Assembly (NCBI GenBank): GCA_017429685.1 | Contig: JAFROL010000004.1 | Coordinates: 60,727-124,726 of the forward strand | DNA: 64,000 bases | Direction of reading: 5' to 3' | DNA from: Bacteroidales bacterium | GTDB taxonomy: Bacteria; Bacteroidota; Bacteroidia; Bacteroidales; P3 | Part shown: in pieces, positions 1 to 64,000 of the stretch | Layout of the letters: each line of letters opens with the position of its first letter | Numbering within the stretch: position 1 is the stretch's first letter | The notes under the pieces: generated by a model | Told to the model about the DNA's origin: nothing | Seen by the model: only the letters and a program-made list of their open reading frames with translations | Databases searched by the model: none | Program-made: the position numbers and the translations under genes

Positions 1-669
1 GTAGACACTGCCGCCATAGGCAGTGTCGGGACGCATATCCTCGATGATGGCACCGTGCTGCAACACCTTCTGAGTCCAGCGCAGCTCATAGTTGGCCAAC
101 GAAGCGCCCGCAAGCGTATAGGTGATGGTGATGTCCTTGTCCGAACCGATGTTAGGATTGTCATAGTGAGCATCAACGGTATGCGTCAACACATCGTTGC
201 CCAAAATACCGGTCAGCGTACCGTTGTCGATAACGGCGGCAACGTCGTTGCCGTCATAGAACTTGGTGACGACCACGGCGCTGTTCTCGACGCTGACCTT
301 TGCCGGATTGATGGTCAGCGTCATCGTGGCGGTGCTTGGGTTGAGCGAGTCGCCGTCCACGACGGGCGTTGCCGTTACCGTATATACGCCGGCATTGGTA
401 GGACAGTTGGGCGACACAAAGACCTCCGTTCCGTTGGTGAACGTGAGCGTGGTGCTCTTCATTGCCCCCAAACCGTTGACATAGTAGGCCGTAAGCCCTG
501 AATAAGGCGTTGCCGTATAGGTAGTCGTCAAATCGCCCGACCATATAACATCATATACGGTGACACCGTCGCCCGACCTGCTAGGTCCGGCATTACTGAT
601 GGAGGCCTCAACTTGCGAAACAGCCAAAGCCGACATCAAAAACAAGAAAACAAGTAGACGTTTTTTCAT
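1..669 (-). CDS. Partial secreted protein with MBG/YDG-like Ig-fold repeats
   Basis: The reading frame is open from an ATG at 669 to the window edge (223 codons, no stop), so the C-terminus lies outside. The N-terminus is a signal peptide (MKKRLLVFLFLMSALAVSQ). The rest is threonine/valine-rich beta-sandwich sequence, including NPSTATMTLTINPAKV and VVVTKFYDGNDVAAV. The second motif is typical of MBG/YDG domains found in repetitive surface or sorting-signal adhesins. I infer an exported, probably multi-domain surface protein; its ligand cannot be told. It is divergent from thyA, with a candidate promoter at 762-789. It could also be a T9SS-type cargo, but the C-terminus that would show this is missing. 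Confidence 0.75.
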   Translation of the reverse strand, partial: MKKRLLVFLFLMSALAVSQVEASISNAGPSRSGDGVTVYDVIWSGDLTTTYTATPYSGLTAYYVNGLGAMKSTTLTFTNGTEVFVSPNCPTNAGVYTVTATPVVDGDSLNPSTATMTLTINPAKVSVENSAVVVTKFYDGNDVAAVIDNGTLTGILGNDVLTHTVDAHYDNPNIGSDKDITITYTLAGASLANYELRWTQKVLQHGAIIEDMRPDTAYGGSVY

Positions 670-980
670 AACAGATTGATATTAATTAATTGATTGTAAA
701 TGTGCTAAACTAAACTTTCGTTTGGTATTTGCCCTTTCCAAAGCATCTTCTATACGAAATGCAAAGATACGAAGATTTTTTAATTCAAAAGCCATTCTCC
801 TATTTTTTAACATTTTCAGTCTCAAAAAAGAAAGGTCAAAATGGCACCTCTTCGCCAATGGCGACTTTGCAAATGCCATTTAGCACAAAAACTTCAATCC
901 CGAAAAACTTTATTTTCGATCCGGCACAATTAAAACCGACTTCAAACGTTTTAAACAAAAAAAAGAACAACAAACATCGT
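670..980. other. Divergent intergenic region
   Basis: AT-rich spacer between the minus-strand surface protein and thyA. It holds a minus-strand promoter (762-789). The frame of thyA stays open upstream to 729, but that extension is low-complexity, has no resemblance to thymidylate synthase and is taken as non-coding. I saw no clear plus-strand TAnnTTTG box for thyA. Confidence 0.6.
762..789 (-). promoter_or_regulatory. Bacteroidota-type promoter of the first gene
   Basis: On the minus strand TATCTTTG (762-769) matches the -7 consensus TAnnTTTG, and TTTG (786-789) lies 16 bp upstream, slightly closer than the usual 19 bp. Confidence 0.5.
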
Positions 981-1775
981 ATGAAACAATACCTTGACCT
1001 TTTACAGTATGTGCTTGACAACGGTATTCAGAAAAGCGACCGCACCGGGACGGGGACGCGCAGCGTGTTTGGCTACCAGATGCGTTTTCACCTCGACGAC
1101 GGCTTTCCTCTGCTTACCACAAAAAAACTGCACCTGCGCTCCATCATATATGAACTGCTGTGGTTTCTGCGCGGCGAAACCAACATCGGCTACCTGCACG
1201 ACCATAAGGTGACGATTTGGGACGAATGGGCCGACGCCAACGGCGACCTGGGTCCCATCTATGGACACCAGTGGCGCTCGTGGGGCTGCGCCGACGGCAG
1301 CCACATCGACCAGATTAGCAATCTGATAGAACAAATAAAAACCAACCCCGACTCGCGGCGCCTGCTGGTGTCGGCGTGGAACGTGGGCGAGATAGACCAG
1401 ATGGCTTTGCCACCGTGCCACATATTGTTCCAATTCTATGTGGCCAACGGCCGCCTGTCGTGCCAGCTCTACCAGCGGTCGGCCGACATCTTTCTTGGCG
1501 TGCCGTTCAACATCGCCTCCTACGCGCTGTTTACGATGATGATAGCCCAAGCCACCGGACTGAAATACGGCGACTTTGTCCACACCTTCGGCGACGCGCA
1601 CATCTACAACAACCACATCGAGCAGTGCCGCCTGCAGCTGACCCGCGAGCCGCGTCCGCTACCGACAATGCACATCAACCCCGACAAAAAGGACATCTTC
1701 AGTTTCGACTATGAGGATTTCACCCTCGAAAACTACAATCCCCACCCTCACATCAAAGGAGAAGTAAGCGTATGA
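981..1775 (+). CDS. thyA: Thymidylate synthase ThyA
   Basis: Converts dUMP to dTMP using methylene-tetrahydrofolate. At 264 residues it has the length of the E. coli enzyme. Signature regions are complete: [11 protein letters not shown] near residue 20, [11 protein letters not shown], the catalytic Cys146 in [11 protein letters not shown], and [13 protein letters not shown]. The frame is open upstream to 729, but family length and the conserved [12 protein letters not shown] start fix the ATG at 981. Its stop overlaps the start of manC by 4 bp (ATGA), so the two are translationally coupled although functionally unrelated. Confidence 0.97.
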
Positions 1776-2863
1776 CCAAACACTTGAATCCTAACAACTT
1801 CTGTATCATTATGGCTGGCGGCTTTGGAAGTCGATTTTGGCCAATCTGTTCGTTGACGAAGCCCAAACAGTTCATCGACCTGGTAGGCAATGGGGAATCA
1901 ATGATACAGAACACTTTTCGCCGTTTCGAGAGTATCTGTCCCCGCGAGAACATCATCATCGTAACCACCAAGGCCCACGAGGCACAGGTGCGCCGCCAAA
2001 TACCCGACCTGCTCGACTATCAGGTCCTGTGCGAGCCTTTCCGCCGCAACACGGCCCCCTGCATCGCCTATGCCGCCTCGATAATAAACGCCATCAACCC
2101 CAACGCCAACATCGTCGTCACACCGTCGGACCACGCCGTGTTCGGCACCGGCGAATTCGAGCGCAACATCAACGATGCCATACAGATGGTCGACTCGCAC
2201 GACTGGATTGTCACCCTTGGCGCACGTCCGGTCAACCCCAACATCAAATACGGCTACATCCAGTTCCGCGAGGCGGGCATCCGCGGCACCTCGTCGAAGA
2301 TACACAAAGTGGTGACCTTCATCGAGAAACCGCCTTTCGAGATGGCCTGCCAGTTCATATCGACAGGCGAATTCCTGTGGAATGCGGGCATCTTCATCTG
2401 GCGCCTGCCGGTGCTGATGGAGGCCTATCGGCGCCATCTGCCGCAGATTGCCGACCGCTTCTTCACGCTGACCACCGACACGCCGGCCAAGCAGCTGAAG
2501 GAGATATACACCCAGGCGCAGAGCATCTCGGTCGACTACGGCATTATCGAGAAGGCCGACAACGTCTACGTCCTTGAGGCCGAGTTCGGATGGTCGGACG
2601 TCGAGACGTGGGATTCGCTCTATATGGCAAAGCCCAAGGACGAAGCCGGCAACGCCATAGCGTCGGGCCGAGTGGTCACCTACGACACCCACAACTGCGT
2701 AGTGCACCTGAACCCAGAGAAGTACGCTGTCATCCAAGGCCTTGACGGATACATCATTGCTGCCGGAACCGACACGCTGCTCATCTGCCGCCGCGACCAG
2801 GAAGAGCAGCTGATGAAGTTCAATTCGGACGTGGAGCTGATGAAAGCGAAAAAGAACAAGTGA
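1772..2863 (+). CDS. manC: Mannose-1-phosphate guanylyltransferase
   Basis: Makes GDP-mannose from mannose-1-phosphate and GTP, feeding GDP-mannose/GDP-fucose glycans and polysaccharides. The N-terminus carries the nucleotidyltransferase motif [11 protein letters not shown] followed by LTKPKQF, with VTPSDHAVF and FIEKPP further on. At 363 residues it is the short form without the C-terminal phosphomannose isomerase domain. The start overlaps thyA by 4 bp. A 32-bp stretch near the 3' end (2784-2815) is repeated at 4423-4454 after the next gene, suggesting that gene was inserted here. Confidence 0.92.
2784..2815. repeat. Direct repeat, copy 1 (inside manC 3' end)
   Basis: A 32-bp sequence encoding [10 protein letters not shown] of ManC. 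Copy 2 at 4423-4454 has one mismatch (a G/A third-codon change). The copies flank the gene at 2884-4416 and so mark a duplication or insertion event. Confidence 0.8.
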
Positions 2864-2883
2864 ATTGTCAAATTCCATATACA

Positions 2884-4416
2884 ATGAAAAAACTTTTCCT
2901 TTTCCTGATTGCACTGTTTTCTCTTTATGCGGCAACAGCTACGGAACAGTATCCTGACATTATCGAATACGGCAAAAAGAAATATGAGCTATATGTAGAT
3001 TGGGGCCATCCCTCACCTCTCCAGACGCTCTATATCAGGACCAACACAGAGTCACCGTTCAAGGGCTACAGCACAGCCAATTACCGTGGCCATATTGCCA
3101 CGTGGCGCATCCGCGACGGAAAGTTGTATCTGGTGTCTGTCAACTCCCAGAGGCAATACGGCCGTACAGGCACCTATTTCCCCAGTGACGACAACAGTAC
3201 CGACACAACGGCTGCGCCTGGCTTTTTCTCCATCACTTCACTTTCGCAAACTCCTCCAGAAAGCGACGGTGCGGTCTTCGCCGACTGGTATTCCGGCGTG
3301 TTGTCGCTGGGCGCTCCCATCACGAAAAAAAACAAAAAATCAAAATTCAAGGGCAACCGCTTAATCTATGTGCGCAATGGCGAGGTTGTGGACAACCAGT
3401 TTCTGGAAAAGAAAGACTATGAACGTATAGGAAACATAACTTACAAGGACACTTCCGACCACAAATTTATGGACAAATACCGACTTGCGTACCTGAATCA
3501 GTGCTTTCTCTCGTATTATTTCCAATCAGGAATGAATCACGACAAAGTCCTTTTCCAGGGTCATACAGGCCGGTTTTCAAGCGTCGATTTCCGTCCAATA
3601 ATAATGTCGCTTTTCAATTACGACCCCTTGCAGTTTCCTTTCAATTGGGAAAATTTCGAACGAAACGGAGCACCCGTATGTACCTGGAGCATTAGCGGTG
3701 ACTCCTTGTTTATCAACAGCATTACGCTAATGCAAGGGCTCAACTTCGATCAAGACAACAACTACAAGTACGAGGTGGGACTGGATGAGATTTTCAAAAC
3801 GGAAAGGGTTGTCGACAATCGCGTTTTCGCATTCTGGATGAACGGTGAACACATTGTGGAATATGGCGAGGAAACAACGAACAGCATAGGTATGAACGAA
3901 TTCCGCCTGGAACGGCATCAACGCATCCTCCTTGATTCTGGCCGTATTGTGCAATCAGTATGGACACCGTCTTCTTTCGACGCCGACACACAACAGGCAC
4001 ACTCTATCGACTGTGATTCGCAGAATGTGTTTCGCTGTGACCATTGGGGTGTCCGGGACAGATATAAGGATTTGCCTGAAGCAAGCACGCTGCCATACTG
4101 GACCGACGGAAACGATGCACTTCAGGCGTGGTTCGACGGTCATCCGCTCGACGACCCACGTGCCAAAAACATAACGTTCCGTACCGTACTACGATTCAAG
4201 GTCAACTGCCACGGCGCTGCCAGCGAATGGGCCATCGCCTCGAAAGGAGAAGGAATAATGTTTGAGTTGTCCAACAAAGTGTTAGAGATAGCCAAACAAC
4301 TGCCAAGCGGCTGGAGTCCCGCCACCAATGCCGATGGCAACGCGGTGGACTGCTGGCAAGTACTGCAGTTCAGCATTCAGGATGGCCAACTCAAATGCAC
4401 GTTAGTCAAAAAATAG
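2884..4416 (+). CDS. Secreted protein of unknown function
   Basis: 510 residues beginning with a clear signal peptide (MKKLFLFLIALFSLYAATA); the ATG at 2884 is chosen because it puts the signal at the start. The mature part is rich in aromatic and charged residues (e.g. YGKKKYELYVDWGHPS and GHIATWRIRDGKLYLVS). I recognise no catalytic motif or named family. It looks less GC-rich than manC and asnS. The gene sits between two copies of a 32-bp manC fragment, so it is probably an insertion. An extracytoplasmic location is inferred from the signal peptide only. Confidence 0.75.
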   Translation: MKKLFLFLIALFSLYAATATEQYPDIIEYGKKKYELYVDWGHPSPLQTLYIRTNTESPFKGYSTANYRGHIATWRIRDGKLYLVSVNSQRQYGRTGTYFPSDDNSTDTTAAPGFFSITSLSQTPPESDGAVFADWYSGVLSLGAPITKKNKKSKFKGNRLIYVRNGEVVDNQFLEKKDYERIGNITYKDTSDHKFMDKYRLAYLNQCFLSYYFQSGMNHDKVLFQGHTGRFSSVDFRPIIMSLFNYDPLQFPFNWENFERNGAPVCTWSISGDSLFINSITLMQGLNFDQDNNYKYEVGLDEIFKTERVVDNRVFAFWMNGEHIVEYGEETTNSIGMNEFRLERHQRILLDSGRIVQSVWTPSSFDADTQQAHSIDCDSQNVFRCDHWGVRDRYKDLPEASTLPYWTDGNDALQAWFDGHPLDDPRAKNITFRTVLRFKVNCHGAASEWAIASKGEGIMFELSNKVLEIAKQLPSGWSPATNADGNAVDCWQVLQFSIQDGQLKCTLVKK

Positions 4417-4421
4417 GAGGA

Positions 4422-4487
4422 CTCTGCCGCCGCGACCAGGAAGAGCAACTGATGTTTTTTGCCACAAAAAAGAAACCTGCACAATAA
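4422..4487 (+). pseudogene. Decayed second copy of the manC 3' end
   Basis: Reads [21 protein letters not shown]-stop in one frame. The first ten residues are identical to Man[11 protein letters not shown]; the tail has diverged. It has no start codon or upstream domain. Most simply it is the leftover 3' end created when the gene at 2884-4416 was placed between two manC copies or brought a copy with it. Confidence 0.7.
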
Positions 4488-4540
4488 AACCGAAAAACGC
4501 GCGTTAAAGATTAACACAACAACCGCAAACCACACCCCCT

Positions 4541-4840
4541 ATGAGCGAAGATATGATACAGACAATACGCGACTACCTAGCCACACAACCCGTGCTAAAG
4601 GCCTGGATTTTCGGCTCGTATGCGCGTGGCGAAGAACGCGACGACAGCGATGTGGACTTGCTTGTTGAATTCGACCACGACAATGCGACGATAGGGCTGA
4701 TGCAATACTGCCACATTATGAACGAATTGTCCGATCATATTGGAAAAAAAATAGACCTTGTGGAAAACGGGACTTTGCTGCCTTTTGCCGAACAAACAGC
4801 CAACCAAGATAAAAGATTGATTTATGAGAGAATCAATTAG
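4541..4840 (+). CDS. MntA-type nucleotidyltransferase antitoxin
   Basis: A 99-residue minimal nucleotidyltransferase. It has the exact GSX10DXD signature: G25-S26, then Asp37 and Asp39 in DSDVDLLVEFD. In the HepT/MntA systems this antitoxin AMPylates a tyrosine of the HEPN toxin HepT. The toxin reading frame follows at 4824 with a 17-bp overlap but is truncated. The protein is therefore probably an orphan antitoxin or a relic. Assignment to the family is firm from the motif; present function is uncertain. Confidence 0.85.
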   Translation: MSEDMIQTIRDYLATQPVLKAWIFGSYARGEERDDSDVDLLVEFDHDNATIGLMQYCHIMNELSDHIGKKIDLVENGTLLPFAEQTANQDKRLIYERIN

Positions 4841-4925
4841 AGACAACGGACGTTTGGAGCACTTTTTGTCAGCCATAGACAATGTCGACAGCTTCTTGGA
4901 GGGGAAAAACTTCCGCAATTCTTGA
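4824..4925 (+). pseudogene. Truncated HepT (HEPN) toxin
   Basis: Overlaps the end of the MntA-like gene, as hepT normally does. It reads MRESIRDNGRLEHFLSAIDN and continues to a stop after 33 residues. The start resembles HepT/DUF86 N-termini, but the family is about 110 residues long and its RX4-6H RNase motif is absent. After the stop comes AT-rich non-coding sequence and then asnS, so the rest is deleted, not merely frameshifted. Confidence 0.7.
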
Positions 4926-4955
4926 ACAAATGAAATAAAAAAACAACACAATATT

Positions 4956-6362
4956 ATGCAACATTATAAAATAAAATACCTGCTTAAAGAGGATGTGTCT
5001 TCGCTGATAGACACAACGATATGCGTCAAAGGTTGGGTCCGCACCAAGCGCGGCAACAAGAACGTGGCCTTCATAGCCCTCAACGACGGCTCCATCATCA
5101 CCAACCTGCAGATTGTGGTCGACCTGGCCAAGTTCGACGACAACCTGATGCGCCGCATCACCACGGGTGCCTGCATCTGCGCCGAAGGCAAGCTGGTGAA
5201 GAGCCAGGGCGCCGGCCAGGCAGTTGAAATCCAGGCCGAAAACATCGTCATCTACGGCGAGGCAGACCCCGAGACCTATCCGCTCCAGAAGAAGGGTCAC
5301 TCGATGGAATTCCTGCGCGAGATAGCTCACCTGCGTCCCCGCACCAACACCTTCGGCGCCGTGCTGCGTATGCGCCACGAGATGGCCTACGCCATCCACA
5401 CCTTCTTCCACCAGAAAGGTTTCTACTATTTCCATACGCCCCTCATCACCGCCAGCGACTGCGAGGGTGCCGGCGAAATGTTCCAGGTCACCACGATGGA
5501 CCTCCGCAACATACCCCACAAGGAAGACGGCTCGGTCGACTACGACCAGGACTTCTTCGGCAAGCAGACGGCCCTGACCGTCAGCGGCCAGCTTGAGGGC
5601 GAGCTGGGCGCCACCGCCCTGGGTGCCATCTACACCTTCGGACCCACATTCCGCGCCGAGAACAGCAACACACCGCGCCACCTGGCCGAGTTCTGGATGG
5701 TCGAGCCCGAAATGGCTTTCTATCAGCTCGACGAGCTGACGGCCCTCGAAGAGGAGTTCATCAAGTTCCTAGTCCGCTGGGCACTCGACAACTGCAAGGA
5801 AGACCTTGAGTTCCTCAACAATATGATTGACAAGGGCCTCATCGAGCGCCTGAAGAGCGTGGTCGACACCGACTTTGTCCGTCTGCCCTACACCGAGGGT
5901 ATCAAGATACTGGAAGAGGCCGTCGCCAAGGGCCACAAGTTCGAGTTCCCCGTCAGCTGGGGCGTCGACCTGGCCTCGGAGCACGAGCGCTTCCTCGTCG
6001 AGGAGCACTTCAAGAAACCGGTTATTATGATCGACTATCCCAAGCAGATCAAGGCCTTCTATATGAAGCAGAACGACGACGGCAAGACGGTTCAGGGCAC
6101 CGACGTGCTCTTCCCGCAGATTGGCGAAATCATCGGCGGTTCGGTCCGCGAGGAGAACTACGACAAGCTGATGGCCGAAATCAACGCCCGCAACATCCCG
6201 ATGAAGGATATGTGGTGGTACCTCGACACGCGCCGCTACGGCAGCTGCCCCCACGCCGGCTTCGGTCTTGGCTTCGAGCGCCTGATGCTCTTCGTCACCG
6301 GTATGAGCAACATCCGCGACGTCATCCCCTTCCCGCGCACACCCAAGACGGCAGAATTCTAA
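4956..6362 (+). CDS. asnS: Asparaginyl-tRNA synthetase
   Basis: Charges tRNA-Asn with asparagine in the cytoplasm. 468 residues, normal for the bacterial enzyme. An N-terminal OB-fold anticodon-binding domain (about 15-105, [16 protein letters not shown]) precedes the class II catalytic core. The core shows motif 2 ([22 protein letters not shown]) and motif 3 near the C-terminus ([15 protein letters not shown]). The motif 2 sequence has the AsnRS-type spacing and not that of AspRS. A strong terminator follows at 6435-6467. The presence of AsnRS suggests direct charging of asparagine. Confidence 0.97.
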
Positions 6363-6434
6363 CACTGCGCCGACGGCCAGGCAATTGCATCTGCGCCAAA
6401 AAAATGACACAAAAGCGCAATTGCAACACATTTA

Positions 6435-6467
6435 ATCCACACAGCATCAGCTGTGTGGATTTTTTTT
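6435..6467 (+). terminator. Rho-independent terminator after asnS
   Basis: An 11-bp perfect stem (ATCCACACAGC / GCTGTGTGGAT) with a four-base loop, followed by eight T. Confidence 0.9.
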
Positions 6468-6487
6468 GCAGTTCCAAAAAAACTTTG

Positions 6488-6495
6488 TATCTTTG
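6488..6495 (+). promoter_or_regulatory. -7 box of the lipoprotein pair
   Basis: TATCTTTG matches TAnnTTTG, 33 bp before the ATG at 6528 and just after the asnS terminator. No clear -33 TTTG was seen at the usual distance. Confidence 0.55.
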
Positions 6496-6527
6496 CATCC
6501 GGAAATAATCTACAAAAAACATCAGTT

Positions 6528-7076
6528 ATGGACAAAAGAAAAACAAGGACAATTCTTGCAATTGCCGCAGCGGCACTTCTTTTTGCCGGCTGCGTGAAGG
6601 TGGAGAAGGAATGCACCTTCAGCCATTGGCGCTGGCCCGGGAAAGAAGGCGGCGAGGCGCGTATGCCACGGACTATTAGCGACCAATACCTGTCGCTCGA
6701 AGAGCTGGCGGCGCTCTACGACTCACTTGTGCACGGCGACACCGTTAAGCTCTGCACATTCGTCTGCGCCGACACTTCCGAACAATACAAGCCACTTTTC
6801 CTGGCCGACAGCAAAGTGTACCGCTATAAATATACCGCTCCCGGCTACTTTATGACCTACAAACATCTGCCTCTCTCTATGGTGCGGCACAGCCAATACG
6901 GCGATGACAGTTGGAACAGCCCCGTGTGCTTACGCGACCTTCCCGACTCGGTGGCCAGCCACGCCGACACAGCCAAATGCTATGTCGAAGGACGCATAGA
7001 TTTTGCAGATGTTGGAGGATGCGCCGAAAAGATGCAACTTTATATTTCACCCAACCAAATAAAAACAAGACTATGA
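6528..7076 (+). CDS. Lipoprotein of unknown function
   Basis: 182 residues with a lipoprotein signal peptide and lipobox LFAGC (Cys22). The body includes EELAALYDSLVHGDTVKLCTF and a later segment CYVEGRIDF, a layout reminiscent of small OB-fold-like exported proteins, but I cannot assign a family. The ATG at 6528 follows the promoter at 6488-6495; an upstream in-frame start would overlap the promoter. The stop overlaps the start of the next lipoprotein by 4 bp, so the two form an operon. Confidence 0.75.
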   Translation: MDKRKTRTILAIAAAALLFAGCVKVEKECTFSHWRWPGKEGGEARMPRTISDQYLSLEELAALYDSLVHGDTVKLCTFVCADTSEQYKPLFLADSKVYRYKYTAPGYFMTYKHLPLSMVRHSQYGDDSWNSPVCLRDLPDSVASHADTAKCYVEGRIDFADVGGCAEKMQLYISPNQIKTRL

Positions 7077-7807
7077 AAACAAGGAGATTTCATTACATCA
7101 TAATGGTTGCCGCCGCACTTTTTGTCTTCAACGGCTGCGGATCATACAATCCCCAATGTGTAGACATCCCTCTTATCGAACGCAAAGGAGAGGTCAAGCT
7201 TGAAGGTGGGGCGATCGTCTTGGACAAGACTTTGGTCGGACACATTTCGGCTGCAGCAGGTGTAACGGATCACATTGCTATCCAGGGGCATATACACGGA
7301 TTGGCCAACAAGAGCGGGCTTGGAATAAAATATACGCAACTTGCGACGGGCTATTACAACAAAATGGGCAGACTGAATACCGAGTTGTATTTAGGCTACG
7401 GCTTCAATACGTTTGCATACAATATGACGAGCGATGCAGACCCCGATCCTTATGGCCGAGATGATGGAAATAACCATATTGCTTTTGCACAATTCAACTG
7501 CGGCTGGAACCACTTGGCCAACTCGCATATAGACATTGCTTTCGGCCTGAAAGTGGGCTATATGCACGATTCGCGAATACGCACCAACTACTACTACGAT
7601 TGGTACTATGGACAAAATTTGGGCAGGTGGTCCACCGAACAGTCCATTGTGGGCAACCGCTTGCTTCTGGAACCGACGGCCGAAATTCGCATTGGCTGGA
7701 CACATTTCAAGCCATCGCTGATGATCGGCTACTACCACGCCTTCCCAGATGATTATCTGAGTGGCACACGGCTGAGCATCCGACTGGGACTGACTTACAG
7801 ATTCTGA
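7073..7807 (+). CDS. Lipoprotein, possible beta-barrel-like protein
   Basis: 244 residues with lipobox FVFNGC (Cys22), start coupled to the preceding lipoprotein by an ATGA overlap. The mature part has alternating aromatic/polar beta-strand sequence (GYYNKMGRLNTELYLGYGF; later AEIRIGWTHFKPSLMIGYY) and ends in LTYRF, with a terminal phenylalanine as in many outer-membrane barrels. A lipid anchor plus barrel-like sequence is unusual. I infer an outer-membrane-associated protein; function unknown. Confidence 0.7.
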   Translation: MKTRRFHYIIMVAAALFVFNGCGSYNPQCVDIPLIERKGEVKLEGGAIVLDKTLVGHISAAAGVTDHIAIQGHIHGLANKSGLGIKYTQLATGYYNKMGRLNTELYLGYGFNTFAYNMTSDADPDPYGRDDGNNHIAFAQFNCGWNHLANSHIDIAFGLKVGYMHDSRIRTNYYYDWYYGQNLGRWSTEQSIVGNRLLLEPTAEIRIGWTHFKPSLMIGYYHAFPDDYLSGTRLSIRLGLTYRF

Positions 7808-8014
7808 GCACCACATACATCTGGCCTTATTTCAGGTTCATCTTCGGGCCCACACTGAGGCTATAGCTGCAGCGTCGACCAGATTGCCGAGACCTACGCA
7901 CAAAATTCTTCACAACAGGACAAAAATATTGTTCATTTTCGGGGACACTGCAAACTCGAACATTGCTAAACGACTAAACAACATTTATTTACAGTCGTCA
8001 AGCAAAAAAATTTC

Positions 8015-8042
8015 TTTGTTTACGGGAAAAAATGTATTTTTG
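8015..8042 (+). promoter_or_regulatory. Promoter of ribD
   Basis: TTTG at 8015-8018 and TATTTTTG at 8035-8042, spaced 16 bp, 40 bp before the ribD start. Confidence 0.6.
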
Positions 8043-8082
8043 CAGATAGTTTAATAAGTCTTCCGATACACAGAACACACTG

Positions 8083-9042
8083 ATGGACAATATCGACGAC
8101 ATAAAATTTATGCGGCGGTGCCTGCAGCTGGCGGCCTGCGGATTGGGGCGTGTGCGGCCCAACCCGATGGTGGGCTGCGTCATCGTCAAGAACGGCCGCA
8201 TCGTCAGCGAGGGGTTCCATCAATACCACGGCGGATGGCACGCCGAGCGCAACGCCATTCTGAAAGCGGAAAGTGACCTGCGCGGAGCCACCCTTTATGT
8301 CAACCTCGAGCCCTGCTCGCACCAGGGGCTGACGCCTCCCTGCGCCAACCTCATTGTCGAGAAGGGCATCGGTCGCGTGGTGTGCTGCAACGACGACCCT
8401 AACCCGCTTGTTGCCGGTCGCGGATTCGCCAAGCTCGAAGCTGCCGGCATCGAAGTGGTGCGACACATCCTCGAAGACGAAGGGCGCGAACTGAACCGGC
8501 GTTTCTTCACATTTATGGAGAAACGCCGTCCTTATATTATCCTCAAGTGGGCGCAAAGTGCCGACGGCTTTATGGCACCGTCGATAACGGGAAACGGGAA
8601 ACGGGAAACGGGGAACGGGAAAAACTACTGGCTATCGTCGCCAATCCAGACCATCGAAAGCCACCGCCTGCGCACCGAAGAAGCCGCTATCCTCGTCGGA
8701 TCGCAGACCTACATCGACGACCACCCGCAACTGACGGCACGCCTCTTCGGCGGTCGCCAGCCGCAGCCCTTAGTCCTCGACCGCCGAGGCCGCCTCACCG
8801 ACGTCCCCGACCACTGGCTCCACCTGCGCTGCACGTCGCTCGGCGAGGTGATGCAGACCCTTTTCGAGCGCAAAATCCAGTCCCTCATCGTCGAAGGCGG
8901 ACGCCAGATCCTCGACGCCTTCATCAGCGAAGGCCTCTACGACGAGGTGCGCATCTTCCGCAGCCAAGCGCTTCTCGGCATAGGACTCCCCGCCCCCGCC
9001 ATTCCGCCGATTGTAGGAAACCGACTGAAAATAATTGATTAA
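8083..9042 (+). CDS. ribD: Riboflavin biosynthesis deaminase/reductase RibD
   Basis: Bifunctional enzyme: deaminates the GTP-derived pyrimidine intermediate and then reduces the ribosyl side chain. The deaminase domain (about 1-145) has the zinc site HAE (His53, Glu55) and PCSHQGLTPPC (Cys78, Cys87). The reductase domain (about 150-319) includes LKWAQSADGFMA and LIVEGGRQILDAF. Between the domain start and HRLRTEEAAILVGS lies a run encoded by a 7-bp tandem array (8588-8622) giving TGNGKRETGNGK. This replaces or extends a loop in which the family normally shows ISN/ISS. At 319 residues it is slightly short for the family but complete. Confidence 0.93.
   Translation: MDNIDDIKFMRRCLQLAACGLGRVRPNPMVGCVIVKNGRIVSEGFHQYHGGWHAERNAILKAESDLRGATLYVNLEPCSHQGLTPPCANLIVEKGIGRVVCCNDDPNPLVAGRGFAKLEAAGIEVVRHILEDEGRELNRRFFTFMEKRRPYIILKWAQSADGFMAPSITGNGKRETGNGKNYWLSSPIQTIESHRLRTEEAAILVGSQTYIDDHPQLTARLFGGRQPQPLVLDRRGRLTDVPDHWLHLRCTSLGEVMQTLFERKIQSLIVEGGRQILDAFISEGLYDEVRIFRSQALLGIGLPAPAIPPIVGNRLKIID
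8588..8622 (+). repeat. 7-bp tandem array inside ribD
   Basis: Five units of CGGGAAA (the fourth reads CGGGGAA), encoding a Gly/Lys/Glu-rich loop of RibD. A similar 7-bp array lies at 31421-31462 in non-coding DNA. Confidence 0.85.
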
Positions 9043-9063
9043 CCAAGCCTTTTAAAACCACAA

Positions 9064-9117
9064 TGCGTGAGCGGATTAGCACTTACGCAATAACACAATA
9101 ACGAAATAACACAATAA
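9064..9117 (+). repeat. 8-bp tandem array upstream of the GLUG lipoprotein
   Basis: Four in-register 8-bp units (CGCAATAA, CACAATAA, CGAAATAA, CACAATAA) at 9086-9117. They are preceded by a partial unit and a unit in inverse orientation (TGCGTGAG, 9064-9071). It forms the leader of the gene at 9126. Confidence 0.85.
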
Positions 9118-9125
9118 AAAAATGT

Positions 9126-11351
9126 ATGAGAATTTTACCCCCCCCCACAAAATTTAACCTTATGATTGCCGCAATGATTTTTGGAACATTGCTCACCACC
9201 GGATGCCGCAAAGACGACGACAGCACAGTGTTCTCCGCCGTTATGCCAAACTACGACGGAGCCAAAGACTATATCGATGGCTCGATGGTCTTCTGGAACG
9301 ACGGCGACTCAGTACGCGTCAACAACGGCACCTTCACTGTTGCCGTAAGCAACGGCGACCGCCATCGCGCAACCATCAACGCCGAAGGCGCCGATGCCAT
9401 CGCCGGCGAATATTTTGCCGCCTATCCTGCCGACATTGCCAGAATCACCAATGCCAACCACGTCACTTTTTCCCTGCCGCAAGAGGAAACCTACACCACC
9501 GACGGCGGCCGCCAAGTGATCCACAGCGTTATGGCTGCCAAAGCCGACGACCACACATTCCAGTTCCAAAACGTCTGCGCCCTGCTGCATTTCAAAGCCT
9601 GCTCCAACGTCAGCGGGGCCAAACTACGCGCAGTCGAAGTCGTCACCGACAAGCCTATGTGGGGAACCATCGCCACCGAATACAGCTCAAGCCAATGGCA
9701 CGTAACGTCGGTTACAGGCACCGACAACACGTCGCGCACACTGCGTTTCGACACGCCTCTGGCCCTTAGTTCCGAAGCCAAGGACATCTATCTCATCGTT
9801 CCTCCCGTCAGCAACGCCACCTCTTTCACGCTGCGCCTCACCGTCGACGACGGCACCGTCAAGGTCTTTGAGAAAAGCAAAGAAGGCACCTTCTCTTTCG
9901 CCGGCGGCTACCTCTACCATTTCGACGACATCAACACCTACACCTCTTCCGGTATGGAGTTCGGAGACAGCGCCCCCAGCGCCACCGTCACCAACGGCAG
10001 CGAGGAGCACCCCTACCTCGTCTACTCGTCCGAAAACTGGAACAACCTGGCCTCGGCAATGACCACGAACAACAACAATCATATAACTCTCGCTAACGAC
10101 ATCAACGTCAGCAGCACCCTCAGTGGCAATTTCAAGGCCATCCTCGACGGCAACGGACACACCGTAACCCTCACAACCCAAAACATTTCGCTCTTCTCAA
10201 CAATCGAAGGAGGCACAGTGAAAAACCTAACCATCGACGCAACAAATGATGTGATATCACCTATAACTACTATTATTTCAGGACAAAAGTATTATGGCTC
10301 TTTAGCTGGAAAAGCAGCAGGTGGTCGTATTGAAAATTGCTCTAACTATATAGATATCCAATGCGTTGCCGATGAGAACTGCAATAATATAGGAGGCCTA
10401 ATCGGCGGTGCAAACAATTGTTTTATAACCAATTGTATTAACCACGGCAGTATTACTGCAAATTGCACTAATATTGGCGGCATAGTTGGGCAAACAGGTA
10501 GTATGACTGCTATCGGCGATTGTACCAACTATGGAGATATAACAATCTCTTCCAATTATTCGTCAGTAAATACAACACAATGCGGCGGAATTGCCGGATA
10601 TATGGCATTATCAAACAATACCGACACCGTTAAGAATTGCCATAATTATGGGGATATCACATTAAGTGTAGCCTCTGGATACGATTTAAGTGTTGGTGGA
10701 GTATTTGGCAAAGCTATATGCAATGTAAAAAAATGTAGCAATTCTGGGACTATTTCCTGCAATAATACAAGCAGTAGACTAAAGTATATCGGAGGCATTG
10801 TAGGTGATATATCACCAACAAATCCAAGCACTATCTCCAATTGCTTTAACGAAGGGCACATTACTTCAATTAGTAATGCAAGTGGCCTTTATGCCGCTGG
10901 AATAGTTTGTATGAACATAAGAGCACACATATACAACTGCTATTCTTACGGTAATATATCAGGAACAAAAGTAGCAGGAATCGTAGCATACGGCAACAAT
11001 CTATACATAAATGCCCAAATATCCAATTGCTATTTCTATGGAACATTAACTTGCAATACGTCTAGCAAATACGGCATAGCCGGCACTTCCTATAAAAATA
11101 AAAAATTTTTAATCGACCACTGCTATTATCCAAGTGAATACAATTTATGTCATTCCTCTGGTGATGATGCTAGCACCGACAACGGCCACAACGACACGCT
11201 CAGCAGCGCGACAACCCTTTCCAACAACAACAGTTTAGCCAATGCTCTTAACAGCAATCTCAATCTTCCGAATATGCCTGCAGGAAGCTACCATTGGCAA
11301 AACAGCACCAGCGGCCCTGCTCACGTGGTCTTCGTCACGGGCAGCAAATAA
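9126..11351 (+). CDS. GLUG-repeat surface lipoprotein
   Basis: 741 residues. A lipoprotein signal with lipobox LTTGC (Cys27) is followed by a fimbrillin-like N-terminal region (about 28-280). A C-terminal region (about 300-680) consists of repeated GLUG-like motifs such as GGLIGGANN, IGGIVGQTG, CGGIAGYMA and IGGIVGDI, alternating with NCxNxGxI, predicted as a beta-helix. I infer a surface-exposed adhesin-like protein. A C9 tract lies four codons after the ATG; starting at 9162 instead would leave it in the leader, but the first start supplies the basic residues a signal peptide needs. The repeat part (about 10200-11150) is clearly more AT-rich than the rest of the gene, suggesting domain replacement. 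Confidence 0.8.
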   Translation: MRILPPPTKFNLMIAAMIFGTLLTTGCRKDDDSTVFSAVMPNYDGAKDYIDGSMVFWNDGDSVRVNNGTFTVAVSNGDRHRATINAEGADAIAGEYFAAYPADIARITNANHVTFSLPQEETYTTDGGRQVIHSVMAAKADDHTFQFQNVCALLHFKACSNVSGAKLRAVEVVTDKPMWGTIATEYSSSQWHVTSVTGTDNTSRTLRFDTPLALSSEAKDIYLIVPPVSNATSFTLRLTVDDGTVKVFEKSKEGTFSFAGGYLYHFDDINTYTSSGMEFGDSAPSATVTNGSEEHPYLVYSSENWNNLASAMTTNNNNHITLANDINVSSTLSGNFKAILDGNGHTVTLTTQNISLFSTIEGGTVKNLTIDATNDVISPITTIISGQKYYGSLAGKAAGGRIENCSNYIDIQCVADENCNNIGGLIGGANNCFITNCINHGSITANCTNIGGIVGQTGSMTAIGDCTNYGDITISSNYSSVNTTQCGGIAGYMALSNNTDTVKNCHNYGDITLSVASGYDLSVGGVFGKAICNVKKCSNSGTISCNNTSSRLKYIGGIVGDISPTNPSTISNCFNEGHITSISNASGLYAAGIVCMNIRAHIYNCYSYGNISGTKVAGIVAYGNNLYINAQISNCYFYGTLTCNTSSKYGIAGTSYKNKKFLIDHCYYPSEYNLCHSSGDDASTDNGHNDTLSSATTLSNNNSLANALNSNLNLPNMPAGSYHWQNSTSGPAHVVFVTGSK
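9138..9146 (+). repeat. Homopolymeric C9 tract in the signal-peptide region
   Basis: Nine consecutive C encode three prolines at codons 5-7 of the lipoprotein gene. Loss or gain of one base would shift the frame of translation begun at 9126, the hallmark of a phase-variable contingency tract. Confidence 0.7.
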
Positions 11352-11367
11352 GACGACAGAAACATAT

Positions 11368-11970
11368 ATGTTCGACGACACCTACCATACCATCAAGGCA
11401 CCCTCCGAGGGGCTCTACAAAGAAAAAGGCAGCAAGTTCCTGGCCTTTGCATTCCCCGTGCGCACCGTCGACGAAGTCAAGGCGCACCTCGACCGGCTGC
11501 GCAAGGACTACTTTGACGCGCGCCACCACTGCTACGCCTACATCCTCGGTCCCAACAAGGACGCCTTCCGCGCCAACGACGACGGCGAACCAAGCGGCAC
11601 CGGCGGACGCCCCATCCACGGGCAGCTGCTCAGCGCCGACCTTACGGACACGCTTATCGTCGTGGTGCGCTACTTTGGCGGCATTCTGCTCGGTGCCTCG
11701 GGCCTCGCCAACGCCTACAAGACCGCCGCACGCGATGCCATCCAGAACGCCACCATCATCGAAAAGACCATCGACATACGCTACCGCCTGCATTTCGAAT
11801 ATGCCGCGATGAACGACGTGATGCGCATCATCAAGGATTTCGGCCTCGTGCCGCAAAACCAGGATTTCAACCTCGATTGCCGCCTCGACGTCGAAGTGCG
11901 CCAGTCCGAAAGCGTGCGCTTCTACGATGCCGTTATGAACCTTCGTACCGTAAAAATAGAACCACTATGA
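11368..11970 (+). CDS. YigZ/IMPACT family protein
   Basis: 200 residues. It has the UPF0029 N-terminal domain with KEKGSKFLAFAFPV, then HHCYAYILG, DDGEPSGTGGRPI and VVVRYFGGILLGASGL, which are the family signatures. A C-terminal ferredoxin-like DUF1949 region follows. IMPACT/YigZ proteins bind nucleic acid or ribosome-associated factors; no enzymatic reaction is established. The ATG at 11368 lies 16 bp after the preceding gene, and the end overlaps the fucosidase start by 4 bp. Confidence 0.92.
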   Translation: MFDDTYHTIKAPSEGLYKEKGSKFLAFAFPVRTVDEVKAHLDRLRKDYFDARHHCYAYILGPNKDAFRANDDGEPSGTGGRPIHGQLLSADLTDTLIVVVRYFGGILLGASGLANAYKTAARDAIQNATIIEKTIDIRYRLHFEYAAMNDVMRIIKDFGLVPQNQDFNLDCRLDVEVRQSESVRFYDAVMNLRTVKIEPL

Positions 11971-13757
11971 AAAAGTTGTCCACACTTCTGTTTTTCGTTT
12001 TCGTCTTCGTTTTCGTCCCGCAAGCCCAGCAGGTCGAAGCCAACTGGAAATCAATCAACGAGCGCGGCTATCCGCAGTGGTTCAGCGATGCCCGCCTGGG
12101 CATCTTCGTCCATTGGGGCCTCTATAGCGTGCCGGCCTACGCCAGCAAGGAGGGCTACGGCGAGTGGTTCTACCGCGGCTTGATGACGGGCGACACCGGT
12201 AGGCGCCGCATTATGAGCCTCTATGCCGACACCACGCTATCCGTCTTCGAGCAGTATGCCGAGCTGACAAAGCACTGGAAAGCAGAGCTGTGGCAGCCCG
12301 ACGAGTGGGCGCAGCTGTTCCGCGACGCCGGGGCGCGCTACGTGGTTCTCGTCACCAAGCACCACGACGGCTACTGCCTGTGGGACAGCCCCCAGCAGCC
12401 CACGTGGAACAGCACCGTCAGCGGCCCGCGCCGCAACATCGTCGAGGAACTCACCGCCGCCGTGCGCCGCAAGGGGCTCAGGATGGGCTTCTACTATTCG
12501 CTGCCAGAATGGAGCAATCCGCGCCACATCTGGATGCAAGACCCGCCCAAGAAGATTGGCGACTATGTGGACAACTATATGGTTCCGCAGTTCAAGGAGC
12601 TCGTCGGCCGCTACCGTCCTGACCTCATTTTCACCGACGGCGATTGGCTGAACAGCGCCGAGCAGTTCCGCTCGGCGGAACTTATCAGCTGGTACTACAA
12701 CACCATTGGCCCCGATGCCATAGTCAATGACCGCTGGGGCAGCGGCACGCAGCACGGCTTCCGCACGCCCGAATACAGCGCCGGGCTCAGCGGCCAAGGC
12801 AACCGTCCCTGGGCCGAATGCCGCGGCATAGGGCGCAGCTTCGGTTTCAACCGCAACGAAGATGTTGCCAATTTCCTCACCGACCGCCAGCTGATACAGC
12901 ATTTCTGCGAGCTCGTCGCCACAGGCGGTGGGCTGACCCTCAACGTGGGCCCGATGGCCGACGGCACCATTCCGTTTATCCAGCAGGAGCGTCTGCTGGC
13001 GCTGGGCCGTTGGCTGAAAATCAACGGCGAAGCCATCTATGGCTCCGAGCCGCCCGACGACGGATGGCGCTGCCAGTCGGTGAAGATTACCCAAGAATAC
13101 AAACGCATAGTCAAGTGGCTGCCCATCAGCGACAGCATCGACTTCGACTGGGTGCGCAACTCGCCCGACCCCACCATCGCCGTCGACGACTTCAGCGTCA
13201 TCTGGGAGGGCACCGTCACCGTGCCGGCCGACGGCACCTACACCCTCCGCGCCGAGGCCGACGACGAAATTGTGGTCACTTGCAAAGACGACACCCTGCT
13301 CTACTACAACAAAAACTGGGCCGAGAACAACCGCGCCACGAAGACACTGAAACTCAAGCAAGGGCAGGAGCTGCCGCTCGAAGTCCATTTCCGCGAGAAG
13401 GACCTCGAAGCCTCGGCCCGGCTGCTGTGGAGCAAGGATGGCGGCCAGTTCGAGCCCGTGCCGTCGGCGTGGAGAGGTATGGCCAGCTCGTACAAGACCA
13501 CGCGCTGCTTCACGCGCCGCGGCGACGCCTTCTACATCCTTCTCTTCGACCGTCCCGGCCAGCAAGTCGAGGAGCATTTGAGCTTCAAACTGCCCCAAGA
13601 GGCCACAATCCGCCTGCTCGGCACCAACAACGACCTGCCCTGGAAGCAGAATAAAAACAACCACCTGACCATCGACCTCTCGGCCGTCAATCCCGACAGG
13701 CTCAACGCCCTCGACCACGTTTGGGTGCTGAAAATCGACAATTTTAACAACAAATAG
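11967..13757 (+). CDS. Alpha-L-fucosidase, GH29, with PA14-like domain
   Basis: Secreted glycoside hydrolase removing alpha-linked fucose from glycans. 596 residues with a hydrophobic signal peptide ending near QAQQ. The GH29 core (about 25-350) shows LGIFVHWGLYSVP, VTKHHDGYCLWDS and the segment DLIFTDGDW, whose Asp224 fits the catalytic nucleophile position. A beta-sandwich resembling PA14 (about 410-520; DGTYTLRAEADDEI, LYYNKNW, LLWSKDGG) follows and may bind carbohydrate. The start is coupled to the YigZ gene by ATGA. Its substrate would be mucin or host fucosylated glycans, as inferred from the family. Confidence 0.9.
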   Translation: MKKLSTLLFFVFVFVFVPQAQQVEANWKSINERGYPQWFSDARLGIFVHWGLYSVPAYASKEGYGEWFYRGLMTGDTGRRRIMSLYADTTLSVFEQYAELTKHWKAELWQPDEWAQLFRDAGARYVVLVTKHHDGYCLWDSPQQPTWNSTVSGPRRNIVEELTAAVRRKGLRMGFYYSLPEWSNPRHIWMQDPPKKIGDYVDNYMVPQFKELVGRYRPDLIFTDGDWLNSAEQFRSAELISWYYNTIGPDAIVNDRWGSGTQHGFRTPEYSAGLSGQGNRPWAECRGIGRSFGFNRNEDVANFLTDRQLIQHFCELVATGGGLTLNVGPMADGTIPFIQQERLLALGRWLKINGEAIYGSEPPDDGWRCQSVKITQEYKRIVKWLPISDSIDFDWVRNSPDPTIAVDDFSVIWEGTVTVPADGTYTLRAEADDEIVVTCKDDTLLYYNKNWAENNRATKTLKLKQGQELPLEVHFREKDLEASARLLWSKDGGQFEPVPSAWRGMASSYKTTRCFTRRGDAFYILLFDRPGQQVEEHLSFKLPQEATIRLLGTNNDLPWKQNKNNHLTIDLSAVNPDRLNALDHVWVLKIDNFNNK

Positions 13758-13873
13758 CAACCTGATAATTAAACCATTGTACTATTTTTTCAAAAAAAAG
13801 TCACCCGTGCTGTAATATTTTCGCCACCTGAAACGACTTACAATCAAAACACGACAAAAAAAACATTACAGCA

Positions 13874-13984
13874 ATGAAACGACTAAGCAAATACTCCAAC
13901 GTAATCATTCCGGCAGCCATCGTGATGGGCCATCTCGCCGCCGGCATCCTCGTGGCCGAAACCATCATCGCCGTGCTGGCATAA
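13874..13984 (+). CDS. 36-residue single-pass membrane protein
   Basis: ATG at 13874, stop at 13982-13984. The peptide begins MKRLSKYSNVII and continues as one hydrophobic helix to residue 36, with a basic N-terminus, as for a small N-in membrane protein. It ends 21 bp before the ECF sigma factor and looks like the first gene of that operon. No homologue is recognised. Codon use (GCC, ATC, CTC) agrees with the neighbours. It could alternatively act as a leader peptide. Confidence 0.5.
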   Translation: MKRLSKYSNVIIPAAIVMGHLAAGILVAETIIAVLA

Positions 13985-14005
13985 TCATTCACACCGACAC
14001 CCCCA

Positions 14006-14491
14006 ATGACCCGCGCCGAATACAACGAACACATCCAGTCCTGGTCGGGCAGCGTGCTGCGCTTCGCCGTCTGGAACTGCGGCGACCGTATGCGCGGCGA
14101 AGACGCGATGCAGGAAGCCTTCGCATCGCTGTGGGAAATCAAGGAACAGGTGTCGGTCGAAAAGGGGCTGGGATTCCTCCTCACCGCAGCGCGCCGCTAC
14201 CTCATCGACTGCTTCCGCCACGACTCCGTAGTGGCACGCGCACATCAGGATATGGCCCGCGACGCACAGACCTCGACCGGCCAGCCCTACGACGGCCTCA
14301 GCGACGAGATGGCCGGAGCCCTGGCCAGCCTGCCCGAGATACAGCGCTCCATACTGCAGCTGCGCGACGTCGACGGATACAGCTACAAAGAGATCGCCCG
14401 GATGCTCGACATCAGCGACCAGCAAGTGCAAGTCTACCTCTTCCGCGCCCGCACCGCGATGCGAAAAAAGCTCAGCAAAAAAGAACCATAA
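14006..14491 (+). CDS. ECF-type RNA polymerase sigma factor
   Basis: 161 residues. Region 2 (about 10-75) includes DRMRGEDAMQEAFASLWE. Region 4 (about 100-155) has PEIQRSILQLRDVDGYSYKEIARMLDISDQQVQVYLFRAR, the helix-turn-helix that reads the -35 element. It directs transcription of a small regulon. The next gene encodes a membrane protein with an anti-sigma-like N-terminus, followed by an outer-membrane protein gene, a common Bacteroidota arrangement. Confidence 0.93.
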   Translation: MTRAEYNEHIQSWSGSVLRFAVWNCGDRMRGEDAMQEAFASLWEIKEQVSVEKGLGFLLTAARRYLIDCFRHDSVVARAHQDMARDAQTSTGQPYDGLSDEMAGALASLPEIQRSILQLRDVDGYSYKEIARMLDISDQQVQVYLFRARTAMRKKLSKKEP

Positions 14492-14536
14492 AATCGTAAA
14501 ATTAAGATTTTACCAACAACATATAATCTATCTGAA

Positions 14537-14572
14537 GTTAAAGTTAAAGTTAAGGTTAAAGTTAAAGTTAAA
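14537..14572 (+). repeat. 6-bp tandem array in the leader of the anti-sigma-like gene
   Basis: Six units of GTTAAA (the third is GTTAAG) ending four bases before the ATG at 14577. Changes in copy number would alter the distance from upstream sequence to the start codon. Confidence 0.85.
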
Positions 14573-14576
14573 GAAA

Positions 14577-15509
14577 ATGATAAACGACAACAACATAGAA
14601 CTCTATCTGTTCCGCTACAAGGAAGGTCTGCTCGACGCGGCCGAGACCGCCGAGGTGGAGAAGGCGCTGGCCTCGCACCCCGACTGGCAGGAGCTGGCCG
14701 ACCTCTACGACCCCGAGCTGACCCTGCCCAGCGGCGCCACGATGCCCTACGCCGGCTTCGAGTCGCTGCGCGACGGAGGCCCCAAGGCGGCGACAAGAGA
14801 GCGCAAACCCATCGTGCTGCGCGACGCCACGACACAGCGCCGCCGCCTGATGCCGCTGTGGACCACCGTGGCCGCTGCCGCCTGTCTGCTGCTCTTTGTA
14901 ACAACCATCGTCAAATTCGCCAACGACGGCACCCCTGCAAACGCACCGCTCATCGCCGAACTCGCAACCGACAGCACCAAGCAACAACCAATAGAAACCA
15001 TCACCACCCCCACCGAAAACAAAACCAACCCTACCGAGGCAAACCACAACAAAACCACCCCCACCAAGGCCAACCCCACCGCCACAGCCCCCGCACCGGC
15101 CGTCAACGCCACCCAAAGCCTCGCCCATCGCGAAGCCCCCACCCTGCTGGCCTCAGCCGACCCTAAAAAGCCTAATACGCCTACCTCGCCTAACCTGCCT
15201 AACACCACCGCCACCCCCTCCGACAGCAGCGTCTACGACCTCGACATCCCCACGCTGCGCGAAGTCAACGACCCGATGGACCAGGAGGTGCTCTATGCCA
15301 GCGGCATCATCGAACGCCAAGCGCCGTCGGACGATAGCGAGCCCATCACGCGCCGCCAGCAGCTGCGCAACCTGGCACGCCGCGCCACCACCGTGGTGGC
15401 CACCGCCGCCGCCAGCCATCAGCAGCGTCGCGAAGCCATCGAGGACGCCATCGAAGAGCATTTGGAAAACAACGAATTAATTAGTAACTTAATAGCAACC
15501 TTAGAATGA
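14577..15509 (+). CDS. Anti-sigma-factor-like membrane protein
   Basis: 310 residues. The N-terminal cytoplasmic part (about 1-95) begins MINDNNIELYLFRYKEGLLD and has the acidic helical look of Bacteroidota anti-sigma proteins. One membrane helix follows (about 98-116, TVAAAACLLLFVTTIV). A long Thr/Pro/Ala/Asn-rich linker comes next, then a charged helical C-terminus (REAIEDAIEEHLENNELI). There is no zinc-finger (HXXXCXXC) motif. The role is inferred from position directly after the sigma gene. The stop overlaps the next start by 4 bp. Confidence 0.7.
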   Translation: MINDNNIELYLFRYKEGLLDAAETAEVEKALASHPDWQELADLYDPELTLPSGATMPYAGFESLRDGGPKAATRERKPIVLRDATTQRRRLMPLWTTVAAAACLLLFVTTIVKFANDGTPANAPLIAELATDSTKQQPIETITTPTENKTNPTEANHNKTTPTKANPTATAPAPAVNATQSLAHREAPTLLASADPKKPNTPTSPNLPNTTATPSDSSVYDLDIPTLREVNDPMDQEVLYASGIIERQAPSDDSEPITRRQQLRNLARRATTVVATAAASHQQRREAIEDAIEEHLENNELISNLIATLE

Positions 15510-16684
15510 AACGTTTAGCATCAATCACAAGCCTACTGCTTGCGCTGGCCGTCACCTTCGGCGCAGCGGCGCAAACCCAGAGCGTCCGCGAAAGCATCAC
15601 CAGCGACAGCATCACCTCAATCAAAGTACTGGGCAACTCGCGCGTGGTGTGGGTCCACGACACAGAGCCCTACATCCAGGTGTCGTGGTTCACCAGCGAC
15701 ATCGAGAAACCCCAAAGCTACGGCATCAGCATCAAAGGCAGCGAGCTGACCTTCGAGGACCACTGGGGCCGCTTCTACTACGAGCTGCACCTCGACAGCA
15801 GCACCAAGGTCAACGTCACCGTCGACGGCAACTCGCGCTTCGCCTGGCCCAACGGCAAGAAGACCGAGATTTCGTCCCGAATGGAGAACACCAGCATCAG
15901 CGGCGTCTTCAGCGAGCTGAAAGGCCTGGTCGACGAACTGGTGACCACCTACGACAGCGTGGCCAAAAGCGGCAACAGCAACAAGGCCGGCGAGGCCTTC
16001 GTCAACAGCCCCCGCAAGAAACGCAAATACACCTTTGGCGACCGCACCAACTTCGACTTCCATTGGGCCTTCAACAACTGGGGCGACCAGCCCTACAACG
16101 GCTTGATGAAGATGGACGGCCCCTACAACCTGCGCACCAGCTTCAGCAGCTACCAGCTCAGCGAAAACTATGCTGTGGTTATGACCGACCATTTCAAACT
16201 TAATATCGGCATCGGCTACGAATCGGACGTATACAAGTTTACCGACAACTACGTTTCGATGGATGCCACAACGGGAGCTCTCGCCACCCAGGATCAGGCC
16301 GGTGTCGATGCCGTCAGCGGCATCACGGGCAGCAATCTCGGCGACTGGTCGTCGCGCTTCGTCACGCGCTACGTAACACTGCCCGTCGAGTTCGAATACC
16401 GCGACAAGAGCGTCCTAAGGTCGTGGCGTATCAAGCTGGGTGTCATTCCCGGCCTTTCGTTCAACAGCAGCCATACCGGCCTCAAGCACGAGTTGGAAAA
16501 ACGCGGCCGCAACTATCAGGATGTGCAGGAGGGAGTCTCCAAGTTCGTAAACCCATACAAACTCGACGTGCGCTTCACCGTCAAGTGGAACTGGCTCGGC
16601 TTCTTCATCCAACTGCCCACAATGCCCGTCTTTATCGACACCGACACCAAGGTGTACCCCATCAAGCTCGGCTTTATGCTCTGA
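15506..16684 (+). CDS. Outer-membrane beta-barrel protein with N-terminal DUF2807-like region
   Basis: 392 residues with signal peptide MKRLASITSLLLALAVTFGAAAQ. Residues about 30-125 resemble a DUF2807-type beta-helix (GNSRVVWVHDTEPYIQVSW and VNVTVDGNSRFAW). From about 165 on, alternating aromatic strands (FDFHWAFNNWGDQPYNGLM, LNIGIGYESDVYKF) predict a barrel. I infer an envelope protein controlled by the adjacent ECF system. It is followed by a terminator at 16735-16766. Confidence 0.75.
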   Translation: MKRLASITSLLLALAVTFGAAAQTQSVRESITSDSITSIKVLGNSRVVWVHDTEPYIQVSWFTSDIEKPQSYGISIKGSELTFEDHWGRFYYELHLDSSTKVNVTVDGNSRFAWPNGKKTEISSRMENTSISGVFSELKGLVDELVTTYDSVAKSGNSNKAGEAFVNSPRKKRKYTFGDRTNFDFHWAFNNWGDQPYNGLMKMDGPYNLRTSFSSYQLSENYAVVMTDHFKLNIGIGYESDVYKFTDNYVSMDATTGALATQDQAGVDAVSGITGSNLGDWSSRFVTRYVTLPVEFEYRDKSVLRSWRIKLGVIPGLSFNSSHTGLKHELEKRGRNYQDVQEGVSKFVNPYKLDVRFTVKWNWLGFFIQLPTMPVFIDTDTKVYPIKLGFML

Positions 16685-16734
16685 AACATAAAAAACCTAT
16701 CATACTTGTTGCGCGGCCGCAGGCCGCGACCCCC

Positions 16735-16766
16735 AATGCGCCCGCCCTTTCGGCTGGGCGCATTTT
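16735..16766 (+). terminator. Rho-independent terminator of the sigma operon
   Basis: Stem AATGCGCCC / GGGCGCATT with an internal GCC/CGG extension and a run of six T. Confidence 0.9.
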
Positions 16767-16840
16767 TTGCATCCGCCCCAGTCCGACCGACCCCCTCCGA
16801 CCCCTCAAAACACCACCCCATAACTCACTGATTCACTGCA

Positions 16841-16885
16841 CCTGCTATGCCTGTTGTACGCTATATGTACAACGGGCATAGCGGG
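16841..16885 (+). other. 19-bp stem hairpin of unknown role
   Basis: CCTGCTATGCCTGTTGTAC pairs with GTACAACGGGCATAGCGGG across a 7-base loop. The two differences from perfect pairing are both G-U in RNA, consistent with selection on an RNA structure. No T-run follows, so it is not a typical terminator. It could be a small RNA, a MITE end-pair remnant or an mRNA-processing site. Confidence 0.7.
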
Positions 16886-17041
16886 TATTGGTAATCAAGC
16901 CTTTGGAAACATCATTTTTCCACACAACCAAAAGCAGTGAAAAACCGTCGCCGAAGGCAAAAATCAAAATATTTTTTGCACGATATGTAAAAAAAACGTT
17001 TTTTTCGTTACTAATATAATCAGAACAAAAAAACACTGACT

Positions 17042-17614
17042 ATGGACCACGGAAGGAACATCTGCCGGCAGCTGAAGCAGCTGCGGCGCGACATCGCCAA
17101 CCAGAACGGCATAGAGCTGCACCAGGAAGAGTGCACCTACAAGGGCCACTGCGACGGCACCTGCCCCCATTGCGACGCCGAGTTGCAATACATAGAGCGC
17201 GAGCTGGCACGCCGCCAGGGCCTCGGCAAGGCCGCCATCGTGGCCGGCACGGTGCTGACGATGGCGCTGTGTACAGATGTTATGGCCCAAACGCCAGTCC
17301 AAGCCGAAAAGCCCCAAACAAACGTATCTGTCAGCCAGACAGCTACCGGAGCACTGAAAGGACTTATTACTACCAATGATAAAAGAGAACCTCTGATGTA
17401 CTGTAAAGTCGAGCTGAAAAGAAACGGAAAAACCGTCTATGGTACAGAAACAGATTTCGATGGTAATTATACGATAAAAAACATAGTGCCAGGAGAATAC
17501 GATGTGGTTTTATCCTACCCTGGCTATCGTACGGTCGAAGTTAAACTGCCAGTACAAAGCACGGGCTACACCGTATGGAACGAAGCGAAGAGCTTAGAAT
17601 TATGGGCAATATAA
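17042..17614 (+). CDS. Membrane protein with N-terminal Cys motif and carboxypeptidase-like regulatory domain (paralogue 1)
   Basis: 190 residues. The N-terminus, inferred cytoplasmic, is charged and carries CX5CX3CX2C (Cys31, 37, 41, 44 in ECTYKGHCDGTCPHC). One hydrophobic segment follows (about 61-82, GKAAIVAGTVLTMAL) ending MAQ like a signal anchor. Then comes a beta-sandwich of CarboxypepD_reg type (about 100-175; LKGLITTNDKREPL, TDFDGNYTIKNI). The Cys set could bind zinc or an Fe-S cluster. The first ~225 bp are nearly identical to the next gene. Confidence 0.7.
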   Translation: MDHGRNICRQLKQLRRDIANQNGIELHQEECTYKGHCDGTCPHCDAELQYIERELARRQGLGKAAIVAGTVLTMALCTDVMAQTPVQAEKPQTNVSVSQTATGALKGLITTNDKREPLMYCKVELKRNGKTVYGTETDFDGNYTIKNIVPGEYDVVLSYPGYRTVEVKLPVQSTGYTVWNEAKSLELWAI

Positions 17615-17721
17615 CACCTGTCGAAATGAAACCACTTAGTATAGATTTTGGCGAGCCTGCCACAACAAGGTTTTCTGCTGACGATATAATGCATTTCCCA
17701 TTTTAAAAAACATATTGAATT

Positions 17722-18555
17722 ATGGACCACGGAAGGAACATCTGCCGGCAGCTGAAGCAGCTGCGGCGCGACATCGCCGACCAGAACGGCATAGAGCTGC
17801 ACCAGGAAGAGTGCACCTACAAGGGCCACTGCGACGGCACCTGCCCCCATTGCGACGCCGAGCTGCAATACATCGAGCGCGAGCTGGCGCGCCGCCAAGG
17901 CCTCGGCAAGGCCGCCATCGTGGCCGGCACGGTGCTGACGATGGCATCGGTGCAGACGGCCCAAGCCCAGGAGCCCGTCGTTATGGGCAAGCCGGCAATG
18001 CCGATTGAAGAGCGCGACGGCCAAGGTACACTGAAAGGAACCATCACCGACCGAAAAATCGGCGAACCGCTGATTGGCTGCAATGTTGTGTTAAGGAAAA
18101 ACGGGGAGATTGTCGCGAAGGGGAAAACCGATTTCGACGGCGTCTACACCATCAAGGGCGTGAAAGAAGGCATCTATTCTGTGGAGATTTCCTGTCCGGG
18201 CTACAACACACTGATTGTGCCTGAATTCGAAGTTCGTGCGAAAGGCTTCTCTATACTGAACCGGGATTTGTCGCGCAAAAAAGATGCCAATGACGACGCG
18301 ACTGAAGTCGAGGGTCCTTTGATGGGCGTCGTGCCTGTGAAGCACATCGACATCGGCGAGCCCGACACAGGCCGTACTCCGACTGTGATTATCGAAACCA
18401 AAGGCAACGGCGAGGCCACGGGCAAATACACCATTGGCGGCGTCGAGACGCAGCTGGACGGCACCCCGGCCAGCGAATCGGGCAGTCCGTTGCCCAACGA
18501 GCGTCCGAAAGCCGACATAGACAACTCTAATCCGCTGGACCGAAAGGCACAATAG
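17722..18555 (+). CDS. Membrane protein with N-terminal Cys motif and carboxypeptidase-like regulatory domain (paralogue 2)
   Basis: 277 residues with the same plan as the preceding gene: Cys motif (31-44), membrane segment (about 61-80, ending AQAQ) and a CarboxypepD_reg domain (about 98-170; LKGTITDRKIGEPLIGCNVV, TDFDGVYTIKGV). A low-complexity tail (about 195-277) has no counterpart in paralogue 1. It ends 3 bp before the radical SAM gene, so the two are probably co-transcribed. Function unknown; the regulatory-type domain is common in TonB-linked envelope proteins of this phylum. Confidence 0.72.
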   Translation: MDHGRNICRQLKQLRRDIADQNGIELHQEECTYKGHCDGTCPHCDAELQYIERELARRQGLGKAAIVAGTVLTMASVQTAQAQEPVVMGKPAMPIEERDGQGTLKGTITDRKIGEPLIGCNVVLRKNGEIVAKGKTDFDGVYTIKGVKEGIYSVEISCPGYNTLIVPEFEVRAKGFSILNRDLSRKKDANDDATEVEGPLMGVVPVKHIDIGEPDTGRTPTVIIETKGNGEATGKYTIGGVETQLDGTPASESGSPLPNERPKADIDNSNPLDRKAQ

Positions 18556-18558
18556 GCA

Positions 18559-19176
18559 ATGGATGCAGTCCCCTTTATCGGCGTTTCGCGCCACCGCATC
18601 GGCGTCGACGGCAACGGCGTCACCACGCTGGCGGCCTTCCACGGCTGTCCGCTGCGGTGCCGCTACTGCCTGAATCCGGCCTGCACGGGGCCGACCGAAC
18701 GCCTGTTCCGCTACACGCCCGAAAGCCTTTACGAGAAGGTGCGCATCGACAATCTCTACTTTCTGGCCACCGGCGGCGGCATCTGTTTCGGCGGTGGCGA
18801 GCCGCTGCTGAGGATTGATTTTCTGGAGCAGTTCCGCGCGCTGTGCGGCACGGCGTGGCGCCTGACGGCCGAAACGTCGCTGGCCGTTCCGCGTGCGACG
18901 GTGGCAAGGGCAGCCGCAATATTCGACGATTTCATTGTCGACATAAAGGACTCGAACCCCGACATATACAAGCGCTACACCGGCCGCAGCAACCGCCAGT
19001 CGCTGGGCAACCTGCGATGGCTGCTGAAAAAGAAAGGCGCCGACCATATTATGGTGCGCGTGCCGCTGATACCGGAGTACAACAGCGACGCCGACCGCGA
19101 CCGCACCGTTGCTCTCCTCAAGGATTGGGGCGTCACACGCATCGACCGATTTGAATATATAGTTAAGGGGAGTTAA
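18559..19176 (+). CDS. Radical SAM protein, PflA-like
   Basis: 205 residues. The N-terminal CX3CX2C cluster motif CPLRCRYC binds the [4Fe-4S] that cleaves S-adenosylmethionine; CFGGGEPLLR follows at the usual place. It resembles pyruvate formate-lyase activating enzymes, but no glycyl-radical enzyme is nearby, and it is short with no extra cluster domain. Its immediate partner is the Cys-motif membrane protein 3 bp upstream, a possible substrate or client. The last codons and the stop lie within a tandem array starting at 19161. Confidence 0.85.
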   Translation: MDAVPFIGVSRHRIGVDGNGVTTLAAFHGCPLRCRYCLNPACTGPTERLFRYTPESLYEKVRIDNLYFLATGGGICFGGGEPLLRIDFLEQFRALCGTAWRLTAETSLAVPRATVARAAAIFDDFIVDIKDSNPDIYKRYTGRSNRQSLGNLRWLLKKKGADHIMVRVPLIPEYNSDADRDRTVALLKDWGVTRIDRFEYIVKGS

Positions 19177-19242
19177 AGGAAGTTAAGGGGAGTTAAAAGG
19201 AAGTTAAGGGGAGTTAAAGGGAAGTTAAGGGAAGTTAAGGGA
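19161..19242 (+). repeat. 10-11-bp tandem array spanning the radical SAM stop codon
   Basis: Eight units of AGTTAAGGGG/AGTTAAAGGA type. The first two units encode the C-terminal VKGS and the stop of the radical SAM protein; the rest is leader of dtd. Confidence 0.85.
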
Positions 19243-19277
19243 CAATAGTGTCCAGCAAGTACTTAAATCTGCAACTA

Positions 19278-19739
19278 ATGAGAACAGTAATACAGCGAGT
19301 TAAGTCGGCTTCGGTCGACATTGAAGGAAAGCGGCACAGCGAGATAGGCCACGGGCTGCTGGTGCTGGTGGGCATCGAAGACCGCGACACCGACGAGGAT
19401 ATCGACTACCTGTGCCACAAGATTGCCCAGATGCGCATCTTCGACGATGCCGACGGCGTTATGAACCTGCCCGTCACCGCCGTCGAGGGTAACGAAGTGC
19501 TGGTCGTCAGCCAGTTCACCTTGATGGCACGCACACGCAAGGGCAACCGCCCAAGCTACATCGACGCCTCGCGGCCCGAACGCGCCGTGCCGATGTACGA
19601 GAAGTTCTGCTCGACGCTGTCGTCGCTCCTCGCCCACCCCGTCAAGACCGGCGTTTTCGGTGCCGATATGCAGGTTTCGCTCGTCAACGACGGCCCCGTG
19701 ACCATCATTATGGACAGCCAGCGCCGCGACGAATTCTAA
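19278..19739 (+). CDS. dtd: D-aminoacyl-tRNA deacylase
   Basis: Hydrolyses D-amino acids (and Gly from tRNA-Ala) off mischarged tRNAs. 153 residues with the family start MRTVIQRVKSASV, the active-site SQFTLMA and the C-terminal NDGPVTIIMDS containing the cis-Gly-Pro motif. The frame extends ten codons upstream to 19248, but the conserved start is at 19278. Confidence 0.96.
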   Translation: MRTVIQRVKSASVDIEGKRHSEIGHGLLVLVGIEDRDTDEDIDYLCHKIAQMRIFDDADGVMNLPVTAVEGNEVLVVSQFTLMARTRKGNRPSYIDASRPERAVPMYEKFCSTLSSLLAHPVKTGVFGADMQVSLVNDGPVTIIMDSQRRDEF

Positions 19740-19787
19740 TCACCGTACAATATTTCGCCCATTACTTCGTTTCTGCTGCATAAAATT

Positions 19788-20642
19788 ATGGAATCTAAAA
19801 TAATACTCATCACAGGAGCCAGCAGCGGCATCGGCTTCGACGCCGCGCAGACGCTGGCACGGCAGGGGCACAAAATCTACGCCGCCGCGCGGCGCACCGA
19901 ACTGATGGAGCCGCTGAAGGCCGACGGCATCACACCGCTGAGCCTCGACGTTACCGACGAAGAGTCGATGCAGCGATGCGTGCAGGCCGTTTTGGACAAG
20001 GAAGGCCGCATCGACGTGCTAGTCAACAACGCCGGCTACGGATGGTTCGGCGCCATCGAGACGACACCGATGGAGGAAGCCCGCCGGCAGCAGGAAGTCA
20101 ACGTCTTCGGCCTGGCGCGGATGTGCCAGCTGGTGCTGCCCGCAATGCGCAAGCAGGGCAAAGGGCGCATTATCAACACCGCCTCGATAGCCGGCAAGAT
20201 AGTTCTGCTCTACGGCGGATGGTACCACGTGTCGAAATTCTCGGTCGAGGCGCTGAGCGACGCCCTGCGTATGGAAGTGAAGCCCTTCGGCATCGACGTG
20301 TCGATCATCGAGCCCGGCGGCATCAAGACCGACTGGGGCATCATCGCCGCACGCCACCTGCGCGAATCGTCGGCCGGAACGCCCTACGAGGCCAGCGCCA
20401 CCGCCGAATCCGACACGCTGCACACGGCCTATTCCGGCCCCTGGCTGTCGTCGCCCCGGGTGATAACCCGCGCCATTTCGCGTGCCGTCAACAGCCGTCG
20501 CCCCAAGACGCGCTACCGCACCGGCCGCTTTGCCCACACCGGCGTCTTCTTCCACTGGCTGCTGCCCTCGCGCTGGTGGGATGCCCTGATGCGCGGTTTC
20601 AGCAAAATCAAGATAGGAAAAAACAACGGAACATCAAACTAA
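19788..20642 (+). CDS. Short-chain dehydrogenase/reductase
   Basis: 284 residues. Classical SDR with the NAD(P) motif TGASSGIG (about 8-15), NNAGYGWFG and the catalytic YHVSK. The substrate is not known. The C-terminal region (PWLSSPRVITRAISRAVNSR) resembles SDR members that act on lipophilic or steroid-like substrates, but this is weak. The next gene starts 9 bp later, so the two are probably one operon. Confidence 0.9.
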   Translation: MESKIILITGASSGIGFDAAQTLARQGHKIYAAARRTELMEPLKADGITPLSLDVTDEESMQRCVQAVLDKEGRIDVLVNNAGYGWFGAIETTPMEEARRQQEVNVFGLARMCQLVLPAMRKQGKGRIINTASIAGKIVLLYGGWYHVSKFSVEALSDALRMEVKPFGIDVSIIEPGGIKTDWGIIAARHLRESSAGTPYEASATAESDTLHTAYSGPWLSSPRVITRAISRAVNSRRPKTRYRTGRFAHTGVFFHWLLPSRWWDALMRGFSKIKIGKNNGTSN

Positions 20643-20651
20643 ATCAAGAAG

Positions 20652-21746
20652 ATGAAAATAAAACCATTACTTATGTGCATAGCCATCGGGATGCTGACTG
20701 CGTGTACTACAAACGATTCAAAACAACTAAAAGAAGACAATATGACAAAACTTGAACTGACACAAGAGTGGGACAAGACCTTCCCACTGAGCGACAAGGT
20801 GGAGCACAGCAAGGTGACGTTCCACAACCGCTTCGGCATTGAGCTGGCTGCGGACCTATACACCCCCAAGAACGCCACGGGCAAGCTGGCTGCCATCGCC
20901 GTGTGTGGCCCCTTCGGCGCCGTCAAGGAGCAGTCGTCGGGCCTCTACGCCCAGCATCTGGCCGAACGCGGATTTCTGACGATAGCCTTTGATCCCAGTT
21001 TCACCGGCGAAAGCGCTGGCGAACCGCGCCGAATGGCATCGCCCGACATCAACACCGAGGATTTTCTGGCTGCCGTTGACTTCCTTTCGGTGCAAGAAAA
21101 CGTCGACCCCGAGCGCATAGGCATTGTAGGCATCTGCGGATGGGGCGGTATGGCCGTCAACGCCGCAGCCCTCGACCCGCGCATCAAAGCCACTGTTGCT
21201 ATGACGATGTACGATATGAGCAAAATTGCACGCGAGGGTTATTTTGGCAGCGCCGACAGCCGCGAGGCCCGCGACGAGCAACGCCAGGCCTGGGCCAAAC
21301 AGCGCACCGAAGACTACCGCAGCGGCACCTACAAGCGCGGCGGCGGTGTCGTTGACCCCCTGCCCGACGACGCACCCTGGTTTGTCAAGGACTACCACGC
21401 CTACTACAAATGCCCGCGCGGATACCACGAGCGCAGCGGCAACTCGACCGACGGCTGGAATGTGACAGGAACAATGTCGTTCATCAACCAACCCCTGCTC
21501 GATATGGCCAACGAAATCAAGAATCCCGTGCTCCTCGTCCACGGCGAGAAAGCCCACAGCCGCTACTTCAGCGAATATGCTTTTGAGCGTATGACCGGCA
21601 AGCACGTAGAAGGCCAGAATGCCACCGTCGGCAACAAGGAGCTTATGATTATCCCCGGTGCCAGCCACGTGGACCTCTACGACGATGTGGCGGGTGTGAT
21701 TCCTTACGACAAAATAGAGCAGTTCTTCCGCGACAACCTGAAATAA
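20652..21746 (+). CDS. Alpha/beta hydrolase lipoprotein, dienelactone-hydrolase-like
   Basis: 364 residues with a lipobox MLTAC (Cys18). The hydrolase fold shows a strand followed by VGICGWGGMAVN, where the nucleophile-elbow position holds a cysteine and not serine, as in dienelactone hydrolases. The catalytic His is in PGASHVDLYD near the C-terminus, and HGEKAHSR precedes it. It is inferred to act in the envelope on an ester or peptide-like substrate. It follows the SDR gene closely. Confidence 0.82.
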   Translation: MKIKPLLMCIAIGMLTACTTNDSKQLKEDNMTKLELTQEWDKTFPLSDKVEHSKVTFHNRFGIELAADLYTPKNATGKLAAIAVCGPFGAVKEQSSGLYAQHLAERGFLTIAFDPSFTGESAGEPRRMASPDINTEDFLAAVDFLSVQENVDPERIGIVGICGWGGMAVNAAALDPRIKATVAMTMYDMSKIAREGYFGSADSREARDEQRQAWAKQRTEDYRSGTYKRGGGVVDPLPDDAPWFVKDYHAYYKCPRGYHERSGNSTDGWNVTGTMSFINQPLLDMANEIKNPVLLVHGEKAHSRYFSEYAFERMTGKHVEGQNATVGNKELMIIPGASHVDLYDDVAGVIPYDKIEQFFRDNLK

Positions 21747-21930
21747 AGACATATACGCCCGAAATTCAAGACTAAAATGTTAAATTTTAACATTTATTCT
21801 TAAATTTAGTTAAAACGGGGTTTTTCTCTGCGGAAAGTGCAGAAAAGTTTCAGAACCCGGATTTTGGAGGCTGACCAATCAAAGTCCGGAACAATCATAA
21901 TAAAAGAAACGAAAAATCGTTTCTGCTTTT

Positions 21931-22530
21931 ATGGAAACTGATTTTGACAATATCGAGCGGCACCCTCTCGAGCCCTTCCTGCCACCCAACGCGCGCCTGC
22001 TGATGCTCGGCAGCTTCCCGCCGCCGCGCCGCCGCTGGTCGATGGATTTTTTCTACCCCAACCGCACCAATATGATGTGGGAGATTTTTGGGCTGATTTT
22101 TTTCGGCGACAGCCAGCGGCTGGTGGATGCCGAACGCAAGACGTTCCGGCTCGACAACATAGTGAAGCTACTGACCGACAAGGGTATAGCCATCTTCGAC
22201 ACCGCCTGTGCCGTGCGCCGGCTGAGCGGCACCGCAGCCGACAAAGACCTTGAAATCGTCGAGAAAACCGACCTGCCGCGACTGCTCGTACAGATTCCGC
22301 TGTGCCACGACATTGTCTGCACCGGCCAGAAGAGTTTCTCCGTTCTGACGGAAGATTATGGCGTCCCCGTGCCGAAGATGGGCGAATGCAACGAGTTCGA
22401 CATCGCCGGCCGGCAGATGCGGCTGTGGAGGATGCCCTCCTCGTCGCGCGCCTTCCCTATGAAGCTGGAAATCAAAGCCGCCTACTACCGCCAGATGATG
22501 GAAACGGTAGGGTTGCTGCAAAAGCAATAG
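21931..22530 (+). CDS. Uracil-DNA glycosylase-family protein
   Basis: 199 residues. It begins with LMLGSFPPPRRRWSMDFFYPN, like the motif 1 region of small mismatch-type glycosylases, and has VCTGQKSF and a C-terminal PSSSRAFPM segment similar to the family's motif 2 loop. I infer removal of uracil or another damaged base from DNA. The motif match is partial, so substrate specificity cannot be given. It stands alone on the plus strand facing the minus-strand cluster. Confidence 0.75.
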   Translation: METDFDNIERHPLEPFLPPNARLLMLGSFPPPRRRWSMDFFYPNRTNMMWEIFGLIFFGDSQRLVDAERKTFRLDNIVKLLTDKGIAIFDTACAVRRLSGTAADKDLEIVEKTDLPRLLVQIPLCHDIVCTGQKSFSVLTEDYGVPVPKMGECNEFDIAGRQMRLWRMPSSSRAFPMKLEIKAAYYRQMMETVGLLQKQ

Positions 22531-22542
22531 CAGGCCGTAGGG

Positions 22543-23388
22543 CTATTTCTTCTTGAATTTGGTGACCATATCGATGTCGTTCGGCTCGGGGTCGTCGGAG
22601 AGGTAGGTCACCTTGAGGAAGGCCGTGTCCTTGAGGAAATCGATGCTTCCCACCTGCACCTTGACGATGTCGAGTCCGGTGCGCTCGCGGAGGTCGGCCA
22701 GCAGTTCTTCGCGCCGTTCGGGCTTGATGAGGGCTATCTTCTCGTAGGTGATGATTTTCTGCGCCTTACGGTTCGACATACCGACCGCCTCGAGCAGCCA
22801 TATCAAAAGAACGAAGATAATGTTGGTGGCGATGAACGACACGTAGCTCGACGCCATACCGGCGCCGTTGACGATGCTGATGGCGATGAGGACGAAGAGG
22901 TAGGTCATTTCGCGGATGGGCAGCTGCTCGGTGCGGTAGCGGATCATACTGAAGATACCGAACAGACCGAGGGCGATGCCGACCTCAATCTTCATATTCT
23001 GAAGCTGATAGAGGATGAAGAATATGGCCGTGCTGAAAAGCAGGTAGGTGAAATAATAGTCGCGGCGGTGGCTCTTGGGATAATAGAGGAAGTGGGTTAT
23101 AATCCAGCAAACCAGCAGGTTGATACCAAACAGGATAAGCATCTTCCATAGGCCGGGAGCGTCGAAGAACGGCAGACCGAGGAAGTCGATATTCTGCTCC
23201 TCGGCATTGCCGAAACGGAGGGCGATGTCGGCATCTTCGAGCACGTCGGCATCGGCGTCGGGTTGGTTGTCTTCCAATATGGATTCCTCGGTAGGAAGGA
23301 CGATATCATCGTCAACATCCTGAGCCACAACATTATTGGCAAAAGTCATTATCATTGCCAGAAAAAGGGATAGAAATATTTTCTTCAT
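22543..23388 (-). CDS. DUF4956 membrane protein
   Basis: 281 residues with a signal peptide (to about residue 23), an acidic linker, then four or so membrane helices (e.g. MLILFGINLLVCWIITHFLYY; YYFTYLLFSTAIFFILYQL). The conserved core EVGIALGLFGIFSMIRYRTEQLPIREMTYLF is the family hallmark. A cytoplasmic tail follows with ELLADLRERTGLDIVKVQVG. DUF4956 proteins are regularly paired with VTC-type polyphosphate polymerases, as here: the VTC gene ends 7 bp upstream. Confidence 0.9.
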   Translation of the reverse strand: MKKIFLSLFLAMIMTFANNVVAQDVDDDIVLPTEESILEDNQPDADADVLEDADIALRFGNAEEQNIDFLGLPFFDAPGLWKMLILFGINLLVCWIITHFLYYPKSHRRDYYFTYLLFSTAIFFILYQLQNMKIEVGIALGLFGIFSMIRYRTEQLPIREMTYLFVLIAISIVNGAGMASSYVSFIATNIIFVLLIWLLEAVGMSNRKAQKIITYEKIALIKPERREELLADLRERTGLDIVKVQVGSIDFLKDTAFLKVTYLSDDPEPNDIDMVTKFKKK

Positions 23389-23395
23389 AAGAGTT

Positions 23396-24154
23396 TTATT
23401 GTTGTTTTGATATTTTTTCGATAAACAAAAGTTTGGGTTTGAAGCGGTTGCGTTTGGCCGACGGGTCGGTGAGGGCCGTCCCGATGCAGTATTTGCTCAT
23501 ACGGCGCGGCAGGACGTGCAGGTCGTGGAGAGCACGCTCGATGTCGGACATCGGGGCTCCGACTTCGTGCTTCACTTCGATGACAAGCAGCGGGCTGATG
23601 TCGGCATCGATGCCGGTGGCTCGGTTGTGGAACCTGATGCCCCGGTCGATAGTTATGCGCTCGCTCATCGCCTTGTCGACCAGCGTGATGCGCTCAAAGC
23701 TGTTTTCGAGGCAAGGGTGCAGCACCGACACCGGATAGGGCGTGTTTTCGTTGACAAACTGCGACACTTCGGGCACCTCGAGGCTTCGGTCGAACATCCG
23801 CACATCGATGGGGATGCGCACCTTGCGGGTCTTCTTTTTGTTGTCTTTGTTCTTGATTTCGAAGAAGGTAGTCTCGGTCGAGCGATAGGTGCGGACGCGC
23901 AGTTTTTGCCGGTTCAGCTTTTTGTTGTGGTGCATCGTGTACATTTCGAGGTTGTCGGTGTCGAAATAGAGCGTGCGGTAGGGCGCCAGCGGGTTGCCCT
24001 CGATGTGCTGCACATAGTAGCCGTCGGCGATGCGCGCCAGCAGCTCGTCGAGCAGCGCTGCCGGGGCCATATACTTCTGGTCCACGCGGTTCATCAGCCT
24101 GACGGCCTTCATATCGTCGAGGCCGATGGGCTGCATCAGGTCAAGGACGCTCAT
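23396..24154 (-). CDS. VTC-domain polyphosphate polymerase-like protein
   Basis: 252 residues forming a tunnel-type VTC4 catalytic domain. It contains RVDQKYMAP, the basic KLRVRTYRST, FFEIKNKDNKKKTRK, and the acidic VIEVKHEV near the C-terminus. These provide the cationic tunnel residues and metal-binding glutamates used to make polyphosphate from ATP. The start overlaps the upstream gene by 4 bp and the DUF4956 gene follows after 7 bp. Whether it makes polyphosphate or a related polymer is inferred from family only. Confidence 0.88.
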   Translation of the reverse strand: MSVLDLMQPIGLDDMKAVRLMNRVDQKYMAPAALLDELLARIADGYYVQHIEGNPLAPYRTLYFDTDNLEMYTMHHNKKLNRQKLRVRTYRSTETTFFEIKNKDNKKKTRKVRIPIDVRMFDRSLEVPEVSQFVNENTPYPVSVLHPCLENSFERITLVDKAMSERITIDRGIRFHNRATGIDADISPLLVIEVKHEVGAPMSDIERALHDLHVLPRRMSKYCIGTALTDPSAKRNRFKPKLLFIEKISKQQ

Positions 24155-24558
24155 TGATAACTGTATTCGAAGGTTTTGGTCGACTCCAGCTTGCCGTTTG
24201 GCTTGTAGTTGAGCTGCTTGTGGCGTGTTCCGTCGGCATTGTATTCGAAGTGCTTGACGCGCACCACGCGGTTCTTTTCGTCATATTCCACCTGCTCCTT
24301 GCACTTGGTGCTTGTGCCTTCATAGCTGTAGGTGGTGCGCTTCTTCTGGCCATACGAAGCGTATTCTATCTCCTCGATTTTGCGGCCCTGAGCGTCGTAG
24401 GTGACCTTGTTGTCGAGATAGGGCTGCGTAGAGCCCGCCTTGGTGTTCCACTCCTTGACGACGAGGTTTTTCTTGCGTTCGCGTTTGTTCTGCTCCTGGG
24501 CGCTCAACGTGCCGCCCAAAAGGCACACAGAAACCAGTAAAAGGATGAGTTTCTTCAT
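24151..24558 (-). CDS. Secreted protein with YD/RHS-like repeats
   Basis: 135 residues with signal peptide MKKLILLLVSVCLLGGTLSAQ. The mature part shows repeating aromatic/charged strands (KVTYDAQGRKIEEIEYAS, VEYDEKNRVVRVKHFEYNADG, LNYKPNGKLESTKTFEY) like short RHS/YD or MORN-type repeats. It is coupled to the VTC gene by a 4-bp overlap, so it probably acts with the polyphosphate cluster in the periplasm. No function is known to me. Confidence 0.8.
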   Translation of the reverse strand: MKKLILLLVSVCLLGGTLSAQEQNKRERKKNLVVKEWNTKAGSTQPYLDNKVTYDAQGRKIEEIEYASYGQKKRTTYSYEGTSTKCKEQVEYDEKNRVVRVKHFEYNADGTRHKQLNYKPNGKLESTKTFEYSYQ

Positions 24559-24568
24559 ATTAAACGAT

Positions 24569-25408
24569 TTAGAATGAATAGCTGTAACCTATATTAATCC
24601 AGCCTACAAAACCCGTTTCGCGGGTGTAGGATTTGAGTTTGGTGCCCTCGGCGTTGGCGTCGACTACCTTGTCCATAATGCGGTCGGCCATCAGCGAGAC
24701 GTCTATGCTCGAAGCCTTGCTGAGCCTGTAGTCGAAACCCACGGAGCCCCGAACGCGGTTGACGTACACACCCGACCAACTGTCTATGAACCAGCCTGCC
24801 TCGCCATATTGCGACAAAGCGCCGGTCAGGTAGTTTGTGCCGTCGTAACTGGCGCTGATCACTGGCGCGTTCAGTGTGTTGCGCAGTTCGATGTATGCGT
24901 ATGGTTCGAGGCGCCGCAGGCCTTTGTATAAAAGTTTCAGTCGGCTTTTGAGCGTCAAAGCAGTGCGCGGATTCTGGTATTCGTTCATATCGCCGCTGCG
25001 ATAGGTGGCCTGGAAGCGCTCGCGGAGCGACAGACGCCAGTCGCCGAAGCGCAGGCTGCCCGTAGCGTCGAGCATCAGGCGGTGGCGACTGCTTTTGAAG
25101 GCGCTGTTACTGCTGCTGTAAGGATTTATCATCGCATAGCCCACACCCAGCTTCAGGTAGTCGTTGACCTTGTAGCTCAGGCCCAGCGTGGTGTGGAAGC
25201 GGTCGAACGAGCCGAAATTGTTGTCCATACGGATTTCCTCCTCAAGGCTGACGTGCAGTCCGCGAGCCAGCTTCTTGTCGACCGACACCGACAGGCGGCC
25301 GCCCACTTCGGGGTCGAGATCCACATCGGTTTGGGCTTTCAATCCCTGGAAATCAAGGCTCAAGAAAGCGGCTGCAATTATTACTGAAAAAAACTTTTTC
25401 ATCTTCAT
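24569..25408 (-). CDS. DUF2490 outer-membrane protein
   Basis: 279 residues with a signal peptide (to about residue 25, ending LKAQ). The mature part is barrel-like with repeated aromatic strands (KLGVGYAMINPY, RLMLDATGSLRFGDWRLSL) and ends WINIGYSYSF with a terminal Phe, as in outer-membrane barrels. It matches the DUF2490 pattern. It lies in the same strand cluster as the VTC gene with a 10-bp gap. Confidence 0.82.
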   Translation of the reverse strand: MKMKKFFSVIIAAAFLSLDFQGLKAQTDVDLDPEVGGRLSVSVDKKLARGLHVSLEEEIRMDNNFGSFDRFHTTLGLSYKVNDYLKLGVGYAMINPYSSSNSAFKSSRHRLMLDATGSLRFGDWRLSLRERFQATYRSGDMNEYQNPRTALTLKSRLKLLYKGLRRLEPYAYIELRNTLNAPVISASYDGTNYLTGALSQYGEAGWFIDSWSGVYVNRVRGSVGFDYRLSKASSIDVSLMADRIMDKVVDANAEGTKLKSYTRETGFVGWINIGYSYSF

Positions 25409-25441
25409 TGCCTATATGATTATCAACAAATACAAAAAGAA

Positions 25442-27118
25442 TCAATGCCATCCGCCACCACCGGAATAGGTGGTGATGCTGACGTTGCTGCCGCCGCTAA
25501 TGGTTGGGTTTTCGTTGAGCATTGCGTTGCAGCGCTCGGTGCCGCCACTGACGGTGACATTGCTTTTGACGACAGGCTGCTGCGCGCCCGACACGATGAG
25601 CCGTTGTCCGCCGCTCGACGGGGTTTTGAAAGCGTATGTGGCATCGCCAACAGCGATGGAATACCACACATTCTTGCTCCACGACGAGGACTGGTAGCAG
25701 CTCTGCGTGAGCTGTGCTCCGCTTTCAAGGCCACCGATGGCTATCAGCGTGCCGCCCTGCACATAAAGCTTGTATCCGCCTTCGGTGTTGGCGTCGAGTG
25801 CCACTTCGGGCGATGAAGCGCCAATGGCATAGACCACGCCACCCTGGATGTAGAGGTTGCCGTTAGCATCGATGCCGTCGTTGCCTGTAGAATAGGCGCA
25901 TACATATCCACCGCTGATGGTCATCGTCGATGCTGAATTGATGGCGTCGTCTGACGACTGGCTGTAGATCTCGCCGCCCGTGACGGTCAGGGTGCTTTTC
26001 GTTTCGATGCCCTCGTGGTTCGATGCCTTGACAATGATTTTGCCACCCGTGACGACGATATTGCCGTCGGACTTTATACCCTTGGCCCCCACACTGTTGT
26101 TGCTGTTTCCGCCGCCGCCGTGCCAGCCACCGCCGCCACCTGACGAGCCAAAGTTCTGGCCCGTGACGGTAATGTCGACGGTCCCGCCGCTGAAATATGC
26201 ATCACCGTCGCAGCTGATGCCTTTGCCGCCACGGCCACTGTTGGTGATGGTCAGCGTTCCATCTTCCATCACGAACAGTTGGTCAGCCTTGACGCCTGCC
26301 GTGCCACTGGTGTCGGTGACCCCGTCTGTGGTGGTCACGACGGTGTTGCCACTGATGGTCATAGTGGTCGTACCACCCTCGAAGCGTACCAGGCTGTCGC
26401 TGCTGAAGCCCTTCTTGCCATCGGCCGAGACGCTGATGTCGAGCGTGCCACCGCTGACAACGATATAGTCCTTGCCGCGCACTCCGTGTCCTGCCGACGA
26501 TGATACCGACACCGTGCCGGACGTGAACTGCACCCAGTCGTCGCTGGTGATGCCAGCCTTGCCCGTGGCCCGGACAGTAAGGCTACCCGTGCCGCTGACC
26601 ACGATCTGTCCTTCGCTGAAGAGGGCAGCCTTCTCATCCTCAGTGCTGGGAGTGAGACTGTAGCTCGAACCGTCGGCAAGGCTGTTGCTTCCGTTGAGCA
26701 CCAGGTCGACACGCTTGCCTTTGTTCGGGGCGTCCGCAGTGCCCTGCACATTGATGGCGGCGCCGCGGGTGTTGGTTATACTGGCGCCATTGAGCGTGAT
26801 GCTTTGCTTGCGACCGCTGTATATCTTGAGGAAACCGTCGCTGGTAGAGCCGCTGACGTTGTAAGCCACCTTAGCGGCAATGCTGTTGACGATGGTGACG
26901 TCGTTGCCGCTGACCGTGGCAGTGATGCCATCGACGGTGCCACTGACCGATGCACTGCCGCTTGGCGAGAAGACGACCATCAGCGTATAGTCGCCAGTGG
27001 TGTCGATCACGTCGACATCAGTGTCTTCCTCGACTGCGTCAACCACCGTAATTTCATCCTTTTTGCACCCTGTCAAAACGAGCAAGAATGCGGCAAACAA
27101 TAGCGTGTGTAGTTTCAT
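25442..27118 (-). CDS. DUF4353 carbohydrate-binding-like lipoprotein
   Basis: 558 residues from the ATG that gives lipobox LTGC (Cys18); an upstream start at 27178 would bury the signal. The body is a long beta-helix of repeating turns such as IVVSGTGSLTVRATG, YIVVSGGTLDISVS and NIVVTGGKIIVKASN. It has a Gly/His-rich insertion (about 331-350, GGGGWHGGGGNSN) echoed at the C-terminus (GGGGWH). This is the DUF4353 type often found beside VTC/DUF4956 genes. It completes the five-gene minus-strand cluster. Confidence 0.85.
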   Translation of the reverse strand: MKLHTLLFAAFLLVLTGCKKDEITVVDAVEEDTDVDVIDTTGDYTLMVVFSPSGSASVSGTVDGITATVSGNDVTIVNSIAAKVAYNVSGSTSDGFLKIYSGRKQSITLNGASITNTRGAAINVQGTADAPNKGKRVDLVLNGSNSLADGSSYSLTPSTEDEKAALFSEGQIVVSGTGSLTVRATGKAGITSDDWVQFTSGTVSVSSSAGHGVRGKDYIVVSGGTLDISVSADGKKGFSSDSLVRFEGGTTTMTISGNTVVTTTDGVTDTSGTAGVKADQLFVMEDGTLTITNSGRGGKGISCDGDAYFSGGTVDITVTGQNFGSSGGGGGWHGGGGNSNNSVGAKGIKSDGNIVVTGGKIIVKASNHEGIETKSTLTVTGGEIYSQSSDDAINSASTMTISGGYVCAYSTGNDGIDANGNLYIQGGVVYAIGASSPEVALDANTEGGYKLYVQGGTLIAIGGLESGAQLTQSCYQSSSWSKNVWYSIAVGDATYAFKTPSSGGQRLIVSGAQQPVVKSNVTVSGGTERCNAMLNENPTISGGSNVSITTYSGGGGWH

Positions 27119-27214
27119 AAGATAAATCATTTTTAATTTAGTACCATAAAATGCGAGAACTTGCACAAAGAAACGCAAAATACAATAAAAACAAACTTAC
27201 AGCATATCAACACC

Positions 27215-27514
27215 TCACATCGCCTCAATCAGAAAACTGACTGGTCGGAAGCCGTCGTTGCAGCTGATAAAGGCGCTGTCGGGATTTTTCATCCAGCCGT
27301 CGTAGAAGTTGCCGCGACCGGCAGCCAGCTCCTCGACAAACCACCGCATCGACTCCCAAGCACTGTCGCACATCCCGTCGGGCTTGTCGCCACCACGAGC
27401 GATCCACTGCTGCCCCTCGACAACGTCGCAGGCGTGCTGGATAGGATTCTCGTATCGGGCTTGCAAGTCCTTGTAGTCGGCCTTGCGTATGGCAGTTATT
27501 CTTACATCTTTCAT
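27215..27514 (-). CDS. TIGR04076 family small protein
   Basis: 99 residues. The pattern (VRITAIRKADYKDL, then C and a Trp-rich segment DGMCDSAWESMRWFVEELAAG, then DGFRPVSFLI at the end) matches the TIGR04076 family of unknown function. The start at 27514 (MKDVRIT) fits the family better than a start five codons upstream. No motif indicates catalysis. Confidence 0.78.
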   Translation of the reverse strand: MKDVRITAIRKADYKDLQARYENPIQHACDVVEGQQWIARGGDKPDGMCDSAWESMRWFVEELAAGRGNFYDGWMKNPDSAFISCNDGFRPVSFLIEAM

Positions 27515-27548
27515 ACCGTCGTAACGCATTTCGGCTCCGATTATTGCA

Positions 27549-27740
27549 TCAGTCGTCGACTTTTATTTCGGGCAGTTTCGGGCACTTGTCGCCACAATGG
27601 CACTCCTTGCCGCCCGTCTTCGGACATCCGCTGCAACCGCAGCTGCATCCACCACCTTTGCCTCGCACAGTCCGCACCACCCACCGCACGACGAAAGCCA
27701 GGGTAAGGACAAGGATAATTATAACAACTATTGTTTGCAT
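27549..27740 (-). CDS. FeoB-associated Cys-rich membrane protein
   Basis: 63 residues: one membrane helix (about 4-23) then a cytoplasmic Cys-rich tail, CSCGCSGCPKTGGKECHCGDKC, as in the FeoB-associated small proteins. It likely assists ferrous iron transfer by FeoB, whose gene lies upstream on the same strand beyond the GxxExxY gene. The ATG at 27740 is preferred to the GTG three bases upstream. Confidence 0.88.
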   Translation of the reverse strand: MQTIVVIIILVLTLAFVVRWVVRTVRGKGGGCSCGCSGCPKTGGKECHCGDKCPKLPEIKVDD

Positions 27741-27770
27741 CACACCACGTCGAATTTTTCTTTACGATTA

Positions 27771-27952
27771 TTACTTCACCGAATTAATCAAATTTTACGA
27801 ATCTTTTTCTTATTTTTCAACAACTGGTAGTTGTTGCGAATTTAAACGAATAACTGACAGATTACTTCACCGAATTAATCGAATTTTACGAATCTTTTTC
27901 TTATTTTTCAACAACTGGTAGTTGTTGCGAATTTAAACGAATAACTGACAGA
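27771..27952. repeat. 91-bp tandem duplication with internal hairpin
   Basis: Two copies (27771-27861 and 27862-27952) differing at about one base. Each contains the 8-bp inverted repeat CAACAACT-GGT-AGTTGTTG. The second copy ends at the stop codon of the GxxExxY gene. Confidence 0.92.
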
Positions 27953-28351
27953 CTACGACTGGACTTCCCAATTCCGCTTTTTCAAAATGCGGTCATATTC
28001 TAACGACTGGCAACCAAAATTGACAAGCAATCCTAACTCGAATCCACTTGCCTTAAGGTAGTTATATACCTGCGAACGAAACTCATCCAACCGTGGTATC
28101 GCCTTAATTTCGACGATAACCTTGTCAAAACATACGAAATCTGCCCTGAACGTTTTATTGAGTTTTTCTCCCTTGTATATCACCGGCAAAGACACCTCTC
28201 TCTCGAACGGAATTTGTCTCAGCCTGAATTCATACTCCAAAGCCTCTTGGTACACCGGCTCCGTAAAACCGCACCCCAATTCATTATGGACATCCATCGC
28301 AGCACCTATTATCCTATACGACTCGTCTTTATAAATTATCTTATCACTCAT
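27953..28351 (-). CDS. GxxExxY family protein
   Basis: 132 residues. The naming motif is GCGFTEPVY (G-x-x-E-x-x-Y). A nuclease-like core follows with [32 protein letters not shown], which resembles a PD-(D/E)xK arrangement (Asp, then E-x-K). The family is widespread in Bacteroidota and its function is unproven; I infer a small nuclease-fold protein. The gene is bracketed by a 91-bp duplication and by a 33-bp tandem array, both AT-rich, and interrupts the feo locus. Confidence 0.88.
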
Positions 28352-28374
28352 ATTCGTTTTAATTCGTAATGGTT

Positions 28375-28473
28375 TTAATTCGTAGAGATACCATCTCTTA
28401 ATTCGTTTTAATTCGTAGAGATATCATCTCTTAATTCGTTTTAATTCGTAGAGATATCATCTCTTAATTCGTT
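28375..28473. repeat. 33-bp tandem array with palindromic core
   Basis: Three copies, period 33 bp, each with the near-palindrome AGAGATATCATCTCT joined by TTAATTCGTTTTAATTCGT. Further degenerate AATTCGTT units flank it. There are no unique spacers. Confidence 0.88.
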
Positions 28474-28519
28474 TATTTCGTTTAATTCGGTGACAAAAAA
28501 TATTTCGATGACAAAAATT

Positions 28520-30952
28520 TTAGATAATTAGCGAGCCGATTTGGAAGAGTAGCGTCGACGCAATCCACGCGAGTCCGATGGTGTAGGCCATAGTGAAGAA
28601 GGCCCAGCGCCAGCGGCCGCTCTCGTTCTTGATGGCTATGACGGTCGAGAGGCAGGGCATATAGAGCAGTATGAAGAGCAGCATCGACGCTGCCGAAAGG
28701 GGCGTCATATTCTGCTGTATCAACTGCGAGATGCGGCTGCCGTTGGCCTCGTCCTCGAAGTCCTCGAGGGCATCGGCCTCCTCGCTACTGGTGGCGTAGA
28801 CCACGGTCATCGTACTGGCTACCACCTCTTTGGCAAAGACGCCGCTAAGCAGCGACACGCTCTGCTTCCAGTCGAATCCGCAGGGCACCATCGCTGGCTC
28901 GATGGCCTTGCCGATTTTGGCCATATAAGAGTTCTCGGTCTGCAGCTTGCGGTCGTCATTGGTGGGGAAATAGCTGAGCGCCCAGACTATGATGCTGGCC
29001 GCCAAGATGATGGTTCCCATCTTCTTGAGGTACTCCTTGCCTTTCTCCCACGTGTGGCGCAGCACGGCCTTGGCGGTGGGCATACGGTAGGGCGGCAGCT
29101 CCATAACGAACGGCAGGCTGTCGCCTTTGACCACAAAGCGGCTGAAAAGCTTGGCCATCAGCACAGCCATAATCATTCCCAGCAGGTAGAGACCCGTGAG
29201 AACCAGCGCGGCATACTTGCTGAAGAAAGCCGACACAAGAATCACATATACAGGTATTCGCGCCGAGCAGCTCATCATCGGGATGACCAGCATCGTCAGC
29301 AGGCGACTCTTGCGGTCCTCGATGGTGCGCGTGGCCATAATGGCCGGCACGTTGCAGCCAAAGCCCATAATCATCGGGATGAAGCTCTTGCCGTGCAGCC
29401 CCATCTTGTGCATCAGCTTGTCCATAATGAACGCTGCGCGGGCCATATAGCCACTGTCCTCCATAAACGAGATAAACAGATACAGAATCAATATGTTAGG
29501 CAAGAAAACAATAACACTGCCCACGCCGGCGATGATGCCGTCGGCCAGCAGCGAGCGCAGCGGTCCCTCGGCCATATTGTCGGTCACCAGGCCGCCCAGC
29601 CAGCCGAAGAGGGCGTCGATCCAGTCCATCGGGTAGGCACCGAGGGCGAAGGTGCAGTAGAAGGTGATGAACATAAAGATGAGGAACACCGGATAGCCCA
29701 GCCAGCGGTGCGTGACGATGGCGTCGATGCGGTCGGTAAGGTGGTGCAGCGTGCTCTTTTCATTGCGGGCATAGCATTCGGCCAAAGCACCGCGCACAAA
29801 GGCATATTTGGCATCGGTGATGGCACTCTCGATGTCCTGATGCTCAGTTTCGACATCCACCTTGTGGCCGCTTGCGCCGTCGGTCTCGACCAGGCGGCGT
29901 CCGCTGCCCTTCCTGAACTCCTCGCCAATCCGGTCGCGCATCTGCAGCACGCTGCCGTCGGGGTCGCGCTCGGCGGCATACTGCTCCAGCTGCTTGTCGT
30001 TCTCCAAAAGCTTGATTGCCAGAAAGCGCGTCGACAGCGAATCGCTGAAGCCGTGCTCGTACAGTTCAGTGCGGAGCTGTTTGATGCAGCGCTCCAGCTC
30101 CCGGCCGTGGTTGACGTGGATGTGACGCGTTTTGCTGTCGCGCCCCTCGAATACCTCTATTATCTTGTCAAACAGGTTGTCAATGCCGTCGCCGCTGCGT
30201 CCTGTGGTGGGAACAATGGGCATACCCAGCAGGGTCGACAGCTGGTCGATGTCCAGCCGGTCGCCGCTTTTCTGCAGTTCGTCGTACATATTGAGGGCCA
30301 TCACCATCGTGATGTCCATATCGATAAGCTGGGTAGTGAGGTACAGGTTACGCTCCAAATTGCTGCCGTCCACGACGTTGAGAATTATGTCGGGACTTTT
30401 CTCGATGATGTGCTTCCTCACATAGAGCTCCTCAGGCGAATAGGCGCTGAGCGAATAGGTGCCCGGCAGGTCGACCAGGTTGAACGTGTATCCGCCGTGC
30501 TCGAAGGTTCCCACCTTCTCGTCGACCGTCACGCCGCTGTAGTTGCCCACCCGCTCGTGGGCGTGGGCAGCGATATTGAAGATGCTGGTCTTACCGCAGT
30601 TAGGGTTGCCCACCAGAGCCACATTTATCGTATGCGAACGTTCGGCGGCGATGTGCTGCATCGCCGTGTTGCCTTCGACCTCGATGCCACGGTAGTCGTC
30701 GTGGTTCACAATCTCGCGCTCGGCCTCTTCCTCACTCACTATTTCCACCTTTTCGGCATCGCTGCGGCGCAGCGACACCTCGAAGTTCATTATGCGGTAC
30801 TTTATAGGGTCGTTCAGCGGCGCGTTGAGGATAGCCTCGACGGTCACCCCGTTGATGAAACCCATCTCGATGATGCGCTTGCGGAAGGCGCCGTGGCCCG
30901 CCACGCGAACCACCACACCACGCATACCCGTCTGTAGTTCAGATAGTAACAT
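28520..30952 (-). CDS. feoB: Ferrous iron transporter FeoAB fusion
   Basis: 810 residues. A FeoA SH3-like domain (about 1-72, LQTGMRGVVVRVAGHG) is fused to FeoB. The cytoplasmic G-protein has G1 GNPNCGKTS (115-123), then VDLPGTYSLSAYSPEE (G3), a G4-equivalent NMYDEL, and NFeoB helices. The transmembrane part holds about 8-10 helices, including the conserved GFGCNVPAI and MSCSARIPVY. The start at 30952 gives a normal FeoA N-terminus. Imports Fe2+ across the inner membrane. A TATCTTTG box lies just upstream. Confidence 0.95.
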   Translation of the reverse strand: MLLSELQTGMRGVVVRVAGHGAFRKRIIEMGFINGVTVEAILNAPLNDPIKYRIMNFEVSLRRSDAEKVEIVSEEEAEREIVNHDDYRGIEVEGNTAMQHIAAERSHTINVALVGNPNCGKTSIFNIAAHAHERVGNYSGVTVDEKVGTFEHGGYTFNLVDLPGTYSLSAYSPEELYVRKHIIEKSPDIILNVVDGSNLERNLYLTTQLIDMDITMVMALNMYDELQKSGDRLDIDQLSTLLGMPIVPTTGRSGDGIDNLFDKIIEVFEGRDSKTRHIHVNHGRELERCIKQLRTELYEHGFSDSLSTRFLAIKLLENDKQLEQYAAERDPDGSVLQMRDRIGEEFRKGSGRRLVETDGASGHKVDVETEHQDIESAITDAKYAFVRGALAECYARNEKSTLHHLTDRIDAIVTHRWLGYPVFLIFMFITFYCTFALGAYPMDWIDALFGWLGGLVTDNMAEGPLRSLLADGIIAGVGSVIVFLPNILILYLFISFMEDSGYMARAAFIMDKLMHKMGLHGKSFIPMIMGFGCNVPAIMATRTIEDRKSRLLTMLVIPMMSCSARIPVYVILVSAFFSKYAALVLTGLYLLGMIMAVLMAKLFSRFVVKGDSLPFVMELPPYRMPTAKAVLRHTWEKGKEYLKKMGTIILAASIIVWALSYFPTNDDRKLQTENSYMAKIGKAIEPAMVPCGFDWKQSVSLLSGVFAKEVVASTMTVVYATSSEEADALEDFEDEANGSRISQLIQQNMTPLSAASMLLFILLYMPCLSTVIAIKNESGRWRWAFFTMAYTIGLAWIASTLLFQIGSLII

Positions 30953-30979
30953 TAGTATACATATTTTTAATTCAAAATG

Positions 30980-30987
30980 CAAAGATA
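30980..30987 (-). promoter_or_regulatory. -7 box of feoAB
   Basis: TATCTTTG on the minus strand, 28 bp before the feoAB start. The expected -33 TTTG is not well conserved. No Fur or iron box was recognisable. Confidence 0.55.
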
Positions 30988-31082
30988 CTCACATCCTTCC
31001 ACCCGCGAAATACCTAAAAGTAGTGATTTTTACCATTTGACATTGAAACCGAACTGTTTCTTTTAGCCGGAAATGCTACATC

Positions 31083-31106
31083 TCGCAGGCGAGGCGCCTG
31101 CGTACC
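31083..31106 (-). repeat. Dispersed 24-bp palindromic repeat, copy 1
   Basis: Contains CGCAGGCG-AGG-CGCCTGCG, an 8-bp stem with a 3-base loop. The same 24 bp occur in the opposite orientation at 57476-57499. REP-like in size and structure. Confidence 0.85.
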
Positions 31107-31420
31107 ATCGACATCGTCAATCCGATGTCGGGAAAGGTACCTGTAGAGCACTCCAAAACAAGGCCAAAAATTGACCAAAATCGTATCAGAGTTTTCTCAT
31201 CTTCTACTGAGGTAAAAGTTGGTAAAAATTTGGTAAGAACTTGGGTAGAATTTGGTAAGAAGATGGTACCTGGAAAACAAGGGGTTACGAAAGGGCATTT
31301 TTTGCCCTTTTTTGGGCCTTTCGGAGGGCGTTTTTTGGAGTCTTTTTTGGGGTGTTTTTCGAGGTCGAGTTTTCTGGCAAATTTAACATTCCAAGAAAAC
31401 GAAGAACCGAAAACAGAGAA

Positions 31421-31462
31421 CGGAGAGCGGAAAGCGGAAAGCGGAGAGCGGAAAGCGGAAAG
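31421..31462 (+). repeat. 7-bp tandem array, non-coding
   Basis: Six units of CGGAAAG/CGGAGAG, similar in unit length and GA-richness to the array inside ribD (8588-8622). Confidence 0.85.
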
Positions 31463-31633
31463 CGATTTTATAGGTGAAATTATTAAAAAAACGGGTTGCG
31501 GACAGCCGGATTGAGGGTTGGCGAGTACGGAAACGAGCATTTGGAAAAGAACGGACAAGATTGTTTTTCAATAAGATATAAGGGAATACGAAATGTTTTT
31601 TTACAAAATATCTCATAATCAAAATTTTCTTTG

Positions 31634-31641
31634 TATTTTTG
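31634..31641 (+). promoter_or_regulatory. -7 box of the rimP-nusA-infB operon
   Basis: TATTTTTG matches TAnnTTTG, 88 bp before rimP. The -33 element is not clear. Confidence 0.6.
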
Positions 31642-31659
31642 CAGCGGATTTTGTGAGAT

Positions 31660-31679
31660 CAGGGGGCGCAAGTCCCCTG
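31660..31679 (+). promoter_or_regulatory. Leader hairpin upstream of rimP
   Basis: CAGGGG pairs with CCCCTG around an 8-base loop and is followed by TTTTATT, within the transcribed leader between the -7 box and the rimP start. It may act as an attenuator of the rimP-nusA-infB operon; NusA itself would be a natural regulator. Confidence 0.55.
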
Positions 31680-31728
31680 TTTTATTAGACATAATCCAGC
31701 AATATGAAGTAACAAAAAACAGAAGACT

Positions 31729-32169
31729 ATGATAGACAAAATGCACGTGCTGAACGTAATAGACGAGGCGCTGGCCGGCAGCGACAAGTTCTTGGTAGAC
31801 CTGAAGATTTCGACCGACAACCGCATCAATGTGGCCATCGACGGCGACAACGGCATAACGATCGACGACTGCATCGAGCTGAGCCGCACCATCGAAAACA
31901 GCCTGGACCGCGACGAGGAGGATTTTGAACTCAACGTGGCGTCGGCCGGACTGGACTCGCCGCTGAGGCTGAAACGCCAGTACCGCAAGAATATAGGCCG
32001 GGATCTGGCGGTGACGACCTTCGACGGCGAAAGCGTCACGGGTCGCCTGACCGAGGCCGACGAGGATCACATTGTGGTCTGCCCTGCCGGCAGCCGCAAG
32101 GCTCCGGCCGAGCCTGTAAGCATAGCCTATGGCGACATAAAGACAGCCAAAGTGGTAATACATTTCTAA
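31729..32169 (+). CDS. rimP: Ribosome maturation factor RimP
   Basis: 146 residues. The N-terminal alpha/beta domain contains ITIDDCIELSRTIENSLDRD and LNVASAGLDSPLR, the family signature. A C-terminal SH3-like domain follows (about 85-146, FDGESVTGRLTEADEDHIVV). It assists 30S subunit assembly. First gene of the conserved rimP-nusA-infB operon. Confidence 0.93.
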   Translation: MIDKMHVLNVIDEALAGSDKFLVDLKISTDNRINVAIDGDNGITIDDCIELSRTIENSLDRDEEDFELNVASAGLDSPLRLKRQYRKNIGRDLAVTTFDGESVTGRLTEADEDHIVVCPAGSRKAPAEPVSIAYGDIKTAKVVIHF

Positions 32170-32290
32170 AGCATCGCGGCTGCGCCGGCACAACAACCGC
32201 CGACAAGGCCGTATGCGTACCATTACGAACCGCTTGCGGCAACGCCGGCGGGACAAATACGAAACGAAAATCAAATTATTCTAAAATACA

Positions 32291-33712
32291 ATGAAGACGT
32301 CAGGACTTATCGATTCCTTTTCGGAATTCAAAGACTTTAAGAACATCGACCGCGAGACGCTGATGCACATACTTGAAGAGGTGTTCCGCACCGCACTGGC
32401 CAAGAAGTATGGCACCGACGACAATTTCGACATCATCGTCAACATCGACAAGGGCGACCTGGAAATCTACCGCAACCGCCTTATCGTCGAGGACGGCCAG
32501 CTGACCGACAGCAAGCGCGAAATCGAATACTCGGAGGCCATCAAGATCGAGTCGGACTTCGAGGTTGGCGAGGACCTTTCGGAGCCTGTGCCGCTGACCG
32601 AGTTCGGCCGCCGCGAAATTCTGGCCATCCACCAGAACCTGGTGGGCAAGATACAGGACTACGAGAAATCGCTTATCTTCCAGAAATACAAGGATAAAGT
32701 GGGCGAAATCGTCATCGGCGAGGTCTATCAGCCGTGGAACAAGGAAATACTGGTGCTCGACGAAGAGAAAATTGAGCTTGTGCTCCCCAAGAGCGAACAG
32801 ATTCCTTCCGACCGTTTCCGCAAAGGCGACACAGTACGCGCCATCGTGCTTAAGGTTGAGCTGAAGAACAACAACCCCGTAATCATCCTCTCGCGCACGT
32901 CGCCCATTTTCCTGGAGCGTCTGCTCGAGGCCGAAGTGCCTGAAATCTACGACGGACTGATTACCATCCGCAACATCGTGCGTGTGCCTGGCGAACGCGC
33001 CAAGGTGGCCGTCGAATCGTACGACGACCGCATCGACCCCGTGGGCTCGTGCGTCGGTATGAAAGGCAACCGCATCCACGGCATAGTCCGCGAACTGAAG
33101 AACGAGAACATCGACGTGATCAACTACTCGAACCGTCCGGAGCTTATGATACGCCGCTCGCTGAGTCCCGCCGAAATCACCAAAATCACCCTGAACGAAG
33201 AGACCAAAACCGCCGAGGTGTTTATGGAGCCCGACCAGGTGTCGCTGGCCATCGGCAAAGGCGGCCACAACATCAAGCTGGCCAGCAAACTGTGCGGCTA
33301 CGAAATCGAGATTTACCGCAACACTGACGAAGACCTCGACGATGTGGATCTGAAGACCCTCAAGGGCGACATCGACGACTGGGTCATCGACGAACTTATC
33401 AAGATTGGATGCGACACAGCCAAGAATGTGCTGGCCCTGTCGAAAGAAGAGCTCATCAACCGCACCGACCTTGAGGAAGAGACTATCGACCAGGTGCTTG
33501 AGACCCTGAAGAGCCTCTTCGACGTCGACCTTAAAGAGTTTAACGACGAAATCGACCAGAACGTCATCGATACCCTTATCAACATAGGATGCGACACCGC
33601 CAAAAGTGTGCTCGCCATCAAGAAAGAGGACCTGATGCGCCGCAGCGGCCTCGACGAAGCCACCATCGATCACGTAATCAACGTGCTCAAAGCCGAATTT
33701 GAAGAAGAGTAG
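32291..33712 (+). CDS. nusA: Transcription termination/antitermination factor NusA
   Basis: 473 residues: N-terminal RNA-polymerase-binding domain (about 1-125), S1 domain (about 130-200), KH1/KH2 (about 205-345) including GSCVGMKGNRIHGIVRELKNENIDVI and SLAIGKGGHNIKLASKL. Two tandem C-terminal helical repeats (about 361-408 and 418-470) share DELIKIGCDTAKNVLALSKE / DTLINIGCDTAKSVLAIKKE. The duplicated helical tail resembles the acidic-repeat domains of E. coli NusA. It modulates pausing, termination and antitermination. Confidence 0.96.
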   Translation: MKTSGLIDSFSEFKDFKNIDRETLMHILEEVFRTALAKKYGTDDNFDIIVNIDKGDLEIYRNRLIVEDGQLTDSKREIEYSEAIKIESDFEVGEDLSEPVPLTEFGRREILAIHQNLVGKIQDYEKSLIFQKYKDKVGEIVIGEVYQPWNKEILVLDEEKIELVLPKSEQIPSDRFRKGDTVRAIVLKVELKNNNPVIILSRTSPIFLERLLEAEVPEIYDGLITIRNIVRVPGERAKVAVESYDDRIDPVGSCVGMKGNRIHGIVRELKNENIDVINYSNRPELMIRRSLSPAEITKITLNEETKTAEVFMEPDQVSLAIGKGGHNIKLASKLCGYEIEIYRNTDEDLDDVDLKTLKGDIDDWVIDELIKIGCDTAKNVLALSKEELINRTDLEEETIDQVLETLKSLFDVDLKEFNDEIDQNVIDTLINIGCDTAKSVLAIKKEDLMRRSGLDEATIDHVINVLKAEFEEE

Positions 33713-33812
33713 GCGCCCCCGTAACTGCCGCACCGCACCACGCCGCGGCCAACAAGAAACAGCGCCAGCAATAAAACAATTTTGTCCAACAAAATAAAGA
33801 AGGAGGAGTGTT

Positions 33813-36767
33813 ATGCCAGAAGAACCGAAAAACATAAGACTGAACAAAGCCGCCAAAGAACTGAACGTCGGCATCCCCACCCTTGTGGAATACCTTGCAA
33901 AGAAGGGCCACCAGGTTGACGCGAATCCCAACGCAAGGCTCACACCTGAGCAGTATGCTTTGTTAGCCACCGCGTTCCAATCCGAACGGCAGGTGAAAGA
34001 AAATGCTGACCGAATCGAAATCAGCACCGGTAGCAGTGTCGTCATTGAAGCCACCAACGCCAGCAACGACGACGAAGCCCGCGACTATGGCGACGAAGTG
34101 ATTATCAAGAACTTCACCACTCCCAAAAGCAAAGAGTCCGCAAAGCCGGAGAAAGCCGCTGAAAAAGAGAAGAGCATTTCCGACGAGACATACACCGAGG
34201 CCGAAGAACAGCCTGCCCAAACCATCGAAACGGAACCCGAACCGGAACCGCTGCCCAAGTTCGAGGCACAGGTGTTGCGCAGTTCGGTGGCTGGCGCCAA
34301 GGAAGGCAAGAACGCTTTCGACGCCGAGGTGCACATTGTGGACAAGATAGACCTCGACACCCTCAACGCGCGCTTGCGTCCCGTGACGGTCAAGACCAAG
34401 AACGAGAAGAGCAAGAAAGAGAAGAAAGCAAAAGAGTCTAAAGAGACGACCGACACAACCAAAAACGCAAAGAAAAAAAGCAACGAAGGCCAGAAGGCCA
34501 AGAACACCAAACCTTCCGAACCCAAACAACCCGAACCGAAGCCTGTAGAAACCACTGTCCCTGAAAAGACAGAGGCGAAAGCCCCAGAAAAGGAAATCGA
34601 GTTCATCGAGACCCAATACCAGAAGCTTGAAGGCCCAAAGGTGGTCTCCAAGATAGACCTGTCGCAGTTCGACAAACCCAAGCCCAAACGCGACGAGGAG
34701 AAAAAGAAAAAACGCAAACGCATCAAGAAAGAGGGCGTGAAGGTCGACGAAAGCAACCCGCAGGCCGGCACCGCCGCCGACAGCAAGAACGCCGCCAAGG
34801 GCAAGGACAAGAAGAGCGAAAAGAACAAGAAAAAAACCGCCGAAAAGAAGAAACCCGAGGTGGACGACGCCGAAATCGAGAAGCAAATAAAGGAGACCCT
34901 GGCACGACTGAGCCCAATGGGCAAGTCGAAGACTTCGAAGCACAACCGCGAGAAGCGCCAGAAGGTGCACCAGCAGATAGAAGAGGAGCAGATGCGCGAG
35001 ATGGAGAGCCAGAAGACGCTGCAGGTGACGGAGTTCGTCACCGCCAACGAGCTGGCCACGATGATGAACATCCCCGTGACGCAAATCATCGCCACTTGTA
35101 TGCAGGTGGGCATCTTCGTCAGCATCAACCAGCGCCTCGACGCCGAGACGATACGCCTCATCGCCGACGAGTTTGGCTACGACATCAGCTTTGCCAGCTC
35201 GGAGGTGGTCGACACGCTGCATAAGATCGAAGAAGAGGACAACCCCGAAGACCTCGTCACCCGCAACCCCATCGTCACCGTTATGGGCCACGTGGACCAC
35301 GGTAAGACGTCGCTGCTCGACTATATCCGCAAGACCAACGTCATTGCCGGCGAGGCTGGTGGCATCACCCAGCACATCGGTGCCTACGAGGTGACCACCG
35401 CCGACGGACGCCGCATCACCTTCCTCGACACCCCTGGCCACGAAGCCTTCACGGCTATGCGTGCCCGCGGTGCCAAGATGACCGACATCGCCATCATCGT
35501 CATCGCCGCAGACGACAAGATAATGCCACAGACCGTCGAGGCCATCAACCACGCTCAGGCTGCCGGCGTTCCCATCGTCTTTGCCATCAACAAGATAGAC
35601 AAACCCGGTGCCGATCCCGACCGCATCAAGACCGAGCTGGCCAATATGAATCTGCTGGTCGAGGAATGGGGCGGCAAGTACCAGAGCCAGGACATCAGTG
35701 CCAAGAAGGGTATCGGTGTCGACGAACTGCTTGAGAAAGTGATACTTCAGGCCGACATTATGGAACTGAAGGGCAACCCCAACAAGCGCGCCAAGGGTAC
35801 CGTCATCGAGAGCTCGCTCGACAAAGGCCGCGGCTATGTGGCCAAAATTCTTGTCGAGGACGGCACAATCCGCAAGGGCGACCCCATCGTGGCCGGTGCC
35901 ATCAGCGGCCGCGTCCGCGCTATGTACAACGAACGTAACCAGGAGGTTATGTCGGCCGGTCCGTCACAGCCTGTGCTGCTGCTGGGCCTTACCGGCGCCT
36001 GCCAGGCCGGCGACACCTTCAACGTCACCGAGAACGAGAAGGAGGCCAAAGACATCGCCAACCGCCGCACGCAGCTGCAGCGCGAGCTGGGTCTGCGCAC
36101 ACAGAAGCATATGACCCTCGACGAGATTGGCCGCCGCATCGCACTAGGCAACTTCAAGGAGCTGAATATCATCGTCAAAGCCGACGTGGACGGTTCGGTT
36201 GAAGCCCTTAGCGACTCGCTGCTCAAGCTTTCGACCGACGAGGTGCAGGTCAACGTCATCCACAAAGCCGTGGGACAAATCACCGAAAACGACGTGCTGC
36301 TGGCCGAATCGAGCGACGCCATCATCATCGGCTTCCAGGTGCGCCCCTCGGTCGGAGCACGCAAGATGGCCGAAACCGAGCATATCGACATCCGCCTCTA
36401 CAGCATCATCTACGACGCCATCAACGAACTGAAAGACGCTATCGAGGGTATGCTTTCGCCCGAGAAACAGGAGAAAATCGTGGCCAACCTCGAGATCCGC
36501 GAAACCTTCAAGATCAGCAAGGTGGGCACCATCGCCGGCTGTATGTGCCTCGACGGCAAGATCAGCCGCAGCAGCAATGTGCGTGTCATCCGCGATGGCA
36601 TCGTGGTCTATACCGGCAAGCTGGCATCGCTGAAGCGCTTCAAGGACGACGTCAAAGAGGTTGTCAGCGGACAGGACTGCGGCCTTAACATCGAGAACTT
36701 CAACGACATCAAGGTCGGCGACATCGTCGAAGCCTACGAAGTCATAGAAATAAAACGCAAACTGTAA
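33813..36767 (+). CDS. infB: Translation initiation factor IF-2
   Basis: 984 residues. A short N-terminal IF2_N helical domain ([20 protein letters not shown]) is followed by a very long Lys/Glu/Pro-rich linker (about 80-390) typical of the phylum. A second IF2_N-like domain (about 405-460) follows. The G domain has [20 protein letters not shown] and NKIDKP; beta-barrel domains II-III and the fMet-tRNA-binding C-terminus (about 885-984) complete it. The start follows the AGGAGG-like run at 33801-33807, an unusually good Shine-Dalgarno for this phylum. An inverted pair of 8-bp arrays begins 4 bp after the stop. Confidence 0.97.
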
Positions 36768-36770
36768 GAA

Positions 36771-36873
36771 TGCGTTAATGTGTTAGTGTGTTAATGCGTT
36801 AGTGGCTACGCAATCCAATGAGAACAACTTTACTAACATAATAACACATTAACGCAATTACACAACAACGCAA
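36771..36873. repeat. Inverted pair of 8-bp tandem arrays
   Basis: Left arm 36771-36802: four units of TGYGTTAR. Right arm 36833-36873: about five units of the reverse complement type (CACATTAA, CGCAATTA). The arms can pair around a 30-base centre, which may also serve as a transcription stop after infB. Confidence 0.88.
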
Positions 36874-36881
36874 TATAATTG

Positions 36882-37250
36882 ATGAGGACACAAGGCATCA
36901 CATACGACAAATGCAAGGCTTTTGCCATCGAAGTAATTGCACTTTGCAACAACCTTCGAGAAAAAGGAGAGTATGTTATGTCGAAACAAATATTAAGATC
37001 AGGAACGAGTATTGGTGCCAATTATTGCGAAGCATTAGGTTCCGAAAGCCCACAGGATTTTGTCCACAAGCTGTCAATTTCGCTCAAAGAGGCTAATGAA
37101 ACCTACTTTTGGCTTGATATTCTCCATTCAAGCGGACACATTGACGCCGATCGGTTCAACGGTTTGAAAGAACAACTCGAAGAGATCTACAAGATGATGA
37201 ACTCTGCCTCAATTACAGTAAAAAAGCGCAACAATATACTAACGCAATAA
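36882..37250 (+). CDS. Four-helix-bundle protein (S23/IVP type)
   Basis: 122 residues. It has the family pattern: LRSGTSIGANYCEA, then SKQI before it and KLSISLKEANETYFWLDIL. These proteins are related to those encoded in 23S rRNA intervening sequences; function unknown. The ATG at 36882 lies 9 bp after an 8-bp array. The last codons (CTA ACG CAA) and the stop lie in, or run into, the following array, so the reading frame ends inside a repeat unit. Confidence 0.88.
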   Translation: MRTQGITYDKCKAFAIEVIALCNNLREKGEYVMSKQILRSGTSIGANYCEALGSESPQDFVHKLSISLKEANETYFWLDILHSSGHIDADRFNGLKEQLEEIYKMMNSASITVKKRNNILTQ

Positions 37251-37281
37251 CACAATAACACAATAACGCAATAACGCAATT
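37243..37281 (+). repeat. 8-bp tandem array across the stop codon of the four-helix-bundle gene
   Basis: Units CGCAATAA, CACAATAA, CACAATAA, CGCAATAA, then a partial CGCAATT. The first unit supplies the stop codon of the upstream gene; the last ends 1-2 bases before the zeta-type gene, so the array is its whole leader. Confidence 0.9.
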
Positions 37282-37282
37282 T

Positions 37283-37855
37283 ATGAACAAGAATCTCTAT
37301 ATAATAGCAGGGTGCAATGGGGCCGGCAAGACGACAGCCTCTTACACCATATTGCCTGAGATTCTTGAATGCAAGGAGTTTGTCAACGCCGACGAGATTG
37401 CCCGCGGCCTCTCCCCTTTCAACCCCAACAGCACATCGATCGAGGCGGGCAAGCTGATGTTGAAACGCATCCGCGAACTGCTGGGGCGCGACGAATCGTT
37501 CGCCATCGAGACAACGCTGGCCACGAGGTCGTACATCAACCTGGTAAGGCAGGCGCAAAGCCGAGGATACGCAGTGACTCTGCTCTTCTTCTGGCTGCGC
37601 ACACCCGAACTGGCGCTGCAGCGCATAGCCGAACGCGTGAAAAGCGGCGGACACGACATCCCCACCGCCACCGCACGGCGGCGCTACGTGTCGGGGATAA
37701 CCAATCTGTTCAACCTTTATGTTCCCGAAGTCGACTACTGGATGCTCTACGACAACAGTTCCTCGCCCCGCATCGCCGTGGCTCGCGGAGGACGCCAACT
37801 TGAAACGACCATCTACGACCAGGAAACATTTAATACCATAAAGAACTATGTCTGA
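37283..37855 (+). CDS. Zeta-toxin-family kinase
   Basis: 190 residues. P-loop at the N-terminus (AGCNGAGKTTAS), then NADEIARGLSPFNP and FAIETTLATRSYINLV, the substrate-binding features of zeta/PezT-like kinases that phosphorylate UDP-N-acetylglucosamine. A partner gene overlaps its end by 8 bp. Chromosomal members of this clade in Bacteroidota are common and their toxicity is unproven. Here the putative partner follows the kinase, the reverse of classical epsilon-zeta order. Confidence 0.85.
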   Translation: MNKNLYIIAGCNGAGKTTASYTILPEILECKEFVNADEIARGLSPFNPNSTSIEAGKLMLKRIRELLGRDESFAIETTLATRSYINLVRQAQSRGYAVTLLFFWLRTPELALQRIAERVKSGGHDIPTATARRRYVSGITNLFNLYVPEVDYWMLYDNSSSPRIAVARGGRQLETTIYDQETFNTIKNYV

Positions 37856-38030
37856 CAAAGATGCACAACTGCTGACCGAAAAGATACAGTACGGACTGGC
37901 CCTTGCCGAGCGCCGTATGTTGGAAGAAAAAGCCCTGCACGGACAAGACATCGTCGTCTGCGACAACGACGGCACCATCGAGCGCATCCCCGCAAGCGAA
38001 GCAATAAAAAAAATACCCTCCGTGCAATAA
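37848..38030 (+). CDS. Small partner protein of the zeta-type kinase
   Basis: 60 residues beginning MSDKDAQLLTEKIQYGLALA: an N-terminal amphipathic helix with ALAERRMLEEKALHG, then a short beta segment DIVVCDNDGTIERIPA. The start overlaps the kinase gene by 8 bp (ATGTCTGA), indicating coupling. I infer an antitoxin or regulatory subunit from position and size; no domain is recognised. Confidence 0.7.
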   Translation: MSDKDAQLLTEKIQYGLALAERRMLEEKALHGQDIVVCDNDGTIERIPASEAIKKIPSVQ

Positions 38031-38079
38031 TCGCCCAACAACCACGTTAAATAAATGCAAAATGCATTAGCAAATCAAA

Positions 38080-38167
38080 CACATTCACACATTAACGCAT
38101 TAACACAATAACACATTAACGCACTAACACAATAACCCATTAACGCATTAACGCAATTACGCACTCA
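38080..38167 (+). repeat. 8-bp tandem array, eleven units
   Basis: Eleven consecutive in-register units of C[ACG]CA[AC/T]TAA type, the longest such array in the window, ending 6 bp before tRNA-Arg. Each unit differs by one or two bases, so the array is old or recombines with others. Confidence 0.93.
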
Positions 38168-38173
38168 AAAACT

Positions 38174-38245
38174 GCCTCCTTAGTTCAACGGATAGAACGG
38201 AAGTTTCCTAAACTTTAAATGAGGGTTCGATTCCCCCAGGGGGTA
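38174..38245 (+). tRNA. tRNA-Arg (anticodon CCT)
   Basis: Acceptor GCCTCCT pairs with AGGGGGT (two G-U pairs). The D-arm is GTTCAACGGATAGAAC. The anticodon stem is GAAGT/ACTTT around TTCCTAA with anticodon CCT, and the T-loop is TTCGATT. CCA is not encoded. One mismatch falls in the T-stem. The AT-rich defence island begins about 200 bp downstream, but no duplicated tRNA end or integrase was seen. Confidence 0.88.
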
Positions 38246-38253
38246 CAAAAAAA

Positions 38254-38278
38254 ACACCGCCACCGCGGTGTTTTTTTT
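38254..38278 (+). terminator. Terminator after tRNA-Arg
   Basis: ACACCGC / GCGGTGT stem with a 4-base loop, followed by eight T. Confidence 0.9.
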
Positions 38279-38380
38279 CTAAAACGAAATCTTATGTATT
38301 CGATTTTAATATTGTTGCATTTGCACTATACACTCTATAATACTGATATTCATTCATTTTGAACGAACGCAACGATATAT

Positions 38381-38411
38381 TTTGTCAAATAAAAAATAAT
38401 TCGTATTTTTG
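38381..38411 (+). promoter_or_regulatory. Canonical promoter of the six-gene defence operon
   Basis: TTTG (38381-38384), exactly 19 bp, TATTTTTG (38404-38411), 31 bp before the first ATG. No other TAnnTTTG element was seen ahead of the following five genes. Confidence 0.75.
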
Positions 38412-38442
38412 CATTTGCGTGTAATATAAACAAGCCATCTCA

Positions 38443-39522
38443 ATGGACGGATTTAAAAATATCAAAATCAACAGATTCAGAGGGATCAATCATTTAGAGA
38501 TTGACGATTTCTCACGTGTAAACGTCTTTCTTGGTCAAAACAGTTCCGGTAAGAGTTCTGTGCTTGAATGTATCCTCCTGCTTATGGGTATGTCGAACCC
38601 CGACCTACCCCAAGCCATTAATGCAATTCGGTCACGTAGTTTCAGCAATTTTGCAGACTTAGGATACCTGTTTCACAACTACGACCTGAAAATGAAGCCT
38701 GATTTAGCCGCTGAATTATTCGATGAAACCAAGCGCCATCTCACATTAGAAATGACCTATATGTTCGATGAGAAATCACAGGTCAGCGAACAAAATGGTC
38801 ATATTCCAACCTCAGAAACCAAGACATTTCTAAATACACTAAAGATGGCCTTCGACATAGAATCCGGCCAGAATAAAAAAAACTATGAATGCAGCTTAAC
38901 TATCAATCCGCAAGGAATGATTTCAAACAAGAGATTGGCAGAAGGCTATCTTGAAAAGAATAGTGTAGCATTCATATCGTCGGATTTGGCGGCAGGCAAT
39001 CCCGCCAATGACTTGGTTGAACTGGCAAAACGAAAAAGAAAAGACATTGTAACAGAACGGCTCCAATATTTCGACAGCCGAATAACAACATTGGAAATAC
39101 TAAACAACGTTGCTTACATCGGATTGGACGGCATCGACCAACTGCTAACAGTCAATATGCAAGGTGATGGTCTGCAACGATACTTAAACATCGTTGCAGC
39201 GTCAGCCAACCCAGCGAACAACATTCTTTTGATTGACGAAATTGAGAACGGCCTTCATTATTCTGCTTATAAAAAACTCTGGGAAGCTATATTTGCACTT
39301 GCAGTAGGAACCAACAAACAGATCTTTGTCACCACCCATAGCAAAGAGACAATTCAAAAACTCAACCTGATGTTGACAGAGCATCAGGAATACCAGCAAG
39401 AAATGCGCTTATACACAATTGCGAATACGTTGAAAAAAGGACATCAGGCATATAAGTACACCTACGACGGTCTGTCTGGTGCTTGCGAAAATGATGTAGA
39501 ACTAAGGGGGAGGGTGTTGTAA
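38443..39522 (+). CDS. AAA/ABC-type ATPase (OLD/AriA-like)
   Basis: 359 residues. Begins with a RecF/OLD-type strand, then Walker A GQNSSGKSS (31-39). Walker B is LLIDEIENGLH with Asp265/Glu266, followed by the switch His in VTTHSKE. It has a compact ABC-ATPase head without a long coiled coil and no nuclease domain of its own. The TOPRIM-like partner begins one base before its stop is complete (TAATG). A separate ATPase plus TOPRIM gene pair is the architecture of PARIS (AriA/AriB) anti-phage systems and, in fused form, of OLD nucleases. AT-rich relative to the chromosome. Confidence 0.85.
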   Translation: MDGFKNIKINRFRGINHLEIDDFSRVNVFLGQNSSGKSSVLECILLLMGMSNPDLPQAINAIRSRSFSNFADLGYLFHNYDLKMKPDLAAELFDETKRHLTLEMTYMFDEKSQVSEQNGHIPTSETKTFLNTLKMAFDIESGQNKKNYECSLTINPQGMISNKRLAEGYLEKNSVAFISSDLAAGNPANDLVELAKRKRKDIVTERLQYFDSRITTLEILNNVAYIGLDGIDQLLTVNMQGDGLQRYLNIVAASANPANNILLIDEIENGLHYSAYKKLWEAIFALAVGTNKQIFVTTHSKETIQKLNLMLTEHQEYQQEMRLYTIANTLKKGHQAYKYTYDGLSGACENDVELRGRVL

Positions 39523-40151
39523 TGAATAGATTCCAAATAATAGTAGAAGGTACGGCCGACAAGAAGTTCTTTGAGGACTACTATCGCCACTTGTTTCACG
39601 AGAATGCGCCAGAAGGAAGCATTACCCTTCCCATAAAGGATGACAAAACCGGTGGTTACCAGAAACTGTTCAGCGAAAACGGGATAAACACTCTTAAAGA
39701 AGGTATGGACTATGGCGCGACAAATCTCGTCATTTTCGATGCCGATGACGATATTGAGGCTCGCCGCAAAGAGCTGCTGTCCATTCGAGATAACTATGGA
39801 GTCGATTTTGAACTCTTCCTCCTACCCAATAATCAAGATGCAGGCTCATCGGAAGACCTCTTAGAGCATATCATCAACCCTAACAACCAACCCATCTTCG
39901 AATGCTGGCAGCACTATGAGGACGAACTCGTGCAGCAGGAAATCCCAGGAAGGACACCGCCACCTCTCACCACTCCCGCCAAGAAAACCAAGATATATGG
40001 ATACCTTGAGGCATTACTGGAGCCGAAACAGAAAGACCTCATCAAAGAACGTAACCGCAACTACGAGAATACCCAGCACTGGAATCTGGATGCTGAATAT
40101 TTGGAGCCGTTGAAACAGTTCATTTTGCAATGTTTCAATTTTTATAAATGA
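39522..40151 (+). CDS. TOPRIM-like DUF3226 protein
   Basis: 209 residues. N-terminal IIVEGTADKKFF (Glu9) and then LVIFDADDD (Asp73, Asp75) form the TOPRIM metal-binding set seen in DUF3226/DUF4435 and OLD nucleases. PIFECWQHYED and a basic C-terminus follow. Probably a nuclease activated or restrained by the ATPase encoded just upstream. Assignment to DUF3226 and not DUF4435 is by recall of motif style. Confidence 0.8.
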   Translation: MNRFQIIVEGTADKKFFEDYYRHLFHENAPEGSITLPIKDDKTGGYQKLFSENGINTLKEGMDYGATNLVIFDADDDIEARRKELLSIRDNYGVDFELFLLPNNQDAGSSEDLLEHIINPNNQPIFECWQHYEDELVQQEIPGRTPPPLTTPAKKTKIYGYLEALLEPKQKDLIKERNRNYENTQHWNLDAEYLEPLKQFILQCFNFYK

Positions 40152-40159
40152 TTTAGAAA

Positions 40160-41233
40160 ATGCTATACGGCGTTGACATATTTTGTGGTGCGGGAGGCCT
40201 CAGCTTGGGTGCTGAAATGGCCGGTATTCAAATTGCATTTGCTGTAGAGAAAGACATAAATGCTGCGGCAACATATAGGTACAACCATAGAAATATACCC
40301 ATAATCTGTGACGATATTCACAATGTGGATCCTCTTGCTCATATCCCTCACATAAATAACGATGACCAACTGATTGTATTTGGAGGTCCACCTTGTCAAG
40401 GCTTTTCGCTGTCTAACACGATGACTCGCAATATGCAGAACCCCAACAATAGCTTATTTGAGGAGTTTGTTAGGTTTGTGTCTGCCTTACAGCCAGGATG
40501 GTTTCTATTTGAGAATGTTGAGGGTTTCTTGAGGTTTGAAAATGGACAACTCCGAGACAAAGTAAAAAAATGTTTTGAAGACTTAGGCTATACAGTTAAC
40601 GATACGCTACTTACCGCTTCAAACTATGGTGTTCCTCAACATAGAAGCCGTTTCATTATGGTGGGTAATCGGAATGGTATATTGTTCCAATTCCCAGCCC
40701 CCATCGCCAAAGTCTATACCGTTGATGATGCAATAAGTGATTTGCCGGAGCTTGACAATGGTCAACAAGAAGATACTCTACCCTATAGAATACCTTTATC
40801 AGAAGCCAGCGAGTATGCTAAACTCATGCGACATGGATCGCGAAAAGCTAAACAAAATTACGTATCACGCAATGCCGATTATGTTATTGAGCGGTACAAA
40901 TATATTAAACAAGGGCAGAACTGGCAAGCCATTCCGGAAGATTTAATGAAAAACTACAAGGATAGGAGGCAGTGTCACAGCGGAATATACAAGAGACTTG
41001 AGGCCAATAAACCATCAGTGGTAATATCGAATTATCGCAAAAACATGCTCATTCACCCATTTCAAGATAGAGGTCTTTCTGTGCGTGAGGCAGCTCGTCT
41101 TCAAAGTTTCCCGGACAATTTCATCTTTAAGGGAAGTTTAATGCATATTCAGCAGCAAATAGGCAATGCGGTTCCGCCTATGTTAGGTAACGCAATTTTT
41201 CAAAAAATACAGAATTATGTCAACCCCATTTAA
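40160..41233 (+). CDS. DNA (cytosine-5-)-methyltransferase
   Basis: 357 residues with the ordered C5-methylase motifs: I DIFCGAGGLSLGAEM, IV GGPPCQGFS with catalytic Cys79, VI FENVEGFL, VIII QHRSRFIMVG, IX with SVREAARLQSFPD and X QQIGNAVPP. The target-recognition region is short (about 230-290), so specificity cannot be read. It begins 8 bp after the TOPRIM gene and overlaps the kinase-like gene by 17 bp. No cognate restriction endonuclease of the classical type is adjacent. CATG sites begin within its 3' third. Confidence 0.95.
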   Translation: MLYGVDIFCGAGGLSLGAEMAGIQIAFAVEKDINAAATYRYNHRNIPIICDDIHNVDPLAHIPHINNDDQLIVFGGPPCQGFSLSNTMTRNMQNPNNSLFEEFVRFVSALQPGWFLFENVEGFLRFENGQLRDKVKKCFEDLGYTVNDTLLTASNYGVPQHRSRFIMVGNRNGILFQFPAPIAKVYTVDDAISDLPELDNGQQEDTLPYRIPLSEASEYAKLMRHGSRKAKQNYVSRNADYVIERYKYIKQGQNWQAIPEDLMKNYKDRRQCHSGIYKRLEANKPSVVISNYRKNMLIHPFQDRGLSVREAARLQSFPDNFIFKGSLMHIQQQIGNAVPPMLGNAIFQKIQNYVNPI

Positions 41234-43346
41234 ATTAAAATGGAATTTTGATGTTAGTACATTTCGTCTTTTAGGGCGAGAATTGATAACCGATCGAATT
41301 ACAGCATTGTTCGAGCTGGTAAAAAACTGCTATGATGCAAATGCAAATATAACAACCCTACTTTTCAACGATACAGACACTCTGACAAATAATAGTTATA
41401 TTACCATTAAGGATGATGGAATTGGCATGTCATTGAATGATATTCGATATAAATGGATGGTTGTTGGAACTAATAGTAAACGTAAGGAAAAAACTTCTCC
41501 TGCTCCATATAATAGAACTGTCGTCGGCGAAAAAGGAGTTGGTCGGTTTGCTGTAGAAAAACTTGGATCAAAAGTCACAATTGAGACTACCCAAGAAGGA
41601 ACTTCTAGAAAGATTATACTAGAACTGGATTGGACCAGTTATGAAACACTTTCAAACACCCAGAATAATTATGCTGGTCGAAAATCCACATACTTTACTG
41701 ATGTCGAAAATAACTGCTGGATTTCTCCATGCTCCCGAGAAGAGCATGGCACAACTATAAAGATTTTCTTCAACAGGGTCGACCAGCTCTGGTCAGAAAA
41801 TGATATTGATAGAGCATACTCAGAATTGTCCAAGTTGGTTTCTCCTATTTACAAACCCGCATATCCATTCAATATCGTAATTAGCAGCAATAACTTTAGC
41901 AAATACCAGAATACAGATGTCATCAATAATTTTGCAATCGACACTAAACATCATTATGTGTTAAATTGTGTCAAGGACGGTGATCAGCTGGTTCAACAAC
42001 AACTGTTTTTTGATTCAGAATCTGGTCAGGTAATTACACGTAACACTGCCATATTCAGTTTTGGCCCCGTCTCAATGGACTTCTATTATCTTGACAAAGC
42101 CGATATTCGAAAGTACAAAACCGCATATAAAGGAAATAGAATTGATGGCATCATCATCTATAGGGATGGTATTATCACAACTCCATTTGCTGAAACCGAG
42201 GAAAATACAGACAAGAAAAGAGATATATTGGGAATCGACAAAAGACGTTATTCCGGCTTCTTTGATAAAATAAGCTCAAATAACCTTGTCGGCTTTTTGA
42301 ATATCACAAAAGAAGGAAATCCCCAAATAAAAGATGCGACAAACCGTCAAGACTTTATTGATTGCACAGAATATCGAGAGTTAAAGGCTTTTATCATAGA
42401 CCAAATTGAGGTTATTGAACGGTATTTATCTTATTGGAAAAAAAAGGATTCCGAGGCTTCTATCAACAAACTTCAAATTGCGAACAGCCAACTTTCTCGT
42501 ATTTCAGACACTCTTAATGAGATTTATGACGATGTTTCGCCGAAAGTTCGTACTCAGTTAAAAAAGATAGACCGGCGAACGAAAGCCGTACAGCGCGATA
42601 TTACTAAAGGAATACGTCATGTCGAGCAATTAAAACAAGAGTCTGAGCGAAAGGAGGATTTGTTTCTTAGCTTATTATCCTTACAGGATTATGCTGCCGA
42701 ACTTTCTCATATGGTAAAAACGACAATAGGGAACATAAAATCCATGGCTGAATTTTTCAAAACGGACTTCCCTAATCCCGATTATGACGATATATTTAAA
42801 GACTATGCAACCTCTATTTATAATGAGATGGAGAAGCTTAGTATCGGTGTGAAATTCATGCTTAGCTATGCGACATCAGGAAGTGATTTCGAAACATTTG
42901 AAGTTTTTTCATTGATTAAATACTTGTTTGAAAGAATATACAAAGATCGTTTTGATAGGGCAGGAATTCATACAATTCTGGAGTATTCACAAGAGTTAAA
43001 GATCACTCATAATAAAAAGTTTTTTGAGGATATCTTTGAAAATCTGATTTCGAACTCTGTAAAAGCGTTGAAGAACACACCTGACAAAGTAATAAAATGC
43101 ACGGGTACCGTTGCCGAAGACAAAATGACTATTCGGTTCTCGGATAACGGGTGCGGAATACCACCAAGCGACTGGGAGCGAATATTTGAAATTTTCAAAA
43201 CCACAACACAAAATGACGGTGGTGCAGGAATCGGCCTTTTTACTGTAAGGAAAAGAATAGAAGCTTTACAGGGAGAAATAAAGGTTGTTGAACCGGAATA
43301 TACTCCTGGAGCCACTTTTTTGATTACATTACCCTTTAAACATTAA
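41217..43346 (+). CDS. Two-GHKL protein: MutL/Hsp90-like N-terminus plus histidine-kinase C-terminus
   Basis: 709 residues. The N-terminal ATPase (about 15-200) has ELVKNCYDA (Glu33-Asp40), DDGIGMS (66-72) and GEKGVGRFA (104-112), as in MutL, Hsp90 and MORC-like proteins of restriction loci. A middle domain and a long coiled coil (about 420-490) follow. The C-terminus is a histidine-kinase module with phospho-acceptor candidate His498 in AELSHMVKTT, N-box FENLISNSVKAL (607-618), DNGCGI (643-648) and GGAGIGLFTVRKR (668-680). No membrane segment, so it is a cytosolic sensor. The receiver-domain gene begins 4 bp downstream. Confidence 0.88.
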   Translation: MSTPFKLKWNFDVSTFRLLGRELITDRITALFELVKNCYDANANITTLLFNDTDTLTNNSYITIKDDGIGMSLNDIRYKWMVVGTNSKRKEKTSPAPYNRTVVGEKGVGRFAVEKLGSKVTIETTQEGTSRKIILELDWTSYETLSNTQNNYAGRKSTYFTDVENNCWISPCSREEHGTTIKIFFNRVDQLWSENDIDRAYSELSKLVSPIYKPAYPFNIVISSNNFSKYQNTDVINNFAIDTKHHYVLNCVKDGDQLVQQQLFFDSESGQVITRNTAIFSFGPVSMDFYYLDKADIRKYKTAYKGNRIDGIIIYRDGIITTPFAETEENTDKKRDILGIDKRRYSGFFDKISSNNLVGFLNITKEGNPQIKDATNRQDFIDCTEYRELKAFIIDQIEVIERYLSYWKKKDSEASINKLQIANSQLSRISDTLNEIYDDVSPKVRTQLKKIDRRTKAVQRDITKGIRHVEQLKQESERKEDLFLSLLSLQDYAAELSHMVKTTIGNIKSMAEFFKTDFPNPDYDDIFKDYATSIYNEMEKLSIGVKFMLSYATSGSDFETFEVFSLIKYLFERIYKDRFDRAGIHTILEYSQELKITHNKKFFEDIFENLISNSVKALKNTPDKVIKCTGTVAEDKMTIRFSDNGCGIPPSDWERIFEIFKTTTQNDGGAGIGLFTVRKRIEALQGEIKVVEPEYTPGATFLITLPFKH

Positions 43347-43350
43347 TTTT

Positions 43351-43941
43351 ATGAAATCTAAAACAAAAATTGTCGTTATAGACGACGAAATTAAAGAGAA
43401 TCATCCCATTATAATTAAACTAAGGCAACATTTTGAAACAGTTGTGCCCTATTCTATCGCAGCTAAAGCCATCTCTGATATTAAACAACATCTTGGAGAA
43501 AAGACCATATTGATTTTGGATTTGAAGTTATCCGGTGGAGAAACTGGCTATACCGCATTGAAAGACCTCAGAGAACTTTCGTATCAGATACCCGTAATAA
43601 TCTGGACTGCTTTAGATGAGAGGAATACCGAATCATTTCAATTGATAAACCTGAAGTCTTATGCAATACGAGACAAAGTGTCTTCTTTAGACGAGATTGT
43701 TAGGATTGTTCAACAAGCAGACGCTGACATTGAATATGGACTTTCCAATGCATTGGAGAAATGGATATTGGCACAACCTGGAAACCGTGATGAACCGTTT
43801 GTGATTTCAACGGGCGGAAAGATCATTTCATTAAATGATATGCTGGACGAGGTGAGGCGCGACTCTCCCCGAGGGAGGTCATTTACTCAGGATTTAGTTA
43901 ATTTGACTATTGAATTAATGAAAAAAGACACAAATGAATAA
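43351..43941 (+). CDS. Receiver-domain protein, partner of the kinase
   Basis: 196 residues. A complete REC domain (about 5-120): acidic pocket Asp11/Asp12, phospho-acceptor Asp57 in ILDLKLSGGETG, Thr86 in IIWTALDE and Lys109. The C-terminal 75 residues (about 125-196) have no DNA-binding helix-turn-helix that I can see; they include KIISLNDMLDEVRRDSPRGRSF. Hence it is probably a phosphorelay intermediate or effector switch and not a transcription factor. It overlaps the next gene by 8 bp. Confidence 0.87.
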   Translation: MKSKTKIVVIDDEIKENHPIIIKLRQHFETVVPYSIAAKAISDIKQHLGEKTILILDLKLSGGETGYTALKDLRELSYQIPVIIWTALDERNTESFQLINLKSYAIRDKVSSLDEIVRIVQQADADIEYGLSNALEKWILAQPGNRDEPFVISTGGKIISLNDMLDEVRRDSPRGRSFTQDLVNLTIELMKKDTNE

Positions 43942-44536
43942 TCCTGTATATATTGCATTTGATAATGAGGATTCTTCTCTTGGACATTTTTTTCAGTCAT
44001 GTCATGATAAGATAAGAGAAGAATCTGTGAGCAATGGCCATGACTATTTAGCACTTCCATCTATACAGCTAAGTAAAGATGTTATAAATCAAATTACAGG
44101 AAATGCTGACGAATATGTTTTTTCGGCTTTTTCTCATGGCACACCTAGTACCCTAAAAAGTGGCGAAATCACATATATAGAATGTAATGATAATGTAAAG
44201 AATTTTTATAATTCTGTGTTTTACACGTTTGCATGCTATACTGCAATCGGTATTGGGAAGGAATTTGAAGAGTCTTATGTAATTGGGTATTTCGGATATA
44301 AAGACGAAGCTTGGGTTGTCCCTGCATATGAAGATGTGTTTGTAGATTGTGCAACCAGTGGGCTTGTTTCTTTTTTAAGAGGGAAAACATTGAAAGAATC
44401 TGAGCATGATTTGATTGAAGCATATGACAGTTGTTTAAAACAAGCAAGACTTAACCCAATATATTCATTCCTTTTGAAGAACAAGCAAGCTTTATTTACA
44501 ATAATAAACATTAAAGACAAAACAATCGACACATAA
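43934..44536 (+). CDS. Candidate caspase-fold (C25/CHAT-like) protein
   Basis: 200 residues, not matched to a named family. Two hydrophobic strands end in putative catalytic residues: YVFSAFSHGT (His68) and VFYTFACYTAIG (Cys101). The order (strand-His-Gly, then strand-Ala-Cys) and the spacing of 33 residues fit peptidase C25 and CHAT/caspase-like proteases. A strand pair VIGYFGYKDEAWVVP follows at the place of the next core strand. I infer a protease effector of the adjoining two-component pair; catalysis is unproven. Six CATG sites lie in this gene. Confidence 0.6.
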   Translation: MNNPVYIAFDNEDSSLGHFFQSCHDKIREESVSNGHDYLALPSIQLSKDVINQITGNADEYVFSAFSHGTPSTLKSGEITYIECNDNVKNFYNSVFYTFACYTAIGIGKEFEESYVIGYFGYKDEAWVVPAYEDVFVDCATSGLVSFLRGKTLKESEHDLIEAYDSCLKQARLNPIYSFLLKNKQALFTIINIKDKTIDT

Positions 44537-44591
44537 CTACATTACAATATAGTTAATTATGTTTATTATCTCGAACTAATACAATTACACA

Positions 44592-46049
44592 ATGACCAAA
44601 ATCGAACAATTTCGTTTTTTTATGGAAAAATGTACTGATTTGTCGAAGAAAACACGACAAAATTACATGGATCATAAAAGAATAAATACTTGTTTACAAA
44701 CATTGTTTCCTGAAAAAAAAGGCTTCTCTCTGTTCGATATCAATAGTGCAAAGGAGCTGGAACAAATTGTTATTGAACTAAATAAATTACCGCTTTATAT
44801 TGACTTTAACAAAAAGGGCAACAATCAATATTCGGCAATAATAAATACATATTTACATTTTCTCTACTCATTAAATCTATCTGATTCGACCAAAACAATT
44901 AGATTCAAAAAAACAAGCACCATTATCAATTCTGGCGACACAATTCATCTCACCGCCCTGCGGACAAAACCGTTTATGTTATTAGCGGGAATTTCCGGGA
45001 CGGGAAAGAGCCGTATCGTGAGGGAGATGGCAAAGGCTTGCTGGAAGGAGGGTGACCCCGAATTTGGGAAGAACCACCCGAAGAATTTCTGTATGGTACA
45101 GGTGAAGCCCAACTGGCACGACAGTAGCGAGCTGATAGGCTATGTGTCGCGTCTGAACGGTGAGAAGTTCGTGGTTGGACCGTTCCTGCGCTTCCTGGCG
45201 GCAGCCATCAAGGACCCCGACACGCCTTACTTCCTCTGCCTCGACGAAATGAACCTCGCACCTGTGGAGCAGTACTTTGCCGAATACCTGTCGGTCATCG
45301 AAAGCCGCAAGCTCAATGATAGCGGAATAATCGAAACCGACCCCATCATCGAATATGAGGATACAGATGCCTATCGTAATCTTATCGACCAACTATTTGA
45401 TACTCCCGATGAGCGTGATGAATATAAATCTGCTGCAGGAGAGAAAAGACTCACTATCCCGCAGAACTTCTTCGTGATTGGGACAGTAAATATGGACGAG
45501 ACGACATTCTCGTTCAGCCGCAAGGTGCTGGACCGCGCTATGACCATCGAGATGAACGAGGTGGACCTGCACAGCGGCCTGGAGAAAGGCGCCGGTAACG
45601 ATATCGGCTATATAGGCAACAGCATCATCGGCGATGCCGCCGAAGGCTGCGACGTGTACGATGATAACAAAGAACTGTGCGACCAAGTGCTGGACTACTT
45701 GGAGCAGGTGAACGCCATATTGGAGGGCACCCCCTTCAAGATAGCCTACCGCACAAGAAACGAATTCCTGATGTATGCCGTCAACCGCAAGAAATTAGAC
45801 GAGAAGTCGCAGCTGTGGCAAAGCCTCGACGAGATGACCTCGATGAAAATCCTCTCCCGCATCGAAGGCGACGAAGAACGTACCAAACGCGTACTCGACA
45901 GTCTCAAAGTCCTGGCAGACGAGCAGATTGTCGCTTCCATTCCGCCCGTCGAAGATGGCAAGTCAACCACCAAAAGCATTTCTGCAACCAAAATAAAAGA
46001 GATGATAGAGAAACTCCAAGCCACAGGCTTCACCAGCTACTGGACATAA
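44592..46049 (+). CDS. McrB-like AAA+ NTPase
   Basis: 485 residues. The N-terminal region (about 1-112) is AT-rich and contains YSAIINTYLHFLYSL, similar to N-terminal SAM/DNA-binding domains of restriction proteins. The AAA+ core has Walker A GISGTGKS (133-140), Walker B FLCLDEMNLAP and IGTVNMDETT in place of the McrB NTADRS signature. Downstream sits a McrC/DUF2357-type nuclease, so this is a McrBC-like modification-dependent restriction motor. Base composition and codon use change sharply near 44930 and CATG disappears, suggesting a chimeric gene. Confidence 0.87.
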   Translation: MTKIEQFRFFMEKCTDLSKKTRQNYMDHKRINTCLQTLFPEKKGFSLFDINSAKELEQIVIELNKLPLYIDFNKKGNNQYSAIINTYLHFLYSLNLSDSTKTIRFKKTSTIINSGDTIHLTALRTKPFMLLAGISGTGKSRIVREMAKACWKEGDPEFGKNHPKNFCMVQVKPNWHDSSELIGYVSRLNGEKFVVGPFLRFLAAAIKDPDTPYFLCLDEMNLAPVEQYFAEYLSVIESRKLNDSGIIETDPIIEYEDTDAYRNLIDQLFDTPDERDEYKSAAGEKRLTIPQNFFVIGTVNMDETTFSFSRKVLDRAMTIEMNEVDLHSGLEKGAGNDIGYIGNSIIGDAAEGCDVYDDNKELCDQVLDYLEQVNAILEGTPFKIAYRTRNEFLMYAVNRKKLDEKSQLWQSLDEMTSMKILSRIEGDEERTKRVLDSLKVLADEQIVASIPPVEDGKSTTKSISATKIKEMIEKLQATGFTSYWT

Positions 46050-46087
46050 TATCCAAAACTTTTCATACGTTATCCAACAAACAAACT

Positions 46088-47914
46088 ATGATGACCAGTC
46101 AGGGAATAAAAGATTTGTTGCTATACGGCGAAAGCATTCATCTGGAATGCAAAGAGTGTAGCGTGGACATCCCAAAATCAGTATGGGAAACTTATTCGTC
46201 GTTTGCAAACACATACGGTGGCACCATTCTCCTTGGGGTGCACGAGGATGTCAAAGAGCCTGACGTGAAAAAGAGGTTCACCATAGCCGGCGTATCAGAC
46301 ACAGCAAGAGTAATCGGTAATTTCTGGAATACTATCAACGGCGACAAGACTAATGTCAACATACTGAAAGACGAAAACGTATATTCGGTTAATGTTGACG
46401 GCAAGGAGATTGTCGTGATTGACATACCGCAAGCCGATTATCGGCAACGCCCTGTTTACATCAACGGAAATCCGCTAAAAGGCACATTCAAAAGAACCTA
46501 TGAGGGTGACTATCATTGCATAGAGGCCGAGGTGCGTGCTATGCTTCGCGACGCAAACGAACAGGGATGCGACGGAATGCTCATAGAGGACTATACTATG
46601 GACGACGTCGATCTCGCATCGCTGCACGCCTATCGCAACGAGTTTGCCATCCGGAACCAAGTACACACATTCAACCAACTTGACGACAAGGAATTTCTGA
46701 AGAGCCTTGGAGGTTATACAGTCAACCGAAAACAGAAACAAGAGGGTCTGACTTTGGCAGGTCTGCTTATGTTTGGAAAAGGATTGTCAATCCGAGAACG
46801 CCTTGACAATATCAGGATGGACTATATCGACAAAACCAATCTTGCCGATGGTCAGCGATGGAGCGATCGCATAACCTACGATGGCACTTGGGAGAACAAT
46901 CTTTACAACTTCTTTCATAAAGTTGTCGGAAAACTGACGGCTGATCTCCGCAAACCTTTTGTATTGGATGGGATTGCGCGCAACGATGACTCGCCCGTCT
47001 TCCGCGCCGTTCGCGAAGCAGTGACTAATATGATTATCCACGCCGATTATATGATAACTGGCGTCTTGCGTATAGAGAAACGAGAGAATCTCTTTTACTT
47101 CTCCAATCCCGGTAGCCTCCGACTTCCTGTAGAAAGAATTTACGAAGGAAACCATACCGCTGCCCGTAATCCAAGATTGCAGGATATGTTCCGTATGATT
47201 GGCTATGGTGACAATATCGGCAGCGGATTCCCTACAATACTGGATGCCTGCAGGCAAGAACAGTGGCGTAAACCAGACATAAAAGAAATTCCTGATCTGA
47301 GAACGGTCGACTTGAAAATCTGGATGGTATCCCTGATGCCCGAAGAGATCATAGCCAAGCTCCAAAATACTTATGGCAAATCATTCGAACATCTGAACGC
47401 CATCGAAAAAAGAGTGTTGGCAACAGCTATGCTTGAAGATGAAATTGACAACGGAACAATCCAGACATTGCTTGAACAAAACTCATTAGAGACAGGGCAT
47501 TTGCTTTCAAATCTGGTTGAACGACAGTTCTTGGTATCGGATGGCAAAGGCCGATGGACAATGTACCAAGTGAATAAAAATTTCATAGACAGCACTGCAC
47601 AAGATACAAAACTAAAAGACAACAATATACAGAATACTGTACAAGAAACTGTACAAGAAACTGTACAAGAAACTGCACAAGAAACTGTACAAGAAAAGTC
47701 GCTAAGAATTATTCACCAAGAGAAACTTATTCTTGCTTATTGCAGAGAGCCTAGGACTATCAAAGAAATTGCTTCTTTTTTAAAAGTTAAAAGCATTTGG
47801 TGGCTTCGCAAAACGTATATTAATCCTCTTCTTGGTGATAAACTATGGCAAACTATACCTGAGTCACCGAGAAACCGTAATCAGAAATACACCTCAATTC
47901 CTCCTAAGGAGTAA
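46088..47914 (+). CDS. AlbA_2 (Schlafen-like) ATP-binding protein
   Basis: 608 residues from the ATG at 46088; longer upstream frames overlap mcrB and are not used. N-terminal AlbA_2 domain (about 10-130: ESIHLECKEC, FANTYGGTILLGVHED). A GHKL-like C-terminal half contains REAVTNMIIHADY and NPRLQDMFRMIGYGDNIGSGF. A winged-helix region follows, with a (TVQE)5 linker (about 517-536) and a final basic winged-helix-like segment. Such proteins are often transcription regulators or defence accessories. It sits between the McrB-like and McrC-like genes, 6 bp before the latter. Confidence 0.85.
   Translation: MMTSQGIKDLLLYGESIHLECKECSVDIPKSVWETYSSFANTYGGTILLGVHEDVKEPDVKKRFTIAGVSDTARVIGNFWNTINGDKTNVNILKDENVYSVNVDGKEIVVIDIPQADYRQRPVYINGNPLKGTFKRTYEGDYHCIEAEVRAMLRDANEQGCDGMLIEDYTMDDVDLASLHAYRNEFAIRNQVHTFNQLDDKEFLKSLGGYTVNRKQKQEGLTLAGLLMFGKGLSIRERLDNIRMDYIDKTNLADGQRWSDRITYDGTWENNLYNFFHKVVGKLTADLRKPFVLDGIARNDDSPVFRAVREAVTNMIIHADYMITGVLRIEKRENLFYFSNPGSLRLPVERIYEGNHTAARNPRLQDMFRMIGYGDNIGSGFPTILDACRQEQWRKPDIKEIPDLRTVDLKIWMVSLMPEEIIAKLQNTYGKSFEHLNAIEKRVLATAMLEDEIDNGTIQTLLEQNSLETGHLLSNLVERQFLVSDGKGRWTMYQVNKNFIDSTAQDTKLKDNNIQNTVQETVQETVQETAQETVQEKSLRIIHQEKLILAYCREPRTIKEIASFLKVKSIWWLRKTYINPLLGDKLWQTIPESPRNRNQKYTSIPPKE
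47636..47695 (+). repeat. 12-bp in-frame tandem repeat encoding (TVQE)5
   Basis: Five 12-bp units ACTGTACAAGAA (one with GCA for GTA) give a flexible Thr-Val-Gln-Glu linker. Copy-number change keeps the frame. Confidence 0.92.
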
Positions 47915-47920
47915 TCGTTT

Positions 47921-50062
47921 ATGGACCTTCTGCGCATAACACACGACGACTTCACGCTGACAGTGGAGAGCACACAGTTCCAACGGATGTGGAACAAGGG
48001 AGTACGCATCCTCGGTGAGGATAAGCTTACATCATCCTACCATTGGAGCGAAAGTGTGCAGAAAGTAGTACTGATTCAAGATGGTGATGAGCGTGAGATT
48101 GCGCAAGACGACACAACGGCTCCCGCTGTCTTCTTCGAGCATACGGACTACAGTGTGTGGGTGGATTTCACCAATTCCAAGGTAACAGAAGCTGCATTCG
48201 ACAGTCCACGCAAAGATGTCAACGACCGTTTCTCGTGGAAAAAGAGCAAGCAACTGTTAGCCGGATTCCTGAACTATGACAACGAAATCGGTCGCGCCGA
48301 TATGCCAATACGCTACACTGTCGACGGTGTGCAAAAACGCTTCGTCTTCACATACAACGTCATTTCAGCCAAACTGGACTACCACCACGACTGGAAAATT
48401 ATACTCCAAGACATCGAGGCAGAGTATAGAATGCTGTCGCTCGACTACCTGCGGCGCACCTACCACGGCATCAAGGAGGAACAGGGCGAATCGTACGATA
48501 TCATCTGGTGGAATATCTTCGGTGGTTTGCAAGACGACTTTCTCCGCACCTGCCACAACATTATCGACCGGCCACACCACCGACTGAAAGCCTTTGAAAC
48601 CTACAAACGTGCCGACCAGATACGCCACTTCACGTCAAAGCTGGAGCAGCAACTGGCCGAACACCGCAGCGAGGAGCAGAGACTATACCACGTGGAGGAG
48701 CAGCAGAATACCTACAACACCCCAGAGAACCGATTCCTAAAACACGCCCTGCTGACTGTGCAGAAACGCTATGCCACATTGTCCGCTCGAGTGTTGCAGC
48801 AAGAGGAGAGCACCCTCTCGGATTCCAAAAAAGAAGAAATCACTACAACCCGCAACGAACTTACACGTCTGTCACGTCACCCATTCTTCCGCACCGTGGG
48901 CCCATTCGACGGCATAAGGCAGGAGTCACTTGTACTTCAGAAGGACATCCTATATTCCCGACTGTTCCGCATCTTCAACATTCTACAAAAATCCTTCAGC
49001 CTCAACGACGGACTCTACCGTATGGAGACCAAAGACATCGCCACTCTTTATGAAATTTGGTGTTTCATCCAAGTAGAGAAAGTGGTCAAAGAGCTTACCG
49101 GCATCACTCCTGAGCAGCAGAGCCGCACGGAAATGAGCGGTCTTTTTGCCTACAGACTTGGTAAAGGCGAACATTCAAAGATAATATTCAAACAGGATGA
49201 TATTACACTTGCCGAACTGGTCTACAACCCTCGCCACAGCGAACAGGACGACGTCAAAGGCATTGGCAACCTGGAGTCAAAAACGGTGCCGCAGAAGCCA
49301 GACATTGTGCTGCAACTGACTAAGGACGACCTGCAACAAGGGATGAAACTCACATACCTCTTCGATGCAAAATACCGTTTGGAAAAAGATGGCACACAAG
49401 ATGTGCCACCCGACGATGCCATCAACCAGATGCACCGCTACCGAGACGCCATCTATTACAACAAACATCACACTGGCGAAAAGCTGAAGAAAGAGATTAT
49501 CGGAGGATATATTCTCTTCCCAGGCAAAATGGACGACACATCACGCTTCCGTCGCAGCGTCGACGAAGTGAACATCGGTGCCTTCCCTATGCGCCCCGGC
49601 GACAACCAGCACAAACTGCTTTCGGACTTCATCGCTGAGCTGTTGGAAAAACACGCTGTCGAAATAGTGGAGCAAGTAATCCCACAAAAAGGCACCACTC
49701 TCGAAGTGAAGAATCGAGTACTCATAGGCGTAGTAAAAGCCGATAACCCACAATACGAAAACTTCAAAAACAGGACAGCTACGCTGTACTATACCAGCAA
49801 GCACGTATCAAAAGACATCCCTCTCAATGGCATTGACTACTTCGCGCCATATCTTAGCCAAGAAGGCGGATACAAAGACCTGTACATTGTAAAGAATGTA
49901 AGAACAGGTCAAAAGGGCGAGGGTGAAGTGGACGACAACCTCCGCATCATCCTCGAAATCGAATACTCACATTCACTATTTGCCAATTACCATAAGGACT
50001 CCAATATCTCCAATATTCAACCGTTCGATTACACCACTCTTGAAGAAATCAAACTTTCATAA
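47921..50062 (+). CDS. McrC-like nuclease subunit (DUF2357)
   Basis: 713 residues. DUF2357 N-terminal and middle regions lead to a PD-(D/E)xK nuclease core: QKPDIVLQL, then LFDAKYRLE (Asp482, Lys484). A C-terminal domain (about 600-713) follows with a beta-rich EVE/PUA-like look (RVLIGVVKADNPQYENFKNRTATLYYT), a plausible modified-base reader. Together with the McrB-like ATPase two genes upstream it would cut modified or foreign DNA. Confidence 0.85.
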   Translation: MDLLRITHDDFTLTVESTQFQRMWNKGVRILGEDKLTSSYHWSESVQKVVLIQDGDEREIAQDDTTAPAVFFEHTDYSVWVDFTNSKVTEAAFDSPRKDVNDRFSWKKSKQLLAGFLNYDNEIGRADMPIRYTVDGVQKRFVFTYNVISAKLDYHHDWKIILQDIEAEYRMLSLDYLRRTYHGIKEEQGESYDIIWWNIFGGLQDDFLRTCHNIIDRPHHRLKAFETYKRADQIRHFTSKLEQQLAEHRSEEQRLYHVEEQQNTYNTPENRFLKHALLTVQKRYATLSARVLQQEESTLSDSKKEEITTTRNELTRLSRHPFFRTVGPFDGIRQESLVLQKDILYSRLFRIFNILQKSFSLNDGLYRMETKDIATLYEIWCFIQVEKVVKELTGITPEQQSRTEMSGLFAYRLGKGEHSKIIFKQDDITLAELVYNPRHSEQDDVKGIGNLESKTVPQKPDIVLQLTKDDLQQGMKLTYLFDAKYRLEKDGTQDVPPDDAINQMHRYRDAIYYNKHHTGEKLKKEIIGGYILFPGKMDDTSRFRRSVDEVNIGAFPMRPGDNQHKLLSDFIAELLEKHAVEIVEQVIPQKGTTLEVKNRVLIGVVKADNPQYENFKNRTATLYYTSKHVSKDIPLNGIDYFAPYLSQEGGYKDLYIVKNVRTGQKGEGEVDDNLRIILEIEYSHSLFANYHKDSNISNIQPFDYTTLEEIKLS

Positions 50063-50087
50063 AAAAGAACCAACATAACCACTAGGT

Positions 50088-50474
50088 ATGAAACATATTG
50101 AAGTTGTTGCAGCAATTATTCACGATGAGCACGGGCGCGTCTTCGCCACGCAGCGGGGCTATGGCGAATGGAAGGACTACTGGGAGTTTCCCGGCGGGAA
50201 GATCGAGGCGGGAGAGACGGCAGAAGAGGCCTTGCGACGCGAGATTTGGGAGGAGCTGGAGACGCGCATCGCCGTGAAGCACATAGTGGATACGGTGGAA
50301 TGGGACTATCCTCAGTTTCACCTCACTATGCATTGCTACCTATGCCACGTGGAGAGTGGGCATCTGGAATTGAAAGAACACGAGGCCGCAAAGTGGCTCA
50401 GCAAGGATGAGATTGAAAGCGTCAACTGGCTGCCAGCGGATTGGGCGCTGGTGCGGAAGTTAAAGACAATGTAA
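50088..50474 (+). CDS. Nudix hydrolase, MutT-like
   Basis: 128 residues with the complete Nudix box GGKIEAGETAEEALRREIWEEL (about 36-57) and the NTP-pyrophosphohydrolase N-terminus IEVVAAIIHDEHGRVFATQRGYGEWKDYWEFPG typical of 8-oxo-dGTP diphosphatases. It cleanses the nucleotide pool. It begins 25 bp after the McrC-like gene but its GC-rich codon use is that of the chromosome, so it marks the right border of the island. Confidence 0.93.
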   Translation: MKHIEVVAAIIHDEHGRVFATQRGYGEWKDYWEFPGGKIEAGETAEEALRREIWEELETRIAVKHIVDTVEWDYPQFHLTMHCYLCHVESGHLELKEHEAAKWLSKDEIESVNWLPADWALVRKLKTM

Positions 50475-50606
50475 GTCGAAAAACCAATGGAGACCTCCAA
50501 TAATTCATTATTTCGAACACGAATTTCACGAACAACACGAATAATCAACAATAATTGCAAGCGGAACACGAATTATATAGGTCACCCACAGAAATATTAG
50601 TAACCG

Positions 50607-50879
50607 ATGAACACAGAACGCATAACACAGATGGAGCAACGGCTCGATCGGGCGACGGCGGCCGTGGAAGCGCTGGAAGCGGCAATCGAACAATACAAAG
50701 CCACGAGCGACGACCTGGCTGCGCTGGACACCTACCTCGGCAGTCCCGAATGGCACGCCGACCGCGACGACGACGAAGCCGGACGCCTGCCCAAGGGCCT
50801 ACGGCGTGGCGTGCTCAGCGAAGACGCCATCTGGAACCTGCTCGAACGACACCGCGAACTTCAGAAACATATCCAATAA
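50607..50879 (+). CDS. DUF4298 protein
   Basis: 90 residues, helical, beginning MNTERITQMEQRLDRATAAVE and containing DDEAGRLPKGLRRGVLSEDAIWNLLE, the DUF4298 pattern. Function unknown. The next gene begins 4 bp after its stop, so it may be co-transcribed with the solute-binding protein. The 130 bp upstream contain degenerate AACACGAAT repeats. Confidence 0.85.
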   Translation: MNTERITQMEQRLDRATAAVEALEAAIEQYKATSDDLAALDTYLGSPEWHADRDDDEAGRLPKGLRRGVLSEDAIWNLLERHRELQKHIQ

Positions 50880-50883
50880 CCGT

Positions 50884-51714
50884 ATGAGGCACAACAGATT
50901 AAAAATATGGCTATTTATCGTCCTGTTGGCGATAGCGTGGACGACGGCACTGGCGGCCTGCAGCGACAAGAAAGACTCACTCGCCGGAGGACCAACCGTA
51001 GAACGCATCGAACAGCGGGGCAAGCTAATGGTCGGCACCACAGGCGATTACAGACCTCTGTCGTTCCGTGAGCCGGAGACTGGCATCTACTGGGGTTTCG
51101 GCATCGAGCTGGCCGAGGCAATTGCCAAGCGGATGGGCGTGACGGTGGAGTTCGTCCACACCTCGTGGCCCACGCTGACGGCCGACGTGCAGGCCGAGCC
51201 ACAGCTGTTCGATATGGCCATCGGCGGCATCACCATCACCGAGGCACGCTGCGCCACGATGCTGATGAGCGAAGGCTATCTGGCCAACGGCAAGACCATC
51301 CTTTGCCGCACGGAGGACACCGTCCGTTTCTGCTCGCTGGCCGACATCGACCGCCCCGAGGTGCGCGTAATGGTCAACCCCGGCGGCCTCAACGAACAGT
51401 TCGCCCGGCAGCACCTCACCCACGCCACCCTTATCGTCCACCCCAACAACGAGGAAATTCCTTCGCTCATCGCTGAAGGCGAGGCCGACGTAATGATCAC
51501 CGAAATAACCGAGGCGCCCTACTATGTGCAAACCGACCCGCGCTTGGCGGCACCGCTGCTCGCCACCCCATTCACCCACGGCGAAATCGGCGTGCTGATG
51601 CGCAAGGGGCAGGACGACCTGCTGGCCCTCGTCAACAGCATCATCCGCCAGATGAAAGCCGACGGCACCCTCCGCCAGCTGACCGAGAAATACGGATTAG
51701 TATATGCCTACTAA
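50884..51714 (+). CDS. Solute-binding lipoprotein (SBP family 3)
   Basis: 276 residues. Signal peptide with lipobox LAAC (Cys26). The SBP_bac_3 fold shows GKLMVGTTGDYRPLSFRE, IYWGFGIELAEAIAKRMGV and VMITEITEAPYY. Some related periplasmic proteins are cyclohexadienyl dehydratases and not transporters; the absence of permease and ATPase genes beside it leaves that open. The ATG at 50884 is chosen for the signal peptide. Confidence 0.87.
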   Translation: MRHNRLKIWLFIVLLAIAWTTALAACSDKKDSLAGGPTVERIEQRGKLMVGTTGDYRPLSFREPETGIYWGFGIELAEAIAKRMGVTVEFVHTSWPTLTADVQAEPQLFDMAIGGITITEARCATMLMSEGYLANGKTILCRTEDTVRFCSLADIDRPEVRVMVNPGGLNEQFARQHLTHATLIVHPNNEEIPSLIAEGEADVMITEITEAPYYVQTDPRLAAPLLATPFTHGEIGVLMRKGQDDLLALVNSIIRQMKADGTLRQLTEKYGLVYAY

Positions 51715-51792
51715 GTAAATGGTCAAAAACAACCTTCATTCTCTTCAAACAGGAATTACCATAAATTGGCCAGAAATTAACCATAAATATAA

Positions 51793-52440
51793 ATGACCAC
51801 CAAGCATCTAACCATATCACCTATGCGGCACGACGAGATTGGCCTGTGCGCCGAACTGTCGGTGCAGGCATTTGCCGACTACGAATATTTCACCAATTTC
51901 TTCGCCGACCGCGACAAGCGGCTAAGGTTTATGCGTGCGATGATACACAGCGAGTACCGCACCACACGCCATCGCGCGCACTTCCTTGTCGGCCGCAGCG
52001 ACGATATGCCTGTGGCCGTGGCCGACCTCTTTCCGCCCGACTGGCACAAGCCCTCCGACCTGCAATACCTGATGCACGGTTGGTGGCGCGTGCTGCGGCT
52101 GCCCAAGCAGGACATCGTCAACGAATGGCTGGCGATGGACACCCGCGCCGGCCACTACTGTCACACGCTGCTGGGCGGCACCACGTGGTACCTCAGCTCG
52201 CTCACCGTCAGCCCCGAGCACCAAGGCCGTGGCTATGGACGCGAGATGCTGATGGAATGCGTCGTACCCTACATCCGCCAGCACGGCGGCACACGCCTCT
52301 GCTTCTTCACCAACAGCGAGAGCAACCTGGCCTTCTACCGCCACCTCGGCTTCGAAGTCTCTGACTTCCAGGAGCTCGACTGCCGCGGAACGAAGATGGG
52401 CAGCTGGAGCATCGTCTACGAAATACCGCAACAGCAATGA
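51793..52440 (+). CDS. GNAT-family acetyltransferase
   Basis: 215 residues with the acetyl-CoA-binding segment LSSLTVSPEHQGRGYGREMLMECV (motif A, Q-x-x-G-x-G) and a C-terminal CFFTNSESNLAFYRHLGFEV. The acceptor substrate is unknown. The stop overlaps the start of vsr by 4 bp. Confidence 0.9.
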   Translation: MTTKHLTISPMRHDEIGLCAELSVQAFADYEYFTNFFADRDKRLRFMRAMIHSEYRTTRHRAHFLVGRSDDMPVAVADLFPPDWHKPSDLQYLMHGWWRVLRLPKQDIVNEWLAMDTRAGHYCHTLLGGTTWYLSSLTVSPEHQGRGYGREMLMECVVPYIRQHGGTRLCFFTNSESNLAFYRHLGFEVSDFQELDCRGTKMGSWSIVYEIPQQQ

Positions 52441-53120
52441 CCGACCGGATGACACCCGAGCAGCGGCACCGCTGTATGTCGCACATACGCAGCAAGGCCA
52501 CGAAGCCCGAGCTGGCGGTGCGGCGATGGCTGTGGAGCCACGGCTACCGGTACCGTCTGAACGTCAAGAGCGTGCCCGGCAAACCCGACATCGTGATGCG
52601 GCCCTACCGCACGGCGATATTCGTCAACGGATGCTTCTGGCACGGCCACGGTGTAAGAATGCGGGAATGTGGGAATGCGTTAATGCGTGAGTGTATAGAA
52701 AACTCCGCCTGCTGCAAGATTCCGCAAAGCAACCGCGACTTCTGGATCAGCAAGATACGCCGCAACCAGGAGCGCGACCAACAGAACTACCGCCTGCTGC
52801 AGGAGAACGGATGGCAGGTCATTGTCGTCTGGGAATGTCAGCTGAAGCCCGCCGCCATCGAACGCACGATGCGCGAGGTGGAACTGCGGCTCAACAACAA
52901 CCTGCTGTCGCTCTCAAACACAAACCCCACCCCTACTCCACCGACGAAAACGAACCCCTGCCGATGGCAGCCGAGTCAAACACCTGAAAACAACCTCAAA
53001 AAATGTCCTACACAAAAAAGACCACATCCAACGAAAAAAACGACACCCCTAAAAGAGACGACCTCCCATTTGGAGCATTACCGATGTTGCTCATTTCTGC
53101 GTTGTTCATCGCAATGCTGA
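52437..53120 (+). CDS. vsr: Very short patch repair endonuclease
   Basis: Nicks 5' of T in T:G mismatches produced by deamination of 5-methylcytosine. N-terminal MTPEQRHRCMSHIRSKATKPELAVRRWL, active-site VPGKPDIVM (Asp) and FVNGCFWHGH (His), then KIRRNQERDQQNYRLLQENGWQVIVVWECQL are all present. Between WHGH and SNRDFW the protein contains about 16 residues coded by an 8-bp tandem array (52652-52691). At 227 residues it exceeds the usual ~150; the last 60 are low-complexity and overlap the next gene by 118 bp, so the true end is unclear. The dcm-type methylase is 11 kb away. Confidence 0.88.
   Translation: MTDRMTPEQRHRCMSHIRSKATKPELAVRRWLWSHGYRYRLNVKSVPGKPDIVMRPYRTAIFVNGCFWHGHGVRMRECGNALMRECIENSACCKIPQSNRDFWISKIRRNQERDQQNYRLLQENGWQVIVVWECQLKPAAIERTMREVELRLNNNLLSLSNTNPTPTPPTKTNPCRWQPSQTPENNLKKCPTQKRPHPTKKTTPLKETTSHLEHYRCCSFLRCSSQC
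52652..52691 (-). repeat. 8-bp tandem array inside vsr
   Basis: Five 8-bp units (TGTAAGAA, TGCGGGAA, TGTGGGAA, TGCGTTAA, TGCGTGAG), reverse-complement orientation of the C[AG]CA[AT]TAA family, translated in frame between the catalytic His loop and the next helix of Vsr. Confidence 0.85.
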
Positions 53121-53926
53121 TCGCCGGCGAAGAATTCGACCTACTCTTCGCATTCACCGCCATCTTCTGGCTGCCGCTACTGCTAATCGGGCTGGGTGTT
53201 CTGATTTTCAACATCATCAGGTTCTGCAAACCACAGACGCGCACCACCCGCAGCCGCATCGTCGTCATCTGGGGCGCAGCCAACATCCTGCTTGCCATTG
53301 GCGTATGGCTGCAAGAAAAACACTCGTCAAGCCAGGTGGATGCCGACAACCTCATTGCTCACTACGAGCAGCACGAAGCCGAGATTTGGGATGCCGCCAA
53401 ATACGCCCGTTCGGCGATGGACAGCGGTGCCTGGATGCGATTGGAATTTGACGGAAAGGACGTGGCAATGTTCCACACCCATCCTGCCGGCGACACAGTG
53501 TCGTACAAATGGCGCGAATACCGCGGCACCTCACTCGACGCCGCCTCCATAGGCCGCCGCATCGGCCTCACGCCCAACGAGATTGAAAGCCTACGCCAAC
53601 GGCTGAATGCAGCAGGATGCGTCAGCATCGAACTGAAAAACTACGGCACTGCCGACAGCGTCACGTCGCACGGCAAGACCCGCCACGTCAGCGACGTCGA
53701 CTTCATAACCATAGGGCGATGCCGCCACTCGATGAGTATGTACTTCTACAATCTCCACCCCCACCCGATGAGCGACACCACCTGGAACTACCTGCTGCTG
53801 AGCGACGAAACGCGGATTCCCGTCTGCGACACAATGGCCCTCGAATACGGCAGCCCCGCCTTCGGCGACATCAGCTATCCCCTCAAGAAAGAAATAATCA
53901 AGCAGTTAAAGCTGACGGCCAGATGA
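53003..53926 (+). CDS. Membrane protein of unknown function
   Basis: 307 residues. A polar N-terminus (1-23) precedes three predicted membrane helices (about 26-43, 48-73, 85-103). A soluble C-terminal domain (about 110-307) includes VAMFHTHPAGDTVSYKW and YLLLSDETRIPVCDT. I recognise no family. Its start lies inside the end of the vsr frame, at the ATG following an A-rich run; either vsr ends earlier in fact or the two overlap by 118 bp. Confidence 0.7.
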   Translation: MSYTKKTTSNEKNDTPKRDDLPFGALPMLLISALFIAMLIAGEEFDLLFAFTAIFWLPLLLIGLGVLIFNIIRFCKPQTRTTRSRIVVIWGAANILLAIGVWLQEKHSSSQVDADNLIAHYEQHEAEIWDAAKYARSAMDSGAWMRLEFDGKDVAMFHTHPAGDTVSYKWREYRGTSLDAASIGRRIGLTPNEIESLRQRLNAAGCVSIELKNYGTADSVTSHGKTRHVSDVDFITIGRCRHSMSMYFYNLHPHPMSDTTWNYLLLSDETRIPVCDTMALEYGSPAFGDISYPLKKEIIKQLKLTAR

Positions 53927-54007
53927 TGGACAAATGATGTCACGACAACTCACCACACAATAATAAAGCGTCCTTTGCGTTAATCATAAAACTAAACGAC
54001 AATCATA

Positions 54008-55246
54008 ATGAAGAAATTCTACACCTTTCTCTTGGCGGCCCTGTGCCTCTTTGCCGTGGGCTGCAAACAAAAACAGGCTGAAACGGCCGAACGCCAGACC
54101 ACTATGCAATACCGTCCGCTGGGTGCCACCGGACTTGAAGTCAGCGAGATAAGCATCGGCTGCGGCGGATTTGGCAAGCTTGACAGCGCAGCATCGCGCG
54201 AGCTGATGACGATGGCTCTCGACAGCGGGATGAACTACATCGACATCTACGATGCCGACCCCACCGTACGCAGCAACATCGGCTACGCCCTCCAGGGCCG
54301 CCGCGACGAAATGATTATCCAAGGCCACCTCGGCACCATCTTCAAAAACGGACAACACACCCGCACCCGCGACGTCGAGGAGACCCGCCAGGGCTTCGAA
54401 GACCTGCTGACACGACTGGGCACCGACCACATCGAAGTGGGTATGGTCCACATCACCGACAGCTTCGAAGAATGGGAAGAAATCCAGAACTCGCCTTTCC
54501 TCGAATATGTCTTCCAACTCAAAAAAGAGGGCAAAATCAAGCACATAGGCCTTAGCAGCCACAACGCCGAAGTGGCCCTCCAGGCCGTCAAAAGCGGATG
54601 GGTCGAGGTGCTGATGTTCTCGCTCAACCCCGCCTTCGACCGTCTGCGCGGCGGTGCAACACCCTGGGACAAAGGCGCTATGGACAACCTGCAGGCCGGC
54701 ATCGACCCCGTCCGCGTGGAGCTCTACGACTACTGCACCACACACAAGATTGCCATCACCGTGATGAAGACCTTCGGCGGCGGCGGACGCCTGCTCGACG
54801 CCAAGACCTCGCAGACCGGACGCGCCTACACCCCCGAGCAGTGCATAGCCTACTGCCTGGCCAAACCCTGCATCAGCACCTGCATCCTCGGCATCGACAA
54901 CCTCGACGAGCTGAAGACCGACCTGCACTGGCTGCACGCCACCGAGGCCGAGAAGGACTGGACTGCCGCAGAGCAGAGAAGCGAAGACAAAGCGCTTGCC
55001 AACGCCAGCTGCACCTACTGCAACCACTGCTCGCCCTGCACGCAGGGCATACCCATCGCCAAGGTCAACGAGCTGCTCGACAAGGCCGAGACCGAAGGCC
55101 TCACCGCCGAGCTGCAGGCCCAGTACGACGCCCTGCCCAAACACGGGGGCGACTGCACCCACTGCGGCGCCTGCCAAAGCCGCTGCCCCTTCGGCGTAGA
55201 CATACCATCGAAAATGGACGCCGCCAAAGCCAAGTTCGGGAAATAA
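54008..55246 (+). CDS. Aldo/keto reductase-like lipoprotein with C-terminal ferredoxin domain
   Basis: 412 residues. Lipobox LFAVGC (Cys19), aldo/keto reductase barrel (about 34-300: MQYRPLGATGLEVSEISIGCGGFG; KHIGLSSHNAEV; VMKTFGGGGRLL), then two Cys clusters, CTYCNHCSPC and CTHCGACQSRCP, of a 2[4Fe-4S]-type ferredoxin domain (about 335-412). The usual catalytic Tyr and Lys positions appear to hold other residues (DIYDADP and IIQGHLG), while the His (GMVHITDS) is kept. A lipid-anchored electron-transfer enzyme is inferred; substrate unknown. Confidence 0.85.
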   Translation: MKKFYTFLLAALCLFAVGCKQKQAETAERQTTMQYRPLGATGLEVSEISIGCGGFGKLDSAASRELMTMALDSGMNYIDIYDADPTVRSNIGYALQGRRDEMIIQGHLGTIFKNGQHTRTRDVEETRQGFEDLLTRLGTDHIEVGMVHITDSFEEWEEIQNSPFLEYVFQLKKEGKIKHIGLSSHNAEVALQAVKSGWVEVLMFSLNPAFDRLRGGATPWDKGAMDNLQAGIDPVRVELYDYCTTHKIAITVMKTFGGGGRLLDAKTSQTGRAYTPEQCIAYCLAKPCISTCILGIDNLDELKTDLHWLHATEAEKDWTAAEQRSEDKALANASCTYCNHCSPCTQGIPIAKVNELLDKAETEGLTAELQAQYDALPKHGGDCTHCGACQSRCPFGVDIPSKMDAAKAKFGK

Positions 55247-55304
55247 GGCCACAGCCTCACGTTTGCGACCCACCTCCGCCACCCGTTCCCATATCGTATC
55301 CATT

Positions 55305-55355
55305 CAGTTCTTATATCGTTCTTATATTCCAGATATAAGAACGATATAAGAACTG
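55305..55355. other. Perfect 23-bp inverted repeat
   Basis: CAGTTCTTATATCGTTCTTATAT and its exact reverse complement separated by 5 bp. Stable hairpin after the aldo/keto reductase gene; no T-run, so a bidirectional terminator is uncertain. Each arm also contains a short internal repeat (TTCTTATAT). Confidence 0.85.
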
Positions 55356-55443
55356 GGTTCGAAAACTATGCCAAAAGGCGGACCTGACAGACCGTTGCCG
55401 GCAGGCAGGCCGGGGCGTGGAACAGATTCATTAACAAACAGAA

Positions 55444-56169
55444 ATGAAAAATCCCACAAAAAACCCACTGATGAGCGACATCGTCGCACTTCGCAACGAC
55501 AGCCAGGCCGCCGTGCTTTCCCGATTCTTCAAGAGCGGACCTGGCCAATACGGCGAAGGCGACCGCTTTCTGGGCGTCAAGGTGCCGCAGGTGCGTACCG
55601 CTGTCAAGGAACATTGGAAGACAACCACTTATGAACAGCTGGACGAATGCTTGGCCTCGCCGTGGCACGAGGTACGCCTGGCTGGACTGCTGTCGCTGGT
55701 GCAGAAATTCCAGCACGCCCGAAAAGATGTCGACACCCAACAGAAATGCATCGCCTTCTACCTGAGCCACCTCGACGCAGTCAACAACTGGGACCTGGTC
55801 GACCTGAGCTGCTACGAGCTGCTGGGCCACTGGCTGATAGACAAGGACGCCATCCTGCTCTACGACCTGGCACGCAACGGCAAGACCATCTGGGAACAGC
55901 GCATCGGCATCGTCAGCACAATGTGGTTCCTTCGCAACGGTCGCCTCGACGACACCTACGCCATTGCCGACCTGCTCCTCGACCATCCCCACGACCTGAT
56001 ACACAAAGCCGTGGGCTGGCTGCTGCGCGAAGCCGGCAAACGCGACGCAGAGCGGCTGACGGCCTATCTTGACAAACGCTACAAGACAATGCCGCGCACA
56101 ATGCTGCGCTATGCCATCGAGAAATTTCCCGAAACAAAGCGCCAGCAATACCTGAAAAACGAGAGATAA
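55444..56169 (+). CDS. DNA alkylation repair glycosylase, AlkD-like
   Basis: 241 residues of HEAT-like helical repeats. VNNWDLVDLSCYELLGHWL holds the conserved Trp-Asp catalytic pair of AlkD-type glycosylases, and GVKVPQVRTAVKEHW the N-terminal hallmark. It excises 3- and 7-alkylated purines. A start at the second Met (MSDIVALR, 55471) would also be acceptable. Confidence 0.93.
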   Translation: MKNPTKNPLMSDIVALRNDSQAAVLSRFFKSGPGQYGEGDRFLGVKVPQVRTAVKEHWKTTTYEQLDECLASPWHEVRLAGLLSLVQKFQHARKDVDTQQKCIAFYLSHLDAVNNWDLVDLSCYELLGHWLIDKDAILLYDLARNGKTIWEQRIGIVSTMWFLRNGRLDDTYAIADLLLDHPHDLIHKAVGWLLREAGKRDAERLTAYLDKRYKTMPRTMLRYAIEKFPETKRQQYLKNER

Positions 56170-56234
56170 GCCTCGCCAACAGCATTTTTATATCATTCGC
56201 AATCATATATTTGCAAAATATTTTCAAAAAACAT

Positions 56235-56265
56235 TTTGTCAATTCCGATAAAAGTAGTACTTTTG
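56235..56265 (+). promoter_or_regulatory. Canonical promoter of tRNA-His
   Basis: TTTG (56235-56238), 19 bp, TACTTTTG (56258-56265), 23 bp before the tRNA 5' end. Confidence 0.8.
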
Positions 56266-56288
56266 CAAATCTTTTCGAAGATAACACG

Positions 56289-56362
56289 GTGGGCGTAGTT
56301 CAGCTGGTTAGAGCGCCAGATTGTGGATCTGGAGGTCGTGGGTTCGAGCCCCACCTCCCACC
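56289..56362 (+). tRNA. tRNA-His (anticodon GTG)
   Basis: Anticodon arm CCAGA-TTGTGGA-TCTGG, D-arm GTTCAGCTGGTTAGAGC, T-arm GTGGG-TTCGAGC-CCCAC. The discriminator is C, as required for tRNA-His. One C/T mismatch in the acceptor stem. CCA not encoded. Confidence 0.95.
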
Positions 56363-56367
56363 CTGGG

Positions 56368-56409
56368 AAGCACTTCCAACACAAAGTTGAAGTGCTTTTA
56401 TTTTTTTAA
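56368..56409 (+). terminator. Terminator after tRNA-His
   Basis: AAGCACTTC / GAAGTGCTT stem with a 12-base loop followed by a T-rich tail. Confidence 0.85.
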
Positions 56410-56414
56410 ATATC

Positions 56415-56444
56415 AACCTTAACGTTAACCTTAACGTTAACCTA
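56415..56444 (+). repeat. 12-bp tandem array upstream of trpS
   Basis: Two and a half units of AACCTTAACGTT, about 20 bp before the trpS start. It belongs to the set of short arrays in leaders of this window. Confidence 0.8.
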
Positions 56445-56466
56445 AGAATGAATAACTGTCAACACG

Positions 56467-57465
56467 ATGGAAAATACAAAGAAACGCCTCCTCTCGGGCC
56501 TGCAGCCCAGCGGCGAACTGACAATAGGCAACTACTGTGGCGGCATACGCCAATTCCTTGAATACCAGAAGGAATACGATTCATTTTTGTTTGTTCCCGA
56601 TATGCACACCATCACGGTGCCGCAGGGCGACCCGCGCCTGATCCAAGAGCGCATTCGCCGCTTCGCCAACCTCTACCTGGCTTGCGGCCTGGACCCCGAG
56701 AACTGCACGTTCTACATCCAAAGCGAGGTGCCGGCCACCAACCAGCTGGCGTGGATACTTGAATGCCACACCTATATGGGCGAGCTGAGCCGTATGACGC
56801 AGTTCAAGGCCAAGAGCGAGAAGCAGACCAACGTAGGCTGTGGCCTGTTCACCTACCCGGTGCTGATGGCTGCCGACATTATCCTGTACGACAGCAACGT
56901 GGTGCCCGTCGGCGCCGACCAGAAGCAGCACGTCGAGCTGGCCCGCGACATCGCCGAGCGAATGAACAACAAATACGGCAACCTGTTTGTCGTCCCCGAA
57001 CCCATCATCCCCAAAGTCGGAGCCAAAATCAAGGACCTTCAGGACCCCACCAAGAAGATGAGCAAATCGGCCGAAGACACGTCGGGCATCATCTTCCTGC
57101 TTGACAGCGAATCGGTTATCAAGAAAAAAGTGAACCGCGCCGTGACCGACAACGACGGCTACGTGGCCTTCGACGAGGAGAAGAAGCCCGGCATCTCGAA
57201 CCTCATCACCCTCTATTCGGCCCTGAGCGGCACGCCGCTGCAGGAGGCCATCGACCACTTCACCGGCTGGGAGCGCTACGGCGACTTCAAGAAAGAGGTG
57301 CTCGAGGTCATCTACGAGACCCTGCGTCCCGTGCAGGCCGAATACGAACGCCTGTCGCAGACCGACTATGTCGACGAGGTGCTGAACCGCGGCCGCGACC
57401 GCGCCAACGAGATTGCCAACCGCAAATACGACCTCGTCCGCCGCGCCGTAGGCTTCGGAAGATAA
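56467..57465 (+). CDS. trpS: Tryptophanyl-tRNA synthetase
   Basis: Charges tRNA-Trp. 332 residues, class I. N-terminal GLQPSGELTIGNYCGGI includes the HIGH-equivalent TIGN, and KKMSKSAEDTSG is the KMSKS loop. ECHTYMGELSRMTQFK matches the dimer interface/Trp pocket region of the bacterial enzyme. Normal length and start. Confidence 0.97.
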   Translation: MENTKKRLLSGLQPSGELTIGNYCGGIRQFLEYQKEYDSFLFVPDMHTITVPQGDPRLIQERIRRFANLYLACGLDPENCTFYIQSEVPATNQLAWILECHTYMGELSRMTQFKAKSEKQTNVGCGLFTYPVLMAADIILYDSNVVPVGADQKQHVELARDIAERMNNKYGNLFVVPEPIIPKVGAKIKDLQDPTKKMSKSAEDTSGIIFLLDSESVIKKKVNRAVTDNDGYVAFDEEKKPGISNLITLYSALSGTPLQEAIDHFTGWERYGDFKKEVLEVIYETLRPVQAEYERLSQTDYVDEVLNRGRDRANEIANRKYDLVRRAVGFGR

Positions 57466-57475
57466 ACGGAAAGCT

Positions 57476-57499
57476 GGTACGCAGGCGCCTCGCCTGCGA
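57476..57499 (+). repeat. Dispersed 24-bp palindromic repeat, copy 2
   Basis: Identical to the reverse complement of 31083-31106. It lies 10 bp after the trpS stop and is followed by an A-run. Confidence 0.85.
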
Positions 57500-57583
57500 A
57501 AAAAAAAAAGCGAAAGGCCTGTTTCTCACAATAAAAACCCGTTTGGTTCGTTATAGCTGGAACAAAACCCAAACGTTCGAACT

Positions 57584-60500
57584 ATGAAATTCAGAAACAT
57601 TACAGTTTTTGTCATCTCGCTGTTGGTGGCAACACTTTCCGCCTATAGCCAGGAAGACTTTGGACACAGCAGGATAGACACCCTGATAGGAAAGATGGAG
57701 TACGCCAGTGCATACAAGCTGGCGCAGGAGCAATGGCGGCAGTCGCAGCAGTCGGACGGTGCGGCGCAGCTGAAAGCCGCATTCTACCTTACCGCCATCG
57801 ACTACGCCTACAGCAAGACACCTGAGGATTCGGCCCTGATGCGCTACAGCAGCCTGGCGCATCAGCTGAAAGGTGTGGAGCAGGCAGTGGCATACGCATT
57901 CCTGTTCCAGACCTACAAATGGCTCTATGCCGCAAGGGGATACACTCTGGCAAACAACAAGCCATCGGACGACAAGGCGTTAGGATGGCCGCAGTGGCAC
58001 ACGCAAAGGATGGTGGACAGCCTGACGGCCTGCGTCGACAGCATAATGGCCAAAACCGACCTGCTGCGGACGACGAGCGCCAAAGGCTACCGTTGGCTGA
58101 GCAGCGGAGAAGACCAGATACAACCGATGGATACAAGCCTGATGGGTATGATGGTGCAAATGCTGATAGGAACAGAACGATACTATGCAAACATCGACCT
58201 GCTGAACGAATCGCAACGGGCAGCAATACAGCAACCCCTTCCGCTATTTCTGGAAAACACCTCAGATGGCCTGCCCTACCCCTTTTCTATACACCGGCTT
58301 GTGGCCAGCGCGTTTGCCGAGTCGCCTGCCGACCAGCAGCTGTGGATCGACCTGCGGCGTCTTGAGACGTTCGACTTCGACTCGTCGCTGACAGAAGCTG
58401 TCGAAAATCTGGAACACCATTATTGGCCGCAGTTGAAGAGCAACGGGATGAAAGCCTGGCTGAAACTTTGCCGCGCAATTTGTCTTTATAAGGCAGAAAG
58501 GCGGGTGGAGTCCGAGCAGCTGTGCCTGGAAACAGAGCGGCTGTATCCCGACACGTGGGGCGCCGACGAATGCCGTAAGCTGCGTGACGACATCTGCAGG
58601 ACCGAAATCAAGGTCAGCTACAACACCGTCGAGTCGTCGCGCCGCAGTCGGTTGGCCTGCGTTGAAGCGCGCAACGTCGACACGCTGACTTTCAGAATAG
58701 TACCCAAAGAGAGCGTTCCCGACAGCCTGATACGCAACAGAAAGACCGACACCCTGCGCGTGATTCCCGCCATAGCGGAATGGCGTCAGGCATTGCCCGG
58801 GTCGTCCGACCGCCTTATGCACCGCCACCTGGTGGCTCTGCCTCCCGTGCCTCAAGGCGACTACTATCTGGTGGCGCTGTCGGACAGCAACTACAGCCAC
58901 AACGAACTGCAATCGGCCGATGCGGAATTTATAACCTACAGCGACCAGCCTTCCTCCAACAGGCGTACACAGATGACAAACTCGTCAGGATACCTGATAG
59001 ACCGAGTGACCGGACAGCCGCTGTCCAACCGCCGCGTGACGCTGCACCTCGAGGGCCCGTTTGGATCGCGCGACCACAAACGCCGTTACCGCACCGACAA
59101 TGAAGGCTATTTCTGTTTCCCCACCTCAAAGGCACGCTATTTATTTAAATATCCCCATAACATCACAGCCGACATAGACGGCTATGAATATGAATATCCA
59201 GACAGATACGGATTCAGGATGCTAATCCACAACGAATCGAGAAGAAAATCGAAACTTCTGGACATCATAATGACCGACCGCCCCATCTACCGTTTGGGCG
59301 ACACGGTGCGCTTTGCCTGCATAGCCTACAGCAAAAAGAGGACTGGCGACACGAGGCGCGAAACATTAAAGCCCAAGGCAAAACTGAAACTGGTGGCCTG
59401 TCTGGAACAGGACTACACCGACACCAAGGACTCCATTATGCTGACCACCGACCAGTACGGCCGCTGCTGGGGCGAGTTTGTGATCCCCGCGGATGGCCGC
59501 AATGGAAAATATACACTATCGCTGTATAAACCCAGCCGCGGAAGTTGGGATCTGGACTCATACACAGACAGCCGCACGATTACGGTAAGTGCCTACAAAC
59601 CGCCCCGTTTTGCGGTGACACTTTCCACCACCGCAGCAGATGCCGACAGCACAGCAAATACCGTCCGACGCTTTGGCACGCCCATAACCATCTATGGCAC
59701 AGTGATAAGCTACAGCGGCGCACCTATGACCGGAGCGCGGGTGAAATGGGAAGTATCGCGCGAGAAGATGCAGGACCCCTTCCAGGCCTACTCGGTAGCC
59801 GACGAATACCCGTTCTACGACAGCCTCGAGGTGGACAGCAACGGACTGTTCCAATTCACTTTCACGCCCGAGAGGACTAAGGCAGACAAAAACGAAGACT
59901 ATATATACACAGCATACGTGCTCGTGCTGGACGCCGACGGCGAGCAGAGGGAGCAACGGCTGGCATTCCACGTCAGCGATGCCGACGGCTACTGCAGCCT
60001 CGGCAGCGACGACCTGAGCCACCTCGCTTTCGCCTACAACAACTTCGACCACCAGCCCCTGAAGGGAGCCGTGCGAGTGCAGCTGTACCAACTGCGCCAA
60101 CCCGACACGCTGCGGATGCTCGACCCGATAATGCAGGAATATCCCGACGCGAAGTGGGTGGGCACACGCGAGGAATTCCGCCGGACATTCCCGCATCTGG
60201 CATACACAGCCGAAGAGGCCGACAAACGCCGCTGGCCGACAGTGGCCACACGCTGCGACCAGACGACCGAAGAGCGGCAAATAGACATTGCCGGACTGCC
60301 CTCGAGCCTCTACCGGCTATGTTTCACAGCCCCCGACGGCAGGCAATACGACACACTGGTGAACTACGTGGCCCCCGGCGGACGCGTAACCGGCGACGAC
60401 ATCGTCTGGGTTCGCTCGACACCGAAGAGACGATATGAATATGAGTCCGTTGGCGTAAAGATAGGTGACACTATCCGCTTAGAGCTCGGCAGCCCATTCG

Positions 60501-63500
60501 GCAACCAGCCTCTCTACTACAGCGTCAGCAGCGTTGCCAAAGTCTACCGCAGGGGGATGATGGTTCTTGACAGCAGCCACACATCCACGCTGGTCATCCC
60601 CGTCATCGGCGAGATGGAGAACGGCATCGCAGTGACCCTTACGGCGATGCGCAACGGCAGGGTCTTCAACCGTCATTACCGCTACATCGTTGCACGACCC
60701 GACCGCTGGTTGAACGTCGGCATCGAGACATTTCGCGACCACCTTCATCCTGGAGAGAAAGAGCAGTGGCATCTGCAAATCAGCAATGCCGACACCAGCC
60801 ACGGGAAAACAGCCAAAGGCGTAGAGGCTAATCTGTGCCTCACGATGTTCGACAAGTCGCTGGACGAATTTGCCCGCGACAGCTACCTCTTCTGGCCGTG
60901 GGGCTTCAACTACGCAGGCACACGGGCCACGTTGGCGGGCTCCGAAATGAAAAAGATAAATTTCAATAGCCCACTCGTCAGCTTCAAGGCCTCCGCCAAC
61001 AATTCCAGACCCGAATTTGGCCCTATGCTGCCAGTTTCGCGATTCTATTGCCACCAGATGAGACTCAGTTTCAATCCTGGAAGACTCAACGGCACCATTG
61101 TCGACAGCCGTGACGGCGAGCCACTTATCAGCGCCAATATTGTGTTGAAGAAAAAAGGAGAAATAGTGACCGGCGCGCGTACCGACTTCGAAGGGAATTT
61201 CAGCATAAAAAACGTTCCCGAAGGCAGTTACGACCTTGAGGTTTCCTATATGGGATTCAACACCCAAAGACAGCGCATAACCATCAGGCGCGACGAAAGG
61301 CTGCGCCTGCACATAGCACTGACGCGGTCTGGAGCGGCACTCAAGTGTGTCCAAATCAAAACCAGCAAGATTCCTGTCTTGGGCGTCAGCGCACCCGAAC
61401 ACGGAAGGCGGTTAGAGGCGAGCGACATAGCCCGTATGCCAGGCAGCAGTGACGAGATAGTAGCCGCTGTGGCCGGCGTTGGCTATGCCCGCGGCGAAGA
61501 GGGAATGGTCACACAGCAAGGCAACGTGCGCAAACGCACCGGCGTGAATGTGCCCAAAGAAGCCATCGCCGAAATACAGCCGCTTCTGCAGTTCGACGGC
61601 AGCACGGGCGAACGGCCGATAGCACTGAGGAAGAATCTGTCGACACTTGCCTTTTTCAAGCCCGACCTGCGCAGCGACAAAGATGGCAGCATCCATCTGA
61701 CGTTCACTATGCCCGACGCCCTTGCCCAGTGGCATCTGTGCGGCACGGCCTGGACCGAACGGTTCCAAACAGGCAACATAGACCGCACACTCTGGACCCA
61801 GAAAGAGCTGATGGTGCAGCCGCTGCTGCCACGATTCCTGCGCCAAGGCGACACCACCGAGATCCGCGCCAAAGTCTCGAACCTGACCGACAGCGCAATC
61901 CAAGTGGAAGTGACCCTCGAAATAGGCGACCCTGCGACGACCGTCGCAGCACCGCTTTCCGCCATCACAGTGGAAAGCCACAGCAGCGCCATCGCAAAAT
62001 GGCAGGTGCCGGTCGGCGACGAGTGGCACACGGCCGAATACAAAATATATGCCCGCACGGTGCGCCACAGCGGCGGCCACCTCAGCGACGGCGAACAAGG
62101 TGTGCTGCCCGTACTGTCCCGACGCGAACGCATTGTCGTCAGCCATCCCCTCTACGTTGCAGGATGCAAGGATTCATCGCAAAATGCAACGGCATCGTTC
62201 AGCATACCCATAGGCGGAGCCGATTCGGTCGACATAGCATTCAACGACAGCCCGATACAATACGTCATAGAGGCCCTACCCCACTTCGAACGGCACCGTA
62301 TGCCCGGCAACCTCTATTTGGCCAACAGCATCTATGTCAACAACCTTAAGGCAACGCTGGGCCAACTTACGGACAAAGAGCGCAAACGCATCAGCAGCCG
62401 CGCCCGCGGCGACCTGCAAAAGCTGCTCGAGTCGCAGACCTCAGAGCAGGGATGGAGCTGGATGCCCGGCGGCAAAAAGACCAACCTCTACATCACAGCC
62501 TCAATACTGGAACGCATAGTCCCCTACACACTGCAATTGGATGGCTACTACAAACGTCAACTGAAAAAAGCCCTGTCGGCACTTGACAAGGCCATCGTCA
62601 AACAGTACAGCGACCAGATTCAAACAGTAACGAATTCACGCACTAACACATTCACGCATTTACGCAATAACACAATCTCAATCCTCTACGCCCGAAGCCT
62701 GTACTTCGGCAGCGAGCCGCTGTCGAAATGCGACAGCGCAACCCGCGAGGCATACGACCACTACTACCGCCAGTGCCAGACGGCCGTCGACGACGACATT
62801 CCGCTTATGTGCCAGGGGCAGCTGGCGCTGCTGATGCAGCATTGGGGAGATACGGCCAGTGCCAAAAAGGTGGCACACCGGCTGAAAGAATCGGCACACG
62901 TCGACCCGCAGCAAGGTATGTATTGGGTGAAGAACACGAGCGGCTACGGCTGGTACCAGCGACCTGTGGAGACGGCGTCGCTGCTTGTCGATGTCTTTGC
63001 CGACATACTGCACGACTGGGAATCGGCGAACCGCATACAGCAATGGATACTCTCCGCCAAACAGGGCACCACGTGGAAGAGCGATATGGCCACAGCCTAC
63101 GCCCTCTCAGCCCTGCTGCGCCAGCCCACCGGCAGCGTCCGTCAGGGTCAGGCGACAATCGCCATCGACACACTGACGAATTCACAAATTAACACATTAA
63201 CGAATTCACAAATTAATACTCTCGTTGTCCGATTGGATAATCCGACCCCCTATCCCGCCTGGGGAGCCGTGTTCTGCAGCAGCGAGCTGCCAATCGACAG
63301 TATTCCTGCCAACGGCAGCGGCATCAGCCTGCGCAAGACCATTAGCATCGTTGCTGCCGACGGGAGCCTGCACCTGCTGCAACCTGGGACGGCGCTTCGC
63401 ATCGGCGACCGCGTTCGCGTGCATATCGACATCCATTGCCAGCGCGACCTCGACAATATGGTACTGACCGACCAACGTGCCGCCGCCTTCGAGCCCGTGA

Positions 63501-63751
63501 GCACCGCCAGCGGATGGCGCTGGTGCCACGGAGACGGAGGCGCCAAAGGATTCCACTATTACACCGATGTCCGCGACGATGCGCTGAACTGCTATATCGA
63601 CCATCTGTCGGAAGGGCACTACTATGTGGAGTACGACCTGTGGGTGCGCAATGCCGGCACCTTTGCCGGCGGCATCGGGAGCCTGCGCAGCGTCTACGCT
63701 CCCGAATTCAGAGCCAACACAACGTCGGCGACAATCCGCATAGTGGATTGA
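57584..63751 (+). CDS. Alpha-2-macroglobulin-like envelope protein with inserted carboxypeptidase-like domain
   Basis: 2055 residues, signal peptide MKFRNITVFVISLLVATLSAYSQ. Macroglobulin-type domains include IIMTDRPIYRLGDTVRFACI (about 562, MG2 signature) and the A2M core LAFFKPDLRSDKDGSIHLTFTMPDALAQWHLCGTAW (about 1350). A CarboxypepD_reg domain (about 1166-1235, LNGTIVDSRDGEPLISANIVL) followed by a plug-like segment is inserted. No thioester GCGEQ motif is visible, so covalent trapping is unlikely. Two 8-bp arrays code for TNSRTNTFTHLRNNT and (TNSQINTL)2 near the C-terminus. Probably a periplasmic or surface protease inhibitor or envelope-guard protein. Confidence 0.87.
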   Translation: MKFRNITVFVISLLVATLSAYSQEDFGHSRIDTLIGKMEYASAYKLAQEQWRQSQQSDGAAQLKAAFYLTAIDYAYSKTPEDSALMRYSSLAHQLKGVEQAVAYAFLFQTYKWLYAARGYTLANNKPSDDKALGWPQWHTQRMVDSLTACVDSIMAKTDLLRTTSAKGYRWLSSGEDQIQPMDTSLMGMMVQMLIGTERYYANIDLLNESQRAAIQQPLPLFLENTSDGLPYPFSIHRLVASAFAESPADQQLWIDLRRLETFDFDSSLTEAVENLEHHYWPQLKSNGMKAWLKLCRAICLYKAERRVESEQLCLETERLYPDTWGADECRKLRDDICRTEIKVSYNTVESSRRSRLACVEARNVDTLTFRIVPKESVPDSLIRNRKTDTLRVIPAIAEWRQALPGSSDRLMHRHLVALPPVPQGDYYLVALSDSNYSHNELQSADAEFITYSDQPSSNRRTQMTNSSGYLIDRVTGQPLSNRRVTLHLEGPFGSRDHKRRYRTDNEGYFCFPTSKARYLFKYPHNITADIDGYEYEYPDRYGFRMLIHNESRRKSKLLDIIMTDRPIYRLGDTVRFACIAYSKKRTGDTRRETLKPKAKLKLVACLEQDYTDTKDSIMLTTDQYGRCWGEFVIPADGRNGKYTLSLYKPSRGSWDLDSYTDSRTITVSAYKPPRFAVTLSTTAADADSTANTVRRFGTPITIYGTVISYSGAPMTGARVKWEVSREKMQDPFQAYSVADEYPFYDSLEVDSNGLFQFTFTPERTKADKNEDYIYTAYVLVLDADGEQREQRLAFHVSDADGYCSLGSDDLSHLAFAYNNFDHQPLKGAVRVQLYQLRQPDTLRMLDPIMQEYPDAKWVGTREEFRRTFPHLAYTAEEADKRRWPTVATRCDQTTEERQIDIAGLPSSLYRLCFTAPDGRQYDTLVNYVAPGGRVTGDDIVWVRSTPKRRYEYESVGVKIGDTIRLELGSPFGNQPLYYSVSSVAKVYRRGMMVLDSSHTSTLVIPVIGEMENGIAVTLTAMRNGRVFNRHYRYIVARPDRWLNVGIETFRDHLHPGEKEQWHLQISNADTSHGKTAKGVEANLCLTMFDKSLDEFARDSYLFWPWGFNYAGTRATLAGSEMKKINFNSPLVSFKASANNSRPEFGPMLPVSRFYCHQMRLSFNPGRLNGTIVDSRDGEPLISANIVLKKKGEIVTGARTDFEGNFSIKNVPEGSYDLEVSYMGFNTQRQRITIRRDERLRLHIALTRSGAALKCVQIKTSKIPVLGVSAPEHGRRLEASDIARMPGSSDEIVAAVAGVGYARGEEGMVTQQGNVRKRTGVNVPKEAIAEIQPLLQFDGSTGERPIALRKNLSTLAFFKPDLRSDKDGSIHLTFTMPDALAQWHLCGTAWTERFQTGNIDRTLWTQKELMVQPLLPRFLRQGDTTEIRAKVSNLTDSAIQVEVTLEIGDPATTVAAPLSAITVESHSSAIAKWQVPVGDEWHTAEYKIYARTVRHSGGHLSDGEQGVLPVLSRRERIVVSHPLYVAGCKDSSQNATASFSIPIGGADSVDIAFNDSPIQYVIEALPHFERHRMPGNLYLANSIYVNNLKATLGQLTDKERKRISSRARGDLQKLLESQTSEQGWSWMPGGKKTNLYITASILERIVPYTLQLDGYYKRQLKKALSALDKAIVKQYSDQIQTVTNSRTNTFTHLRNNTISILYARSLYFGSEPLSKCDSATREAYDHYYRQCQTAVDDDIPLMCQGQLALLMQHWGDTASAKKVAHRLKESAHVDPQQGMYWVKNTSGYGWYQRPVETASLLVDVFADILHDWESANRIQQWILSAKQGTTWKSDMATAYALSALLRQPTGSVRQGQATIAIDTLTNSQINTLTNSQINTLVVRLDNPTPYPAWGAVFCSSELPIDSIPANGSGISLRKTISIVAADGSLHLLQPGTALRIGDRVRVHIDIHCQRDLDNMVLTDQRAAAFEPVSTASGWRWCHGDGGAKGFHYYTDVRDDALNCYIDHLSEGHYYVEYDLWVRNAGTFAGGIGSLRSVYAPEFRANTTSATIRIVD
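62631..62676 (+). repeat. 8-bp tandem array inside the macroglobulin gene, copy 1
   Basis: Units CGAATTCA, CGCACTAA, CACATTCA, CGCATTTA, CGCAATAA, CACAAT, translated in frame. Confidence 0.88.
63177..63216 (+). repeat. 8-bp tandem array inside the macroglobulin gene, copy 2
   Basis: Units CGAATTCA, CAAATTAA, CACATTAA, CGAATTCA, CAAATTAA. Three units make 24 bp, so the product is a repeated octapeptide TNSQINTL. Confidence 0.9.
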
Positions 63752-63902
63752 GGCAAACCAGCCGGCACAAAGCACCTGAAACGCATCACCCCGCCAACTT
63801 TTCCCAGCCGCAGGACGCAAAAGTGACAACCTGAACCAGCGAATCACAAGCCGTTTTGCGAGTGTCTTGCGCTGAAAAAAGTTGACACAAAAGTCAACAA
63901 AA

Positions 63903-64000
63903 ATGAGTACAAGAGAAGTACGGACAAAGAATGGCAAGAAAAGGATAAGCCAAGAAGTCAAAATGGAGATAGTGCGGGAGTACTATCTCGAGGGGCAGCA
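63903..64000 (+). CDS. Start of a probable transposase (partial)
   Basis: The frame from ATG 63903 is open to the window edge (about 32 residues), with KKRISQEVKMEIVREYYLEGQ, like the N-terminal helix-turn-helix of IS3-type OrfA or related transposases. Upstream at about 63888-63899 is the hairpin GTTGAC-ACAAAA-GTCAAC, and the region 63820-63900 may be the element's left end. The rest lies outside. Confidence 0.55.
   Translation, partial: MSTREVRTKNGKKRISQEVKMEIVREYYLEGQ

Follow-up and report, generated by a model that had tools for sequence, protein, structure and literature searches.

The association of a DNA methylase, a double-GHKL kinase and a receiver has been described computationally by Bellieny-Rabelo et al. 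2021 (PMC8011034). In that account, HEF_HK/Response_reg_2 elements stand beside restriction-modification genes and combine a cytosolic HATPase_c_3–DHp–HATPase_c kinase with an adjacent receiver, with C5 methylases as neighbours and Vsr and HNH genes nearby. The locus analysed here lies in a 64,000-nucleotide stretch of Bacteroidales DNA (the window) and has the same kinase architecture, adjacent receiver and neighbouring C5 methylase. By comparison with PMC8011034, its kinase has no match to HEF_HK (PF19191) at E up to 1, and genome G000 has none at 0.001; its receiver does not match Response_reg_2 (PF19192) and instead gives a plain PF00072 match (6.7e-6, below Pfam's cut-off). The acid after the phospho-histidine, reported there as conserved, is replaced by methionine in the window kinase.

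The paraMORC families also link GHKL ATPases to C5 methylases, Vsr and HNH, and paraMORC1 carries an extra C-terminal extension, as set out by Iyer, Abhiman and Aravind 2008 (PMC2292703); the terms receiver, two-component and protease are absent from that text. The BbrUII/HgiDII restriction enzymes (NF050001) have a GHKL part in common with residues 10–146 of the window kinase, but the match does not extend over the full length (66.8 bits against a cut-off of 550), and the remainder of the window protein is a histidine kinase.

Detocs is a two-component phage-defence system in which the effector is fused to the receiver and degrades ATP, a nucleosidase-type output. The window locus is alike in principle, with a kinase that would act through a receiver on a cell-damaging effector, whereas here a candidate peptidase encoded separately takes the effector's place, a GHKL ATPase serves as sensor and there is an attached methylase. 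In the PADLOC 2023 scan, whose models may not include Detocs, genes 4–6 gave no match to that system.

An earlier note on this DNA knew of no described system with this combination. Since the methylase, kinase and receiver association is already in PMC8011034, what seems new is limited to the peptidase arm and to this lineage of kinase and receiver. The protein encoded behind the receiver, P6, is unmentioned in the main text of that paper, where caspase, protease, peptidase and gingipain have 0 occurrences. In the literature on peptidases or caspases with two-component defence, with bioRxiv and most subscription papers outside the scope of the search, no description of the gene set was found.

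Layout of the locus and its signalling genes

The four-gene core is composed of a C5 methylase, a MORC/HgiDII-type GHKL ATPase–histidine kinase, a receiver and P6, and is preceded in the window by two accessory genes (Table 1). An ORF check recovers all six head-to-tail genes at the positions that the earlier note had given, with recomputed spacings of –1, +8, –17, +4 and –8 bp, and likewise its residues C79 (in the methylase PPCQ motif), H498, D57, H68 and C101. Its remarks that the block directly follows tRNA-Arg and is AT-rich also hold: tRNA-Arg(CCT) was found at 38174–38246, and the GC content is 0.33–0.45 for the six genes against 0.524 for the window. No 12-base word of the tRNA, examined as a possible integration repeat, has a further copy anywhere in the window, and the same-genus genome compared is without the block. 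At the position proposed for a canonical promoter there is indeed a TTTG-N19-TATTTTTG site, which we take to be the Bacteroides promoter consensus; as the window contains four such matches against 1.14 expected, a number reached by 4/100 shuffles, the site taken alone is weak evidence.

Table 1. Positions of the features in the window, with supporting matches and residues
Feature	Positions	Strand	Match or residues
Promoter-like site TTTG-N19-TATTTTTG	38381..38411	+	Pattern match; weak alone
AbiLi/PDC-M38A-like AAA ATPase (accessory)	38443..39522	+	AAA_15 8.2e-23; PADLOC AbiLi 4.2e-60, PDC-M38A 4.6e-47
DUF3226/TOPRIM-like protein (accessory)	39522..40151	+	DUF3226 1.7e-13; PDC-M38B 2.4e-8
C5 cytosine DNA methylase	40160..41233	+	PF00145 3.6e-67; PPCQ and ENV motifs; catalytic C79 at 40394-40396
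Double-GHKL sensor kinase, 709 aa	41217..43346	+	HATPase_c_3 3.4e-22; HATPase_c 3.2e-26
Kinase N-terminal MORC/MutL/HgiDII-type ATPase	about 41301-41681	+	BbrUII/HgiDII model, residues 10-146, 1.4e-18
Kinase DHp, H498	42708-42710	+	H498 aligned with H of SrrB H-box
Kinase C-terminal histidine-kinase ATPase	about 43017-43340	+	HATPase_c 3.2e-26
Receiver, 196 aa	43351..43941	+	PF00072 6.7e-6; D11/D12, D57 (43519-43521), T86, K109; C-terminal tail about 70 aa
P6, gingipain-like (clan CD) cysteine peptidase candidate, 200 aa	43934..44536	+	H68 (44135-44137), C101 (44234-44236)
McrB-like AAA_5 ATPase	44592..46049	+	AAA_5 5.1e-6; PDC-M26A 6.2e-41
McrC-like DUF2357 and PDDEXK_7 nuclease	47921..50062	+	2.9e-40 and 7.6e-35

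Domain matches and residues bear out the identities first assigned to the methylase, the double-GHKL kinase and the receiver with its phosphorylatable aspartate. One soluble kinase carries both ATPase domains, HATPase_c_3 N-terminally and HATPase_c C-terminally, and its H498 aligns with the known phospho-histidine in the H-box of SrrB. The ATP-site residues of the N-terminal module are kept, and the C-terminal ATP-binding motifs are intact. The receiver profile (A6) matches solved receivers at 2.4e-9, D57 is invariant (11/11), and domain searches detected no DNA-binding output on the receiver. Transfer of phosphate to the receiver is plausible.

The position after the phospho-histidine is M499 in the window and M, I or A in all nine alignable P6-type kinases; five further P6 loci, in which the phospho-histidine cannot be placed in that alignment column, are excluded from the nine. 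In HisKA kinases an acidic residue at this position is described as the general base (PMC7005713). As the acid is missing, the P6-type kinase may be weak, may use another base or may have mainly phosphatase activity. Within the HisKA phosphatase motif, the +4 Thr/Asn is present in 7/9 of the same kinases and, together with the absent acid (motif roles from PMC7005713), would suit an inverted logic. Phosphate on the receiver would then be the default state, supplied for example by other donors, and would keep P6 silent until the double-GHKL protein, mainly a phosphatase, is triggered to remove it and so release P6. The intact C-terminal ATP-binding motifs, not in themselves required of a phosphatase, argue against this arrangement, and we regard it as improbable.

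None of the six genes matches a nuclease family in the Pfam, PADLOC or NCBIfam models. Compared with a type II restriction-modification system, the operon contains the methylase and lacks a cognate endonuclease, the McrBC-like genes lying outside it, downstream.

P6 as a candidate peptidase

P6 reaches no Pfam, PADLOC or NCBIfam model. Among 14 homologues with a median pairwise identity of 19%, H68, G69, C101 and G121 are the only invariant positions of 200. A profile of 11 P6 rows matches 18 Peptidase_C25 domains, the gingipain family of clan CD, with 51% probability and an E of 1.5e-4, with the His and the Cys of the two families in register, and its score was reached by 0/100 column shuffles. 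With 14 rows the match rises to 72% (E 3.5e-5), and five unrelated control families all remain below 1%. The catalytic order of His-Gly followed by Cys is found in 14/14 P6 proteins and lines up with the His and Cys that are invariant across 18/18 C25 domains. In hmmscan of 11 P6 members, the Peptidase_C25 Pfam model did not reach its cut-off (best E 0.12, in one member), and the P6 profile against solved structures gave five weak matches, none to a peptidase. P6 is further distinct from the gingipains in its small size, its cytosolic-looking operon and its position below every Pfam threshold.

From this alignment we place P6 as a candidate gingipain-like (clan CD) cysteine peptidase with predicted proteolytic activity. 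Assignment to CHAT or to C14 caspases was rejected, as the signal was not above column shuffles (1/100 reached the score in each). Of the caspase-fold protease effector that had been suggested, a clan CD-type His/Cys protein is supported, whose nearest detectable relative is gingipain C25, not C14 or CHAT. Clan CD is the peptidase clan of animal caspases.

Linkage, distribution and proposed working

The order methylase–kinase–receiver–P6 is found again in other genomes, beyond chance. Each of the 14 P6 genes comes immediately after a receiver gene, which itself follows kinase coding sequence. The earlier note would have counted it against its reading if homologues of kinase, receiver and protease candidate never co-occurred elsewhere; this is not the case, since the trio is present at 13 further loci. 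When 237 genomes of the order were searched with a P6 profile, seven places in six genomes emerged, 7/7 of them behind a receiver following kinase sequence; in the converse direction, searching 393 genomes of the order for the receiver yielded five places outside G000, in five genomes, and P6 comes next in 5/5. In 10 of the 13 loci measured, the end of the receiver gene and the start of P6 share exactly 8 bases. A C5 methylase is directly upstream in 12/14 P6 loci, the others being L102 (a contig end or decayed copy) and L104, with a sacsin-type sensor.

Double-GHKL kinases were found by profile search in 38/395 Bacteroidota genomes, and P6 is carried at only 4/45 of their places in this phylum sample. 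Other outputs in relatives are HNH, Vsr, metallo-beta-lactamase and HEPN-like. With the single P6 sequence as query, six of 395 phylum genomes matched at E up to 0.01; only the match in G000 is real, the remaining five being weak fragments (E 0.004–0.009) that were discarded. Viral contigs, searched with patterns suited to close relatives only, contain no relative of P6 or the kinase. By tblastn against plasmids the window P6 has no match, and the protein of locus L009 finds two Stenotrophomonas records only. Another P6 locus, L158, adjoins relaxase-like genes on a by-eye reading.

Two-component pairs are common, and an ordinary cytosolic regulator could have come to lie in a defence island by chance, with P6 as a non-catalytic partner. 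The strict linkage of the trio, the invariant His/Cys pair of P6, the receiver without a detected DNA-binding domain and the exchange of outputs for nuclease families in relatives all count against such a regulator, which we consider very unlikely.

We favour, at a probability of roughly 0.55, a four-gene, horizontally mobile cassette for defence, in which a phosphorelay gates a protease and is tied to methylation-marked self. The order and linkage of the genes, their domains, the conservation of catalytic residues and the exchange of output modules are observed directly; from these we infer DNA sensing, phosphotransfer, proteolysis, defence with an anti-phage function, and self-marking by methylation, and the tie between methylation and signalling is drawn from gene linkage alone. 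The methylase would mark the cell's own DNA, and the N-terminal GHKL module would close on DNA in an ATP-dependent manner, alerting the C-terminal kinase core to DNA that is unmarked or abnormal in some other way. H498 would then hand phosphate on to D57, and the receiver would switch on P6, probably via its conserved C-terminal tail. P6 would cut host or phage proteins, stopping infection, usually at the cell's cost.

The same parts and chemistry could serve a different purpose, namely retention of a mobile element. As a selfish addiction module, loss or dilution of the methylase would leave the host's unmethylated DNA to fire the kinase, and P6 would kill the cell. The methylase and the candidate killer share one overlapping operon, occurrence is patchy (6/237 and 5/393 genomes of the order) and the island is missing from the same-genus genome, all in keeping with addiction, while the HNH, Vsr and metallo-beta-lactamase outputs of relatives favour neither purpose over the other. 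Restriction systems do both, and we hold the addiction reading to be unlikely, though the strongest competitor to the defence cassette.

The relatives suggest a modular alarm system with a protein-cutting enzyme in the slot usually taken by DNA cutting in restriction systems. More tentatively, the locus might be a restriction-modification-like system with a non-nuclease arm, whose phosphorelay releases a gingipain-like protease and so turns unmarked DNA into protein cutting. It would then belong to a modular superfamily of immune systems built on a kinase–receiver core, around which both the GHKL sensors (MORC-type or sacsin-type) and the outputs (peptidase, HNH, Vsr, metallo-beta-lactamase or HEPN-like) are swapped, an extension that we offer with the same reserve. 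The published methylase-linked kinase/receiver pairs have so far come without an output, and the window provides one in which a catalytic dyad can be identified, so that the role of methylase-adjacent double-GHKL kinases becomes testable with four point mutants. If true, a single bacterial operon would combine self-marking of DNA with GHKL clamp ATPases, signalling by phosphorelay and proteolysis of the clan CD type.

Flanking genes

The ATPase and TOPRIM-like genes had been read as part of a six-gene system, possibly its second arm. They are tightly spaced with the core in the window, and in L007 and L008, too, an ATPase homologue stands ahead of the methylase, as would be expected of an essential second arm. 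However, the ATPase is present in 3/14 P6 loci (the window, L007 and L008) and the TOPRIM homologue in 1/14, the window only; because the upstream stretch of L101, L102 and L103 ends at a contig end, absence is testable in 8 of the 11 P6 loci without the ATPase. On this scarcity we reject the six genes as a single unit, the least probable of the readings considered, and place the pair outside the core. In PADLOC the TOPRIM-like partner matches AbiLii at no better than 0.0024, and from the PADLOC matches of both genes the pair looks like an AbiL/PDC-M38-type accessory unit.

McrB-like and McrC-like genes, overlooked in the earlier note, follow the operon and probably constitute a neighbouring system separate from the cassette. 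The flanking pairs match AbiL/PDC-M38 and McrBC-like PDC-M26 of PADLOC as neighbours, not core, and may be defence units accompanying some copies of the cassette.

Protein assignments and the peptidase candidate

All six ORFs, with the spacings and residues given in the earlier note, were reproduced when recomputed from the sequence. The ATPase (AAA_15/21; AbiLi, 4.2e-60) is followed by its TOPRIM-like partner (DUF3226; PDC-M38B, 2.4e-8) and a C5 methylase (PF00145, 3.6e-67). The kinase contains HATPase_c_3 at 29–155 and HATPase_c at 601–708; the model for BbrUII/HgiDII restriction enzymes also hits its N-terminal part. Searches of solved structures paired the kinase core with sensor kinases, placing H498 on the H-box His of SrrB; for the N-terminal half they gave only weak matches, the best to PMS1 (0.0047) and MORC2 (0.084). 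The receiver matches PF00072 at 6.7e-6, under the Pfam cut-off, and its profile matches many receivers of solved structure (best 2.4e-9).

The last product, P6 (200 residues), matched no family model in scans of the window proteins. Its 14 homologues (window, L007, L008, L009 on a Stenotrophomonas plasmid, L091, L092, L094, L101–L104, L106, L158 and L159, L-numbers denoting loci in other genomes) share 10–89% identity (median 19%), and only H68, G69, C101 and G121 are invariant. Of the first 11, the three that diverge more (L009, L092, L094) matched the core eight with 88% probability in profile comparison. Against 18 Peptidase_C25 (gingipain) domains, the P6 profile scored 51% (E 1.5e-4, 159 columns), His lying over His and Cys over Cys; neither any of 100 shuffles nor the reversed profile reached this score. 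The probability was 25–58% after omitting any one of five subsets, and 72% (E 3.5e-5) with 14 rows. As yardsticks, C14 (caspases) versus CHAT gave 91%, CHAT versus C25 67% and C14 versus C25 1.5%, and five unrelated control families versus P6 all stayed below 1%. The predicted P6–C25 relationship is therefore about as strong as the CHAT–C25 link and below a family match.

Linkage of kinase, receiver and P6

Co-occurrence of kinase, receiver and protease candidate, on which the earlier note had staked its proposal, was found in other genomes: the P6 profile, run against 237 genomes of the order, hit seven places in six of them, all seven arranged kinase–receiver–P6. The window receiver, searched in 393 genomes, was found at five places outside the window genome, with P6 next in 5/5. 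At 13 receiver/P6 junctions measured, the genes overlap by 8 bases in ten and by 14 in two, and are spaced by +11 in one. A C5 methylase lies directly upstream in 12 of 14 P6 loci (PF00145 for the window and nine others; 67–68% identity to the window's for L007 and L008). Among these loci methylase–kinase–receiver–P6 recurs, but the six-gene set does not, the ATPase homologue being present in 3/14 and the TOPRIM gene in only 1/14; a McrC-like gene occurs in 2/14. In two close copies (kinase 71–72% identical), from Bacteroidaceae and Prevotella MAGs, the genes run ATPase–methylase–kinase–receiver–P6 and the TOPRIM gene is missing. The L102 copy lies at the start of a contig and is truncated. 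The L104 kinase has, instead of the MORC-type GHKL, a sacsin-type domain (SACS 2e-15); the same receiver and P6 come after this kinase, beside which no methylase was seen. In L091, the kinase gene is split between an ORF of 561 aa and one of 265 aa, ahead of an intact receiver and P6.

Coordinates of the operon, its neighbours and features of related loci
Feature	Location	Remark
Promoter-like site	window 38381-38411
ORF between infB and tRNA-Arg	window 37283-37855	P-loop near start (GCNGAGKTT); zeta-toxin-like by eye
Six-ORF operon	window 38443..44536
McrB-like and McrC-like genes	window 44592-50062	McrC-like: DUF2357 + PDDEXK_7
AlbA_2/RecG-C-like gene	window 45677-47914	between McrB-like and McrC-like genes
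Vsr mismatch endonuclease gene	window 52437-53120	also at this place in same-genus genome without island
EcoRII-type restriction enzyme and second C5 methylase	L007 13883-16376	directly downstream of P6 locus
Kinase fragment and C5 methylase	L021 4796-6452	another genus
Split kinase locus	L091 5413-7913
SACS kinase locus	L104 7060-11849

Kinase family, outputs and proposed signalling

Of 395 Bacteroidota genomes searched with kinase profile A3 (13 rows), 38 contain double-GHKL kinases, at 45 places (E up to 1e-60); neighbourhoods were read there and at L007–L012 and five receiver-found loci (56), plus two P6-found loci (58). PF00145 matched 27/49 same-strand genes within 250 bases upstream, and PF00072 (E up to 0.01) 22/55 downstream genes, where for L091 the receiver was entered in place of the split kinase's second half; a looser receiver-residue motif was present in 46/55 downstream genes versus 21/433 other ORFs. 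Second genes downstream (n = 44, being 45 minus that of L091) included Vsr (6), HNH (5), HNH_2 (2) and Lactamase_B (3). By motif reading, with no Pfam match, receivers in seven loci bear a HEPN-like tail with RxxxxH. P6 occurs at only 4/45 places (window, L091, L092, L094).

In a tree of 54 kinases, rooted at the midpoint only and with long branches for L009 and others, 11 full-length P6-type and seven HEPN-type kinases share one group (95/99). Neither type forms a single clade within it, and outputs have therefore been exchanged. The five HNH kinases form one group, as do the three metallo-beta-lactamase kinases.

Several further arrangements were observed. A metallo-beta-lactamase-fold gene directly follows the receiver in L025, L027 and L058. 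In L011, L022, L026, L059, L061–L065, L068–L070 and others, the receiver is fused at its C-terminal side to a domain that bears a TPxCD-like motif and had no Pfam match in members scanned singly; in L061–L063 a Vsr gene follows. L021 is a decayed copy, its 197-aa fragment (54% identical to the kinase N end) adjoining a methylase 58% identical to the window's.

The earlier note knew of no described system with this combination. PMC8011034 already reports that double-GHKL kinases are associated with receivers and C5 methylases, but no description of the peptidase arm was found in open-licence texts. In contrast to the published system, the window proteins match neither of its Pfam domains, HEF_HK and Response_reg_2, which occurred in four and three of 42 genomes (E up to 0.001), respectively, and not in the window genome. 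There is a strong case for P6 as a new output class of methylase-linked kinase/receiver systems.

The best-supported reading is a relay in which the GHKL clamp would sense a DNA state, methylation would serve as the self mark, phosphate would pass from H498 to D57, and the D57 signal would reach P6. DNA looping has been proposed for GHKL modules of restriction operons (PMC2292703), and phage protection is conferred by VcSduA, in which a GHKL ATPase domain is joined to a Shedu nuclease (PMC12137116). According to PMC7005713, the acid after the phospho-His helps the His attack ATP, and Thr/Asn at +4 belongs to a phosphatase motif. The acid is replaced in 9/9 alignable P6-type kinases (M499 in the window) while the +4 Thr/Asn is kept in 7/9, and this pattern counts against a simple relay and raises an inverted, phosphatase-first logic, which we consider an unlikely rival.

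Genomic setting

The operon does lie directly after tRNA-Arg and is AT-rich (gene GC 0.33–0.45 versus 0.524 for the window). The claimed promoter holds as a promoter-like site, but four such sites occur in the window against 1.14 expected, making it weak evidence alone. In the same-genus genome G729, tRNA-Arg is followed ~95 bases on by a gene homologous to the ORF at window position 53003, and no queried window ORF between 36882 and 52440 (McrB not among the queries) had a tblastn match at E 1e-8; the operon thus belongs to a variable block about 14.7 kb long. No integration repeats were found, no 12-base word of tRNA-Arg recurring elsewhere in the window. Within the McrB gene, GC is 0.29 over the initial stretch (44592-44940) and 0.52 over the remainder. 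In L008, where the McrB-like and McrC-like genes are each 52% identical to those of the window, a RhuM-family gene lies between them in place of the AlbA_2/RecG-C-like one.
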